Of a DNA stretch of 51,230 nt, positions 1 through 51,230 are shown piece by piece. The stretch spans positions 1-51,230 of the forward strand of contig JAHFCH010000018.1 of NCBI GenBank assembly GCA_023249635.1, given 5' to 3'. The notes below the pieces were generated by a model. The model saw only the letters and a program-made list of their open reading frames with translations, did no database searches and was not told the origin of the DNA. A program made the position numbers and the translations under genes. Origin of the DNA: Fibrobacterota bacterium (lineage in GTDB: Bacteria > Fibrobacterota > Fibrobacteria > UBA11236). Each line of letters opens with the position of its first letter. Positions within the stretch are counted from its first letter, which is position 1.

Positions 1-1
1 T

Positions 2-1510
2 ACAGGCTCCGTCTCCGATCCCGGCACCTTGACCGTACCCGGATCGGGCATCGCCAGCGTCACCGTCTCCGGACAGCAATCCGGCCAAGCCGCCACCACC
101 GTAACGAACAACTACTGGCAGTCGGAAAACCTGGTGCTGGCCCTGGGCCCCGGCGTGATCATCGTGACCGCCACGGACAATGCCGGCAATATCGCCAAGG
201 ATACCGTGCCCTATACCCAGGAAAGCGGTACCGACGCCACGGCGAAAATCCACATCAATAGCCCCGCCAACGGCTTCACGACCAACAAGGACACCGTCAC
301 CGTCGAATACACCGTGGACGGTGGCGCTGCGCAAACCCAGAAATTCACCCTCCTCAAGGATGGCGACTCCACCCTGGTCGTCGAAGCCCTGCCCGCCGGC
401 GGCGGCCTCAAAGGCTACGGCCAGGTAACCGTCACCCGCGACACCAAGGCCCCGGACATCCGCTGGGTCTTCCCCGATGAACGCGGCATGGTCACCAACA
501 AGGCCTCCATCGATGTGCTCTGGGATGAGTCGGATGTCAAGCTGGGCGAAGCCCCCAACTGGGTGCGCCGCAGCCAGACGGTAGCGCTGCCCGATACGGG
601 CAGCAAGGCCAACGACATCGCCATCACCACCAAAACCGACGCCGCGGGCAACTTCAAGAAAGTGACATTTCCCGTCTACCGCCACTCCGGAGTCATCTTC
701 ATCTCCGAATTCGGCGCCGGCATCTCGGACGGCAGTTCGTGGTACACGCCTCGCCAAGGCAATGATTCCTTGAACTCCATTATCAAGACGGCCCCCGCGG
801 GCACCCAACTCTGGCTGATGGCCGGTAAGTACACCGCCAAGGACAGCTTCGGCATCCAGCTGAAATCAGGCATCGGCCTCTTCGGTGGCTTCGACAAAAC
901 GGGCCTGGATTTTTCCATCGCCGATCGCGATAAAAACCCATCCCTCCCCAACAACCTTTCCACCATCAGTTCCGACATCCCTTCGTACATCCTCCACGTG
1001 GACGGCGGCAGCAGCACGCCGATCACGGACGTGACCATCGACGGCATGGACGTCTACGTGTGGCCCACCCGCAGCGGCATCCACGTGCAGAACGCCCAGC
1101 GCATTACCCTGGGAAGCCTGAGACTACGCTCGCAATACGCGACGACGCTGTTCGGCATCACCGGCATCAACGCGGACCTTAGCATCGCGAAATCCAAGTT
1201 CATCGGCTGGGACGGGAAGAATGATATCATCAGCGCCGCCGGAGCGAACTTTTCCATGACGGCCTGCGAGTTCTCGGGCAGCACGCGCACGACGGACGGA
1301 ATGGCGCGCCAGGTCTACCTGACCTACACGAAGTCGACCATCACCAACTCGAAATTCCTGGATGCGGTTCCGACGGGAAAACATATAGTCGAGTCAACTA
1401 CGGGGGCGATCACGTTGACCGGGAATACCTTCAAGGCGGCGGATATCGCGACGGTGCTGGTGGCGCCGGCGGCGGGGGTGACGCAGTCGGGGAATACTTT
1501 TACGCCCTGA
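2..1510 (+). CDS. Large surface protein with Ig-like and beta-helix regions, 3' part
   Basis: The reading frame is open to the left edge of the window, so this is the C-terminal part (at least 502 residues) of a longer protein; a TTG at position 29 is only an internal codon. The first ~210 residues resemble tandem bacterial Ig-like or HYR-type beta-sandwich modules: they contain phrases such as VTATDNAGNIAKDTV and TDAAGNFKKVTF, which often end such modules. The rest resembles a right-handed parallel beta-helix: LFGGFDKTG is followed by short repeated turns of the type ITLGSLRLR, LSIAKSKFIG, TITNSKFLD and ITLTGNTF. Such architectures belong to exported adhesins or carbohydrate-binding proteins. 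Substrate and partners cannot be read from the sequence. The gene ends 93 bp before the next one and codon use is GC-rich, unlike the following AT-rich island. Confidence 0.75.
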   Translation, partial: TGSVSDPGTLTVPGSGIASVTVSGQQSGQAATTVTNNYWQSENLVLALGPGVIIVTATDNAGNIAKDTVPYTQESGTDATAKIHINSPANGFTTNKDTVTVEYTVDGGAAQTQKFTLLKDGDSTLVVEALPAGGGLKGYGQVTVTRDTKAPDIRWVFPDERGMVTNKASIDVLWDESDVKLGEAPNWVRRSQTVALPDTGSKANDIAITTKTDAAGNFKKVTFPVYRHSGVIFISEFGAGISDGSSWYTPRQGNDSLNSIIKTAPAGTQLWLMAGKYTAKDSFGIQLKSGIGLFGGFDKTGLDFSIADRDKNPSLPNNLSTISSDIPSYILHVDGGSSTPITDVTIDGMDVYVWPTRSGIHVQNAQRITLGSLRLRSQYATTLFGITGINADLSIAKSKFIGWDGKNDIISAAGANFSMTACEFSGSTRTTDGMARQVYLTYTKSTITNSKFLDAVPTGKHIVESTTGAITLTGNTFKAADIATVLVAPAAGVTQSGNTFTP

Positions 1511-1603
1511 GTGCTTGGGCCGACGCCTGGCTAAAAACGCATTTTTTGGGCATTTATTCAATATATGTTTTATATTTGGATATTTTATGTATATTATTAA
1601 AAC
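1511..1603 (+). promoter_or_regulatory. AT-rich upstream region of the DUF4143 ATPase gene
   Basis: The 93 bp between the surface-protein gene and the ATPase gene change abruptly to AT-rich sequence, with repeated TTTTATAT/TTTTATGTATAT runs from about 1560 to 1600. This is where the ATPase promoter must lie if it is transcribed alone. No single -35/-10 pair stands out, so exact boxes are not called. The composition shift marks the left edge of the accessory island. Confidence 0.4.
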
Positions 1604-2926
1604 ATGTTTAGGGAAATTGATGACTATTTACAAGGGTGGCTAACCCGGAGAAATCGGAAACCCCTTATCCTGAGAGGGGCCCGCCAGGTCGGAAAAACCT
1701 GGGCCGTACGCGAGCTCGCCCGGTCCCAAGGCCTGAAGCTCATTGAGATCAATTTCGAGCTCCAGCCCGCCTTGAAAGCCGCCTTCGCAACGCCCGACCC
1801 CGCGCAAATCCTGAAGTACCTGGGTACGTATGGGGTGCAACTACCCCAGCCCGGAAAGTCTCTCCTGGTCTTCGACGAAATCCAGGAATGCCCGCAGGCC
1901 ATCGTCTCGCTCCGGTATTTTTACGAGCTGATGCCTGACCAAGCCGTAATCGCGACCGGATCGCTTCTCGAGTTCACCCTCATGCGGGAACGCGTTTCCT
2001 GGCCGGTGGGACGGGTGGAATTCGCATGGATGTATCCCATGAGTTTTTCGGAATACGTCCGGGCCAAGGGCAATCCTGGCTTGGCGGAAGCGCTCAAGGA
2101 AAACCCTTTAAAGTCTGATTCCCTTTCAGGCGTCCACAGCTTTGCGCTGGGAGAGTTACGGGAATATCTGTTCTGCGGCGGCATGCCCAAAGCGGTATTG
2201 GCGATGACGCAAGACAAGGATCCGGCCGCGGTCCGACGGGAGCACTTGGAAATCCTCCACAGCTACCGACTCGATTTCCACAAGTACGCGCCTCGCATCG
2301 ATGCCGACCTTGCCGAAAAGATGTTCCTTAAGGCGCCCAGCCTGGTCGGCGGCAGATTCAAGTACTCGCATATCGATCCGGATCGCACTACGAAGGAAAT
2401 CAAGCCCGCGGTGGAAGCCTTGGAGAAGGCGGGCATCATCCGCCTGGTGATCCATACGGCCGCACAAGGGTTACCATTAGCGGTGGATACCAATCCCCGT
2501 ATCTGCAAGCTGCTGTTCCTGGATGTGGGCTTGATGCATGCATCGCAAGGGATCGATAACCAGCTGGTGCAAGAGCCCAGCCTGCTTGCGATCCACAGGG
2601 GCGCGGTGGCGGAGCAATTCGTGGGTCAGGAACTATTGGCGACAGCGCCGGCGGACCGGGAACCGGAGCTTTGGTTTTGGAGCCGGGAGGCGGCCGCGAG
2701 CCAATCGGAGATTGATTACATCATCACGCGGGGCAGCAAAGTTCTGCCCATCGAAGTAAAGGCGGGCGCGTCGGGAAGGTTGAAGAGCATGCGGATCTTT
2801 TTGGATTCGCATGGGAATTCACCCAAGGGGGTGAGGTTCTATGATGGGAAGCCTTGGGATGAGGAGGGGCGGATTGAGCATCTGCCGTTGTATTCGGTAG
2901 GCTCGTTGAGAAATCAGTTATCCTGA
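1604..2926 (+). CDS. AAA-type ATPase with C-terminal DUF4143 domain
   Basis: A 440-residue protein of the widespread ATP-binding DUF4143 family. The Walker A motif is GARQVGKT (residues 25-32), the Walker B motif is LLVFDE with D92-E93, and a sensor-1-like IATGS follows near residue 120. The C-terminal part (~200-430) is DUF4143 and carries EID at residues 369-371 and IEVK at 383-386, the spacing of a PD-(D/E)xK nuclease-like fold, although catalysis is unproven. Family members are common in mobile and defence-rich regions; their function is poorly known. The TGA stop (2924-2926) lies in the middle of a 27-bp palindrome that also occurs at 6607-6633. The ATG at 1604 starts the conserved N-terminal region and follows the AT-rich leader. 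The next genes are a HipBST toxin-antitoxin operon. Confidence 0.88.
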   Translation: MFREIDDYLQGWLTRRNRKPLILRGARQVGKTWAVRELARSQGLKLIEINFELQPALKAAFATPDPAQILKYLGTYGVQLPQPGKSLLVFDEIQECPQAIVSLRYFYELMPDQAVIATGSLLEFTLMRERVSWPVGRVEFAWMYPMSFSEYVRAKGNPGLAEALKENPLKSDSLSGVHSFALGELREYLFCGGMPKAVLAMTQDKDPAAVRREHLEILHSYRLDFHKYAPRIDADLAEKMFLKAPSLVGGRFKYSHIDPDRTTKEIKPAVEALEKAGIIRLVIHTAAQGLPLAVDTNPRICKLLFLDVGLMHASQGIDNQLVQEPSLLAIHRGAVAEQFVGQELLATAPADREPELWFWSREAAASQSEIDYIITRGSKVLPIEVKAGASGRLKSMRIFLDSHGNSPKGVRFYDGKPWDEEGRIEHLPLYSVGSLRNQLS

Positions 2927-2941
2927 ATTTCCGGATAACTC
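2915..2941. repeat. 27-bp palindromic repeat, left copy
   Basis: The arms AGTTATCC (2916-2923) and GGATAACT (2933-2940) form a perfect inverted repeat around a short centre that contains the stop codon of the ATPase gene. The 27-bp unit matches the copy at 6607-6633 at 24 positions. The two copies bracket the HipBST and AbiE modules. No T-run follows on either strand, so a classical terminator is unlikely. A recombination or insertion boundary or a REP-like element is possible. Confidence 0.7.
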
Positions 2942-3035
2942 CTTGGATTCAAAAGTGCACTTCAATACCCTCTTTATTCATTTCTGATGAGGTTTCAGAG
3001 AAACCTGATTAAATAGGCAATGTTATACACTTTTA

Positions 3036-3064
3036 TTGACTTTTGCATAAATCAGAGATAGATT
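3036..3064 (+). promoter_or_regulatory. hipBST promoter
   Basis: A -35 box TTGACT (3036-3041) and a -10 box TAGATT (3059-3064) are separated by 17 bp. This is a near-consensus sigma-70 layout 35 bp upstream of the hipB ATG. The surrounding DNA is strongly AT-rich compared with the chromosome. Confidence 0.6.
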
Positions 3065-3073
3065 GATCTTAAT

Positions 3074-3091
3074 AGGGTATTAATATGCCCT
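3074..3091 (+). promoter_or_regulatory. Candidate HipB operator (imperfect dyad)
   Basis: AGGG and CCCT half-sites flank an AT-rich centre (AGGGTATTAATATGCCCT), 9 bp downstream of the -10 box and 7 bp before the hipB ATG. Outer positions 1-4 pair with 15-18, and inner ATs also pair. Known HipB proteins bind dyads next to their own promoters, so autorepression is a reasonable inference. Confidence 0.4.
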
Positions 3092-3098
3092 TTTAAAT

Positions 3099-3308
3099 AT
3101 GAATAATGCCCAAAATCTGGCCACCGCCATCCAAGCCCGCCGCCGTCTCCTGAAGATTACTCAGGAAGGTCTGGCAGAGGTTTCCGGAGTCTCACTGCGC
3201 AGTCTTAAGCAGATAGAGAGCGGCAGAGGAAACCCTACCTGGAACCAGATGAACAAGGTGCTGGCCAGCCTGGGATGGGAATTAAGCCTCAAGGAGAGTG
3301 TGTCATGA
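3099..3308 (+). CDS. hipB: HipB-like antitoxin, XRE helix-turn-helix
   Basis: A 69-residue DNA-binding protein made almost entirely of one XRE/Cro-type helix-turn-helix: ARRRLLKITQEGLAEVSGVS is the first helices, and LRSLKQIESGRGNPT is the recognition helix and turn. HipB proteins dimerise on operators in their own promoter and take part in neutralising the HipA-family kinase. The gene is first of three overlapping genes: its TGA overlaps the hipS ATG (ATGA, 3305-3308). A near-consensus promoter and a candidate operator lie just upstream. Length and order match HipBST systems as well as HipBA. Confidence is high for the fold and family. Confidence 0.9.
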   Translation: MNNAQNLATAIQARRRLLKITQEGLAEVSGVSLRSLKQIESGRGNPTWNQMNKVLASLGWELSLKESVS

Positions 3309-3640
3309 CTTCGCGGAAAGCCAATGTGTACTGCAATGGTCTCCAGGCAGGAACCCTATCGGAAACGGAGGACGGCTTCTCCTTCGCATATGACGACCTT
3401 TTCTTCCTGGACCCCACCAAGCCCGCGATCAGTCTTACCTTGCCTAAGTCCCGCCAGGAATACCGCTCGAAGACCCTATTCCCGTTCTTCTATGGCTTAC
3501 TTGCCGAAGGCGAGAACAAACACAATCAATGTCGTAACCTGAAACTGGATGAACGCGACCATTTCACGCGCCTGATCAAAACCGCCCATACCGAAACCAT
3601 CGGAGCCATCACCGTCCGCGAATTCCATGCAGCTCGATAA
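3305..3640 (+). CDS. hipS: HipS-like protein (HipA N-terminal subdomain)
   Basis: A 111-residue protein equivalent to the free-standing N-terminal subdomain of HipA. LFPFFYGLLAEGENKHN (about residues 58-74) and the ETIGAITV stretch near the C terminus are the family signatures. In the HipBST system described in E. coli, HipS rather than HipB is the antitoxin of the kinase; the role here is inferred from that. I chose ATG 3305 because it overlaps the hipB stop by 4 bp and removes a ten-residue tail that would lie inside hipB; an upstream in-frame ATG at 3275 also exists. The gene overlaps hipT by 14 bp, which suggests translational coupling and fixed stoichiometry. Confidence 0.85.
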   Translation: MTSRKANVYCNGLQAGTLSETEDGFSFAYDDLFFLDPTKPAISLTLPKSRQEYRSKTLFPFFYGLLAEGENKHNQCRNLKLDERDHFTRLIKTAHTETIGAITVREFHAAR

Positions 3641-4613
3641 ATGCCCGGGGTGCCTCAACCCCGGGCATACGGAGTTCTGCGCCGCCTGCCAGCGGAAACT
3701 TTTCGGAAGGAGAAAGGTTTCCCCCATCCTTCCCTTCACCAAACCCGAATTCACCGCCGCCCGCCTGAACCAGGTCAACCGGATTTCCATATCCGGAGTC
3801 CAGATCAAACACTCCCTGAAACTCGAAAAACGGACGCTCGAATTTACGGATGTGGATGGTCAATATATCCTGAAACCCATTCCGGGCGGCGACCTGGAAC
3901 GCATGGAAGAGATGCCAGCCAACGAACATCTCACGATGCAACTTGCGGAGCAGGTTTTCGGAATCCAGACGGCCGTGAACGCGCTGGTATTCTTCAAGGA
4001 CGGGGAACCCGCCTACCTGACCAAACGCTTCGACCGCAACGACGACGGGACACGGAAGCAACAGGAAGACTTCGCCCAACTCGCGGAGCGCAGCGAAGAT
4101 TCCCACGGCCCGCATTACAAGTACGATGCGAGTTACGAGGAAATCGGCGACTTGATGAAGAAGTTCATCGGGCCATACGCGATTGAGGCCGAAAAATACT
4201 TTAAACTCGTACTCTTCAATTACCTGGTCCACAATGGCGATGCGCACCTGAAGAATTTTTCCTTGTTGCGGGATCCGGGGCAGGGCATCTATCTGCTTTC
4301 GCCTGCCTATGACCTACTGAATACCCGTTTGCATCTGCCCCACGAATCCGACACCGCGTTGGATCTGTTCAAGGACGATTTCGCTATGGAGAGCTACAAG
4401 GCCAATGCTTTCTATACACGGGAGGACTTTTTGGAATTGGGGAGGCGGCTGGGAATCAAGGAGCAGAGGGCTCTTGGGATGCTGACGAGTGTTGTTGAGG
4501 GGGCTGATGGCTTGGAGGCGAAGGTGCGGAGGAGCTTTCTGAAGGTGGAGAGTCAGGAGCTTTATTTAATCCAAGTGCGAGACAGGGTGAAAAGGCTTTC
4601 TTGGGATACCTGA
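3627..4613 (+). CDS. hipT: HipT-like serine/threonine kinase toxin
   Basis: A 328-residue HipA-like kinase lacking the N-terminal subdomain, which is supplied by the preceding hipS. Visible features are a four-cysteine pair C6-x2-C9 / C18-x2-C21 like a small zinc ribbon, a Gly-rich loop with S54-I-S56 followed by GVQ, a catalytic loop HNGDAHLKN with D205, and a metal-binding YDL with D229. In E. coli HipT the two serines of the SIS loop are autophosphorylated and the target is tryptophanyl-tRNA synthetase; the target here is unknown. Length is typical of HipT (about 335 residues) and well short of HipA (about 440). The start overlaps hipS by 14 bp. The reading frame is intact with all kinase motifs, so an active toxin is likely. 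Confidence 0.88.
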   Translation: MQLDKCPGCLNPGHTEFCAACQRKLFGRRKVSPILPFTKPEFTAARLNQVNRISISGVQIKHSLKLEKRTLEFTDVDGQYILKPIPGGDLERMEEMPANEHLTMQLAEQVFGIQTAVNALVFFKDGEPAYLTKRFDRNDDGTRKQQEDFAQLAERSEDSHGPHYKYDASYEEIGDLMKKFIGPYAIEAEKYFKLVLFNYLVHNGDAHLKNFSLLRDPGQGIYLLSPAYDLLNTRLHLPHESDTALDLFKDDFAMESYKANAFYTREDFLELGRRLGIKEQRALGMLTSVVEGADGLEAKVRRSFLKVESQELYLIQVRDRVKRLSWDT

Positions 4614-4722
4614 ACTTTGGGCACGGGACTAAGTCAGACTCAGCTTTAACTCCTAAAAGAACAGGCTTTCCAATTGTTGGTATCGCAGTCTGTATTTTAC
4701 TTCGATTCAGCGTGCGACCGGC

Positions 4723-5775
4723 CTAAAAGCGGTCCTGAGTATTGATTTTACTGGAGTTGATTTCGGTTTCGGCCTCGGCGATCCATTCCAATACCGTCGT
4801 AAAATCCGGCGGGGGTTTAATAAACATTCCCTCCATCTTATCATAGTCCCTCGCGAGTTCGTCTAAGCGTTCCCGCGAGGGTAGTAGCCTCAGGGTACCG
4901 ATTTTAGCAGTATCGCATCGTGCCCAAGTCGGGCCGAAAAACTTGTCTTGAAACCATGCTGAACGTTCCAACAAATCGATTCGACCAAGGATTTTATTGC
5001 GGTATCGACTTTTCCAAAGCGCGGCGAAATCGGAATAGTGTCGCGCATACCGATCCCGTATCGGCCTTGATGGAGGCAAGTGGGATACCTTGTGGAGAAT
5101 CAAGGATTTCTCCCAGAAGGTACGTTCCACCTCTAGCACCCTCACCTCGCATGTCCAATCCGCCATCAAGCCTGGGAAAACCTGCTCCAACCAGGGGTGA
5201 ATGCGATGGGCCCCAATAGGTATTTGATCCGCCAAGGACCCAAACTCAAGCTTTACCGATTTTTCCACGTAGCCCAACTCATTGGATTGCGCAGTCGGGT
5301 AATGGAAGAGGATATTCGCAGAATCGTTTCCATCTCCCTGTAGAAATTCCAGCCACGGTTCACCATTGGAGCGGGGCCCAAGCTCTGCCACTACAACATT
5401 TTCCAAACGGCGTAGAAGCCCTGATTGAATTATCTCGCCACACCTTTCCTGAAGCTTGGTCAGCCATTGCCCGCCTTTACTCCGGCTATTGACCTGGGAT
5501 ATTTCGGATTCGGAAAAACCCAGATAACCCGGCGACAATCCCAAGTCAATGTCTTCCGAAAATCGGTCGATCACATTGAATACTTTGGAAAGTGACGTTC
5601 CCCCCTTAAAGACCAGGTCATCTGAAATTTCGAGAAGGGAAAAGAGTTTCTCCAGCATCCAACAAACCCAAAAATCTTTTTCCATTACGACCGGGTGCAT
5701 ACCCGCCCTAAGTCCGGCTTCACTAAAAAGGAGGTTCCTCTCCCTCTGAGGGAGCTGAATGAAATCTAACGGCAT
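4723..5775 (-). CDS. abiEii: AbiEii-family nucleotidyltransferase toxin
   Basis: A 350-residue nucleotidyltransferase of the AbiEii/AbiGii toxin family, the toxin half of an AbiE-type (type IV) toxin-antitoxin and phage-abortive system. The nucleotidyltransferase signature is KGGTSLSK at residues 57-64 followed by SEDIDLGL, giving G58-G59-T-S and the acidic pair D75/D77. VMEKDFWV near residue 30 and the RTFWEKSLILH stretch around residue 220 are also typical. Such enzymes, including the related MenT toxins, transfer nucleotides to RNA or protein targets. The gene begins 5 bp after the stop of the antitoxin gene, so the two form an operon running towards hipT. The convergent 109-bp gap to hipT shows no obvious terminator. 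Confidence 0.87.
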   Translation of the reverse strand: MPLDFIQLPQRERNLLFSEAGLRAGMHPVVMEKDFWVCWMLEKLFSLLEISDDLVFKGGTSLSKVFNVIDRFSEDIDLGLSPGYLGFSESEISQVNSRSKGGQWLTKLQERCGEIIQSGLLRRLENVVVAELGPRSNGEPWLEFLQGDGNDSANILFHYPTAQSNELGYVEKSVKLEFGSLADQIPIGAHRIHPWLEQVFPGLMADWTCEVRVLEVERTFWEKSLILHKVSHLPPSRPIRDRYARHYSDFAALWKSRYRNKILGRIDLLERSAWFQDKFFGPTWARCDTAKIGTLRLLPSRERLDELARDYDKMEGMFIKPPPDFTTVLEWIAEAETEINSSKINTQDRF

Positions 5776-5780
5776 TTCGG

Positions 5781-6548
5781 TTATTCCTTAGTTATTTCGC
5801 GGATATACGGATGCATCCAGGTCGAAGCCAATCCGATGTCATTTTGGAGCGTAACCTTTTCGTCCGCACTCAAACGCTTTCGTAAATGCCGGATTCGTTC
5901 CGGCGTCACATGTTGTTTGCCCAAATATTTAAAGGCCTGGATGAGCAGTCCGCTTACTTTACCTGCCGAAGCCATATTTGCCGGAGTCGTTTGCATCAAA
6001 CGTATCTCCAACTTTCCGATCTTTACTTTTCGGCTTGGGCCATCGGTGATATACATGACCTTTGCGGGTACCTGCTCCGAAAGGCCCAATAGATTGGTGG
6101 CATAGGCGCCTCCTGGTTGAACACGAATGCGCGCGGATTCCCGGATGGCATCAACCACCTTTTCGAGTGCGGGAAAAATCCGACCGAGTTTGGGATGTGT
6201 TTCCGGATAATCATACAGCCCACGGGACAATCTCCGAATCGTCCCTTCTCGGGCCAATCTAAACAAGGCGATATCAACCGCCTGACGACTACCCAAGCTT
6301 AGAAACCGTTTGGGAGTAAAGACCCAACCCCTACCATGGGCATATATTCTCTTTTTCAGCTTATTTTCAACGCTTTGAACCATTTTTGACAAACTAGTTT
6401 CTGTAAGATAAATAGGGTTACTTTTCTTACAAGAAAATACACCTATATCGTCCGGAAGATGGGGCGGATTGTCAAGTAATTTCTGGAAGGTATCCCAGGT
6501 GGGCCATGGAAGGAAATTACCCCAAGATTTGGCCACTTCGGAGTTCAT
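5781..6548 (-). CDS. abiEi: AbiEi-family antitoxin (DUF6088 type)
   Basis: A putative transcriptional regulator and antitoxin paired with the downstream nucleotidyltransferase. The core starts near residue 56 and runs through GWVFTPKRFL, LFRLAREGTIRRLSRGLYDYP (winged-helix part) and KVMYITDGPSRKVKIG, the usual pattern of DUF6088/AbiEi proteins. Two starts are possible. ATG 6548 gives 255 residues with a 55-residue N-terminal extension I do not recognise. ATG 6383 gives 200 residues beginning MVQSVENKLKK, where family similarity begins. An inverted repeat at 6402-6431 sits just upstream of the inner start and could be the autoregulatory operator, favouring the shorter protein; a perfect 18-bp dyad at 6560-6577 could serve the longer one. 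Confidence 0.82.
   Translation of the reverse strand: MNSEVAKSWGNFLPWPTWDTFQKLLDNPPHLPDDIGVFSCKKSNPIYLTETSLSKMVQSVENKLKKRIYAHGRGWVFTPKRFLSLGSRQAVDIALFRLAREGTIRRLSRGLYDYPETHPKLGRIFPALEKVVDAIRESARIRVQPGGAYATNLLGLSEQVPAKVMYITDGPSRKVKIGKLEIRLMQTTPANMASAGKVSGLLIQAFKYLGKQHVTPERIRHLRKRLSADEKVTLQNDIGLASTWMHPYIREITKE
6402..6431 (-). promoter_or_regulatory. Candidate AbiEi operator and promoter near the inner start
   Basis: TGTAAGA (6402-6408) and TCTTACA (6425-6431) are perfect 7-bp inverted arms 16 bp apart. On the minus strand they overlap a possible -35 TTGTAA and -10 TATCTT with 16 bp between, 18 bp or more upstream of ATG 6383. AbiEi proteins are known to autorepress through inverted repeats in their promoter. 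If the upstream start is used, these bases are coding. Confidence 0.4.
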
Positions 6549-6559
6549 AACCCCAATCT

Positions 6560-6577
6560 AGTTCGCTATAGCGAACT
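6560..6577. promoter_or_regulatory. Perfect 18-bp dyad upstream of abiEi
   Basis: AGTTCGCTATAGCGAACT is an exact palindrome with 9-bp arms. It starts 12 bp upstream of the outer abiEi ATG (6548), in the place expected for an operator. TATAGC within it could act as a -10 box on the minus strand. Regulator identity is inferred only from position. Confidence 0.5.
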
Positions 6578-6606
6578 TGGCCACCGAATAAATTCAGATG
6601 AGGATT

Positions 6607-6633
6607 CAGTTATCCGGAAATTCCGGATAACTG
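6607..6633. repeat. 27-bp palindromic repeat, right copy
   Basis: CAGTTATCCGGAA (6607-6619) and its exact complement (6621-6633) surround a single central A, so this copy is a perfect 13-bp-arm palindrome. It differs at only three positions from the copy at 2915-2941. It lies between the abiE module and the terminator of the neighbouring chromosomal operon, marking the right edge of the island. Confidence 0.75.
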
Positions 6634-6661
6634 CCGAAGACGATACAAGAACCATACAAAT

Positions 6662-6694
6662 AAAAAAAGGGAACCCGCTGAGTAGGCTCCCTTA
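6662..6694 (-). terminator. Intrinsic terminator of the pyrG/response-regulator operon
   Basis: On the minus strand, AAGGGAGCC pairs with GGTTCCCTT (one mismatch) around an 8-12 base loop and is followed at once by seven Ts. This is a standard rho-independent terminator 37 bp after the response-regulator stop. Confidence 0.8.
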
Positions 6695-6730
6695 TTGTCG
6701 GGGCAAGGATTGTCGCTACCGGACTAAAAC

Positions 6731-8161
6731 TCAAAGCCCCCGCGCCTTGCTCAACGCCAGCACCACCTCGGGATCAAACCGCTTCCCGCTCCCCTGCCGC
6801 ACCACCTCAATCGAATCCACTTCGCTCAACGCCCCCCGATACGGCCGCGCCGAACGCATCGACACGTAGGCATCGGCAACAGCGAGCACCCGCGCCAACG
6901 GCGCAATCGCCCGCCCGCGAATCCCCCTAGGTCTGCCGCTCCCATCGAAGCTCTCTTGGAAGTCCTCCAACACGCGAGCCGTAGTTTCCAATCCCGGTAT
7001 CGAACTAATCCGCTCACACGCCCACGCCGCCTGCGCATGCACGAATTCCAAATCACCGTCGGCCAGCACGTTCTTGTCTTCCAGCATCCGCTGCGGCACG
7101 CGCACCTTCGCGATGTCATAGATGCGGCACACCAGCGGCCAGGATTCCCCGGTCTCCGCCGGCCAGTTCATGGTCTGCATCAGCACGCGACCCAACGCCT
7201 CTACACGCTCGCCCTTGGCCTCGTAGCCCGCGCAATGCTCGTCCACCATCTGCCCGATCAACCGGGCCCATGATTCCAGGGGCTTCCCACCCTCGGCCAT
7301 ATCCGGCGCCACCGTCCGGGGGAACAGGCCCAAGGCCCGGATTCCCAGCGCGAAGGTCGCCGCCAACTGGTTGAATACTTCCAGGTCTACGGCATCGTAC
7401 TTGGGCGCAGGCTTGGTGCGGCGGAACACCAGCACCCCATGTAACGCCGAGGATACCTCGACCGGCAACGACAGGTACCAGGCGCCGGGGCCGCCTTCAT
7501 CGTCGGCCGCATCGGTGACTTCGACATCCATCTTTTCGGCCGTGGACCGCGCCACCTTCAAGAGGAAGGCATGCTGCCCGATCGATCCTGCCTCAGGGTA
7601 CAAGACCTTCATGCCGCTGATGGCGGTATCCGACGAAGGCGAGGAGACCCAGTACCATCCCCCATCCGAGCCGGTCAGCTTGGTTCCCAGCTTGATCACC
7701 TTTTCCGACAAATCCTCCATGGAGGCGGCCTCGGCGGTGACACGGGAGATGGAGTGGAGGGAAACGAGCTTGCTGTAGAGCAGATTCTCGTCCTTCACCC
7801 GCTTGGCGGAAAGAGCCTTCTCCGCGCGCTCGGCGATCTCGTCCAGATGGAACGGCTTGACCACGTAGTCGAAGGCGCCGCCCCGCAGCGCCAACACGGC
7901 CGAATTATGCGAGGGGTTTCCCGTCGTCACGATTACCGGAATGTCCAGACCCAGGGCCTTCATTTTGGACAGCAGTTCCAGGCCGGAGAGGCCTTTCATG
8001 GCGATGTCGGTGATGACCAGTTCGACCTGGGCCGTGGTCAGGTGGGTCAGGGCTTCGTCGGCGCGGGTGAAGCCCTGGACTTCATGGCCCTTCTCCCGGA
8101 AGAAGCGCGTGATGATATCGGTAATGTGGCTTTCGTCGTCGATGATTACGAGACGGGCCAT
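6731..8161 (-). CDS. Response regulator with degenerate HD-GYP output domain
   Basis: A 476-residue protein. Residues 1-120 are a receiver domain with D8-D9, phosphoacceptor D52 (ITDIAMKG), T80 and K102 (VVKPF). About 130-285 is probably a GAF-like sensor region. The C-terminal ~130 residues align with HD-GYP cyclic-di-GMP phosphodiesterases, but key residues are changed: the HD pair is Y348-D349 (YDIAK), the HHE position reads DFQ, and the GYP motif is DGSGRP with R410. The later ARVLAVADAYVSMRSARPYRG segment is well kept. Family knowledge says the lost histidines bind the catalytic metals, so the domain is probably non-catalytic and may bind nucleotide or partner proteins. The gene follows pyrG by 21 bp and precedes a clear terminator, so it is the last gene of that operon. 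Confidence 0.85.
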   Translation of the reverse strand: MARLVIIDDESHITDIITRFFREKGHEVQGFTRADEALTHLTTAQVELVITDIAMKGLSGLELLSKMKALGLDIPVIVTTGNPSHNSAVLALRGGAFDYVVKPFHLDEIAERAEKALSAKRVKDENLLYSKLVSLHSISRVTAEAASMEDLSEKVIKLGTKLTGSDGGWYWVSSPSSDTAISGMKVLYPEAGSIGQHAFLLKVARSTAEKMDVEVTDAADDEGGPGAWYLSLPVEVSSALHGVLVFRRTKPAPKYDAVDLEVFNQLAATFALGIRALGLFPRTVAPDMAEGGKPLESWARLIGQMVDEHCAGYEAKGERVEALGRVLMQTMNWPAETGESWPLVCRIYDIAKVRVPQRMLEDKNVLADGDLEFVHAQAAWACERISSIPGLETTARVLEDFQESFDGSGRPRGIRGRAIAPLARVLAVADAYVSMRSARPYRGALSEVDSIEVVRQGSGKRFDPEVVLALSKARGL

Positions 8162-8182
8162 TGTACCTCGGGAGCCGCGCGC

Positions 8183-9820
8183 CTATTCGGCGAGTGCGGC
8201 TTTGACCAGGTGGTAGAAGAGGGGGCTGGGGTTGCGCAGGTTGCTGGTGAGCTCGGGATGGAACTGGCAGCCCAGGAAGTATTTGTGGCCGGGCAATTCC
8301 ATCACCTGCATGATGTTTTCCGTGGGGTGCTTGCCCGAGAAGACGAGGCCCTTTTCCTCGATGCGCTTGATGTATTCCGGGTTCACTTCGTAGCGATGGC
8401 GGAAGCGCTGGCGGACAAGTGTCTTGTTGCCGAAGATCTTGTAGGCTTGCGAGCCTTGCTTGATCTCCACGTCGTGGCCGCCCAGGCGCATGGTGCCGCC
8501 CTTGTTCGATACGTTGACCTGGCCGGGCAGGATGTCGATTACGGGGTGCGGGACGTTGATGCCTTCTTGGCGGACTTCCGTGGTATTGGCGTCCTTGAGT
8601 CCGGCGACGTTGCGGGCGTATTCGACTACGGCCAATTGCATGCCGTAGCAGATGCCCAGGTAGGGCATGTCGTGTTCGCGCACGTACTGGATGACCTTGA
8701 TCTTGCCTTCGATGCCGCGGTGGCCGAAGCCGCCGGGGACGATGACGCCTTCGGCGCCTTGCAGGGCGGCTTCCACCTGGGCCTGGGTTTCCAACTTGGA
8801 GGTGTCGACCCATTTGATGGCGACCTTGACGTTCAGGTGCGCGCCGCAATGGGTGAGGGCTTCCACGACCGAGGCGTAGGAATCCTCCAGCGTCGTGTAC
8901 TTGCCGCAGAGGGCGATGGTCACGGTGCGGCGGGGGTTGTCCTGGTTGTTCTTGATGTTGGTAACCCAGGTTTCCCATTGGCGCAGGTCGGGGGGCGAGT
9001 AGATGCCCAGGGCGCTGTGCAGCAGCTCGGGCAGGCCTTCGCGCTCGTAGATGAGCGGGATTTCGTATACGCTGCGGACGTCGGGGCCGGAGATGACGGC
9101 GGCGGGCGAGATGTTGCAGTACGAGGCGATCTTCTCTTTGATGGAAGGGTTGAGCAGCTCTGAGCAGCGGCCGATGATGATGTCGGGCTCAATGCCTTTT
9201 TCGTTGAGCAGGCGCACCGACATCTGGGTGGGCTTGGACTTCTGCTCGTGCACGCCTTCTGGCACGGGCACGTAGGTGAGGTGGATGTAGATGAGGTTGT
9301 CCTCGCCCACGTCGCGCTTGAGCTGGCGGATGGCTTCCAGGTAGAACTGGTTTTCCAAATCACCTACGGTGCCGCCCACTTCGATGAGCAGGACGTCGGC
9401 GTTTTCCGTGGCGGCGATTTCGTGGTACCAGTTCTTGATGGCGTCGGTGACGTGGGGGATGAACTGGACGGTCTTGCCCAGGTAGTCGCCGCGGCGTTCC
9501 TTGTCCAATATCTGCTTGAACACCTTGCCCATGGTCAGGTTCCAATTGAACTTGGATTCGATGCCCATGAAGCGTTCGTAATGGCCGAAGTCCATGTCCA
9601 CTTCGCCGCCATCGTCCTGCACGAATACTTCGCCGTGCTCGATGGGGTTCATGGTGCCGGGGTCGGTGTTGAGATATCCGTCGCACTTTACCGGAATAAC
9701 CTTAAGACGGCCGGAAAGCAGGTTGCCGATGGAGGCGGCGGCGATGCCTTTGCCCAGTCCGGAGAGCACGCCTCCGGTCACGACGATATACTTGGTATGG
9801 GGTTTACGGGCCTTGGACAC
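8183..9820 (-). CDS. pyrG: CTP synthase
   Basis: A 545-residue, full-length CTP synthase that makes CTP from UTP, ATP and glutamine in the cytoplasm. The N-terminal synthetase domain begins with KYIVVTGGVLSGLGKGIAAAS (family P-loop) and contains the usual EVGGTVGDLE. The C-terminal class I glutamine amidotransferase has GGFGHRGIEGK, the nucleophile C391 in YLGICYGMQ, and the H-x-E pair in FHPELTSN near residue 520. The gene lies 294 bp downstream of kdsB, whose product uses CTP, and 21 bp upstream of a response-regulator gene. A TATAAT on the minus strand at 9858-9863 may be its own promoter. No sequence anomaly was noticed. Confidence 0.97.
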   Translation of the reverse strand: MSKARKPHTKYIVVTGGVLSGLGKGIAAASIGNLLSGRLKVIPVKCDGYLNTDPGTMNPIEHGEVFVQDDGGEVDMDFGHYERFMGIESKFNWNLTMGKVFKQILDKERRGDYLGKTVQFIPHVTDAIKNWYHEIAATENADVLLIEVGGTVGDLENQFYLEAIRQLKRDVGEDNLIYIHLTYVPVPEGVHEQKSKPTQMSVRLLNEKGIEPDIIIGRCSELLNPSIKEKIASYCNISPAAVISGPDVRSVYEIPLIYEREGLPELLHSALGIYSPPDLRQWETWVTNIKNNQDNPRRTVTIALCGKYTTLEDSYASVVEALTHCGAHLNVKVAIKWVDTSKLETQAQVEAALQGAEGVIVPGGFGHRGIEGKIKVIQYVREHDMPYLGICYGMQLAVVEYARNVAGLKDANTTEVRQEGINVPHPVIDILPGQVNVSNKGGTMRLGGHDVEIKQGSQAYKIFGNKTLVRQRFRHRYEVNPEYIKRIEEKGLVFSGKHPTENIMQVMELPGHKYFLGCQFHPELTSNLRNPSPLFYHLVKAALAE

Positions 9821-10114
9821 TTACACCTGCCTGGGATACTTGGATTGCAATTGCAGAATTATAGCCAATGTGCCGATGGGTTCGACACTGGTTTGAGTCG
9901 ATTTGTGGGTTCTTTCACCGGCTGGGAATGCCCGTGGGAGTAAGGCTCGCGCCGCTCGGGTATCTCGGGGAATATCAACCGCTTGTCGTGGGGTGCTTGG
10001 GGACCGGGGTCGGAGATCCGCCCACAGAATGGTTCGTGTGTTTCCGAAAGTTCTGGTCCACGTACCCAAGAAACCTCCAAGGAGGTAAAGATAGGTAAAT
10101 GCGGAAGGAGGCGC
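9821..10114 (-). promoter_or_regulatory. kdsB-pyrG intergenic region with possible pyrG promoter
   Basis: This 294-bp gap is unusually long for an operon. On the minus strand a TATAAT (9863 to 9858) lies 37 bp before the pyrG ATG, but no good -35 box is at the right distance. ACCTCC-AA-GGAGGT (10073-10086) is a small hairpin just after the kdsB stop. CTCGGG occurs twice near 9956-9970. I see no convincing gene. A leader or small RNA cannot be excluded. Confidence 0.35.
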
Positions 10115-10885
10115 TCAGCCCCGGCCGGCGAGGCGGGCCAAAGCCAGGGTATCGGCGATGGGGTCGCCGGGAAATCCGCGTTGCAGCAGCGCCAGGGCGA
10201 GTTCGGCGTCCTGGGGCACGTCGACGGCTTGGCTGGCGTAGGGGCAGAGATGTCCGCGCACCTGGGCCAGGCCGATATCCCGCAGAAGTTCATGGCTTTC
10301 GGATTGTTCCACGGCGGAAGGCACAAGTTCCGCGTATTTGCGCAGGAAATCCTTGTAGTATCCGTAGGCGCCCAGTTGCAAGCGGGATTCGTGGATGGGA
10401 ACGCGCGGTTCTCGGCGGTAGAAGTCCAGGATATGCCCGGTGGCATCGAGGCCGGCTTTGCAGCGATTGGGATTGGCGAGGTCGTGGGCGCGGGCCTGGT
10501 GTTCTTCCACCAGCACGTGGACCTTGGCGGGCTCAAGCGTAAGCGCGTGGGCCAACAGGCGCAGGGCCTGGGGCGGAAAGGCGGGCTCGTCCCCTTGCAG
10601 GTTCACGACCAGATCGTTCTTGATCAAGTCGACATACTTGCCGATGCGTTCGGTGCCGTTGGCGGCGGGGCCGGTGAGGCAGGCTTTGAAACCGGCGCCT
10701 TCGACCTCGTCACGGATGACGCGGGCGTCGGTGAAGCAGATGACTTCGTCGAAGCAATCGGCTTCCTGGGCGCGGCGCAGGGTGTGGATGATAAGCGGTG
10801 AGCCCAACAGGGGCAGGAGCATCTTGCCGGGAAACCGGCTGGAAGCGAGTCGGGCGGGAATGACGCAGGAAACGGCGCGCGCCAT
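10115..10885 (-). CDS. kdsB: 3-deoxy-manno-octulosonate cytidylyltransferase
   Basis: A 256-residue enzyme that activates Kdo with CTP to give CMP-Kdo for lipid A-core synthesis; its presence implies a lipopolysaccharide outer membrane. Family motifs are CVIPARLASSRFPGKML at the N terminus (nucleotide-binding loop), ICFTDARVI, GTERIG near residue 78, VVNLQGDEPAF near 93-103, and HLCPYAS in the C-terminal third. Length is normal (about 250). The ATG at 10885 lies 3 bp after the gatC stop, so the two genes are co-transcribed, and CTP synthase is the next gene downstream. Confidence 0.95.
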   Translation of the reverse strand: MARAVSCVIPARLASSRFPGKMLLPLLGSPLIIHTLRRAQEADCFDEVICFTDARVIRDEVEGAGFKACLTGPAANGTERIGKYVDLIKNDLVVNLQGDEPAFPPQALRLLAHALTLEPAKVHVLVEEHQARAHDLANPNRCKAGLDATGHILDFYRREPRVPIHESRLQLGAYGYYKDFLRKYAELVPSAVEQSESHELLRDIGLAQVRGHLCPYASQAVDVPQDAELALALLQRGFPGDPIADTLALARLAGRG

Positions 10886-10888
10886 CCC

Positions 10889-11179
10889 CTAGCCTCCGAT
10901 GACCTTGGGGATGGAGAAATGATCCATGTTGACCGCGGGGGCGTTCTCGAAGGCCTTTTCCTTGGATAGGCCGGGAACGTTCACGTCGGGACGCAGGGGG
11001 CGTTCCGAAGTGTCGACGGCGAGCATGGGCTCCACGTCCTTGAGATCGATCTTCTTGAGGATGGTCATGTAGTCGACCAGCTTATTGAGGGATCCGGTCA
11101 TCTTTTCGACCTCGGCGTCGTTGAGCTCGAGGCGGGAAAGCTTGGCCATGCGCAGGACTTGTTCCTTATTGACTTCCAT
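10889..11179 (-). CDS. gatC: Asp-tRNA(Asn)/Glu-tRNA(Gln) amidotransferase subunit C
   Basis: A 96-residue GatC, the small linker subunit of the GatCAB transamidase that makes Gln-tRNA(Gln) or Asn-tRNA(Asn) from mischarged tRNA. Typical segments are VLRMAKLSRLELNDAEVEKM, LNKLVDYMTILKKIDLKDVEPM and LRPDVNVPGLSKEKAFENAP, ending with DHFSIPKVIGG. I chose ATG 11179 (MEVNKEQV) because family proteins start there; an in-frame ATG at 11212 would add eleven unusual residues (MPLTPLLPLPP). gatA and gatB are not in this window, so they are encoded elsewhere or beyond its edges. kdsB follows after 3 bp. Confidence 0.93.
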   Translation of the reverse strand: MEVNKEQVLRMAKLSRLELNDAEVEKMTGSLNKLVDYMTILKKIDLKDVEPMLAVDTSERPLRPDVNVPGLSKEKAFENAPAVNMDHFSIPKVIGG

Positions 11180-11262
11180 GGGGGGTAAAGGTAGTAAAGG
11201 GGTCAAGGGCATGGCGCAGGGCCCCCTGGGTAGCTAGTTTTGAAGCAACCAGGGGGGATGCC

Positions 11263-12054
11263 ATGGATGCTTTGGTTTCCGCGATATTGTTGGGGATCTT
11301 CCATCTCTTCCCCGTGCCGGTTGCCGACCTGCCTGCCAAATTGGAATACGTCCCCACCCATTCCCTTTCCATCCTGTCCGAAGTCACGCACTACCGCATG
11401 CTGAAGCCGGGCGAATTGGAGAAGGATTTCACCCGTAACTTCCTGGATACCTCGCGGAAGGAACACGAACGGACGGCATATCATTTGGATTCCAACGGAA
11501 ACGTTACCGCCTGGGAGGAATACGGAAATGATTCCCTCATCCAGACCCGCGGGACCACGGTATACGCCGAGGGACTTCTGCAATCGGCCGTGTATGCGGA
11601 TTCCGCGGGTAAGGTATTCCGGACCGAGTCGTTCACCTGGTCGCGGGGCGAATTGCAAAGCATGGAGATCGTATTCATCGATGCCGAGACCACTTTGACG
11701 CAATTAGAGTACGACCAGGGCCGCTTGGTGAAATACTTTTCGCCGTCCGATGGGCCAGGAACATTTACCTCCATCTCCTATCCTTCACCGGATACCATTC
11801 GCGGGGAGGAATACCGGGATAGCCTGCTGGCATTCACGACGGAACTGATTATCGCCGACGGGAAGTTGGCGAAGGTGCAATACCTGGGCGCCGCGACGAC
11901 TTATACCTACGGGGATGCGATTGCGATTCGGCCTAGGGCGGCGCTGCCGCGCAAGCATGGGGCATCGGTTGCAAGGGCCGGGTTCGATGGACTGGGACGC
12001 CGGTTAAGGGCGGCCGTCGGAATCCAGGCGGTTTTCTTGAGACCCATCTTTTGA
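11263..12054 (+). CDS. Secreted hypothetical protein with T9SS-like C-terminal tail
   Basis: A 263-residue protein with a hydrophobic N-terminal stretch (LVSAILLGIFHLFPVPVA) that is a probable signal peptide. The body has alternating short strands with repeated turns such as YHLDSNGNVTAWEEYGNDSLI, YADSAGKVFRTESF and YDQGRLVKYF, similar to YD/RHS-like or MORN-like beta-strand proteins. The C terminus FDGLGRRLRAAVGIQ resembles the YDxxGR core of type IX sorting tails. A Gly-rich Shine-Dalgarno (GGGGGG) lies 6-12 bp before the ATG. It is divergent from gatC and ends base-to-base against a lipoprotein gene on the other strand. No function is assigned. Confidence 0.65.
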   Translation: MDALVSAILLGIFHLFPVPVADLPAKLEYVPTHSLSILSEVTHYRMLKPGELEKDFTRNFLDTSRKEHERTAYHLDSNGNVTAWEEYGNDSLIQTRGTTVYAEGLLQSAVYADSAGKVFRTESFTWSRGELQSMEIVFIDAETTLTQLEYDQGRLVKYFSPSDGPGTFTSISYPSPDTIRGEEYRDSLLAFTTELIIADGKLAKVQYLGAATTYTYGDAIAIRPRAALPRKHGASVARAGFDGLGRRLRAAVGIQAVFLRPIF

Positions 12055-12612
12055 TTATTCAGGGAAGATTTCCGAGGCTGTGGAGAAATCGATGTCGGGG
12101 TAGGCTTTCGAAACCGCCTTATCGACGTCCTTCTTATCGTAGTAGACCTCGATACTGTTCTTCTCTACGGTTTTCAGCGTCCCGATGAATACGATTTTCC
12201 CGGCGGGAATGCGGATGACCTTGTCGAAGTATTCGGTTTGCTCCGACCGGTCTTCTACGGTCTTACCCTGATAGATCGGGCTTGCCTGAAGATTGCCATG
12301 CACGTCCGAATACATGCCCCCTCCAACTCGATAGGTTCCGCCTTTGCGACGGATGGTATAGCTCCCGGAATCCACGGGGATGATGAACAAACCGTTCTCC
12401 CCTTCACTGCTCCAAGTCGAATACTCTAATTCGCTGCCGCCGCCTTTGCCTTGTATGACTACATGGCTTGCGGATCCGCTTTTTTTGATCACCTGCCCGT
12501 AGATTAACGCGCCGGTATAACCAGGGGAAAAATCGATCTTTGGCGGGTTACCGCCGCAACCGGAAAGCAGGATGGGCAAGAGCGAAGCGAGAAGGATTGC
12601 GGGAATGCGCAT
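12055..12612 (-). CDS. Hypothetical lipoprotein
   Basis: A 185-residue protein with a clear lipoprotein signal: positively charged start, hydrophobic core and lipobox LLSG-C19. The mature part is beta-rich (ALIYGQVIKKSGSASHVVIQG, GLFIIPVDSGSYTIRRKGGTYRVGG), resembling a carboxypeptidase-regulatory-like or transthyretin-like sandwich, but I do not recognise a family. It is the last gene of a minus-strand group with the two following entries and ends directly against the convergent gene at 11263-12054. Confidence 0.7.
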   Translation of the reverse strand: MRIPAILLASLLPILLSGCGGNPPKIDFSPGYTGALIYGQVIKKSGSASHVVIQGKGGGSELEYSTWSSEGENGLFIIPVDSGSYTIRRKGGTYRVGGGMYSDVHGNLQASPIYQGKTVEDRSEQTEYFDKVIRIPAGKIVFIGTLKTVEKNSIEVYYDKKDVDKAVSKAYPDIDFSTASEIFPE

Positions 12613-12639
12613 CGGAAAAAGATAACCGATGCGAAGGAA

Positions 12640-13059
12640 TCAGGCCGCGCTTTCGGCTTTGGCCCGTATTTCGGCGTCGAACTCCGATTTCGATGTCGCC
12701 TTCGACCACCAGGGCTTTTTGATTATGATCCGCTTGCCGTTGCGAAGGACGATGTGCGCCCGCGGGGGCCGCGACATGCCGTCGAGGGTGTACTCGGCGA
12801 TATCGTTCAGGGAAAAAACGAGCGGCGCGCCGACCATGGGCTTGCCCTCGAAGCGGCCGTTGCCGAAGGTGAGGGAGGGAATCGCAAGGGCGATGCGGGC
12901 GGCGAAGAGATACAGCACGGTGACGCCCCCGACCCAGAACAGGTAGCCGGTGGGCCGCGCCGTAAGGAAAGTCGCGCCGATGAGGGCGGTGACGACGGTG
13001 GCGATTACCAGATCGAAGCGGCCGTCGGGGCTGATTTGCATGCGCGGTATCCCGCTCAT
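12640..13059 (-). CDS. Small two-helix membrane protein
   Basis: A 139-residue protein with two hydrophobic segments (about 17-34 and 38-60) and a cytoplasmic-looking C-terminal part with strands PSLTFGNGRF, LVFSLNDIAEYTL and HIVLRNGKRIIIKKPWW, reminiscent of bacterial PH-like domains found after paired helices. No catalytic motif is seen. The ATG overlaps the stop of the lipoprotein gene at 13056 by 4 bp (ATGA), so the two are translationally coupled. Confidence 0.65.
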   Translation of the reverse strand: MSGIPRMQISPDGRFDLVIATVVTALIGATFLTARPTGYLFWVGGVTVLYLFAARIALAIPSLTFGNGRFEGKPMVGAPLVFSLNDIAEYTLDGMSRPPRAHIVLRNGKRIIIKKPWWSKATSKSEFDAEIRAKAESAA

Positions 13060-13832
13060 AGCTTTTCCCAGTAGGCTTCCAGGTCCGCGACCAGGATCGA
13101 GTCGGCGTCTACGGAACGGGACTTGGCGCTAAGGCTATCGACCTTCCGGGGGCAACCTCGCCCATCGGTCCGCTGGGTGAAGATTGAATCCCCCCACCAG
13201 TACCTCTCCAGGCAGCTCCGGCGGGTAATCATCCGCCGGTATTCCAGTTCGATCGCGGATTCGGATCGCTTGGTAATGAGCGTATCCGTATGCGGCGGAT
13301 CGGGCCGGATCAGCTTGAGCGCTGTCCCAAAATCGCATCCGGCCGAGGTGTCTCCGCCTTCGTATTCTACCAAGGCTTGCCCGGACCAACGGAGATCCAT
13401 TCCGCCCGGACAATTTGCGCTGTCGGTCAGATGCGCCTTGTGGTAGAGCACCGTCCATTCGTCGGCGAAGCGGAGGGAGTCCCCATCGATGCGGAGCCGG
13501 GACTCGATTTTGGAACCGGGAAAGTACATCTCCGCTTGCGAAATCCAACCGGTATCCCGCCGGTAGACCATATGGGCGATCCCGGAATCGATCCGCATCC
13601 CTAGCTCCCCGAAGTGGAGCGTATTCATGAGCGAATCCAGCTTGGGGATGGTGAGGGCGCTTACGACATGACCGCGATCCCGTGTTCCGCGGATCCACCC
13701 GTATGCCCACCATTGCTGGATGTATAGCCCATCGAGATCGGAAATCTGCAGTTTCGGTTGGGGGGCAGGGTCCGGGCATCCTGCGAGGAAGAGTGCCACA
13801 ATCGGCATCCACAGGAATCGGGGAAAACGCAT
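13056..13832 (-). CDS. Hypothetical lipoprotein
   Basis: A 258-residue protein with a lipoprotein signal and lipobox FLAG-C19, followed by a Pro-rich tether (PDPAPQPK). The mature part is rich in Trp, Tyr and acidic residues (LYIQQWWAYGWIRGTRD, YFPGSKIESRLRIDGDSLRF) and has four or more cysteines after the lipid anchor, which might form disulfides. No family is recognised. It overlaps the next gene by 4 bp. Confidence 0.7.
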   Translation of the reverse strand: MRFPRFLWMPIVALFLAGCPDPAPQPKLQISDLDGLYIQQWWAYGWIRGTRDRGHVVSALTIPKLDSLMNTLHFGELGMRIDSGIAHMVYRRDTGWISQAEMYFPGSKIESRLRIDGDSLRFADEWTVLYHKAHLTDSANCPGGMDLRWSGQALVEYEGGDTSAGCDFGTALKLIRPDPPHTDTLITKRSESAIELEYRRMITRRSCLERYWWGDSIFTQRTDGRGCPRKVDSLSAKSRSVDADSILVADLEAYWEKL

Positions 13833-13852
13833 TCGCCGAATGTAATAAAGCC

Positions 13853-15253
13853 TTAGCGGAGAAGCAGAATTGGATTCCCGGGTCCAAGGCTGCGACCCAA
13901 CGCATTCCGCCCCGCATGGATAAGCATAGATCCAGGGCGCGGTAAGCCACGCCTTGCGGGCGCGAGGCCCGTGCCCTTGCGCTGGTTGAAGAATACGAAG
14001 GCCCCGCTCCGCCGCGCGGTCAGGATATCCGGCGCACCGTCCCCGTTCACATCCGCCACGGTCAACTGCGTGCCGATACCGGCTTCGCTATCGATCAGAT
14101 AAGGCTCGAAGCGCGGAAGCTGCCCCGCGGGCCGCGTCAGCCGGAACCAATACAGTACCGCCGGCGAATCGACATCGGCCAAGCCATGCCCATGAGCCCC
14201 CTTGCGCTTGCCGGTCACCAGATCGATCAACCCGTCCCCGTCGAGATCGCCGATGGCCAGGGCATGCAATTGCGAGAAGACCGCGCCATATTGGTCCTTC
14301 TGATCCAGGGTGAACATGATGCGATGTTCGCTGAAGGTTAGCCCCTGGCCCTTGTTTTCGAACCAGGCCAGGCCATAGCCATGGGCCTGCAGGCTCGTGA
14401 CCACATCGTTGTCGCCGTCGCCGTCCACGTCGTAGGCGTAGATCTGCGCGCCTCCGGGGCCTTCTTGGGGAGCGGCCTGGGCCCAGAAGGCGGCGGGATG
14501 CTGCACCCAGGGCGAGTCGTTTACGATTTTCGCGGGTTGTTCCCACCAGCCCGTGGGGAAAATGAGATCGCGGCGGCCATCGCCGTTCACGTCCGCGATG
14601 CCGAGGCCGTGGGTGAAAGCGCCCCAAGTGCCTTTGGCGGTGGCTTTGCGGAAGGCCCACAGCCCCTGGGGATTGCTCCAGTCGGGCGTGGCCCAGCCCC
14701 CGTAACCGGCGGAGTTGGTGACCATTTCGGGCTTGCCGTCGCCGTTGATATCGGTCAGGGCGGCGGATTCGTTCTCGACCAAGGAGTAACCTACATGTTC
14801 CGTCCAGTAGGCGGAAGGGCCGGCCTTGGCCGCGGGGTTCTCGTACCAGACGGCTTCGGCGCCGCCGGGCTGGCGCAGGGAGAGGATATCCATGAAGCCG
14901 TCGCCGTTGAAGTCGAATGGGAATACCGAGTAGCAATCGGAATCGCCGGTGGTGTCGAAGGGCTGGGCGCGCGGGGCGCGGAAGGCGATCTTTTCCGTGA
15001 AGGCGGGGCCGGGATAAAAGTAGGGACCGGAGACGATATCGTCGCTGCCATCGTGGTTGAAATCGCCGTGATGGATGCCTTCGGAATAGAATTGGGGATT
15101 GAGGCGGAGCTTACGGAAGGAGAGTTCCGGAGGAACTCCACCGGGAAGGACAGTAGGAACTCCCCCGGGAACGGGATCGGCAGCCTGCGCGAGGACCGGG
15201 ACGGATATTCCGATCATGCCGAAGGCGAGCGCCCGGGCGAGACGACCCTGCAT
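13853..15253 (-). CDS. Secreted FG-GAP/VCBS repeat protein
   Basis: A 466-residue exported protein. The start at 15253 (MQGRLARALAFGMIG) gives a good signal peptide ending VLAQA; an in-frame ATG at 15370 would add 39 residues with no signal character and would overlap the divergent gene. At least seven calcium-binding FG-GAP-type loops are visible: DFNHDGSDDI, DFNGDGFMDI, DINGDGKPEM, DVNGDGRRDL, DVDGDGDNDV, DLDGDGLIDL and DVNGDGAPDI. They are spaced as in a beta-propeller like those in integrin-alpha and sugar-binding secreted proteins. The C-terminal RNALGRSL may be a short sorting tail. Ligand unknown. Confidence 0.82.
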   Translation of the reverse strand: MQGRLARALAFGMIGISVPVLAQAADPVPGGVPTVLPGGVPPELSFRKLRLNPQFYSEGIHHGDFNHDGSDDIVSGPYFYPGPAFTEKIAFRAPRAQPFDTTGDSDCYSVFPFDFNGDGFMDILSLRQPGGAEAVWYENPAAKAGPSAYWTEHVGYSLVENESAALTDINGDGKPEMVTNSAGYGGWATPDWSNPQGLWAFRKATAKGTWGAFTHGLGIADVNGDGRRDLIFPTGWWEQPAKIVNDSPWVQHPAAFWAQAAPQEGPGGAQIYAYDVDGDGDNDVVTSLQAHGYGLAWFENKGQGLTFSEHRIMFTLDQKDQYGAVFSQLHALAIGDLDGDGLIDLVTGKRKGAHGHGLADVDSPAVLYWFRLTRPAGQLPRFEPYLIDSEAGIGTQLTVADVNGDGAPDILTARRSGAFVFFNQRKGTGLAPARRGLPRPGSMLIHAGRNALGRSLGPGNPILLLR

Positions 15254-15338
15254 AGTGACCCCCACGCCATGAACATAAGGAATTTCTAGGTTTTTGGCCG
15301 CGCTCTGTTTCCGTTTACCCGCAACCGAAAGCATCCTC

Positions 15339-17006
15339 ATGCCATTTTCGCGGTCGATCTGCGTGCTCACCCTGGTTTCCGCCCTGGCCGGCCAGGCCGA
15401 GGAGTTTCGCCTCGAGACGTATGTGCCTCCGGATTACCATTCGCGCTTCTTTTCAGTCACCCCAAGCCTGAACTGGACCATGCGCGACGACCATAGGGAG
15501 GAATTCGGGCGCGAGGATACGCAAACCGGACAGACGGGGTCGGATGCGCTCAACCTGAACCATGGCTCGGCCTATTTCTCCCAGGCGCGGCGCTGGGATC
15601 TTTCCACCGGTTTCGCGCTGTACGGAAACTGGAACCCTAGCAGCGATCGCCGGACCGATACCAGCGGAATCTACGGGACATTCGCGGACGCATATAAGAC
15701 CGACCAGCAGAGCGCCACATTCCAGGCCTTCACACGGCTGACCTTGCGCCAATATATCGCAGGCCGTTGGTTCCTGGAACCGTACGCGCAAGTTGACGGG
15801 AATATCACTCCCTGGGGCCGGCAGTCAAGTGAGAATTGGCATCTTGGAGGGTATGTCAATCCAACCTCGATTCCCACGCTCACCGATTCCCTGCAATTCG
15901 GCTCCAGCCGATCCGGGAGCCGCAATCCGCAGGGCTACGTGGATGTGGAAGGGCGGGCCACGGCGGGATACGGACGTATCCAGCAGGTTACGGGGGCCGC
16001 GGCCGTCCTCTTCCTGCTCGATCGGCTTTCCGAAAACCTGGGGCATCCGGTAACCCTGGATAACGAAGGCATGCGCGCCTTAATGGCCTTCGTGGAAGCG
16101 CGGCGAAAGCAAAGGCCTTTCCTGGATCGCCGCGGCGCGGACGTGTACGACATAGAATCGATTTGCGAATTCCTGCGCGGCCGCCTGGGCCTGGAGGCTT
16201 TGTCCAGCCGGGCGGTATTGGAAATGGCCGATGAGTGGAACAGTTACCTGCCTGGGGCGCGCGAGCAGGGATGGGAAGCCAAGCTCACGCCCTTCGCCAA
16301 ATACAAATGGAACGACAACCGCTCCCATACCGTTTCGCGCAGTGCCTCGATCGTGCTTCCCAAGGGAGTGTATGACGGCGACTCGCTTCTTCGCGCGCTG
16401 GACGTGGGGGCGGTGAGCCAATATTCCGGCACCCGCATGTTCTGGGGCGAGAGTTGGCTGGGGGCGGAAGCCAAAGCCGAATGGAAGCGGCCCTGGCGGC
16501 GCTTCTTCCAATACAACCTGGCCGGCTGGACCAAGGCGCTCCGCATCGAAAAGGAAACCGGCCGGGAATTTTCAGGCGCGACGACGTACGCTCCTGGGCA
16601 GAAGGATCAATACCTCAAGTTCGCGTATCCTCGCTTCGAGCAAGGCTTAAGCGCCCAAGCCGGTTGGTACCCGTCGTCGCGCACATCCCTGCTTGCTACG
16701 CTGTCCGGCAGCCTTTGGCAGGACGGGGATTACCTGGGATCGAAAGCGTCCTTGTTCGATGCCTTCGGCCGCGTTCCCCACCAGGACGCGACCGGGGATG
16801 CGGAGAGCTTGGCCTTGAATGGAACCTACCGGATAAACCCGCGGGCCGAGGCGAAAATCGAATTCGTGTTGTCCTGGTACCAGGGCGAGAGCGAGGATCT
16901 GGTGATGGAGGGGAATTGGCCGATGGCAAGCCTCGCAAAGGGACGCAACGAATATTCCAACACCGATGCGCGGCTATATCTTTCGGTGAACTACTACTTG
17001 TTCTAA
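15339..17006 (+). CDS. Probable outer-membrane beta-barrel protein
   Basis: A 555-residue exported protein. The start at 15339 (MPFSRSICVLTLVSALAGQAEE) gives a normal signal peptide; the longer frame from 15294 overlaps the leader of the divergent FG-GAP gene. The chain is full of alternating aromatic and polar strands (FFSVTPSLNWTM, DLSTGFALYGNW, RWFLEPYAQVDGN, AKIEFVLSWYQG) and ends ARLYLSVNYYLF, a final strand with a terminal aromatic that is typical of outer-membrane barrels. A helical stretch around residues 210-300 interrupts the barrel-like pattern. No known family is recognised. It is convergent with the C25 peptidase gene, 14 bp apart. Confidence 0.65.
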   Translation: MPFSRSICVLTLVSALAGQAEEFRLETYVPPDYHSRFFSVTPSLNWTMRDDHREEFGREDTQTGQTGSDALNLNHGSAYFSQARRWDLSTGFALYGNWNPSSDRRTDTSGIYGTFADAYKTDQQSATFQAFTRLTLRQYIAGRWFLEPYAQVDGNITPWGRQSSENWHLGGYVNPTSIPTLTDSLQFGSSRSGSRNPQGYVDVEGRATAGYGRIQQVTGAAAVLFLLDRLSENLGHPVTLDNEGMRALMAFVEARRKQRPFLDRRGADVYDIESICEFLRGRLGLEALSSRAVLEMADEWNSYLPGAREQGWEAKLTPFAKYKWNDNRSHTVSRSASIVLPKGVYDGDSLLRALDVGAVSQYSGTRMFWGESWLGAEAKAEWKRPWRRFFQYNLAGWTKALRIEKETGREFSGATTYAPGQKDQYLKFAYPRFEQGLSAQAGWYPSSRTSLLATLSGSLWQDGDYLGSKASLFDAFGRVPHQDATGDAESLALNGTYRINPRAEAKIEFVLSWYQGESEDLVMEGNWPMASLAKGRNEYSNTDARLYLSVNYYLF

Positions 17007-17020
17007 AACGGCCCGCTAGG

Positions 17021-18754
17021 CTACCGCTGCGAGGGCAATGCCTCGGCGCGGCCATCCAACCCGATGCGCCGCCCGTTGCCTTCCAGCACCAATCGTTCCC
17101 CTCGCAACATTAGGCGGTAACCCGGATGCGACCCCGGGCCCATGCCTTTCGCCACCGGCCGGATGGCGACCCCTAGCGCGGACAGGGGGAAATGCCCGTA
17201 GCGCATGCCCTTCGTGTTCCAGGTCATCACCTTGACGGCGGCGGCGTCCGGGCTCTCCGCCCGAGGTAACGCGAAGGTTACACTCCCGCCGGCGCCGAGT
17301 GCGGCGCGGCCTTCGCCCAGCACCCTTTCCCGCGGATACTTCCCGTTCCGCTGCGCGCTGTTTTCCGGATTGAGGATAGGGTTGTACTCGATGGAATCGA
17401 TTTGCAACAATTGGAAATAGGCGGAATCGCCCACGGCCCCGGCGCCATTCAGCAAGAGGCTCCCGGGGTTGCTGCCGGAGGCGGGCGCCAGGTCGACGAC
17501 GGGGGCATGCACGGTAAGCGCCGGATCGCCGAGCACGACATAGGCCGAGTTGTTGCGGATATCCGCTATGGAAGCGGCTTTGGCGCGGGCAAAGGTACCG
17601 CCCAGGGTGCCGCCTTTTTCCGTCAGCCTGTCCCACGCCCGGAAGAGTTCCTTATTGGGTCCGGGATAGGTGGGGATGGTCCCTCCCAGAAAGGCGACGG
17701 CCCCGTTGGGATGGAACAGGAAATCCACGCCCATGGATTCGGTATCGTGCTGGGCGAAACGCGCGGTGGTGCAGGCCAGCATGGAAATGATGGGCTGCAG
17801 GCGTTTGGCCGCCAAGCGCGGGAGATCGGCGGGGGATTCGTAGATCTTCTCGTCGGTGAGCTGGGTGGGATGCCCGTGCCCGATGAAATAGACGCGGGCC
17901 GGGCCGGAATTGATCAATCCAAGGGTGGAATCCTTGGCCTTGGGCTTGGTCCAATCCGGCATCATGGGGAATTCGATGGAGAGCATGCGGCGCACGAAAG
18001 GCTTTACCGGCAACGAGTCCCACAGATCCAGATGTTCCGCGGGCATATTCCAGATGGGTTCCACGTCGAACCGGTTGCCATGCTGCCAATCGTCGTCGTT
18101 CAGGTAGCCGTAGGTGAAAGCGTTGGGGCCGTAGGCGAAATGGGTTTCGTAGGCTTCCAGCTTGTCGAGATAGGCGTCCGCTTGGGCGGCGGTGCGGGCC
18201 GGGATGCGGCCCACGGCGTATGCCATGGGATAGCCGGGTTGGTCGTAGACGCTGGTATCGAAGTAGGCTGAGTAGACATCGTCGCTGGTCAAGGTATCGT
18301 AGTACACGGTGTCCAGGCTGAAACGCGTAAGGGAACGGATGAGCTGGGTATAGGTGGGCACGCGATCATCCGGAGAGGCGGGATCGAAAGACGCGCTGCC
18401 GAGCAAGGCCACATGCGCCAGCGAAGGCGAACTGACGAAAGCGGCTTTGAGGAAATCCTGCAACGAGGTCCATTTCCCCTGCCGCGGCGCGTAGTCCTTG
18501 TAGACATCCTCCATCTTGGCGATGCAGGGCTGTTTGGCCACCTCGGGCGAAGCGGTATGCCGCAGCGCTGCCAGGCGTTCGGCTTGGGGCATGAAAGCGG
18601 CGACCGTGATGACGTAGTAGTCGCAGCCGGCGGCCTTGGCCTGGGAGGCGTGCACAAGATGGACTGTGGCGCCGGCATGGGCGAAGGCTAGCGGGATGAA
18701 GACGGCGGAAATCCTGGCAATGGCGAGGAGCGGGCGGAAGGGAGACTGGGACAT
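17021..18754 (-). CDS. C25 (gingipain-like) cysteine peptidase
   Basis: A 577-residue exported protein with an N-terminal hydrophobic signal (LAIARISAVFIPLAFAHA). The catalytic core shows the C25 pattern: VYFIGHGHPTQL with H293/H295, then SMLACTTARF with C328, so the His-Cys spacing is 33-35 residues as in gingipains. VALLGSASF, GRIPARTAAQADAYLDKL and AVAFLGGTIPTY are further family features. It lacks the long adhesin repeats of gingipains but has ~170 residues of C-terminal beta-sandwich after the core. C25 enzymes often serve as type IX secretion sortases (PorU) or secreted proteases; this one is short for PorU. It follows pbpC by 68 bp on the same strand and is probably the last gene of the long operon. 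Confidence 0.85.
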   Translation of the reverse strand: MSQSPFRPLLAIARISAVFIPLAFAHAGATVHLVHASQAKAAGCDYYVITVAAFMPQAERLAALRHTASPEVAKQPCIAKMEDVYKDYAPRQGKWTSLQDFLKAAFVSSPSLAHVALLGSASFDPASPDDRVPTYTQLIRSLTRFSLDTVYYDTLTSDDVYSAYFDTSVYDQPGYPMAYAVGRIPARTAAQADAYLDKLEAYETHFAYGPNAFTYGYLNDDDWQHGNRFDVEPIWNMPAEHLDLWDSLPVKPFVRRMLSIEFPMMPDWTKPKAKDSTLGLINSGPARVYFIGHGHPTQLTDEKIYESPADLPRLAAKRLQPIISMLACTTARFAQHDTESMGVDFLFHPNGAVAFLGGTIPTYPGPNKELFRAWDRLTEKGGTLGGTFARAKAASIADIRNNSAYVVLGDPALTVHAPVVDLAPASGSNPGSLLLNGAGAVGDSAYFQLLQIDSIEYNPILNPENSAQRNGKYPRERVLGEGRAALGAGGSVTFALPRAESPDAAAVKVMTWNTKGMRYGHFPLSALGVAIRPVAKGMGPGSHPGYRLMLRGERLVLEGNGRRIGLDGRAEALPSQR

Positions 18755-18822
18755 GCGAAACCTCTTACTACGGATGTTGGAAATAATACCCGGATCAGGA
18801 ACGGATGACCAGCCCCATACCC

Positions 18823-21216
18823 CTAGAAGACTTCGATTTTAACCGGCGCGCTGCGGAATTGGGAACCGCTGACCACGGCCTGGAATTGGAAGCTGCCGGG
18901 GCGCATGGGCCATTTCAGGGTGAACGGATATTTGACCACTTCGGTTTCCTCTCCGTTGACCAACCATAGCACAGAGGCCGGCGGCGGAAACACGCGGCAG
19001 GTGATGGGCAGCAGGCTTTTGCCTCCGGGCATTTCCGGATCGAGGAAGAAGCGCGACCCGCTGCGGGGCGAGGTGACGGAAAGGGCGTAGGCTTCCACGA
19101 TGGGCGCGCCCCCGCAGTCGGGGCTGTAGCGATCGGGCGGCACCTCCAGCCCCTGGGACGCGGCCCAATCCTGGTATTGCGGATCGAGGACGGTGAAGCG
19201 GCGGTATTGCAGCGGGACCTTGCAGCCGGGATAAGCCAGCAGTCCGTTGCGCTTGTCCACGGGCAGGGTCTGCTGCACGTTGCTGAACTCCAGGGGTTCA
19301 CTGCCCGGGCGGAAATATTCCGTGGTGGCGTACGGCGTATTCCGATCCGCGCGTTTGCCCGTGAGCCGGCAGATGGGGACCGGAGCGTATCCCTGCGGCG
19401 GCGGGAATTCCACGTCGCTGAGACCGTCCACCCGTTCGGGATGCAAGGCGTATTGGATGCGCTTGGCGATGCGGGCCGCGCCTTCATAGCCGCTCAGGCT
19501 TTTGCTGGGGCGGAAATCCACGTTGCCGATCCAGATCCCCACCAGGTATTTATCGCTCACGGTCATGCACCAGGAATCGCGGAAGCCTTCGGAGGTACCG
19601 GTCTTGGCCGCCACCGCGAAAGGGTATTCCAGGTTGCCGCCGCGGGGGAAAGCCGGTAGGCGCGCGACCGGATCGGAGAGGAAGCGCATGGTTTGCATGG
19701 CCAGATCGGAAGGGAATATCCGCTCGCGGCGCAGGGAGGATGCCGGGAGTGAGCCGGGTTTACCGGCGGGCGATCCGCCCTCGGCAAGGTCCCAGACCAG
19801 TTCGGTTTTACGTCCCTGGTTGGCGAGGGTAAGATAGGCCGCGCCCAATTGCTGCAGGCTGCAATACAAGCCGCCGATGGAAAGACCCAAACCGTAGCGG
19901 GCGGCCTGCCCATCGTCACGCGTCAGCCCCAGGGCGATGCAGCGCCGGTAGAAATCGTCCACGCCTACGGCCTTGAGCACCTCGACCGCGGGGATATTGC
20001 GGCTGTTGGCCAGGGCGGCCTTATAGAGCACCGGCCCCATGTACTTGTGATCGAAATTCTCCGGCACGAAGGAACGATCCCCGGCGCCGAAGTCGTGCCC
20101 CAGATCGGTCAGCACGGTAGCGGCGGTGTAACCCTTGGCTTCCATGCCCATCTCGTAGATGAAAGGCTTGAGCAGGCTTCCCGTCGAGCGCGGCAGCGCG
20201 GCGCAATCGATGGCGCCTCCGCGCGGATCGAAATAATCCTGGGAGCCCACATAGGCGAGCACCTGGCCGGTGCCGGCATCGAGCACGAGGGCGGCGGCAT
20301 TGCCGGCTTCCCATTCCAGCAGCTTGGGCAGCTCACTCCGCAATATGCCTTGCACCGTATCCTGCAAGCGCGCATCCAAAGTGGTGCGGATTTCGCCGCG
20401 CGGATGCAGGGCCGCGGGCGCATAGAGGGCGGCTTGGCGCAGAAAATGCAGGATGTTCGCGTTACGCGCCTGGCGGGAAGGTACCCGCAAGGCGGCGAGC
20501 TCTGCGAGGGCCCCATCGCGCACCGGCGCGTCGATGAAGCCATAGCGATGGGCGCGTTGGATGATCAGGGAAGCGCGCAGCCTGGCCCGTTCCAGACCGG
20601 TAGGCTGGAACAGGTTTAGCCGCGAGGGCGCCTTGGGGATGGCCGCGAGCAGGGCGGATTCGGCGAGGCTCAGGTCCTGGGCGGGTTTGCGGAAATACCG
20701 GCGGGCCGCGCAGCCGGCCCCGGAGATGCGATTGCCATAGGGAGCATAGCGCAGGTATTCGCGGAGCACGCTGTCGCGGCCCAGGCGCGCGGTAAACACC
20801 AGAGCGGCGGAGGCATCGTGGAGTTTCCAATACCAGCCCGAGCCGCCCTCGCGTTGCAGACGGGCCAACTGCATGGCCAGGGTGGATGCCCCGCGTTGGG
20901 GGCGGCGCTTGACGTAATTGTCCCACAGCGATCCGCCGATAGCGCGGAAGTCCACGCCGGGGTGGGAGCGGAAGCGGCGGTCTTCGGCGGCCAGGGTGGC
21001 GGTGACAAGGGCGGTAGGCAGGGTATCGGGCAATTCCCAATAGCCGAAGTCGCCGGCCTCGGTGGGCACGGCGGCGATGAAATTCCAATTGCGATCAAGC
21101 AGGTGCAGGGAGGGCGCGCGGGGCGCGAGGCGCGCGTCGAAGAGGCCGTGCAGCAAGGGAATGGCGGGCAGGGCCGCGGCCAGGCCAATCCACCAGCGAC
21201 GGCGCGGGAGGATCAC
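18823..21216 (-). CDS. pbpC: Penicillin-binding protein 1C
   Basis: A 797-residue bifunctional peptidoglycan synthase of the PBP1C type, anchored by a helix at residues 8-25. The transglycosylase (GT51) domain has AAEDRRFRSHPGVD (catalytic E78) and RGASTLAMQLAR. The transpeptidase domain has the S347-LLK350 active-site tetrad, a later SRN motif and KTGTSEG near residue 545. The last ~90 residues are the beta-sandwich tail typical of PBP1C. PbpC genes are commonly next to alpha-2-macroglobulin genes, as here; its ATG overlaps the macroglobulin stop by 4 bp (ATGA). The pair is thought to repair peptidoglycan and trap proteases when the envelope is breached, which is established as a proposal rather than proved. 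Confidence 0.95.
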   Translation of the reverse strand: MILPRRRWWIGLAAALPAIPLLHGLFDARLAPRAPSLHLLDRNWNFIAAVPTEAGDFGYWELPDTLPTALVTATLAAEDRRFRSHPGVDFRAIGGSLWDNYVKRRPQRGASTLAMQLARLQREGGSGWYWKLHDASAALVFTARLGRDSVLREYLRYAPYGNRISGAGCAARRYFRKPAQDLSLAESALLAAIPKAPSRLNLFQPTGLERARLRASLIIQRAHRYGFIDAPVRDGALAELAALRVPSRQARNANILHFLRQAALYAPAALHPRGEIRTTLDARLQDTVQGILRSELPKLLEWEAGNAAALVLDAGTGQVLAYVGSQDYFDPRGGAIDCAALPRSTGSLLKPFIYEMGMEAKGYTAATVLTDLGHDFGAGDRSFVPENFDHKYMGPVLYKAALANSRNIPAVEVLKAVGVDDFYRRCIALGLTRDDGQAARYGLGLSIGGLYCSLQQLGAAYLTLANQGRKTELVWDLAEGGSPAGKPGSLPASSLRRERIFPSDLAMQTMRFLSDPVARLPAFPRGGNLEYPFAVAAKTGTSEGFRDSWCMTVSDKYLVGIWIGNVDFRPSKSLSGYEGAARIAKRIQYALHPERVDGLSDVEFPPPQGYAPVPICRLTGKRADRNTPYATTEYFRPGSEPLEFSNVQQTLPVDKRNGLLAYPGCKVPLQYRRFTVLDPQYQDWAASQGLEVPPDRYSPDCGGAPIVEAYALSVTSPRSGSRFFLDPEMPGGKSLLPITCRVFPPPASVLWLVNGEETEVVKYPFTLKWPMRPGSFQFQAVVSGSQFRSAPVKIEVF

Positions 21217-24200
21217 GGGGCGGGCTGCACCACCAGCTTGGCTCCGGGGCTGGTCCCATAGGTGCCCATCTCGTACATCATTTCGGCGCGGGCCGAGGGC
21301 AAGCTGAACTCGCCTTCAAAACCGGCGCGCATGCGGAAATAGAAATCGAAGGTACCTTCCCGCATATTTTCGAAATACCACGTGGCCTTATCATCCAGGT
21401 AGGCCTGGTACTCGCCCGCATCCGTGGTCGTGCCTTGCGGCTTGGCATCCTCGCCGGAAGTCTCCAGGCGCGGATTCATGTATTCCATGCCCGCCGCGAA
21501 GGGCGCCGAGACCGCCACCCAGTAGCGGCCCTTGGGATTGGTAACCTGCACGTGTTCCTCCACGATATCCCCCACCTTGACCTTTTGGACCATGCCGGCG
21601 CTGTCCAGGGAGACGCGGCGATCGGGCTTACCGGGGGTGATGAAGATCAGCTCGCGCTTGACCACGAAGCCTTTTTGGATGGCTGCGCTCTGGCTGCCGG
21701 GGGCGGCGGGGAGCCAGCGTTGCGAGAAGCGCGCGTAGAGGGGATGATCCTTGGCGGCCCCGGCGGGATCGATGCGCAGATCCACTTTCCCGATCTCGGT
21801 GCAGTTTTTCGAGAAGGCGCCCTTGGAGATATCGTAAGCGATGCGTTCGGCCGCCCCCCCGCAGGCCAGCGTCCCGGTAACCTGTCCGCTACCCTGGGGC
21901 TTGGCCAGGTAATCGCGCACGGCCATCAGGGCCAGGCTGTTGTCATGGGTCGAACCCCAGGAAATGCCGTCTCCCAGGGTGACCAGCTCGTTGACCAGCA
22001 TGGGCAGCTTTTCCGGGCGCTTGGGCTCGGCGCTGAAGGCGCTGATCATGCCCGCCAGGGTCACGATTTCATCGATGTGGACGCGGGCCCCGATTTGGGA
22101 GGACCGCTGCTGCAATCCCGCGAACACTTCTTTGCCGTTCTCCTGCTTGAATACCGTCTGCTGCCACAGCTTGTCGTGCAGGGCGGCGATTTCGGATTTG
22201 AGGGGGCCGGGATTCTTCAGCATGGACTGGAGGATTTGGGCCTGGCTGATGAGATTGTATTCCCGGGAATTGTTCGCCAGTTCGCGGGCATAGCCCACGT
22301 CCAGCTCGCCCGCCATGGACAAAGCGAAGAGCGCGCAGGAACGTTCGTAATAGGTCTGGCCTTCGATGAAGCGGGAGTAATCGGAGCGCAGGCCGCGCTT
22401 GAGGGCCTCGATGGCCTTCTTATACATGCCCTCGTCGAACGGGTAGCCGGCCTTGGATTTCTCATTGGCGCGTTTCACCTCGGCCAGCAGATCCACGGCG
22501 TAGGCCGTGAGATGGACGTAGCCCTTGGAGCCCGGCCAATAGCCGATGAGGCCGTCCGGCGCCTGGGACTGGCCCAGGTATTCCAGGGTCGAGGCCACGT
22601 AACGCTTCACGTCCGGCATGGGGGCTTCGATGCCGAACTGGGCCCACAGATCGCGGTAGGCCACGCCCGGCCAGGCCTGGGAGATGCGTTGCTCGGCGCA
22701 GCCATGGGGGTAACGTACCAGTGACGTCATGCCGCCGATGGCCTTGACGATGCCCAACTGATCGCTGATCACCAGGTTGCGGACCAGGGTGCCGGGACGG
22801 ACGCCTCCGGGGATGGCGTTGGCCGCGAAGGGCTTGCCCGGCCCCAAATCCGAGAATTGGTTTTCCTCTTCCAAGGGTCGATCCATGCGGATGGGCAGGC
22901 GCACCGAGAAGGCATCCGAGGCCTTGTCCGACTTGCGCTCCACGGCCATGCGTATGGTGACCGAGTCGTAACGCAAGTTGCCCTGATTGTCGAAGCCGGG
23001 CTCTTCCACCGAAAGCTCGCTGCGGAGCATCGTGGCCTTGTTGGCGTCGAGATTGACTTCGCTGACAGCGACGGGAGCGGTGGGCTTGAGGCCCTTGGCA
23101 TCGATGGTGAAAGCCGCGATGCCGCCTGGGCCTTCGACCACGCGGGCCGTGCCGCCGGCCTTGAACTTGTCGCCCAGGCGCACGAAACGCGGCAAGGCGG
23201 GCTGCACGATAACGGGCAGGCGTACGCGCACCTGCGAGGCGCCGAAGCCGAAGCGATCCTGCGCGGAGACGGCCACGGCGCGCACCGCGAAGTTGGTAAG
23301 ATCGTCGGAGAGGGCGATGGACACGGTTGTCTTTCCGGACTTGTCCACCGGGATGGACGGGTTCCAATATGGCACGGTCTTGAAGTTCTTACGCACCGTC
23401 ATCTTGCCGAAGAAGGCGTCGGGTCCGCCGCCGCCGTCGCCGCCCGGGTTCTCGGCCACGCGCAAATCGCCCATGATCATGTTGCGCGCGTCGCGCAGGG
23501 AGAGATGGGATTCCACTTCGGGAGTGAAAGCAGGGAGGGGATCGAGGGTCTTCTCCTTTTTCAGGGAGAGGACGGCCTCGTCGACCAGCCAGAGCGCGAC
23601 TTCGCCGGGACGGGGATTGCCTTTGTTGTCCTTGAGCGAGATGGTCATGTCGAGGGTGGTGCCGGGGCGCGCGACCTGGTTATGCTCGAGCGCGACCTTG
23701 AGCAGGTTCTCGACGGGCTCCACCTTGAGCCAGGTGGTGTTGGCCATGGTCTGGGGGCGCGCGGCGTCGATGAGGGTGCCGTCCGGGATGCGCTTCTCGT
23801 TGCCGATGCGCGGGCGCATGAGCAGGAAGCTGACCGGAATGCGGGGCGCCATTTCCGGGCCGATGGCCAACGTCAAGGTACCTTGCCCGTCGGAGACTTC
23901 CACCCAGCGGTATTCGGGGGCGCCGGAGGGCCTTTCAATCACCGCCAGGGCGCGGGCCTTCTGGTACGGGCTCTTGAGCAGGATGCGGGCCTCCTGGCCC
24001 GGCAGGTACTTGTCCTTATCGGGCACGGTCTCGAAGACCATCTGGTCGCCCTTCTTCCAGGTAACCGGCTTGTTACCTGCCAGGAACAGGTCGGCCTTGA
24101 CGCTTTGCAGGCGGCCCAGGCGATCGCGGGAGGAAAGCTCCAGTATGAATACGCCGGGCTCCTGGCCCGTGAACTCCACGGCCACCGGGGCCGCGCCGCT

Positions 24201-27074
24201 GGTCACGGTCTTTTCGGCGATGAGGTCGATGGATTCCTGGGTGCGGTACTTGGGCTTGCCGCGGGAGAAATCCGTCTCCTGCAGGTACGAGATCCAGGAC
24301 ATCTTCTTGAGTTGTACCGAGACCTTATGGCCGGCCTCGAACTTGCCCTGCACGTCCAGGGCCGCCACATCGCATTTGACCGTCGATCCGGAGGAAACGT
24401 GGCGTTCCGTCTTAAGGGCCAAGACGAAAGGCGGCAGGGCCAGGAAGGAAGCGCGGTTGGATACCGTCTGCTCATCGGCATCGGTGACGGTGGCTTCCAC
24501 CATGTACTTGCGCGGGTTGCCGCCCAATGCGGATTGGGGATTGACGGCCAGGATGGCTTGGCCGTTGTCGTCGGTTTGATCCTTCGTCTCCAAGGCGCCT
24601 TCCTGCCGATCCGGTTCGGTGGCGCCGTAGCGGCTGTCGGTCGAGAGGATGAAGCCGGTGACGCCATCGGGGGCGTAGGCGAAGGGATAGGAGACCACCT
24701 TCCAGGCCACGCTCTGGCCCGCCACCTTGCCGCCGGCGTAGTAGGTGGCGTTGAGGCGGACGGAGACGGGGCGATCGTTCTGGGCCTTGTCCGGGGCCTG
24801 GATCTTGATCTCGAACCGGGGCAGCTTATAGGCCTCGATGGCGAAGCCGGTGGAGGCAACCTCCAGGTTACCCTGGGTCTTGTGGTGGCGCATGACCTGC
24901 ACGGTATAGTCGCCGGTGGGCAAATCCTTTTCCACCAGGCTGTCGTTGAAGGTGTTGGAAGCGGAAAGCTTGGCGGGGAATTCGTAGCTGGTGCCGGCCG
25001 GGCTCAGGATGACGGTGGAGTAGGTTACGGCGGGATCCGGGGCCTCCACCTTGCCGTGGAACAGGGTGCGGACGATACCTTTGAAGTAGACATGCTCTTC
25101 GGGGCGGTAGATGGGCCGCTCGGTGAATACGAAGCCGGCGGAAACCTTGTCCTGGGAGAAATCGTAGGGCTTGGACTTGAGCCAATCGAGCCAGCCGGTT
25201 TCGTCATGGGACCAATGGTTGTTCGCGAAGGCGGGCGGGGCCTCACCCACGCGGGTGTCGAGCACCAGTATGTCGTCGTCTTTGCGCACGGTGACGCGTT
25301 TGAGGGAAGCTTCATTGAAGCTTCCCGTGACCAGGGCGGTATGTTCCACCGATGCCATGCCCTCGCCATTGGTGCGCAGCTTGACCAGGCTTTGCAGCTT
25401 GTCCTTGACCACGGCCTCGATGAGGATTTCGGCGTCCGCCACGGGGCGGCCGGTAGAGAGAGAGGTTACCGCGAACTGGATCAGGTTCTTGGCTTCGGCG
25501 GTGCTCAGGGAAAGATCGGTGGCGAGGATGCGTACGTAGGAACGCTCGCTGCCGCCATCCAGGGTGCGGAAGCCCACCAGATAGGCGCCGGGCTTGTCGG
25601 CGCCGGAGACCTTGGCGAAGAGGGGCTTGAGATCCAGGTTCTTGAAGCGGGTAACACCTTCTTTATCCAGGTCCACCACGGCGGAGTAGTGCGGACTGCC
25701 GAGCATGCGGATATGCTTATCCATTTCCCAATAGCCGATGGGGCGGAATATGCCGTCCTCTGGTTCGGGCTCTTCGCCGGGGCCCGACGGCAGCGCGCTT
25801 TCATCGACGCGCACGGGTTGATCGGGAAAGGGCCAGAAGGCCTTGTGCAGCGGGCTGATCTTGTAGATGCGGATGTCGAGGCTCTTCATCCCATTGACGA
25901 GCAAGGGGAAGTGCTGGGGGCCGTAGCGTTCCACGATGCCCTGACCCAGGCCCCAGCGGGCGTATTGCTTGTCCAAGGGCTGGTAGATGTAGAACGAGCG
26001 GGGCTTTTCCAATTGCAGCTTGCGGCCGTCGCCGTCGACGATGCCCACCGGGGACAAGGTCACGTTATAGAGGCGTTCCTGATCGACGGAGAGCTTGACC
26101 GTGATGCGATTGTCCGAAAGGGACCAATCCATGCGGCGCGGGGCCGGGGAGAAGTTGAGCAGGCTCTTGACCTGGGACAGGGACAAGGACGCGGGCTTGG
26201 CGGAGAAATCGATGACCAGGGCACCGTCGTCGGCGAGGCGGATGGCCTGGTCGCGGCCATAGCTGCTGCCGGCGGAGTTGAGGGTGAATTGGTATTCATA
26301 GGTGCCGGCCCGCTCCACCGTGAATTCCTTGCGGGTGTCGGCATAGTACACGCGCTTGGCATCGGCCAGCGAAGCGTCGGCGGCCAGGCGGACCACGGTC
26401 CGGATGCGCTGGCCGTTGGCGAAGGGGCGCTTGAAAATAAACGCGTACAGGGAGGAGTTACGGCCGGATTTCTCCGAGACCTTGATGCGGTAGTCGGAAG
26501 AACCATAAATCCTGGCGTTTTTGCTTTCAATGCCGGGCAGCGGGCAGGCCTCGAAGCTGACCAGCTTGGCGAGGATTTCCGGCGCGACCGGCTGGGAGAA
26601 TTCCAGCTCCACCCGCGAGAAGGGTTCCAGCCCTTCGCTACCGCTGGTAGGCGAGATGCTGGTGGGCGGCGAGAGCAGCGCGGACAGGGTTTTGCTTTCT
26701 CCACCCGCCTTGATGGTATAAGCCTGCATGGGCTTCCACGGGGCCGCGGGGCGGAACTCGATGGTGCGCGGATCGAGCCAACGCCACTCGCCGGGATGGG
26801 CCGGCTTCAAGGTGACATAGGCTTCGGGCTTGTCGAGGGGACCGGGCCCTGCGGCATTGAGATCGCGGTTGAAGAGGATGGTTACGGGATCGTACTCGCG
26901 CAGGAAGGTGGCGGGCATGATCATGGCATCGCCCGAACCATTGCGCACTTGGCTCAGGTCGGCGGGCTTGTAGTCGTAGGGTTTGCGCGCGGTCTCGCCG
27001 GCGGCCAGGGTCGCGGTCGCCGCAACCAGGGATGCGGTCGCGCCGGTCAGGAAAAGGCCGATCAGCTTATTCAC
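21213..27074 (-). CDS. Bacterial alpha-2-macroglobulin with thioester
   Basis: A 1953-residue exported alpha-2-macroglobulin. Bacterial homologues act as protease traps in the periplasm. I chose GTG 27074, which follows a GGAGG-type ribosome site and starts VNKLIGLFLTG, a good signal peptide. It overlaps the stop of the upstream gene by 8 bp. The ATG at 27194 would add forty residues with no signal character. MG-type sandwich domains fill the first ~1100 residues, including FVFTERPIYRPEEHVYFKG, the conserved MG2/MG3 signature. The thioester motif HGCAEQ is intact with C1459, followed by the alpha-helical toroid domain (YLGQSQAPDGLIGYWPG and similar repeats) and a receptor-like C-terminal domain. 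No lipobox is seen, so the protein is probably soluble in the periplasm or membrane-held by its N-terminal helix. Confidence 0.93.
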   Translation of the reverse strand: MNKLIGLFLTGATASLVAATATLAAGETARKPYDYKPADLSQVRNGSGDAMIMPATFLREYDPVTILFNRDLNAAGPGPLDKPEAYVTLKPAHPGEWRWLDPRTIEFRPAAPWKPMQAYTIKAGGESKTLSALLSPPTSISPTSGSEGLEPFSRVELEFSQPVAPEILAKLVSFEACPLPGIESKNARIYGSSDYRIKVSEKSGRNSSLYAFIFKRPFANGQRIRTVVRLAADASLADAKRVYYADTRKEFTVERAGTYEYQFTLNSAGSSYGRDQAIRLADDGALVIDFSAKPASLSLSQVKSLLNFSPAPRRMDWSLSDNRITVKLSVDQERLYNVTLSPVGIVDGDGRKLQLEKPRSFYIYQPLDKQYARWGLGQGIVERYGPQHFPLLVNGMKSLDIRIYKISPLHKAFWPFPDQPVRVDESALPSGPGEEPEPEDGIFRPIGYWEMDKHIRMLGSPHYSAVVDLDKEGVTRFKNLDLKPLFAKVSGADKPGAYLVGFRTLDGGSERSYVRILATDLSLSTAEAKNLIQFAVTSLSTGRPVADAEILIEAVVKDKLQSLVKLRTNGEGMASVEHTALVTGSFNEASLKRVTVRKDDDILVLDTRVGEAPPAFANNHWSHDETGWLDWLKSKPYDFSQDKVSAGFVFTERPIYRPEEHVYFKGIVRTLFHGKVEAPDPAVTYSTVILSPAGTSYEFPAKLSASNTFNDSLVEKDLPTGDYTVQVMRHHKTQGNLEVASTGFAIEAYKLPRFEIKIQAPDKAQNDRPVSVRLNATYYAGGKVAGQSVAWKVVSYPFAYAPDGVTGFILSTDSRYGATEPDRQEGALETKDQTDDNGQAILAVNPQSALGGNPRKYMVEATVTDADEQTVSNRASFLALPPFVLALKTERHVSSGSTVKCDVAALDVQGKFEAGHKVSVQLKKMSWISYLQETDFSRGKPKYRTQESIDLIAEKTVTSGAAPVAVEFTGQEPGVFILELSSRDRLGRLQSVKADLFLAGNKPVTWKKGDQMVFETVPDKDKYLPGQEARILLKSPYQKARALAVIERPSGAPEYRWVEVSDGQGTLTLAIGPEMAPRIPVSFLLMRPRIGNEKRIPDGTLIDAARPQTMANTTWLKVEPVENLLKVALEHNQVARPGTTLDMTISLKDNKGNPRPGEVALWLVDEAVLSLKKEKTLDPLPAFTPEVESHLSLRDARNMIMGDLRVAENPGGDGGGGPDAFFGKMTVRKNFKTVPYWNPSIPVDKSGKTTVSIALSDDLTNFAVRAVAVSAQDRFGFGASQVRVRLPVIVQPALPRFVRLGDKFKAGGTARVVEGPGGIAAFTIDAKGLKPTAPVAVSEVNLDANKATMLRSELSVEEPGFDNQGNLRYDSVTIRMAVERKSDKASDAFSVRLPIRMDRPLEEENQFSDLGPGKPFAANAIPGGVRPGTLVRNLVISDQLGIVKAIGGMTSLVRYPHGCAEQRISQAWPGVAYRDLWAQFGIEAPMPDVKRYVASTLEYLGQSQAPDGLIGYWPGSKGYVHLTAYAVDLLAEVKRANEKSKAGYPFDEGMYKKAIEALKRGLRSDYSRFIEGQTYYERSCALFALSMAGELDVGYARELANNSREYNLISQAQILQSMLKNPGPLKSEIAALHDKLWQQTVFKQENGKEVFAGLQQRSSQIGARVHIDEIVTLAGMISAFSAEPKRPEKLPMLVNELVTLGDGISWGSTHDNSLALMAVRDYLAKPQGSGQVTGTLACGGAAERIAYDISKGAFSKNCTEIGKVDLRIDPAGAAKDHPLYARFSQRWLPAAPGSQSAAIQKGFVVKRELIFITPGKPDRRVSLDSAGMVQKVKVGDIVEEHVQVTNPKGRYWVAVSAPFAAGMEYMNPRLETSGEDAKPQGTTTDAGEYQAYLDDKATWYFENMREGTFDFYFRMRAGFEGEFSLPSARAEMMYEMGTYGTSPGAKLVVQPAP

Positions 27075-30000
27075 CTTCGGCCTCCCCGTTGCTCTCACCT
27101 TGGTTTGCGCCCATATCCCCATTGCCATTGCCATCACCCTCTCCCGATTCCCCGTCCTCATGGTAGGCGCCTTCGCCCTCCCCTTCGCCTTCACCCGCGC
27201 TCGCGTTCGCCGCGGCGGCCGCAGCCGCCTCCGCCTCTTCGGGCGTTCGCCCGTATTCGTCCCGCTTCAGGAAACGTTCCCATTGCGGTTTCTGCTCATC
27301 GGGATCGGCCGCCTGCTCGGTTTCCACCGAGGGCCTTTCCCCTTCCCCGCCCGTGATGATCCACTTGACCAGCCGTTCCGGAGGCTCATTGGGCGGCGCT
27401 TCCTGGCCGAACAGGTTGGCCGTGACCTCGGTGCCTTCGGCGCCTTCGGGGACGCGCAGCCACAGATGGTAGACGCCCGGGGCCAGGGTCGCGAATTGCT
27501 GTTTGCCTTGCGCGGCCACGCGCCCGGCGGAATCGTACAGGCGCGCTTCCACGGTTTCCTTGCCCATGCGCAGGCCGATGCCGAACTCGGCCTTGCGGGC
27601 CACGTCGAAGCGCAGCAGGCGACTCTCCCCCGCTCCCATGTAAGCCGTGAAGGGTTTCTTTTCCGAAAGCGTTTCGATGGGCCGGAACAGCGAAGCCAAA
27701 GCCGCGCCTTCCAGGGCCGCGCCCGCGAAGGGCCGGATGCCCAAAGCGTATTTGCCGGGAGGCAAAGGCAAATCCCAGTTGAAACGTTCCCAAGCCTCTT
27801 GATAGCGGTAGGGCACGCCATCCTTCAACAATAGGGCGGCCAAGGGCAGGGGCGCGGAAAAGTTCGCGTGGGGAGTGGCGGTCGGCAAGGTGAAGACGAT
27901 CCAATTGGCGCGCTCATGCAAAGTGGTCACCGAGGAGGCGCCGATTTCCACGCTCCCGGAGGGCGAAAGCGATTGGCCCCATTTGCAGGCCATGACTTCG
28001 GCAGCGGTTTTCGCGTCGCAAAGATCGAGCTTGGCCCAACCGGCGCCATGCCGCAAAGCCAGCAGTCCGCCCGGTCCCACCGGGGTCCCGTTGGCGAGAT
28101 CGGGATGCAAGCGTCCGTCGCGCCCGATCCAATCGGCCCCGCGCGCCGCGCCGCGATAATACAAGCCCAGGGATTTATCCGCCGCCACGGGCAGCAGGGT
28201 CATGCCTTCGCGGGCCAGGTTGATCTGCTTCCCGCCTTTGGCCGATAAAGGCGCGTCTGCGCCCTGATCCTTATACTCACGCGAGGCGAACAGGGCCACG
28301 CCGAAGGTGGCTCCAGCCGCCGGCATCAACACGTACAGTTCGCCGCCGTCGGCCTGGAACTCGCGCACCATGGGCTCTTCCGTGAAGTTGCATTCCAAAG
28401 TCATACTGCCGTCGCCGCGCCGCAGTACGGCCGCTCCTTGGGGCGCCAGGGTCACGCGCAAGCGCGCCGAACCCGCGGGCAGCCGCGCCTTGCCCGCTTG
28501 CGGCTTCTTGGGATGCCAATCAACCGCGCCTGGGGACAAAGTTTCCAAATCGACCACGGGCAATTCCGTCCATGACAACTTGGCCGTGGGACGGGTGCCA
28601 TCCAGGGGCGGCAGGGCGTTCCATACCGCCACGCGCCTCTGATCTCCGGGCAACGCCACCGTAGCGGTCCGGCCCGGACCTATCCAAACCGCTTGCTTTA
28701 CGTCCAAGCCGCGCACCTGGAAGCGCGGGGCTTTATCGGAACCGCCCTCGGCAACCAAGGCGCCGGCCAAAGGCCAAGCCCCGTCCGTCTCGACAGAGAG
28801 CAGACCGATGCTGCCCTCGGCCTGTTTGCTTTCCAGCACGCGGGGACGGCCGCCCGCCAAGGCGAAGGCTTGCGGTTTGCCGTTTTCCAGGATCACGGGC
28901 TCCAGCTTTACGCGGAATTTCCCAGCCTGTTCGAAACGCAACTCCACCCACGCTTGACGCGCGGGTGACGCGAAGCCCGCGTCTTCCTCGGTCTCGAACG
29001 CCGAGTCCAGGGCGATGGAAGCGGCGATGGACGCGAGGGGATTCTGATCGGAGATGGTCCGGAATTGACCCGGAGCATGCGAACCCAGATCGACCTTGAA
29101 CCAAGCGCGTTGATCGGCGCCCAAGGCCTCGGGCTGTCCGCTCAATCCGCGGGCGGCTTCCTTTTCATCGGCCCGATTCGCGGTGGCGGCCAGATAGGCC
29201 ACGGTGATTTCATCGTCGGCGATGGATTCGGACCAGGCCTTGAGACGGTATTTCGTCCCGGGAGAGCGGGGTACGGACAGGGAGGGATTTTCGCCCCCGG
29301 CCTGGGCCACCTGTATCCATTGGCCGGGAAGCACGCCGGCTTTCTCGAGCGAGAGCCCGATGCGGGATTTACCCTGGGCCGCGCAGGCCAAAATATCTCC
29401 CGCCCCGGCAGACAGGGGGAAAACGCCCAGGCGCCGGTTGAGACGGCAGGCGACCGATTTGGCTTTGCCGCCGGTCGATTGCAGGGTATCCACCAAGGTG
29501 TCGGAAAGCGCGCGCATGAAAACCGTGGTGGAGGTGAAACGCGCTTCGGCCGATTCGGCGCGTAGGAAGTAGCGGCCCGCCTTGAGGGCGCGCGAGATGG
29601 AAAAGTTCCAATCCAGGAAACCGTCGTCATTGGAGGCGATGACGGTCTTGCCGTCCGCATCCAGTAACGTAGCGGTTACGTCGAGCATGCCTTGGCTGCC
29701 CAGCTCCACGATACTGGCTTCGCCCAGGCTCACCGCGAAGGTTTCCTTACGGGACAAATCATAAGCCAGGCCGGGAACCAGATCGCGGGTGCCGACGGAG
29801 ACCTGGTAGGGCGCCAGATTACGCTTCTTCTCGGGAGCGACGAGCAGGCGGTATTCGCCCATGGGGAGCGGCGCTTTGCGGTTGCCGGTCCATACGACCA
29901 CGGCGGTATCCGTTCCGGCCCGGTACAGCTTGCCCTGGAAGCCATTGCTCACGGAGAGCTTGGCGTTGATGGGTGCGGGCAGGGAAAAGGTGAACACGGA

Positions 30001-32664
30001 AGGCGCGCCCACCGAGTCGCCGGCGGCGGCGCGGGAGCCGTCGTCCATCCAGGTGGAAGCGAGGGTGGCGTTGAGCGCCAGGGGATGCGGGCCCTTGCCC
30101 TTGATGGCGCGCTTGTCCGCGATGGCGGATAGGCGCGCGATGCGGCGGCCCTCTTGCGGGCGCGGCAGGGAGATGAGGCGGTAGCCGCCTTTGGCCAAGG
30201 TCAGGGTACGGGCGCCTTCGGTCACGGCGGGCTCCACCGGCCAGCCGTCCTTGTCTTCCAGGCGCAGGGAATGGTTGCCGTTCTGCCCCAACGATTCCAG
30301 CCGGTACTTGCCCGCATTGGCGATGCGCACATCGTAGCCGGCTCCGGAAAAGCTTTCGATGAACTTTCGGTTGTCGATGCCGGCTTCGAGGGAGCCTCCC
30401 TCGGCCAAGGCGTTGCGGTATACCGCCAAGCCCAGGCGTCCCGCCGATGGGGCATTGGCCGTGACGGTTACCTGGTACTGACCGGGCAGCAGGTATTCGA
30501 TCAAAAGCGCATTTCGGCCTACGCCGTTGGCGGCGGCGCTGCGCGTGAAATGGCGGAAGCGATCGGCGATTTGCAGCGAGGTGGCCAGGCGGCCGGTGGT
30601 CTCGATTCGGTACAGGCCGGGCTCGGCCACGCTTACCGCGAAAGGTTGGTTGCCGCCGCGATCGAGATCCAGAAAGGCAGTCTTGCCCGCGGCCAGGGCG
30701 GGGAACTTCGGAAGCGCTTCGCGGCGGGAGTCGGGAAATTCCGGGGCGGGCCCGTTGGGATTGCGCTCGGGGTCCAGGGCGGAAAGCACCACCAGGCGCT
30801 CGCCGTTGCCGGTTCCGGACAAGGTAACCGTCTGGTTACCCCCGGCGGCTTCCAGCGCGGCCTCGGTACGCTTGCCCGCCAACTCGAAAGGCACCGTTGC
30901 GCCGCGGATGTCGGTGACCGAGAGCAAGCGCCGCCCGGAGAGTTTGAGGGGGATCTCGAGCTTCTCGCCCGGCTTCAGCCAGAAGCTGACGGGATCATCC
31001 GGATCCAACGGCAGTTTGCGCGCCGAGACGCCGTCGATTTCCGGGGACTGGCTGTTCACGCGCACGTCGTAGTAGGCATCCTTGCCCATGGCGATGCGGG
31101 GAAAGCGCATTTCCGACCGGGGCGCGTCCCAATTGCGCTTGTCATCCGCGCCTACGGCCGCCTTGCCAGCCGCAATCATGCCGCCCAAAAGGGAAGACTT
31201 GCGCAAGACGAAGTTGGCGATGCCTTTGTTGATGGGCTCAAGGGTCAGCAGATGCAAGCCCTGGTTCAGTTCCAGGGTACGGCTTCCCTCGTAGGTTCCG
31301 GGGATGGCCGCATTGGGCGGCGGATAATGCCAGAAGCGGCCCAGGCTCCAGTGGTACTGGGTCCCGCCCGGCGTGAAGGTGTACTTGCCGCTCTCCCCCA
31401 CCCAGATGAACGCGTTCATCCCGGCGAGCAGATTGAAGCGATGGGCGATTTCCTTCTCGCCCACCGTGTCCGCGGAAACGGCCACCAGGGCGCCGTCCTT
31501 ATGATCGACGATCAAGCCGCTGGCCCCCAATTGATCCTGGGGATTGCCGGAATGCTGGGAAGCGATCCACCACGCGGAAGGCTCTTTGCCGCCGAGTCCG
31601 CAGGCGCACGGGCCGAAAGTCTGCAGGGTATACGGGCGCCCGGGCGCGCCGAAGACCTTGAGCATGCGCCAGCCCTCGCTCGCGGTCACGCCGGCCGGGA
31701 ACAGCAGCATGCGCGGACCGGCGGATTTCCCGTGGATGGAGTCGGAGGCGAGCCATCCCCCCGCCGAATAATCCTGGCCCAGGCGAGTGATCTCGGCGCC
31801 CAGGTGCTGCTTGTCCGCCCCTTCCACCAATACATTGGTGACGTTAGGCGCCAGAAGCACTTCCGCATATCCTTTGGGCGGTACCGATTGCGCGCTGCGG
31901 AGATTGGCCCCCAAGCTCGCGATGCCCATCTGCAGGTAACACGGATGTTCCTCGCTCTTTAATGACCACGAGCGGCCTTTCCCGCCGTAGAGCCCTACCA
32001 TATAGGCCCCCTTGGGCAGCCGCGCCGAAAAGGTGAAGCCGGTCAACGGGGTTTCGTCCTTGGGCTTCGCGACGAAGGGGCGATTGTCGGTGGGCACCAG
32101 CCATTCTCCGTCGCGCCAAAGCGCGAGTTCGGCCAGGTTGCGGCCCACGGCTTCGATGTACACGGTGGTATCGGCGGGCAGCTCGAACCAGAACGATGCC
32201 TGCTCCAAATCGTTCAAGGAAAAACGGTTTTCCCGCAGGGGCAATAGCCAGGCGGGTTTGAAGCCGGCCGGATAGGTGAAGGGTATGGCGCTAACGGTGC
32301 TGGTACCCGTGGCCTTCTTGGCCCCCTGCACCGCCAGTTTGTAGGGTCCGATGTCCAGGAACAGATCGATGCGCCCGTTGCGCTGCCCCGGATCCCCGTC
32401 CCGATGCATGATGCCGTTGCGCTTGTCGGCCACGGACAAGGCCACCGGTTGTTCGCCGGTTGCCTGCAGGCTGTAGCGTCCCCACCGGGAAACCGTCATC
32501 TCGGTTTCATGGCGGCCCCCGGAAGGCAAGGCCGCGGAAAATCCGGAGGCTGGGCTATTACCGGGATTGTTGGCGGGAGCAGGAGTTTCGGCGGCCAAGG
32601 CCGGCCAAATCGCGGCCACGGCCAGGAACAGGGCGGCGCCCGGGGGAAGCAGGGAACGGTGCAT
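27067..32664 (-). CDS. Giant secreted protein of unknown function, upstream partner of alpha-2-macroglobulin
   Basis: An 1865-residue protein with an N-terminal signal peptide (hydrophobic stretch ending ALAAE near residue 25). I do not recognise a family. The chain contains many ~100-residue beta-rich modules that end in G-x-Y-x-(L/V) turns, such as GRYSLQATG, PGLYRIETTG, PGQYQVTVTA, AGKYRLESLG, GYRLISLP, AGRYFLRAES and PGVYHLWLRV; this resembles pre-peptidase C-terminal (PPC-like) sandwiches. The last ~55 residues switch to a low-complexity Ala then Gly/Glu/Asp/Asn tract with alternating GE and several GN repeats. No catalytic motif is seen. The stop lies inside the macroglobulin start (8-bp overlap), so translation is coupled, and it precedes alpha-2-macroglobulin, pbpC and a C25 peptidase. 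A structural or recruiting role in that complex is inference. Confidence 0.75.
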   Translation of the reverse strand: MHRSLLPPGAALFLAVAAIWPALAAETPAPANNPGNSPASGFSAALPSGGRHETEMTVSRWGRYSLQATGEQPVALSVADKRNGIMHRDGDPGQRNGRIDLFLDIGPYKLAVQGAKKATGTSTVSAIPFTYPAGFKPAWLLPLRENRFSLNDLEQASFWFELPADTTVYIEAVGRNLAELALWRDGEWLVPTDNRPFVAKPKDETPLTGFTFSARLPKGAYMVGLYGGKGRSWSLKSEEHPCYLQMGIASLGANLRSAQSVPPKGYAEVLLAPNVTNVLVEGADKQHLGAEITRLGQDYSAGGWLASDSIHGKSAGPRMLLFPAGVTASEGWRMLKVFGAPGRPYTLQTFGPCACGLGGKEPSAWWIASQHSGNPQDQLGASGLIVDHKDGALVAVSADTVGEKEIAHRFNLLAGMNAFIWVGESGKYTFTPGGTQYHWSLGRFWHYPPPNAAIPGTYEGSRTLELNQGLHLLTLEPINKGIANFVLRKSSLLGGMIAAGKAAVGADDKRNWDAPRSEMRFPRIAMGKDAYYDVRVNSQSPEIDGVSARKLPLDPDDPVSFWLKPGEKLEIPLKLSGRRLLSVTDIRGATVPFELAGKRTEAALEAAGGNQTVTLSGTGNGERLVVLSALDPERNPNGPAPEFPDSRREALPKFPALAAGKTAFLDLDRGGNQPFAVSVAEPGLYRIETTGRLATSLQIADRFRHFTRSAAANGVGRNALLIEYLLPGQYQVTVTANAPSAGRLGLAVYRNALAEGGSLEAGIDNRKFIESFSGAGYDVRIANAGKYRLESLGQNGNHSLRLEDKDGWPVEPAVTEGARTLTLAKGGYRLISLPRPQEGRRIARLSAIADKRAIKGKGPHPLALNATLASTWMDDGSRAAAGDSVGAPSVFTFSLPAPINAKLSVSNGFQGKLYRAGTDTAVVVWTGNRKAPLPMGEYRLLVAPEKKRNLAPYQVSVGTRDLVPGLAYDLSRKETFAVSLGEASIVELGSQGMLDVTATLLDADGKTVIASNDDGFLDWNFSISRALKAGRYFLRAESAEARFTSTTVFMRALSDTLVDTLQSTGGKAKSVACRLNRRLGVFPLSAGAGDILACAAQGKSRIGLSLEKAGVLPGQWIQVAQAGGENPSLSVPRSPGTKYRLKAWSESIADDEITVAYLAATANRADEKEAARGLSGQPEALGADQRAWFKVDLGSHAPGQFRTISDQNPLASIAASIALDSAFETEEDAGFASPARQAWVELRFEQAGKFRVKLEPVILENGKPQAFALAGGRPRVLESKQAEGSIGLLSVETDGAWPLAGALVAEGGSDKAPRFQVRGLDVKQAVWIGPGRTATVALPGDQRRVAVWNALPPLDGTRPTAKLSWTELPVVDLETLSPGAVDWHPKKPQAGKARLPAGSARLRVTLAPQGAAVLRRGDGSMTLECNFTEEPMVREFQADGGELYVLMPAAGATFGVALFASREYKDQGADAPLSAKGGKQINLAREGMTLLPVAADKSLGLYYRGAARGADWIGRDGRLHPDLANGTPVGPGGLLALRHGAGWAKLDLCDAKTAAEVMACKWGQSLSPSGSVEIGASSVTTLHERANWIVFTLPTATPHANFSAPLPLAALLLKDGVPYRYQEAWERFNWDLPLPPGKYALGIRPFAGAALEGAALASLFRPIETLSEKKPFTAYMGAGESRLLRFDVARKAEFGIGLRMGKETVEARLYDSAGRVAAQGKQQFATLAPGVYHLWLRVPEGAEGTEVTANLFGQEAPPNEPPERLVKWIITGGEGERPSVETEQAADPDEQKPQWERFLKRDEYGRTPEEAEAAAAAAANASAGEGEGEGEGAYHEDGESGEGDGNGNGDMGANQGESNGEAEGE

Positions 32665-32726
32665 GGGACTCCGATCCGGAAATGGGTATATCGCGGACGG
32701 AGAATGTAATTAAAAGCGGTTACCGG

Positions 32727-34211
32727 TTACTTGGAATCGCCTTTGTCGAAATCGATCCACTCGTTCCAAATCGGCGACTGCGGTGCAGTCGGGTGCGCTT
32801 CCATCGGGGATCCCGGACGCCTGTCCGGGGTGCCGGGAATACTGATAGGCCGCTGGGCCGATCCCTGCTCGGGCACCGGAGGAAAAAAGAACGCAGGCGA
32901 TTCTGGGCGGGGAGAACCCTCCATGGCTGAAAGCGAGCGAGGGTCGGGGCCTTGCGGCGTGCGCGGAAAGGGGGTCCGGGGGGTACGCGGCGCGGGACCT
33001 GCGGAGGGCGCCGCCGATGCCGTGGACTGGCGCTCGGAAGGAATACGCGGCGTGCCCGCCCCGGGTTGCATCCAGGCGGGTAATTGCAGCTGTTCGAGAG
33101 TGCGCGGCGCGGGTTGCGCGACCGGAAGGGGCGAAGGGACCGGGGGCGTGGGAGGCGGCGGCAGCACGGCCTCGTAATAATGGGGATGGCCATGGGCATC
33201 CAGGCTGCCGTCGTACATGTAGGCCCTATCGGTCACGGGATCATAGAGCATATGCGAAGCCACCCGCGACTCGGGGTGCTGCAAAGCGTTGGTGCGATCG
33301 AGGTAGGCCCGCAGCATGTCCGGCTCGGAGGGCGTGCCCCGACCCACGGCCTGTAAGGGGTGGCTGTGGATCACCAGCCCGGTCCCGGGCGGATACGATC
33401 CCCTGGGGGCCGCCACTTCGGTGACGTGGCCCGCCACCAGCTCGGGATGCACGGGAGTGAAGCGTCCGTTATCGACGCGGTAGGTTTGCATGTACTCGAG
33501 GGTCAAGTCGCCCCGCGCCCAGACCTGCTCCCGGAAACCGAGCAAGGCTTCGGAATGCGCCCGACCCAATTCGATGCGTCCCGCGGGCCCGGCGGGCATG
33601 GCCGGGTGATGGGCGAAGGTGGCGAAATTATGATCGATCATCTCGCGATGGCGGGCTTCTACGTGCGGTTCAGCGTTGGCGCCGGGGAGATAGGCATTGG
33701 AAGGGCTATGCGGCCGCGAAGGCGCCAGCAAAGGCATGAACGCGTTGTGGGCTTCCGCCCGATCGAAGGGCGGCATGCGCAAGGAGCGGTCCAGAGGAAA
33801 CGGCGCTTGCTCCGGCTGCGGAAAAGCCGCCGGCTGCGCGAAGCCCTGGGGCGGCGCGAATTCCTGGGGCGGAGGCGTTGGCGAGGCCTGCCGCGGAGGA
33901 TAGGCGGGGCCGGGGTTGAAAGTCTGGTACTGGCCGGGCCGCGCTGCCGGATGGAGATACCCGAAAGGCGTTTCGCCACCTGGCATAGGCGGAGGCGAAG
34001 GCGTGGTATGCGGAATCAGAATGGCGGGAACCGAATAGGACTGCCCGGGAGACGGCGAACGCGATGACGCAACGGAGGGATTGGCCGGCTGCCCGGCGGT
34101 ACCCAGATCGGGGTGATGCTGTTCGGGATCGGGCGAAACCCGGCCCGCGCTGGGACCGGTGGAAGGTTGCGGGTTCACGCGCCAATTCGAGCGGGTACCA
34201 TGCGGGATCAT
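32727..34211 (-). CDS. Pro-rich protein with JAMM-like motif
   Basis: A 494-residue protein. The ATG at 34211 overlaps the stop of the upstream paralogue (ATGA) and is preferred to the ATG at 34265, which would add 18 residues inside that gene. Residues 1-130 and 320-494 are Pro/Ser/Ala-rich and probably disordered. The central domain (~170-330) has VIHSHP with H282 and H284 and then PSEPD with S295 and D298, plus an upstream Glu in GHVTEV: the metal-ligand pattern of JAMM/MPN-type peptidases and of DUF4329-like domains in secreted toxins, although the His-Asp spacing is 13 rather than the usual 10. The C terminus carries SPIWNEWIDFDKG, shared with the paralogue. No signal peptide is seen. 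Function unknown; a metallopeptidase or secreted effector is possible. Confidence 0.65.
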   Translation of the reverse strand: MIPHGTRSNWRVNPQPSTGPSAGRVSPDPEQHHPDLGTAGQPANPSVASSRSPSPGQSYSVPAILIPHTTPSPPPMPGGETPFGYLHPAARPGQYQTFNPGPAYPPRQASPTPPPQEFAPPQGFAQPAAFPQPEQAPFPLDRSLRMPPFDRAEAHNAFMPLLAPSRPHSPSNAYLPGANAEPHVEARHREMIDHNFATFAHHPAMPAGPAGRIELGRAHSEALLGFREQVWARGDLTLEYMQTYRVDNGRFTPVHPELVAGHVTEVAAPRGSYPPGTGLVIHSHPLQAVGRGTPSEPDMLRAYLDRTNALQHPESRVASHMLYDPVTDRAYMYDGSLDAHGHPHYYEAVLPPPPTPPVPSPLPVAQPAPRTLEQLQLPAWMQPGAGTPRIPSERQSTASAAPSAGPAPRTPRTPFPRTPQGPDPRSLSAMEGSPRPESPAFFFPPVPEQGSAQRPISIPGTPDRRPGSPMEAHPTAPQSPIWNEWIDFDKGDSK

Positions 34212-35335
34212 ACGCCGCCCTCGGGGCTCGGATGCGAAGACGCGCCCGGATTGAAATCCATCCACTCATCCCACTTGGGCGATGCCGGTGCCGAAGGCGT
34301 GCTCGCGAGATCGATTGGATGCGAAGCAGAACCGGACTCTCCCGGACGGGGATTCAGGTTCGTCAGCAACCCATGGGGACTGAAGTAATCCAGGATCGCC
34401 GCGTCTTCGGCGGAGATCAGTTCATGACCGGGGATAAAACGATCCGACGCGGAGGCAACGGGATCAGGAGCGGCCGCGACCGAGGCATGGCGCGGAGCCG
34501 GAGGCATGGCCTGGGGTAGAATCGCTTCGGTGCGCACCTGGGAAACTTCCGGTATCGTCGCATGGAAGAATTTCGGATTGCCGTCGTGGCCCAAGCGGCC
34601 ATCGAAGGCGAAAGCCTGATCGGAACCCGCATCGTAAAGGATATGCATGGCGGTTTCGGATCCGGGAGCGCGCAAGGCATTGGTGCGATCCTGATAGGCA
34701 CGCAGCATTTCCGCCGCCTCGGGCCGGGCCGCCTGGCCGAACCCGCCGGGAGCGGCAGGATGGCTTAATATCACCAGACCGGTACCGGGAGGATAAGATC
34801 CGCTCGGCATGGCCACTTCGCCGAACACGCCTTTGACCGGCTGCGCATGCACGGCATGGAAGGCGCCGTCCTGGGCGCGATAGGTCTGTACGTAGCGTTG
34901 GGATTGATCCGGCATGGAGCGGACCTGGGCTCGGAAGCCGAGCAGGGCATCGGCATAGGCCTTACCCAACTTCAATCCGCCCGATGCGGTCATGGGCGCG
35001 TCGGGATGATCCATGAAGGTCGCGTATTTGTGGTTCGCCATCTCGCGATGCCGCGCCTCCGTCGCGGGATCGGCGGTCCGGTCGGGAACATACGCGCCCG
35101 TGGGGCTGTGCGGCCGCAAGGGCGGGAATTCGACTTCATTCCCATGAGCCGGAACGGGACGGCCGAAGGGAGGCATGGCGATGGGTATGCGGGGATCCCG
35201 GAGCGTGGCGGGCTGGGCCTGGGGAATGATGGGCAGCGGCTGTCGATCCGGTTGCACCTCGTTGCGCAAACCGGATTGCACCCGGGCGCGGTGGGGGTTG
35301 GGATTGGGAACATGCGGCGGGATCTGGGGCGCCAT
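34208..35335 (-). CDS. Paralogue with degenerate JAMM-like motif
   Basis: A 375-residue paralogue of the next gene in the operon, sharing EARHREM-x-(D/N)H-x-(F/Y)ATF, the LG-x-A-x2-(D/E)ALLGFR-x-QV segment and RAY-x-DRTNAL. The metal site is broken: IHSHP is replaced by ILSHP and PSEPDM by PEAAEM, so one His, the Ser and the Asp are lost. The fold is probably retained without catalysis. The N terminus is Pro/Arg/Gln-rich with no signal peptide. The C-terminal SPKWDEWMDFNPG matches the paralogue's tail. A GGAG ribosome site lies 8-11 bp before the ATG. The gene leads the six-gene run that continues with its JAMM-bearing sister and the giant secreted protein. A regulatory or chaperone-like pseudo-enzyme is one interpretation. 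Confidence 0.62.
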   Translation of the reverse strand: MAPQIPPHVPNPNPHRARVQSGLRNEVQPDRQPLPIIPQAQPATLRDPRIPIAMPPFGRPVPAHGNEVEFPPLRPHSPTGAYVPDRTADPATEARHREMANHKYATFMDHPDAPMTASGGLKLGKAYADALLGFRAQVRSMPDQSQRYVQTYRAQDGAFHAVHAQPVKGVFGEVAMPSGSYPPGTGLVILSHPAAPGGFGQAARPEAAEMLRAYQDRTNALRAPGSETAMHILYDAGSDQAFAFDGRLGHDGNPKFFHATIPEVSQVRTEAILPQAMPPAPRHASVAAAPDPVASASDRFIPGHELISAEDAAILDYFSPHGLLTNLNPRPGESGSASHPIDLASTPSAPASPKWDEWMDFNPGASSHPSPEGGV

Positions 35336-35591
35336 GGGAAACTCCGGTGAAAGGTCTTTCCCTGAAATACCTCCGGATTGTGATATGGATAGGCAGCCTA
35401 CGATAGTTTGGAGCGGCCTGGTTACGGTCGGGGCGAGGATGGGGTTTCATCCCCGAATTCCCAAGGGATAGGGGAATAAGGAAGGGGCCTAGGTGATTAC
35501 ACCCACAGGACTGCCGTGATTGGGGTTATAGCTGTAAAAACCGCTTTACCCTATTTTCCCCATACCGGGCAGCGAAAATCCCTTTTTACCA
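35336..35591. other. Intergenic region between divergent genes
   Basis: About 256 bp between the start of the minus-strand paralogue gene and the operator of the Phd/ParE operon. It must hold the promoter of the six-gene minus-strand run, but I could not pick a convincing -35/-10 pair. GATGGGGTTTCATC near 35442 is a small inverted repeat. No gene is seen here. Confidence 0.4.
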
Positions 35592-35623
35592 TTGTACGGT
35601 ATTTTGTACAATATATGGTACAA
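35592..35623 (+). promoter_or_regulatory. Symmetric operator of the Phd/ParE operon
   Basis: TTGTAC (35592-35597), TTGTACAA (35604-35611) and GTACAA (35618-35623) are arranged exactly symmetrically about 35607.5 with 13 bp between centres. TACAAT (35607-35612) within it is a likely -10 box, with TTTACC 16 bp upstream as a weak -35. A GGGAGG ribosome site follows at 35625-35630. This fits cooperative autorepression by antitoxin dimers. Confidence 0.6.
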
Positions 35624-35635
35624 CGGGAGGCCTGA

Positions 35636-35920
35636 ATGGAACGCATTGAACTAGACAAGGATATCATGCCCATAAGCGAATTCAGGGCGAATGCAACCGG
35701 GTTGATTAACCAAGTCAACCGGACCAAACGGCCCCTCGTCATTACCCAACACGGGAAAAGCTCCGCGGTACTGCTTGACGTGAAAGAGTATGAAGCCTTG
35801 TTGGAGCGACTCGAGCTTTTAACGGATATCGCGGAGGCCGAAGAGGACATCAAGAAGAAGCGGGTGTACACGACGGATAAGGTGAAGGAAATAATGCTGC
35901 GGAAAAACAAACCCCGATGA
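35636..35920 (+). CDS. Phd/YefM-family antitoxin
   Basis: A 94-residue antitoxin. The N-terminal half is the Phd/YefM DNA-binding fold: IMPISEFRANATGLINQVNRT followed by PLVITQHGKSSAVLLDVKEYEALLE. The C-terminal ~35 residues (charged, ending KVKEIMLRKNKPR) are the expected toxin-binding tail. It begins 6 bp after a strong GGGAGG ribosome site and overlaps the toxin start by 4 bp (ATGA). These proteins repress their own operon, and the symmetric TTGTAC array immediately upstream is the likely target. Family assignment is secure; the exact subfamily is not named. Confidence 0.92.
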   Translation: MERIELDKDIMPISEFRANATGLINQVNRTKRPLVITQHGKSSAVLLDVKEYEALLERLELLTDIAEAEEDIKKKRVYTTDKVKEIMLRKNKPR

Positions 35921-36225
35921 AAATTCTCTGGACGCGAACCGCCGTCAAGCGCTTGGAGGAAATCCACGCGTACATAGAAAAGGACAGTCCGGGAAACGCC
36001 GACAAATGGCTGAAGAAAATCCTAAGCAAAGCGGAAGCCCTGGCCCAGACACCAGGAATCGGTCGCAGCTTACCCGAGCTAGGCTCAAAATCGGTTAGGG
36101 AGATTATCGCGGGAAATTACCGTATCGTTTACAAAATCGCCAAGGATTCGATTTTCGTCCTGACGGTCCGGCACTGCAAGCAAGTCTTGCCTATGGCCGA
36201 TTTCATCGATCTCAAGGACGGGTAA
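35917..36225 (+). CDS. ParE/RelE-family toxin
   Basis: A 102-residue toxin of the RelE/ParE superfamily. The start MKILWTRTAVKRLEEIHAYI, the central GIGRSLPELG-x-KSVREIIAGNYRIVYKI and the end SIFVLTVRHCKQVLP are characteristic. The REI...YRIVYKI pattern and the N-terminal helix pair look more like ParE (gyrase-inhibiting) than RelE (ribosome-dependent RNase), but the target cannot be decided from sequence. The gene is coupled to its antitoxin by an ATGA overlap. It ends 1 bp from the convergent helicase gene, leaving no room for a terminator. Confidence 0.92.
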   Translation: MKILWTRTAVKRLEEIHAYIEKDSPGNADKWLKKILSKAEALAQTPGIGRSLPELGSKSVREIIAGNYRIVYKIAKDSIFVLTVRHCKQVLPMADFIDLKDG

Positions 36226-38775
36226 TCAAAGCCCCAGCACCTGCAGTTTGGCGAACTTCACCATCAGCACCCGCCGGATATGATCCGCGAACAGCACGTG
36301 CACGCGCGCCGACTCGCCGTGGCCGTCCATGGAGACCACTACGCCATCGCCGAACTTGTCGTGGCGCACCTTCTGGCCTTTCTGGAAGCCTACCTCGTGC
36401 TCCTGGCTGAAGTCCTCGTAATCCGGGGTCGTGGTCGATCCCAGATCGTCGCTCCCGCGCCCGCCCGAAGTACCGTAACCGCCGCGTGACGGTCCCCCGA
36501 ACCCCGGCCGCGGATTGAAGCTGCCGCCGCCCGCGCTGCCGCCTCCCAGCCGACCCTGCCGCTCCGCCGCCTGGGCGATGGGGCTCAAGGGCTGCGTCGA
36601 CCGCGCCATCTGCAGATATTGCTTGTCGATCTCGCGGAAAAAGCGCGAACCCCCGGACTCCTGGTACATGCCATAACGCCGCCGGCGCCGGGCGTAGGTC
36701 AAGGTCAATTCCTTGCGCGCCCGCGTCACGGCCACGTAGAACAGGCGCCGTTCCTCTTCCACGTCCCCGTCGTCCATGTCCCGCATCATCGGGAAGAGCC
36801 CGTCTTCCAGGCCGGTCACGAACACGCGCGGGAACTCCAGGCCCTTGGCGCTATGCACCGTCATCAAGGTCACGGCTTCCTGGGTCGCCTTCAAACCGTC
36901 GGTGTCGGCCAGCAGGGAAATCTCCTGCAGGAACAGATCGAGATCTTCCAGCCGTCCCCGCCCTTCGGGGGCCGCGGCCGCAGGCGCTGGCGTACCACCG
37001 GGGTTACCGCCCAGGGCGTCCCCGAAGAAATCCAGCACCGGGGCTTCCGCGGGGGCGGGAGCGGGCTTCGCCACGATCGGGAACTTAAGCTCCAGCGCAT
37101 TCTGGAAGCGCTGCGCCTCTTCGGCATCCGGATCCTTGGAGGCATCCACTTCCCCGTCCGTCCGCCGCCGCAGGAAATCCTGGGCCGCCGAAACGAGCTC
37201 CTCCACGTTGGCCAGGCGATCCAGCGCTTCCTCCGTGCCCTCTTCCTCGAGATGCGCCTTGTAATTGCTGCGGGTGATGATTTCCGCGATCAAGGTCGGC
37301 AAGGGCTCGCTGCCCGCCAGCGACCGCAGCGCATCGATCAGGGACACGAATTGCAGGATCTTTTCCGCCGAGCCCCGGTTGAGCCCGGTGGCATGCGCCT
37401 GCCGCAAGGCATCGAAAAAGGCGATGCCCCGTTCGGCCGCGTACATCTCCACCGTGGAAATGCTCTTATCCCCGATGCCGCGCCGAGGAACGTTCAGGAT
37501 GCGCGCCAGCGATACGCTGTCCGAGGGATTGGAGAGCACGCGCAGGTAGGCCATCAGGTCCTTCACCTCTTTGCGCTCATAAAAGCGGATGCCCCCCACG
37601 ATAAGATAGGGAATGCGTTGCCGCCGCATCTCGTCTTCCAAGATGCGCGATTGCGCATTGGTCCGGTAGAAAATCGCGGTCTCGCCCGGCTTGAAGCGCT
37701 CCGCACCCGGAGCGAGGGAATCCTGATCGCGTATCCGCCGCGCCACCCAGGCCGCCTCCATGATCTCGTCATCGAGCTCCAGCATGTTGATCTTCTCGCC
37801 CGGCTCGTTCGCCGTCCAGATGGTCTTTTCCATGCGTTGCTTGTTGTTGCGGATCACCGAAGAGGCCACGCCCAGGATGTTGGCCGTGGAGCGGTAATTC
37901 TGCTCCAGCTTGGTGATGCGCGCCTCGGGATAGTCCGACTTGAAGCTGAGGATATTGCCGATATCGGCCCCGCGCCAGCCATAGATGCTCTGGTCGTCGT
38001 CGCCGACCACCACCAGGTTATGATGCGCGCCCACCAGCAATTTGATCAGCTTGTACTGCGCCTTGTTGGTATCCTGGTACTCGTCGATGAGCACGTAGCG
38101 GAAGCCCGAAGCGAACACCTCGCGCACCTCGGGATGCAGTTCCAGCAGGCGGATGGCGAGGAAGATGAGATCGTCGAAATCCATCCCGTTGTTCTTGAGC
38201 AATTCCGCGTTGTACTTGGCGTACAGCTCGGCCATGCGTTCTTCGTAGCGATCGTCCGCCTCGGCCTTGGCCGCGTCCACGGTGATGCCCTGGTTCTTGT
38301 GCCGCCCGATATAGCCGCGCACCGCGTCCATGGAAAAGCGCACGTCATCGTCGAGCTTTTCGGCCTTCAGGATGGCTTTGATGAAACGCTTCTGATCGTC
38401 GGTGTCGAAGATGGTGAAATTCTTGGTGTAGCCCAGGCGCTCGGCGTGGAAGCGGAGCAGCCGCGCGCAAATGCTGTGGAAGGTTCCCACCCATCTCAGG
38501 TTGCCCGCGTAGCCGATAAGGGTCGCGATGCGGTTGCGCATTTCCTGGGCGGCCTTGTTGGTGAAGGTCACGGCCAGGATTTCCCAAGGGCGAAGTCCGC
38601 GCTCGCGAATGAGCCAGGCGATCTTGTAGGTGAGCACGCGGGTCTTGCCGGATCCGGCGCCGGCCAGGATCAGCTGGGGGCCGGGGCTGTAGGTAACGGC
38701 TTCGAGTTGGGGCGGGTTGAGGTCGGCGGCGAGGCTTGCGGAGTCGAGGCGTACGAGGTTTGCGGGTGGGTACAT
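36226..38775 (-). CDS. pcrA: UvrD/PcrA-type superfamily 1 DNA helicase
   Basis: An 849-residue 3'-5' helicase for nucleotide excision repair, replication restart or recombination control. I chose ATG 38775 (MYPPANLVRL); the frame extends to 38994 but the extra 73 residues are Pro/Arg-rich and lie in the structured non-coding region. Motifs in order: Q motif LNPPQLEAV, Walker A AGAGSGKT (K44), FTNKAAQEM, GTFHS, DEYQDTN, GDDDQSIYGWRGAD, LEQNYRS, VTLMTVHSAKGLEFP and VAVTRARKELTLTYA. A Gly/Pro linker precedes a C-terminal ~45-residue Tudor-like module (KVRHDKFGDGVVVSMDGHG) that in PcrA contacts RNA polymerase. An insertion around residues 540-590 is Ala/Pro-rich. The gene ends against the parE-like gene. 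Confidence 0.94.
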   Translation of the reverse strand: MYPPANLVRLDSASLAADLNPPQLEAVTYSPGPQLILAGAGSGKTRVLTYKIAWLIRERGLRPWEILAVTFTNKAAQEMRNRIATLIGYAGNLRWVGTFHSICARLLRFHAERLGYTKNFTIFDTDDQKRFIKAILKAEKLDDDVRFSMDAVRGYIGRHKNQGITVDAAKAEADDRYEERMAELYAKYNAELLKNNGMDFDDLIFLAIRLLELHPEVREVFASGFRYVLIDEYQDTNKAQYKLIKLLVGAHHNLVVVGDDDQSIYGWRGADIGNILSFKSDYPEARITKLEQNYRSTANILGVASSVIRNNKQRMEKTIWTANEPGEKINMLELDDEIMEAAWVARRIRDQDSLAPGAERFKPGETAIFYRTNAQSRILEDEMRRQRIPYLIVGGIRFYERKEVKDLMAYLRVLSNPSDSVSLARILNVPRRGIGDKSISTVEMYAAERGIAFFDALRQAHATGLNRGSAEKILQFVSLIDALRSLAGSEPLPTLIAEIITRSNYKAHLEEEGTEEALDRLANVEELVSAAQDFLRRRTDGEVDASKDPDAEEAQRFQNALELKFPIVAKPAPAPAEAPVLDFFGDALGGNPGGTPAPAAAAPEGRGRLEDLDLFLQEISLLADTDGLKATQEAVTLMTVHSAKGLEFPRVFVTGLEDGLFPMMRDMDDGDVEEERRLFYVAVTRARKELTLTYARRRRRYGMYQESGGSRFFREIDKQYLQMARSTQPLSPIAQAAERQGRLGGGSAGGGSFNPRPGFGGPSRGGYGTSGGRGSDDLGSTTTPDYEDFSQEHEVGFQKGQKVRHDKFGDGVVVSMDGHGESARVHVLFADHIRRVLMVKFAKLQVLGL

Positions 38776-39221
38776 CGGGAGGCGAAAGATAGCATAAGGG
38801 CGCCTTGGGCGCACTCTAAAGCGGCCTATGGCGCGGGTTGGTCGCGGGGGTTGTGCGGGGCCACACCCGGGCGGACACGTGGGCCGGCTCAGACGAGGCG
38901 TGGCGCTGCAGTAGGTCGCTGGGCGTTCCGGTGAAGGGGGCGCCCGCGATTTGAAGAGCGCGGGCTGTCGATGCCCTGGTTCTAAGCCCTTCACCGGAAC
39001 TTCCTCTGCCTCGAATTCGCCGGCCCCCGGCCCGCCCGGGCGCGGCCCCGCACAAGCCCAGAGCCCACACGCGCGGCAGGCCGGTTAGGTCCGTTCGGCT
39101 GTTCTCCTACGGACCTGCGGATCTGCCGGCCTCCGGGCTCGGGGTCGACGCGCGAGCGGCGGGTGGCGAGACCCCACCCCCACTTTCATTTCGGCGTTCT
39201 GTGAGGTGGGTAACTTTTGGG
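38776..39221. other. 446-bp gene-free region between helicase and GH43 genes
   Basis: No convincing coding frame occupies this interval: the frames that cross it are Pro/Arg-rich extensions or shadows. It is very GC-rich. It holds the nested-stem element described separately (38851-39175), and near 39211-39225 GTAAC and GTTAC form a short hairpin next to the GH43 stop codon without a T-run. Confidence 0.6.
38851..39175. ncRNA. Candidate structured RNA with nested perfect stems
   Basis: Three adjacent stem-loop domains are built from exact complements. Domain 1 is a rod: 38851-38862 pairs with 39044-39055 (12 bp), 38866-38874 with 39032-39040 (9), 38881-38888 with 39019-39026 (8), 38894-38899 with 39008-39013 (6) and 38926-38938 with 38987-38999 (13). 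An inner hairpin is 38942-38948 with 38959-38965 (7, ten-base loop). Internal loops are small, except a 26/8 asymmetric one. Domain 2: 39061-39066 with 39135-39140, 39078-39084 with 39126-39132 and 39087-39094 with 39109-39116. Domain 3: 39141-39146 with 39170-39175. Strand is undecided; on the minus strand it would be a leader of the helicase gene. I could not match it to RNase P RNA, tmRNA, SRP RNA or 6S RNA. A DNA-level palindromic element is the alternative. Confidence 0.55.
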
Positions 39222-40349
39222 TTACGGTGGGTCGATGGGGATGGGTAGGCCGGTTCCGTTAAAACTCCTGCCGAGAAGATTGCGGTATCGGGCCCGGGGA
39301 TGCCGAACTTGCGCGTGGGGGCGGGATGCCAGGGCGACGGCGGTGCCTTTGGATGGATCCAAGGTAGGCCAGCCAGCAGGGGTCCAGTAAAGGGTTCGGA
39401 TCCAGAGGGTAGAGGCGCCGTTGTTTTGGGCGTCGTAGGCGTGGTTGACGAGGAAGGTGGTGTCGTGGTCGGTGAAGATTGCGTTGTGGCCGGGGCCTTT
39501 CCAGCGGGTGTCGCCGGCGTCAATTAGATCGCCGCCGCCGTTGAGCATGGGTTTGCCTTGGGAGTCCAGGTAGGGGCCGGTCACTTTGGCTGCGCGGCCG
39601 ACGCGGATATTGTAGGTGGAGGCGGCGCCTTTGCAGCAGAGGTCGAAGGAGACGAAGAGGAAGTACCAGGGGCCATGGCGGAACAGGAAGGGAGCTTCGA
39701 TGCCGGAGGGGTGGGAGGCGAGGGCGAGGGTAACGGCGCCAGGGGCGGGCTTGCCGGTGGCGCGATCGAGGCGGATGAGTTTGATACCGCTCCAGAACGA
39801 GCCGAAGGTCAGCCAGGTGGAGCCGTCTTGGTCGGCTTCGTCCGCCTCGTCAATAAAAGCGTTGGGATCGATGGCGTTGTAGTCCGTGGCGTTGGAACTT
39901 TTCCAGACCAGGCCTTGATCGGTCCACGCGGTCGCGCCGGAGCTTGCGTTGAGTTCGCGCGCGGTGGCGAGGCCGATGGCGGAAACGCGCGCACCGAAGG
40001 TGGAGACGGCGTAGTAGAGCCAAAACCGCCCATCGCGGAAATGCGCGTCCGGGGCCCACAGGCCCGCGCCGGAGCCGGGGACGGTCTCGGCATGCCAAAG
40101 CGGCGGCGTCGCCAGGGCCTTGCCTGCGTTACGCCAAGCGATCCGATCCTGGGAGGTCTTCATGGAGACCCCATTGCCGGTATGGAACAGGTAATAGGTC
40201 GATCCGGCTTTCAGGAGCATGGGGTCGTGCACACCGAGATCGCCGGTAAGGGGATTGCCGGTCTGTGCCGGGGTGGGTGGCGGGAGCGCAGCGAAGAGAA
40301 AGATGAAGGAAAGGAAAAGGCCGGAACGCGACGCGAAGGAACTGCGCAT
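39222..40349 (-). CDS. GH43-family arabinanase-like glycosidase
   Basis: A 375-residue exported glycoside hydrolase of family 43, closest in appearance to arabinan endo-1,5-alpha-L-arabinosidases. The five-blade propeller catalytic residues are visible: base D42 in GVHDPM, the pKa-modulating Asp in NAIDPN near residue 160, and the acid Glu in SGIEAPF near 215. Blade phrases YYLFHTG, LWAPDAHF, WLTFGSFWSGI and GPGHNAIF are family-typical. ATG 40349 follows a GGGAG ribosome site and gives a signal peptide ending PTPAQT; ATG 40394 would add 15 residues ahead of it. The C-terminal RNLLGRSFNGTG may be a short sorting tail. It is divergent from a second GH43 gene with 174 bp between, suggesting shared control of pectin-arabinan use. 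Confidence 0.88.
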   Translation of the reverse strand: MRSSFASRSGLFLSFIFLFAALPPPTPAQTGNPLTGDLGVHDPMLLKAGSTYYLFHTGNGVSMKTSQDRIAWRNAGKALATPPLWHAETVPGSGAGLWAPDAHFRDGRFWLYYAVSTFGARVSAIGLATARELNASSGATAWTDQGLVWKSSNATDYNAIDPNAFIDEADEADQDGSTWLTFGSFWSGIKLIRLDRATGKPAPGAVTLALASHPSGIEAPFLFRHGPWYFLFVSFDLCCKGAASTYNIRVGRAAKVTGPYLDSQGKPMLNGGGDLIDAGDTRWKGPGHNAIFTDHDTTFLVNHAYDAQNNGASTLWIRTLYWTPAGWPTLDPSKGTAVALASRPHAQVRHPRARYRNLLGRSFNGTGLPIPIDPP

Positions 40350-40523
40350 GGCAATGCTCCCGATCGCTTGGCCCCATCCGAAATATAAGGCCATGCGCTC
40401 CGGGGTGGGGCGGGACCTTCCGTTCCGCCGGCCCGTATCCCTTCGGGAAACGCTTTCTCCGCAAACGGGCAGCCCGAGTTTCCCGCGGCCGGTAGATTGG
40501 CTTGGGGCTCAGGAGGTATCGCC

Positions 40524-41666
40524 ATGCGCGTTTCCCGGGCCTTCCCCGTTCTCCCGTTTTTACTCTCCGCCAACATTAGCGTCCAGGCGCAAGCCAGCGG
40601 CGACGCGTCCAATCCGCTTACCGGCAGCGTAGGCATCCACGATCCTTCCGCCGTCATCATGGAAAAGGGCGTCTATTACATTTACCAGACCGGCGGTGGC
40701 TTCAAGACCTCGCGGGATAGGCTGCATTGGACCAATGGCGGGCGCGTGTTCGCCGCCAATCCGGCCTGGTGGGACAGGGAAATCCTGCCGCCGGAGAAAC
40801 CCGCCTTATGGGCCGGGGACATTTCCTATTGGAATGGGACCTTCTATTACTACTACTCGGTTTCGGCCTGGATGGATTTCCATTCCTGCATCGGTCTCGC
40901 GACCAATACCACCTTGAACCCCGATGATCCCGCCTATAAATGGGTGGACCGCGGCAAGGTCATCGACTCGGCCAAGGGCAACGAAGGGCGCAGCGGCAAC
41001 GTGAACGTCATCGACCCCTGCCTGTTCCAGGATGGCGACGGCCGGAAATTCCTCAACTACGGATCCTTCACCGTGGGCATGCGCCAAATCGAAATCGATC
41101 CCGCCACGGGACTGCGGCCCGTCAATGCGGCCAAGCCCATCCTCATCAGCGATCATCTGGGCGAAGCTTCCTTCCTCATCAAGGTCGGGAAGTGGTATTA
41201 CTACACCTGCTCACGGGGTACCTGCTGCGCCGCCATGCAAAGCTCCTACCAGGTCGTCTACGGCCGCTCCCAAAAACCCACCGGCCCGTTCCTCACCCGC
41301 AATGGCGGCTCCATGGAAAAGAGCGCGTACGAAGTACTGCTCTCCGGCGATGCGGCCCATCCCGGCCAAGGCGGGCAATCCTTCTTCCGCGATCACGATT
41401 CCCTGTTCATGGCCTACCATGCCTACACCGCTCCGGACGGGCGCTCCCTGCTGAACATCCGTCCCGTGTACCTGGACAAGGATGAGTGGCTTACCATGGA
41501 TCCGGCAAAGGGGGAAATCATCCGCGGAGGCGGGACCGCGGCGATTCGGATAGGAGGGACGGCGAGAACGGGCCGGTCGCGCGCGGCGGGACCCTTTGGG
41601 AATGCGGAGGCCGCGACACTTCTGTTCGGAAAAGGTTTTGACGCCACAGGCGCGTCGAAACCCTGA
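40524..41666 (+). CDS. GH43-family arabinanase-like glycosidase
   Basis: A 380-residue exported paralogue of the preceding enzyme. A strong AGGAGG ribosome site 9-14 bp upstream selects ATG 40524 over 40497, giving a signal peptide ending SVQAQA. Catalytic residues are D40 in GIHDPS, the Asp in NVIDPC near residue 163 and the Glu in LGEASF near 217. WAGDISYWNGTFYYYYSVS, FLNYGSFTVGM and GQSFFRDHDSLFMAYHAY are family blade motifs. The shared start (SNPLTGSVGIHDP versus GNPLTGDLGVHDP) shows duplication, but the enzymes differ widely elsewhere, so they may prefer different arabinan structures or one may be exo-acting. Cysteines in CSRGTCCAAM near residue 235 match CCKGAAS in the sister. Activity is inferred from family. 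Confidence 0.88.
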   Translation: MRVSRAFPVLPFLLSANISVQAQASGDASNPLTGSVGIHDPSAVIMEKGVYYIYQTGGGFKTSRDRLHWTNGGRVFAANPAWWDREILPPEKPALWAGDISYWNGTFYYYYSVSAWMDFHSCIGLATNTTLNPDDPAYKWVDRGKVIDSAKGNEGRSGNVNVIDPCLFQDGDGRKFLNYGSFTVGMRQIEIDPATGLRPVNAAKPILISDHLGEASFLIKVGKWYYYTCSRGTCCAAMQSSYQVVYGRSQKPTGPFLTRNGGSMEKSAYEVLLSGDAAHPGQGGQSFFRDHDSLFMAYHAYTAPDGRSLLNIRPVYLDKDEWLTMDPAKGEIIRGGGTAAIRIGGTARTGRSRAAGPFGNAEAATLLFGKGFDATGASKP

Positions 41667-41669
41667 AAA

Positions 41670-42206
41670 TCAGAAGCGGATGAAGAACTGGAAGGGCGGG
41701 ATGTATACGATGGCCGAATCGGTCAGCTTGGCCAAGGGAAAAGCATGGGGCACCCAGGAATGCTCGATGTCATGCGCCTTGCGCAAGCGACGCTTGAGAT
41801 CCGCCATGCCATTCTCCTCCTCGATGCGTTTCCAGTAAGCGTCGAAATTCTTGAAGACCAATTCGCGTTTGATCTCGGCCGAATCCCGCGTGTCCAACAG
41901 GTTGGCATCGGAGCCGAGCAAAGAACGTTTATTGCGCACGATCCAGGCGCGCGCTTTGCCTTCATCGAGGGTCCCGTCCTTGGCTTTCAGTTCCGGTGGC
42001 GGGGGAATCAGCTTGATGCCTTGCGGGGTATCGAAGAGGAATCCCGAATCGGAGAGGATGAGGTTGATGCGCGGGGGCCTATCCTTGAATCCGGCCAGCT
42101 CGGCCGAATCGGACCCGCTCAAAGCCTGGGGCGGTTTTCCGAATCCCGATGTAACGATCAAACCCGCAATAAAGACCCACGCAAATATCGTCCGATTTGT
42201 TCCCAT
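41670..42206 (-). CDS. Exported hypothetical protein
   Basis: A 178-residue protein from ATG 42206 (MGTNRTIFAWVFIAGLIVTSGFG), which gives a clear signal peptide; the frame continues to ATG 42284 but those residues are not signal-like. The mature chain is charged and mostly helical (ARAWIVRNKRSLLG, DSAEIKRELVFKNFDAYWKRIEEENGMADLKRRLRKAHDIEH), then ends in hydrophobic strands WVPHAFPLA and IVYIPPFQFFIRF. No family is recognised. It is convergent with the GH43 gene, 3 bp apart. Confidence 0.62.
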   Translation of the reverse strand: MGTNRTIFAWVFIAGLIVTSGFGKPPQALSGSDSAELAGFKDRPPRINLILSDSGFLFDTPQGIKLIPPPPELKAKDGTLDEGKARAWIVRNKRSLLGSDANLLDTRDSAEIKRELVFKNFDAYWKRIEEENGMADLKRRLRKAHDIEHSWVPHAFPLAKLTDSAIVYIPPFQFFIRF

Positions 42207-42363
42207 TCCGCCACTGACGCGCTCCTCCGCCCGATCCGCTACGCCCTTGCGAAGCTTCGCCACCCCCGAAGTGAGCCCGATCACATGAAGCGGAAAAGCG
42301 TGATACCAATCATCAGGGAGCGACGTCTAATTAACGACATTGAAGAGAACCGGGGAGGCAGCC

Positions 42364-42807
42364 ATGGTCACTTTCGCATCCGCAGTCAAGCAAGCCCAGC
42401 AGTTCGTCGAAGCCGAGCAAGGCGCCTTCTGGTTGGCCCGCCTCGCGTCCGCCCTGGAACGCCGCGGCATCGACGCCGCCCGCCGCGAGCGCTGGCATAA
42501 CGCCCTCTCCCCTTTCCTCGCCCGCCACGCCATCCGTCCCGAGCTCTTGCGCCCGGGGCAGGTCCAGTCCTTCATCGAGGAGCAGGCCGAATCGGGCCGC
42601 TATTGCGCCCGCACCCTCATCGATCTCATCCAGGCGCTTTCCTTCTTCTACGACAGCGTGGTCGAGCAGCGCGAGTTGGCCGGAGAAGCCGGTCATCCGT
42701 TCGATATCCCCGCCGAAGATTGGGCCATCGCTACCGTAGCCGCCACCGTAAGCGTGCAACGGGGATTCCCCGTCGCCGGGGATTGGTCCAAAGCCCGCGT
42801 TTTCTGA
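42364..42807 (+). CDS. Orphan recombinase-like core-binding domain protein
   Basis: A 147-residue protein. ATG 42364 is preceded by GGGGAGG at good spacing; an in-frame ATG at 42340 lacks this. Residues ~20-105 look like the SAM-like N-terminal (core-binding) domain of tyrosine recombinases: ERWHNALSPFLARHAIRPELLRPGQVQSFIEEQAESGRY followed by LIDLIQALSFFYDSVV. No catalytic domain (R...HxxR...Y) follows in any frame, and the gene stops normally after ~40 unrelated residues. It could be a truncated integrase remnant or a stand-alone DNA-binding protein. Codon use is like the chromosome. Confidence is moderate for a real gene and low for the fold. Confidence 0.55.
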   Translation: MVTFASAVKQAQQFVEAEQGAFWLARLASALERRGIDAARRERWHNALSPFLARHAIRPELLRPGQVQSFIEEQAESGRYCARTLIDLIQALSFFYDSVVEQRELAGEAGHPFDIPAEDWAIATVAATVSVQRGFPVAGDWSKARVF

Positions 42808-42911
42808 TTCCCGGGCCCTATGGCGCCCAGGCAGCCTAAAGTAACCCAAACGCATTCCCGCCCTTCCCCGCCCCGTGTTATAGTGGAGGGGTCCGTTTCC
42901 AGGGAGGGGCC

Positions 42912-44303
42912 ATGGCCATCCGGTCCACCGCATTCCGCAGCTTATCCGTTGGTCACGCGCCGATTTCGGCCCTCTGCCTGGCGTTCCTGCTTTCCCGGGC
43001 CGCCGCCCTGGAAGTCGATTTCACGGTTACCGATAAACTGGGCAAGCCCATCGACGGCGCCAAGATCTGCCTCCAGGAAGATGGCGGCCAATGCACCCAG
43101 ACCAATGCCCAAGGGCAATCCGCCTTTTCCCCCACCGTTGGCTCACATCCCCGGCCCGCCACCCGGGCACCGCTGCGCTTCGCATTGGCTTCCGGCCGAC
43201 TGCATATCGATGCGCCCATGAACATGCCGGCGCGGCTTTCCCGCCGCGATCTGGCCGGCCGCAGCCTAGGTCCCGATCGTCTGCTGTCCCTCAAGGCCGG
43301 AGAGAACTCCGTGGCGCTGGATGCCCGGGAATCGCGCCCGGGATTGGTGTTCTTCGCGTTGGAGGCCCAGGGAACCCGCTATACCACCACCGCCGTGTCG
43401 CTGGCGACCGGGGAAGCAGGGTACCCTGTGCGTTACGCTGCCCTGGGGAAAGCCGCCGCCACCGCCAATCTGCATGCGATGATCATCAGCAAGCCGGGCT
43501 TCCAATCCGTCACCTACCGTCCCCGCAAGGACCTGGATACGGGCGTGGTCATCCGGCTATCCGCCGAAGGCGATTCCGGCATCCGCTATTCCGGGCTCAT
43601 CCATGCCAAGGTCGTTTCCCTGGATACCGCGAACCATATCCTGCATTACTCGTATACCGAGAACAAATGCAACGGCGCGCTGCCGGTGGCCACCGAGCAG
43701 AACGCTTCCCTCCCCTTATGGGTCAAGGGCAACATGTGGTATTTCCCGGCGGGCAATTGCCAGGGGGTGGCGTTGACCAAGACCGGGGACGGCCTGTTCG
43801 GGCAATGGCGTACCCAGGGAGTGGTCGATTTGCCGACCGGTCTCTTTCCGATCAGTTGCGATCCGGGCAGGGATTCCGTGGTCACCAGCGTCCTGAACCT
43901 CTTCTTCATTTCCGAGGGCGGCGGCTGGGACATCGATTTGCGTTCGGACTCGGTGACCATCCGGCTCAACCGGCAATTGTGCCCGGGGAACCAAGTGGTA
44001 TTCAACCCCGCCTCATTCGACGGGCTTAACGGGCATCCCCTGATCACGGGGAATAGCTGCCGCGAGGTCAGCTTCAAGAATTCCAAGGGCGAGCCCGGGA
44101 AGTACGCTTTTCCGGTCGCCTCCGATTCCTTGCGGGCCGTGTTCACCTATGCGGATAAGAACTGCACGACGAACGCCGTGGCCTTGTCCATCGACGTGAA
44201 CGCTCCCAAGACCTGCCCCGAGGGCCAGGCCACCTCGATGATGGCGGATACGACTTGGCAGAATTGCGTGCGGAACACGGGCTTCGTGCAGCCCGTGCAA
44301 TGA
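42912..44303 (+). CDS. Exported protein of a two-member paralogous family
   Basis: A 463-residue exported protein (hydrophobic signal ending RAAALE near residue 33). The first mature ~70 residues look like a carboxypeptidase-regulatory or CNA-B-like sandwich: FTVTDKLGKPIDGAKICLQEDGG. The middle contains MIISKPGFQSVTYRP, and the C-terminal part has many cysteines (NKCNG, AGNCQG, SCDPG, QLCPG, NSCREV, KNCTTN, KTCPE, QNCVR), suggesting several disulfides. The gene at 48790-50316 encodes a distant paralogue with the same order of blocks. Function unknown; export to the surface or periplasm is likely. A GGGAGGGGCC ribosome-site region precedes the ATG. Confidence 0.7.
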   Translation: MAIRSTAFRSLSVGHAPISALCLAFLLSRAAALEVDFTVTDKLGKPIDGAKICLQEDGGQCTQTNAQGQSAFSPTVGSHPRPATRAPLRFALASGRLHIDAPMNMPARLSRRDLAGRSLGPDRLLSLKAGENSVALDARESRPGLVFFALEAQGTRYTTTAVSLATGEAGYPVRYAALGKAAATANLHAMIISKPGFQSVTYRPRKDLDTGVVIRLSAEGDSGIRYSGLIHAKVVSLDTANHILHYSYTENKCNGALPVATEQNASLPLWVKGNMWYFPAGNCQGVALTKTGDGLFGQWRTQGVVDLPTGLFPISCDPGRDSVVTSVLNLFFISEGGGWDIDLRSDSVTIRLNRQLCPGNQVVFNPASFDGLNGHPLITGNSCREVSFKNSKGEPGKYAFPVASDSLRAVFTYADKNCTTNAVALSIDVNAPKTCPEGQATSMMADTTWQNCVRNTGFVQPVQ

Positions 44304-44310
44304 GCCGAAG

Positions 44311-45075
44311 CTAGAGCTTGCCGCGGTCCGAGAGGACCACGTAGGTGAGGTAGGTGGAGAGCAGGCTTCCCATGATGGCGAGGACCTGGGTCGAAACCAT
44401 CAGCCCTTCCTTGAACGAATCCCAGGCCGATTTCACGGGAACGGGAACGACCATGGGCATCACGAACAGATCGCCGGAACGGATGCCGGTCCCGGCCAGG
44501 GTGGCCTCCTTGGCGAATGGGCTGTTCAGGTTCACTTGCAACATCAAATCGCTGCCGCGCATGATCTGCACTACGCCCAGGCCGCCCGTGGCCGGACCGC
44601 CGGTGGATATGACCGCATCCCAGATGGAAGCGTCCGGTGCCAGGTAATGCTCACCGGGCCGCGCCCAGCTCCCCAGGAATCCGATGCGGAACGCCGGGAA
44701 GGCGCGCAAGGAGGCGCCTTTCAGTTTTTCCTTCAGGCGCTTTAGGAGGGCCGCCTCGACTTCGGCCGGAGTCATACCCGAAACCTGGAAGCGCCCGACC
44801 CAGGGCAGGTCAGCGAAGCCTCCCTGATCGATGGGAAAGCCCCCGTTGAGGGGCGATGCGCTGTCCGGGGCGATGAGGAGGCGCATGGCCTCCCCCGCCA
44901 TCATGCGGTAAGGGGGGATGGATTGGAAGGTGACCTGGGGACCGGGACGGTACTCGCGGGTGGCCAGGACGGGCGTCGCCAACGCGCATAGCAGTGACAG
45001 GGCGGCCACCGTAACAGATAGGTTACGTATGCTCCGGCCACGCGCCGGCCACGGTATGCCCCTGGCGTCCGCCAA
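44311..45075 (-). CDS. Polysaccharide export protein, Wza-like periplasmic type
   Basis: A 254-residue protein with an N-terminal hydrophobic export signal (VTVAALSLLCALATPVLA). The mature chain fits the Poly_export/SLBB family: FPIDQGGFADLPWVGRFQVSGMTPAEVEAALLKRL is the conserved polysaccharide export domain, followed by RIGFLGSWARPGEHYLAPDASIWDAVISTGG (SLBB-like) and a C-terminal membrane helix (VLAIMGSLLSTYLTYVVLS). No lipobox is seen, unlike Wza, so it may be held by the C-terminal helix. No polysaccharide synthesis genes are nearby in the window, so the exported polymer is unknown. The ATG at 45075 is the only reasonable start. Confidence 0.82.
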   Translation of the reverse strand: MADARGIPWPARGRSIRNLSVTVAALSLLCALATPVLATREYRPGPQVTFQSIPPYRMMAGEAMRLLIAPDSASPLNGGFPIDQGGFADLPWVGRFQVSGMTPAEVEAALLKRLKEKLKGASLRAFPAFRIGFLGSWARPGEHYLAPDASIWDAVISTGGPATGGLGVVQIMRGSDLMLQVNLNSPFAKEATLAGTGIRSGDLFVMPMVVPVPVKSAWDSFKEGLMVSTQVLAIMGSLLSTYLTYVVLSDRGKL

Positions 45076-45170
45076 GATCTCCCTCCACGGAATGGGTCGG
45101 GGTAAGCTACAAAGATGGCATTACACGACCCATGGCGTAAGGTATCCATGATCCTGTTTCGGCGCGGGCC

Positions 45171-47735
45171 TTACCAGCGGAAATTGAGCCCCATGAAGAG
45201 GATAGGGATGGGGTAGTTGGCGTCGAAAAACTTCCATTGCTGCGATTTCTGGTCCTTCATGATGAAGTTTGGGGTGTTGAATGCGTTCCAGATTTCCATG
45301 TAGGATTGCATGGGGTGGGAAAATACGCGGAATTCCTTGGAGAGGCGTATGTCCCAACGGTTGTAGGGGGCGTAACGGGCGGAATTGCGCGGAGAGAGGT
45401 AGAACAGGGTATCGCCCCCGGCGTTGGCTCCCGGAAATCCCGGCATGCGGAATTCGGAATAGGGCAAGCCCGCGGCGTAGCGTCCCCGCAAGGAGAGCTC
45501 ATAGTTGCTTGGCATGTGGAAATAATTGACCCAGTTGAAAGCCCAGGGCCGGCTGTAGCGGTAATCATAGGTGGTTTGCCCGGGGAAATCCCGCCGCTTG
45601 GAATAGCCCGTCTCCGCTGAAACCCAGCCGCTCCAAAAAGGCTCGGGGTCGTAGAAAATGGAAAGCTCCCCACCGGCCGCCTTGCCCACTCCCCCATTCA
45701 CGTAACCCACGTCCTTCTCGCCCAGGCGCTGGAGGATGATGGCCTGTACGGCCGGGTCCATGCGGGCGAAATCGGCGCTATCCAGGTTGCCGGCCAGGGG
45801 ACCGTTCCAATCGATGCGCCCGGTATTATGGATCACCGGCACGACCAGATCGTAATAGTTCTTCTGGTACACCTGGAATTCCATGCGGTAGTTCTTGGAA
45901 AAGTGGTGGGTCCATTCGGCATTGGCATGGAAGGCCTTTTCCGGCCGCAAATCCGGTTGCGCATCCCGCTGATTGAAGGGGAAATCCGATTGCGAATAGA
46001 TGCCGGAAGCCAGCGTCAACTCATCCTTCTTGCCCACGCCCTGGTAGTAGGCCACCCGCGGGCTCAGGAAGGCCTGCCCCGACCAGGTATCCAATTCGGC
46101 GCGCACTCCCGCCATAACGCGATGGCTATCGTCGAAGGACCATTCATCCGAGGCATATCCGCCGGCGTAGGAGCCCACCTGATGACCCTGGTAGTCGAAG
46201 CGGATGAGGTTGGGCAGGCTGGATAGGTAATCCACGTCCCCGGAAACCCCGATGTCGCCTTCGCGCCAGAGCAGGCCGTTGGGATCGAGATAGCCCAAGC
46301 CGTCGGTTACGTCCACGCTGCCGTTCACGATCACCTCATAGATGCTGCGCTCCAGCTTGGTCCGGTAATCGAAGGTGCGCACCGATTGGAACAGGCCCAG
46401 CTTCACCAGGTGATTCGAGGCCGCCTGCCACTTGGCGTTGAGATTCCAATCGAAAGCCTGCTTTTCCAATTCGAGCAGGCGCACGCTGGGGCCGAAGGTA
46501 CGATAGCCGACATAGGCGCCGTTGGGCGCGATGGAATCGTGCCAACTCACTTCGTCAGAGAATTTCACATGCCAACCCTGGCGCTGATAGGCCAGGCCCT
46601 GCTCCACTTCCCAATTCTCGTTCGGGCGCCAGTGGAAATGCAGGCCATGCACCTGGTTGTCCACTGCGACGTTGGCGATGGTGTCCAGGCTGCGCCGCAC
46701 GGTCCACTGGTTATCGGGGTCGTTGGGATCCTGGTTGCTTTCCCACCAGCGGCTGGATACCTCGCGGCCGTTCTGGTAATAACGCGTAACCGGATTGCGG
46801 GAATGGAAGCCGTCACGGGAAATCAGGCCCACGTAATCGGCGTTCACCTTTTCGTTCATGCGCCAGTTGAGACCCAATTGCAGATCGCGGAAATTAGGCA
46901 GCTCCAGGTAACGCCGGAACTCTTGTTTCTGCGCCGAGAATGCGCTGTCGTTTTGCACCAGATCCGCGAAATCGTAGGCGCGGTTCACCACCCAATCGTA
47001 CCAGAAGGCTTGCCAGGAGAGCGACACCGCGAGCTTGTTCTTGATCAGGGGGACGCCGGCATAGGTACTGCCGCGCAGGAAGGAGAGATCGGTATAGAAC
47101 CTGAGGCTGTCGAGGGGAGCGGGCCGCGCCTCCATGAACAGGGCGGCGGAAAGGGCATTGCCTGCCTCTACGGGGAAGCCTCCGCTATAGAGCGTCATGC
47201 TTTCCAGGGATTCGGTATTGAAGATGGAGTACACGCTGCCGAAATGATAGGGCTGTAGCAAAGGCACGCCGTCCCATAAGATCTGGGTCTCTTCGGCTTT
47301 GCCGCCGCGCACGAAGGGACGTACGCTCAGATCGTTCTGGTTGGTGACTCCCGGCAGGGTGCCCAACACCTTGAGGGGATCGCCCTGGGCGGCGGCCACG
47401 CGTTGGATATCCTTCCGGGACAGGCGTATGCGGCTCACCTCCTTTTGGCGATGGACCCGGGTACTGCGTGCGCGGACGGATTTTTCATCGAGCTCGAGGG
47501 CATTGTCGACGGAATCGGCGGGCGCGGGGCTCGCGGTTTTTCCGGGCGGGGCGGAGGCGGTATCGCGAGACGCGGGGACAGCGGGGACGCTATCGGTTCG
47601 GGCCGAATCCACCCCGTAGGGGGATTCCTGGTAACCCGTATGAGACGTATCCCGTGGGATACCCTCGGGAACAGGCGGGGCGCCTGCCGCCCGGGCGGCC
47701 GCGTATAGGCACAACAGCGCAGCGGCGGCGCGCAT
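45171..47735 (-). CDS. TonB-dependent outer-membrane receptor
   Basis: An 854-residue receptor for energised uptake across the outer membrane. ATG 47735 starts MRAAAALLCLYAAARAAG, a signal peptide, and shares its A with the stop of the upstream gene (TGATG). The longer frame to 47942 lies inside that gene. After ~95 disordered Pro/Ala/Asp-rich residues comes the plug: IRLSRKDIQRVAAAQGDPLKVLGTLPGV, VRPFVRGGKAEETQILWDGVPL and SMTLYSGGFPVEAGNALSAAL. The remaining ~600 residues are barrel strands, ending in MGLNFRW with a terminal aromatic. No clear TonB box was picked. The lipoprotein gene upstream is its probable partner. Substrate unknown. Confidence 0.9.
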   Translation of the reverse strand: MRAAAALLCLYAAARAAGAPPVPEGIPRDTSHTGYQESPYGVDSARTDSVPAVPASRDTASAPPGKTASPAPADSVDNALELDEKSVRARSTRVHRQKEVSRIRLSRKDIQRVAAAQGDPLKVLGTLPGVTNQNDLSVRPFVRGGKAEETQILWDGVPLLQPYHFGSVYSIFNTESLESMTLYSGGFPVEAGNALSAALFMEARPAPLDSLRFYTDLSFLRGSTYAGVPLIKNKLAVSLSWQAFWYDWVVNRAYDFADLVQNDSAFSAQKQEFRRYLELPNFRDLQLGLNWRMNEKVNADYVGLISRDGFHSRNPVTRYYQNGREVSSRWWESNQDPNDPDNQWTVRRSLDTIANVAVDNQVHGLHFHWRPNENWEVEQGLAYQRQGWHVKFSDEVSWHDSIAPNGAYVGYRTFGPSVRLLELEKQAFDWNLNAKWQAASNHLVKLGLFQSVRTFDYRTKLERSIYEVIVNGSVDVTDGLGYLDPNGLLWREGDIGVSGDVDYLSSLPNLIRFDYQGHQVGSYAGGYASDEWSFDDSHRVMAGVRAELDTWSGQAFLSPRVAYYQGVGKKDELTLASGIYSQSDFPFNQRDAQPDLRPEKAFHANAEWTHHFSKNYRMEFQVYQKNYYDLVVPVIHNTGRIDWNGPLAGNLDSADFARMDPAVQAIILQRLGEKDVGYVNGGVGKAAGGELSIFYDPEPFWSGWVSAETGYSKRRDFPGQTTYDYRYSRPWAFNWVNYFHMPSNYELSLRGRYAAGLPYSEFRMPGFPGANAGGDTLFYLSPRNSARYAPYNRWDIRLSKEFRVFSHPMQSYMEIWNAFNTPNFIMKDQKSQQWKFFDANYPIPILFMGLNFRW

Positions 47736-48559
47736 CAAAAGTTCCATCCGAAGCCCAGATTGAAATTCACCTGGTATTCCGGCAACCTGGGATTGTCCAC
47801 CTGGGAAAAAGGCGCGATGAGCGGGAAGGTAGCCACCACTTCCGGGCTCACGTAATCGGGGATGATGACGATCTTGGGAAGGCGCAGGAAAAGACCGAAA
47901 GCCGCCTGCTGCACATGGCGCTTGTGGGAGACGAATTTCCATGCGTTGAAAGAGCTGTCCAGATCCTGCGGTTGGGACGCGAGCCAGGTGTAGCGGTAAT
48001 TGGCGTACAGCGCATGGGGACCGTAGGAACGCGAGGCCGCGTATTCCAGGAACCAGCTATTGTCCGCCCACATGCCTACGCCCCAGCCTGCGGAGAGCGA
48101 ATGGGAGGCTTTCCAATCTTTGGGAATAGGGAGCCCGGCCTTGAGATCGAATTCCAGGGTGGCGGGATTGGTGGGCATCTCCACCGCCCATCCCATCTCC
48201 AGGCCGGTCAAGGGCCCCCACTGTTTGCGGATGCCCAGGCGATAGCCCAGGCTGACCTTGGGCGTGGCGACATCCTCCAGGTCGGGCGACACGGTATCGG
48301 GTGGGCTCTTGAAGCCCGCTACGCATTTATCCTGCCCGCCATTGCCGACGGAAACACGATCATAGTAGTCGGGGCAATGGTCCGAATAGAAGTGCGCGCG
48401 CCCGGCGCCCAGCGTCAAGGCGGTCTCGCCCGGTTCCAACAGCCGCCCATTGTTGAAATGATGGGTGGTATACAGACAGCCCGACAATGACGCCAATGCG
48501 GCCAATCCGGATAAAGCCGCGATTGCGGTCAGGAGGCGCGATAGGGAGAACTTGGGCAA
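47735..48559 (-). CDS. Outer-membrane lipoprotein, probable barrel
   Basis: A 274-residue protein with a lipoprotein signal and lipobox LSG-C28. The mature part alternates strands such as LGAGRAHFYSDH, VSLGYRLGIRKQWG, LEMGWAVEMP and LYANYRYTWLAS, ending VNFNLGFGWNF, a final strand with a terminal Phe typical of outer-membrane barrels. A family could not be named. Its TGA shares one base with the receptor ATG (TGATG), so the receptor is probably translated by re-initiation and made in proportion. A role as surface or periplasmic partner of the TonB receptor is inference. Confidence 0.75.
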   Translation of the reverse strand: MPKFSLSRLLTAIAALSGLAALASLSGCLYTTHHFNNGRLLEPGETALTLGAGRAHFYSDHCPDYYDRVSVGNGGQDKCVAGFKSPPDTVSPDLEDVATPKVSLGYRLGIRKQWGPLTGLEMGWAVEMPTNPATLEFDLKAGLPIPKDWKASHSLSAGWGVGMWADNSWFLEYAASRSYGPHALYANYRYTWLASQPQDLDSSFNAWKFVSHKRHVQQAAFGLFLRLPKIVIIPDYVSPEVVATFPLIAPFSQVDNPRLPEYQVNFNLGFGWNF

Positions 48560-48789
48560 GCGTTATTCCAATACGGCGATGAGGGCGAACCGAAAATACA
48601 ATACCGCGACGGCGGCCAAGGCAGGTGCGCCGGCAATAGGACGATTGGGCCCGGGGGAATCGCTACCGCGGTAACCGCTCCCCCTTCCCCCGATTACGGC
48701 CTCAAAATCCCTTGGTGGAAAAGGGCGGAATTAGCCATCTTTGCAAAGTCGCCACCGATCCCACCGGCGCGCTTTCGGAAGGAGATTAC

Positions 48790-50316
48790 ATGTCCGTCAA
48801 AGCCCTTCTCCCCCTGTTCGCCCTCCTGGCCCTGGCCGCCAACCCGGCCGGCGCCTTGAACATCTCGGGATTCGTGGTCGACAAGGTCGGCGCCCCCCTC
48901 CCCTTGGCCAAGGTGTGCCTGCAAACCGATGCGGCCAAGTGCGTAAGCACCGGCGTCAACGGCGACTTCCATATCACCGACGGCATCGGCGTACGCCGTA
49001 CCGAGCCCCGAGGCGAAGCCTTCAACCTCGCCTATCGCAACGGTTCCCTCCTGCTCGAGGCTCCGGCAGGGGGTCACGCGGCGCTGGAATGGATCGGACC
49101 GCAAGGCAATCGGCTGCTGGCATCCTCCGAAACCGATCTCGTCAAAGGCCGCAATACGCTGGCGGTCCCGCGGGGCCTGGGGAACGGCGTCCGCTTCCTG
49201 CGGCTGCGCATCGATGGGCTGACCCTCGCGTGGAAGGCCACCCTGGTGGAAGGTCGCGGCGGGGCCGGCGCTCCGGAGTCCGCGCCGCGTATCCTGGCCC
49301 TCGCCAAAACGGCCGCGGTCACGGCCCTGGTAATCACCAAGAACGGGTTCAAAGATGAGACCTATCGACCTGCGAAGGAGACCGAGACCAGGGTGCTCAT
49401 CGTCCTCACTGCGAGCGATGACCTGGGATACACCTTCAACGGGAAATACCTGGCCAAGGTGCTCGCCATCGACCGGACCAAGCAGACACTGAGCACGCAA
49501 TCCGTCGAGAGCAGCTGCGATACCAATGATGCCCTCGTTTACGATACCTTGAAGGACACCTCCAACTACGTGATCAGGGACGGGAAGCTGTGGATCTGGT
49601 ACACGGGGGACTGCAGCGGCGAGGTCTTCAGCGGAACCTCGACCGATATCGTCGGGGCCTGGACCCTGATCGATCCGGTAGAACCGTTGCCCGCCGATCT
49701 AAAATCGGGGTGCAAGCCCGTCCACGCCGATTCGATAGACATTGGCCTGGATGGCTACAAATCCACCTACAAGATTTCCGATACCGCCATCGTCGGCGAG
49801 GTCGCGGCGGATATATGTCCCGCGGACATATTCGGACCGGACGTGGCGGATATCTTCTACGGCGACACCACCTTGGAAGTGGTCAAGAATACCTGCAAGC
49901 AGGCGACATTCCGCAATGGCAAGGGCGAAACCGCCGATCTGAACTTCACCAAGATAGGCGATACCGATTCCCTCCAGCTTGCCTTCGTTTACAAGGGCAA
50001 GACCTGCGAGGGCCGTATCGACATGAACCTGAGCGCGGATCCGCAATGCAGTGGTGATGACCCCTTGCTGCCGTTCGCGATCTGCGTTTCCACTTCGGGT
50101 TTCGCGAAAGCGCAAGTCATCCCGGCCAAGACTTCGGCCGCTGCGCCCCTGCCCATGTCGCGGGAATCCTTGGCTCCCACCTGGAAAACCCCCATAGCTG
50201 CGGGCTCCTCCCGCACCGCCCCCCGCGCCCTGCCTGCTTTTCCTGCGCGCGTGCCGGTCGGAAGTATATTTCCCTGGCATGGATGGCGAAGCCAAGCCGG
50301 TTTCTTCCGGCGATAA
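48790..50316 (+). CDS. Exported paralogue with extended C-terminus
   Basis: A 508-residue exported protein starting at ATG 48790, chosen for the upstream GGAAGGAG ribosome site and the signal peptide ending NPAGA; the frame continues to 48712. It is a distant paralogue of the 42912-44303 product: FVVDKVGAPLPLAKVCLQTD matches the N-terminal block, LVITKNGFKDETYRP the middle, and TCKQATFRNGKGE / DSLQLAFVYKGKTCEG the C-terminal cysteine-rich block. Beyond the point where the paralogue stops (near 50105) it adds ~65 Ala/Pro/Arg-rich residues, overlapping the Nudix gene by 38 bp. That extension may be true or the result of a lost stop or frameshift. Function unknown. Confidence 0.7.
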   Translation: MSVKALLPLFALLALAANPAGALNISGFVVDKVGAPLPLAKVCLQTDAAKCVSTGVNGDFHITDGIGVRRTEPRGEAFNLAYRNGSLLLEAPAGGHAALEWIGPQGNRLLASSETDLVKGRNTLAVPRGLGNGVRFLRLRIDGLTLAWKATLVEGRGGAGAPESAPRILALAKTAAVTALVITKNGFKDETYRPAKETETRVLIVLTASDDLGYTFNGKYLAKVLAIDRTKQTLSTQSVESSCDTNDALVYDTLKDTSNYVIRDGKLWIWYTGDCSGEVFSGTSTDIVGAWTLIDPVEPLPADLKSGCKPVHADSIDIGLDGYKSTYKISDTAIVGEVAADICPADIFGPDVADIFYGDTTLEVVKNTCKQATFRNGKGETADLNFTKIGDTDSLQLAFVYKGKTCEGRIDMNLSADPQCSGDDPLLPFAICVSTSGFAKAQVIPAKTSAAAPLPMSRESLAPTWKTPIAAGSSRTAPRALPAFPARVPVGSIFPWHGWRSQAGFFRR

Positions 50317-50893
50317 TAAGCCTGCCGGCGGGGGGGAAGCCCGCATCGGCCCGTGGACCCGGCTACGCCGCCGGGAAGTCTACGACAATCCCTGGATCCG
50401 CGTGCGCGAGGATGACGTGCTCCGCCCGGACGGCTCCCCCGGCATCTACGGCACCGTGCATTTCAAGAACCTGGCCGTAGCCGTGGTACCCATTGATGAT
50501 GAAGGCCAGGTGATTCTGGTGGGGCAGCATCGCTATCCCTTCGATCGCTACTTCTGGGAATTGCCCGAAGGCGGTTGTGTACTCGGCAAGGAAGCCCCGG
50601 CCGAAGCCGCCGCACGGGAATTGCGCGAGGAGACGGGCTGCACCGCGGCCCGCTGGGACTACCTGGGCACTCTCGAGCTTTCCAACTCCTGCACCGACGA
50701 AACCGGCCATCTTTTCCTCGCCCGCGGATTGACACAGGGGGCGCAGGAGTTCGATGCCACCGAGCAGATTGCCGTACGCCGCGTTCCCTTCGAAGAAGCC
50801 TGGCGCATGGCCATGGAAGGCGAGCTCACCGAATCGCTCACCGTAGCCTCCCTGGCCCGCGCGCGGCATTTCCTGGGGCGGGAGCGCGCCTGA
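50279..50893 (+). CDS. Nudix hydrolase, ADP-ribose pyrophosphatase-like
   Basis: A 204-residue Nudix enzyme. The Nudix box is GGCVLGKEAPAEAAARELREETG (G-x5-E-x7-REx2EE-x-G) at residues ~98-120; the ELPEGG start and LVGQHRYPFDRYFWELPEGG context are typical of ADP-ribose or sugar-nucleotide pyrophosphatases (NudF-like). The expected cytosolic role is hydrolysis of nucleoside diphosphate-linked compounds; substrate not fixed by sequence. The ATG at 50279 lies 38 bp inside the end of the upstream gene. The first ~25 residues are Gly/Ala-rich and the conserved fold begins near residue 27. The TGA overlaps the likely start of the methyltransferase gene. Confidence 0.9.
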   Translation: MDGEAKPVSSGDNKPAGGGEARIGPWTRLRRREVYDNPWIRVREDDVLRPDGSPGIYGTVHFKNLAVAVVPIDDEGQVILVGQHRYPFDRYFWELPEGGCVLGKEAPAEAAARELREETGCTAARWDYLGTLELSNSCTDETGHLFLARGLTQGAQEFDATEQIAVRRVPFEEAWRMAMEGELTESLTVASLARARHFLGRERA

Positions 50894-51230
50894 GCGCGGA
50901 GAGCGCCGAGAGCGCGCCGGGCTTCAAGGATCATTTCTCCGGGCATGCGGCGGGATACGCCATCGCCCGTCCCGGGTATCCCGATTCGCTGTTCGACTTT
51001 CTGGCCGGCCTCCCACGCAATCGCGGCACTGTATGGGAATGCGGAGCCGGATCCGGCCAAGCCACCCGCGCCCTGTCCCTGCGCTTCCCCCAGGTGATCG
51101 CTACGGATGCCAGCGCGCCGCAGATCTCCGCTGCCGCGCGCGGACCCGGCATGCTGTACGCGGCCGCCGCCGCCGAACGCGCGCCCTTGCGCGCGGAAAG
51201 CGTAGATCTGGTGGCGGTGGCCCAGGCCTT
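50890..51230 (+). CDS. SAM-dependent methyltransferase, 5' part
   Basis: The frame runs off the right edge. Residues FKDHFSGHAAGYAIARPGYPDSLFDFL, then VWECGAGSGQATRALS (motif I) with VIATDAS (acidic end of strand 2), ERAPLRAESVDLVAVAQA (motif II/III region) are those of class I methyltransferases of the UbiE/Tam/type-11 group. No ATG, GTG or TTG fits before the first conserved residues; a CTG at 50890, overlapping the Nudix TGA as CTGA, is used here only as a placeholder start. Substrate unknown. Confidence 0.75.
   Translation, partial: MSAESAESAPGFKDHFSGHAAGYAIARPGYPDSLFDFLAGLPRNRGTVWECGAGSGQATRALSLRFPQVIATDASAPQISAAARGPGMLYAAAAAERAPLRAESVDLVAVAQA

Follow-up and report, generated by a model that had tools for sequence, protein, structure and literature searches.

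A genus-restricted family of unusually large interspersed palindromes in Fibrobacterota

The stretch of DNA that we analysed (the window; 51,230 nucleotides from the genome of an uncultured member of the Fibrobacterota) contains a large nested-stem element between a helicase gene and a glycosidase gene. What is this element? A sequence-only reading had proposed one discrete structured RNA of an undescribed kind. Our best reading is that the element belongs to a previously undescribed family of unusually large interspersed palindromic DNA repeats, which are similar to REP/BIME or ERIC repeats in lifestyle.

The hairpin upstream of pcrA

The proposed stems of 12, 9, 8 and 6 bp (TTGTGCGGGGCC/GGCCCCGCACAA, CCCGGGCGG/CCGCCCGGG, GGGCCGGC/GCCGGCCC, and CGAGGC/GCCTCG) and the inner 7-bp hairpin (GCCCGCG/CGCGGGC) are all present in the sequence and in the folds, as is the stem described as 13 bp, which actually has 14 bp (GTTCCGGTGAAGGG/CCCTTCACCGGAAC). 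The element had been said to begin at 38851, but it begins about 12 nt earlier. Its outer arms (38839-38874 and 39032-39067) form a 36-nt inverted repeat that is 83% complementary. As RNA, 38830-39200 folds far better than shuffled sequence (z = -5.4 for the forward strand and -9.3 for the reverse strand, with 0 of 100 shuffles as good). If 38838-39068 is folded with DNA parameters, then the z scores are -6.6 and -9.6. Two further stem domains had been reported as well: the second (39058-39145) is a real but separate hairpin (z = -4.0 and -5.7), while the third (39144-39190) is at chance level (z = -0.9). The separate hairpin spans 80 nt, has a TGTTCTCC loop, and shows weak similarity to just two other 3' flanks (L084 and L118).

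The helicase gene most likely starts at the ATG at 38775, where its orthologues start; the open reading frame that reaches 38994 is a mechanical GTG extension. The element had been placed directly upstream of this gene, and this site is kept in four species (G000, which is the window's genome, G002, G003, and G004). In the window copy, we found nothing that resembles a sigma-70 promoter or a terminator. On the other side, two back-to-back divergent GH43 glycosidase genes adjoin the element (39222-40394 on the reverse strand and 40497-41666 on the forward strand). In the window's genome, a leader of the form GGGCGCCTCGGGCGCACTCT(A/C)AAG...GCGCTACCTGGGGG is always 5' of the element when it occurs with one (for example L083 at 3932, L090 at 3368, L124 at 3559, and the window at 38809). 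A leader-like sequence is also found in L166, where no element was detected.

Table 1. Features of the element and its neighbourhood in the window
Feature	Positions	Strand	Remarks
pcrA/uvrD helicase gene	36229..38775	-	About 65 bp separate its start from the upstream hairpin, likewise in three other species
5' leader module (GGGCGCC..GGGCGCACTCTAAAG)	38797..38838	+	Shared by several of the elements in this genome, on their 5' side in every case
Whole hairpin element	38839..39067	+	From the inverted repeat and folds; the long arms are at its two ends
Conserved core	38876..39031	+	139 and 134 bits with covariance models R1 and R2; seed member of the family
Asymmetric internal loop, 5' side (CTCAGAC, version UCAGA)	38888..38894	+	
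Inner long stem (14 bp), 5' arm	38925..38938	+	Pairs with 38987-39000
Terminal hairpin CGCCCGCG-ATTTGAAGAG-CGCGGGC, then TGTCGA	38941..38970	+	
Inner long stem, 3' arm	38987..39000	+	
Asymmetric internal loop, 3' side (GCCTCGAATTCGCC)	39008..39021	+	
Separate adjacent hairpin (second domain of the sequence-only reading)	39060..39142	.	Not generally present in the family
GH43 glycosidase gene	39222..40394	-	Flanks the element opposite pcrA

Copies in one genus share a fold rather than a sequence

A DNA search identified diverged copies of the element in the same genome and in relatives. By covariance model, we found at least 82 copies in the window's genus, in five of its six genomes. The counts with model R1 were at least 20 in the window's genome, at least 47 in a sister species (G004), at least 7 in Fibrobacteres bacterium RYN_348 (G002, record JAQBPN01), at least 6 in G005, and at least 1 in G003. 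The sixth genome (G001) had no R1 copy. Model R2 found 2 copies in G003. These counts are minima, since scoring was limited to 150 candidates in each genome and several copies sit at the end of a contig. Several contigs end within or just beyond an element (C134, C45, C241, and C108 of the window's genome, C59 of G004, and C77 of G002). The hairpins thus seem to break assemblies, and the copy number is underestimated. One locus of G002 (L125 2426-2697, which is the same as L035 1323-1600) has a complete copy that directly follows a truncated one, and the two point the same way.

The family appears to be confined to this genus. A scan of 168 Fibrobacterota genomes with R2 and strict filters found nothing in the 162 genomes outside the genus, and when 84,980 species genomes were scanned for a pattern of the element, only one contig matched, from G002. 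We also considered a viral or phage origin, but the sole pattern match in IMG/VR (L137) was weak, lay in sequence that appears to be coding, and was put down to chance. In line with the sequence-only reading, which had matched the element to no common large bacterial RNA, it matches no Rfam family: the window region had no Rfam match at the gathering score or with E below 7 (E values up to 10 were allowed), and 25 kb around eight further copies gave only sub-threshold matches to miRNAs.

Elements are about 230-260 nt long, and the median copy has 77 arm-to-arm Watson-Crick pairs in about 263 nt. From the outside inwards, a long variable stem leads to an asymmetric internal loop, a short stem, and a variable multiloop that often contains GGTCG; then come the long inner stem, another internal loop, the terminal hairpin (CGCCCGCG...CGCGGGC), and a UKUCGA-like sequence. 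The stem of the terminal hairpin is the most conserved of all, but its loop differs widely in length and sequence.

Sequence identity between copies is only about 50%, yet the structure is retained. In a first consensus of 15 aligned copies, 25 of 35 pairs had changes on both sides. Across 82 copies, compensatory changes occur in 33 of 35 pairs (score 0.594 versus 0.183), which bears out the suggestion of a conserved secondary structure. Standard pairs fill 90.4% of the paired cells in this alignment, versus 66.9% after shuffling, and if the partners are slid by 1-3 columns, then pairing falls to 37-48%. The asymmetric internal loop has three versions whose two strands co-vary (UCG/ACUC in 29 copies, UCA/AUUC in 25, and GCG/AUGC in 14), with few mixtures. 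These versions are uneven among species: UCG is found in 27 of 48 copies from G004, UCA in 12 of 20 from the window's genome, and GCG in 4 of 6 from G005.

Intergenic placement, convergent pairs, and shared sites

The copies are intergenic and lie in large gaps (median 646 bp, versus 52 bp for other gaps at the same loci). The flanking genes show no strand preference relative to the element, there is no clear preference for any type of intergenic gap over the surrounding gaps, and we saw no clear orientation relative to replication, as judged from GC skew. Function as a terminator or promoter was rejected on gene context, which shows no clear bias relative to the other gaps nearby. The 5' end of the element is near a gene end or a promoter, and the foot GAGGTGGGTCTGG often comes right after a stop codon; GGTGGGTCTGG is also recurrent as a foot. 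Pairs of elements within 1 kb of each other are always convergent (16 of 16). There is no general 3' trailer; the second element of a pair accounts for most of the similarity on the 3' side. Neighbouring genes have unrelated functions: they include pcrA, uvrB, argG, an M17 aminopeptidase, vipB and hcp of a type VI secretion system, a pyridine nucleotide-disulphide oxidoreductase, and an aldo-keto reductase. In three species, a convergent pair lies behind a terminator-like hairpin between vipB and hcp (L123 1857-4815, L088, and L093).

Ten sites, including the one upstream of pcrA, are common to two to four species, and the orientation is always the same. The PcrA proteins are 73-85% identical among these species, so neutral intergenic sequence should be near saturation. 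Orthologous elements from the window's genome and G004 resemble each other no more than random copies do, but the fold is kept; orthologous elements of nearer species are mostly mutual best matches. Other sites have no detected element in some genomes: the pcrA site in G001, the vipB-hcp pair in G001, G002, and G003, and the site by a CDP-alcohol phosphatidyltransferase gene in G001 and G003. From the shared sites and the sites without a detected element, it follows that the copies are of old, vertical descent and that gains or losses have occurred. No target-site duplication could be defined; at 75-95% protein identity, these species are too distant for duplications to be read.

DNA hairpin, RNA, or relic

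The closest known analogues are other palindromic repeats. REP and BIME sequences are imperfect palindromes with many intergenic copies, inverted pairs of fixed relative orientation, compensatory changes in their stems, and species-specific subtypes (PMC2817692, PMC3733652). The elements described here share the imperfect palindromes in many intergenic copies, the compensatory changes, the fixed orientation of close pairs, and the species-specific subtypes. However, REP stems have 5-13 bp in 20-40 nt, instead of about 77 pairs in about 260 nt, and REPs have neither the asymmetric internal loop nor the nested terminal hairpin. The REP foot is GTAG or CGTC, unlike GGTGGGTCTGG, and genomes with the element lack a cognate Y1/RAYT gene. 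ERIC, YPAL, and NEMIS repeats are dispersed, intergenic, 100-200 bp long, and predicted to give transcripts that are long stem-loops (PMC2229807). Our family is also a dispersed, non-coding, intergenic palindrome with a long stem-loop, but it is longer, has no Rfam match, and keeps its structure at about 50% identity between copies. Also, we did not identify a terminal TA or a target duplication, although we do see the recurrent 5' foot GAGGTGGGTCTGG.

Two other comparisons are less close. In the attC sites of integrons, structure is conserved above sequence, an internal region is unpaired, and the terminal loop is variable, all of which holds for this family too. But the elements are dispersed between housekeeping genes rather than in arrays of gene cassettes, and we did not see the attC boundary signature. 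Large structured bacterial RNAs in Rfam are similar in size, stability, and covariation, but the element has no credible match to them, is present in dozens of copies, and has no fixed orientation to genes.

Nor did we identify a mobilising enzyme or a binding protein for the element. The Y1/RAYT transposase domain (PF01797) is absent from all of the carriers (G000 and G002-G005) and was found only in the element-free G001 and in G010, so we rejected mobilisation by a REP/RAYT system. A link to reverse transcriptases (a retron or an intron) was rejected as well, as the distribution of RVT_1 does not track the element.

In bacteria, long DNA palindromes are usually unstable; this is established for E. 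coli, in which long DNA hairpins are cut by SbcCD. Canonical SbcD (TIGR00619) is above the cut-off in four genomes from other families of the class (G010-G013), but is below it in all six genomes of this genus and has no match in three genomes of a sister genus. In family f1 (G000-G008), no canonical SbcD was found in two genera, although SbcCD is present elsewhere in the class, in other families. The weak SbcD matches that we examined were YaeI/LpxG-like phosphodiesterases and one metallophosphatase that adjoins an AAA_27 ATPase (a YhaO/YhaN-like pair). The palindromes may be tolerated because the hairpin-cutting SbcCD is absent. This absence does not explain the elements, since G001 and the sister genus lack both. 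We took the missing canonical SbcD as a point for a DNA repeat, but counted against it both the lack of SbcD in element-free genomes and the presence of the YhaO/YhaN-like pair, as well as the negative results on a mobilising enzyme, a binding protein, and a target-site duplication.

We lean towards the view that the family is a dispersed intergenic DNA repeat, with one very long imperfect palindrome that works as a hairpin or cruciform of DNA. The main alternative is that the element works as RNA, either as hairpins in 5' or 3' untranslated regions that affect stability or termination or serve as RNase III sites (roles that have been proposed for NEMIS, ERIC, and YPAL), or as independent small RNAs. 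The folding relative to shuffles, the strong covariation, the conservation of the internal loop and terminal hairpin beyond pairing, and the constant position ahead of pcrA in four species would all fit an RNA. If RNA pairing were selected, then single changes to G-U should be better tolerated than changes to A-C. Among isolated stem mismatches in Watson-Crick-only folds, we counted 50 GT or TG and 56 AC or CA, and this lack of a G-T excess points to pairing at the DNA level. Four close orthologous comparisons gave 13 GT versus 8 AC, and the alignment fitted by the covariance model had 152 G-U versus 61 A-C, with 44 of the 152 from two columns and a fitting procedure that itself favours G-U. 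Both of these counts go against a DNA repeat, and the second supports RNA. On balance, the mismatches favour pairing that is kept at the DNA level, without proving it. The random orientation to neighbouring genes, the unrelated functions of those genes, and the lack of anything like a sigma-70 promoter or a terminator in the window copy also argue against RNA. We consider an RNA role possible but fairly improbable, and in a dispersed multi-copy family with these properties, the original proposal of one discrete structured RNA is not supported.

Alternatively, the copies could be decaying selfish miniature elements with no present function, whose pairing persists only through template-switch repair during replication. 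Template switching can restore the pairing of a hairpin and predicts more G-C and U-A pairs than C-G and A-U pairs (PMC8794818). The 5' arms have 51% G versus 30% C and 11% T versus 9% A, and this G richness and slight T richness agrees with what intrastrand template switching would produce (PMC8794818). The same bias also speaks for the DNA repeat. The lack of a wobble preference, the presence/absence differences at one site, and the wide variation in copy number among species are also consistent with decay. But template switching alone would erase mismatches, and those of the internal loop stay in the same positions in its three matched versions. Some selection on the loop therefore seems to be needed. 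The persistence of ten sites and their orientation across species is also hard to reconcile with decay, and we think this explanation is quite unlikely.

Returning to the DNA repeat, the analysis directly shows the structure and its covariation, the number of copies, their intergenic placement and convergent pairing, the conserved sites, and the restriction to the genus; we infer that the family acts at the DNA level, is recognized by a protein, and was mobile in the past. The element would form a DNA hairpin or cruciform whose arms make a stable rod, and the asymmetric internal loop, and perhaps also the terminal CGCCCGCG/CGCGGGC hairpin, would be the feature that a putative protein recognizes. 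Copies probably spread by hairpin-based mobility similar to that of REP/BIME, often as convergent pairs, and would then have held the same sites through speciation. Selection would account for part of the upkeep of the pairing, and template switching that corrects the palindrome as it is replicated would account for another part. A more ambitious version, which we rate as rather unlikely, is a structure-coded chromosomal signal: long DNA hairpin sites across the chromosome, with genus-old positions, where a dedicated protein reads the mismatched internal loop instead of the sequence and canonical SbcCD has been lost.

A genus that keeps dozens of long palindromes at conserved sites, with a fixed mismatched loop and compensatory changes almost throughout, allows direct tests of how long palindromes are tolerated. 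The family also allows tests of the maintenance of hairpins by template switching and of proteins that read DNA by the shape of a hairpin. More broadly, strong covariation alone is not proof of an RNA, since in this family pairing of DNA may be what produces it.
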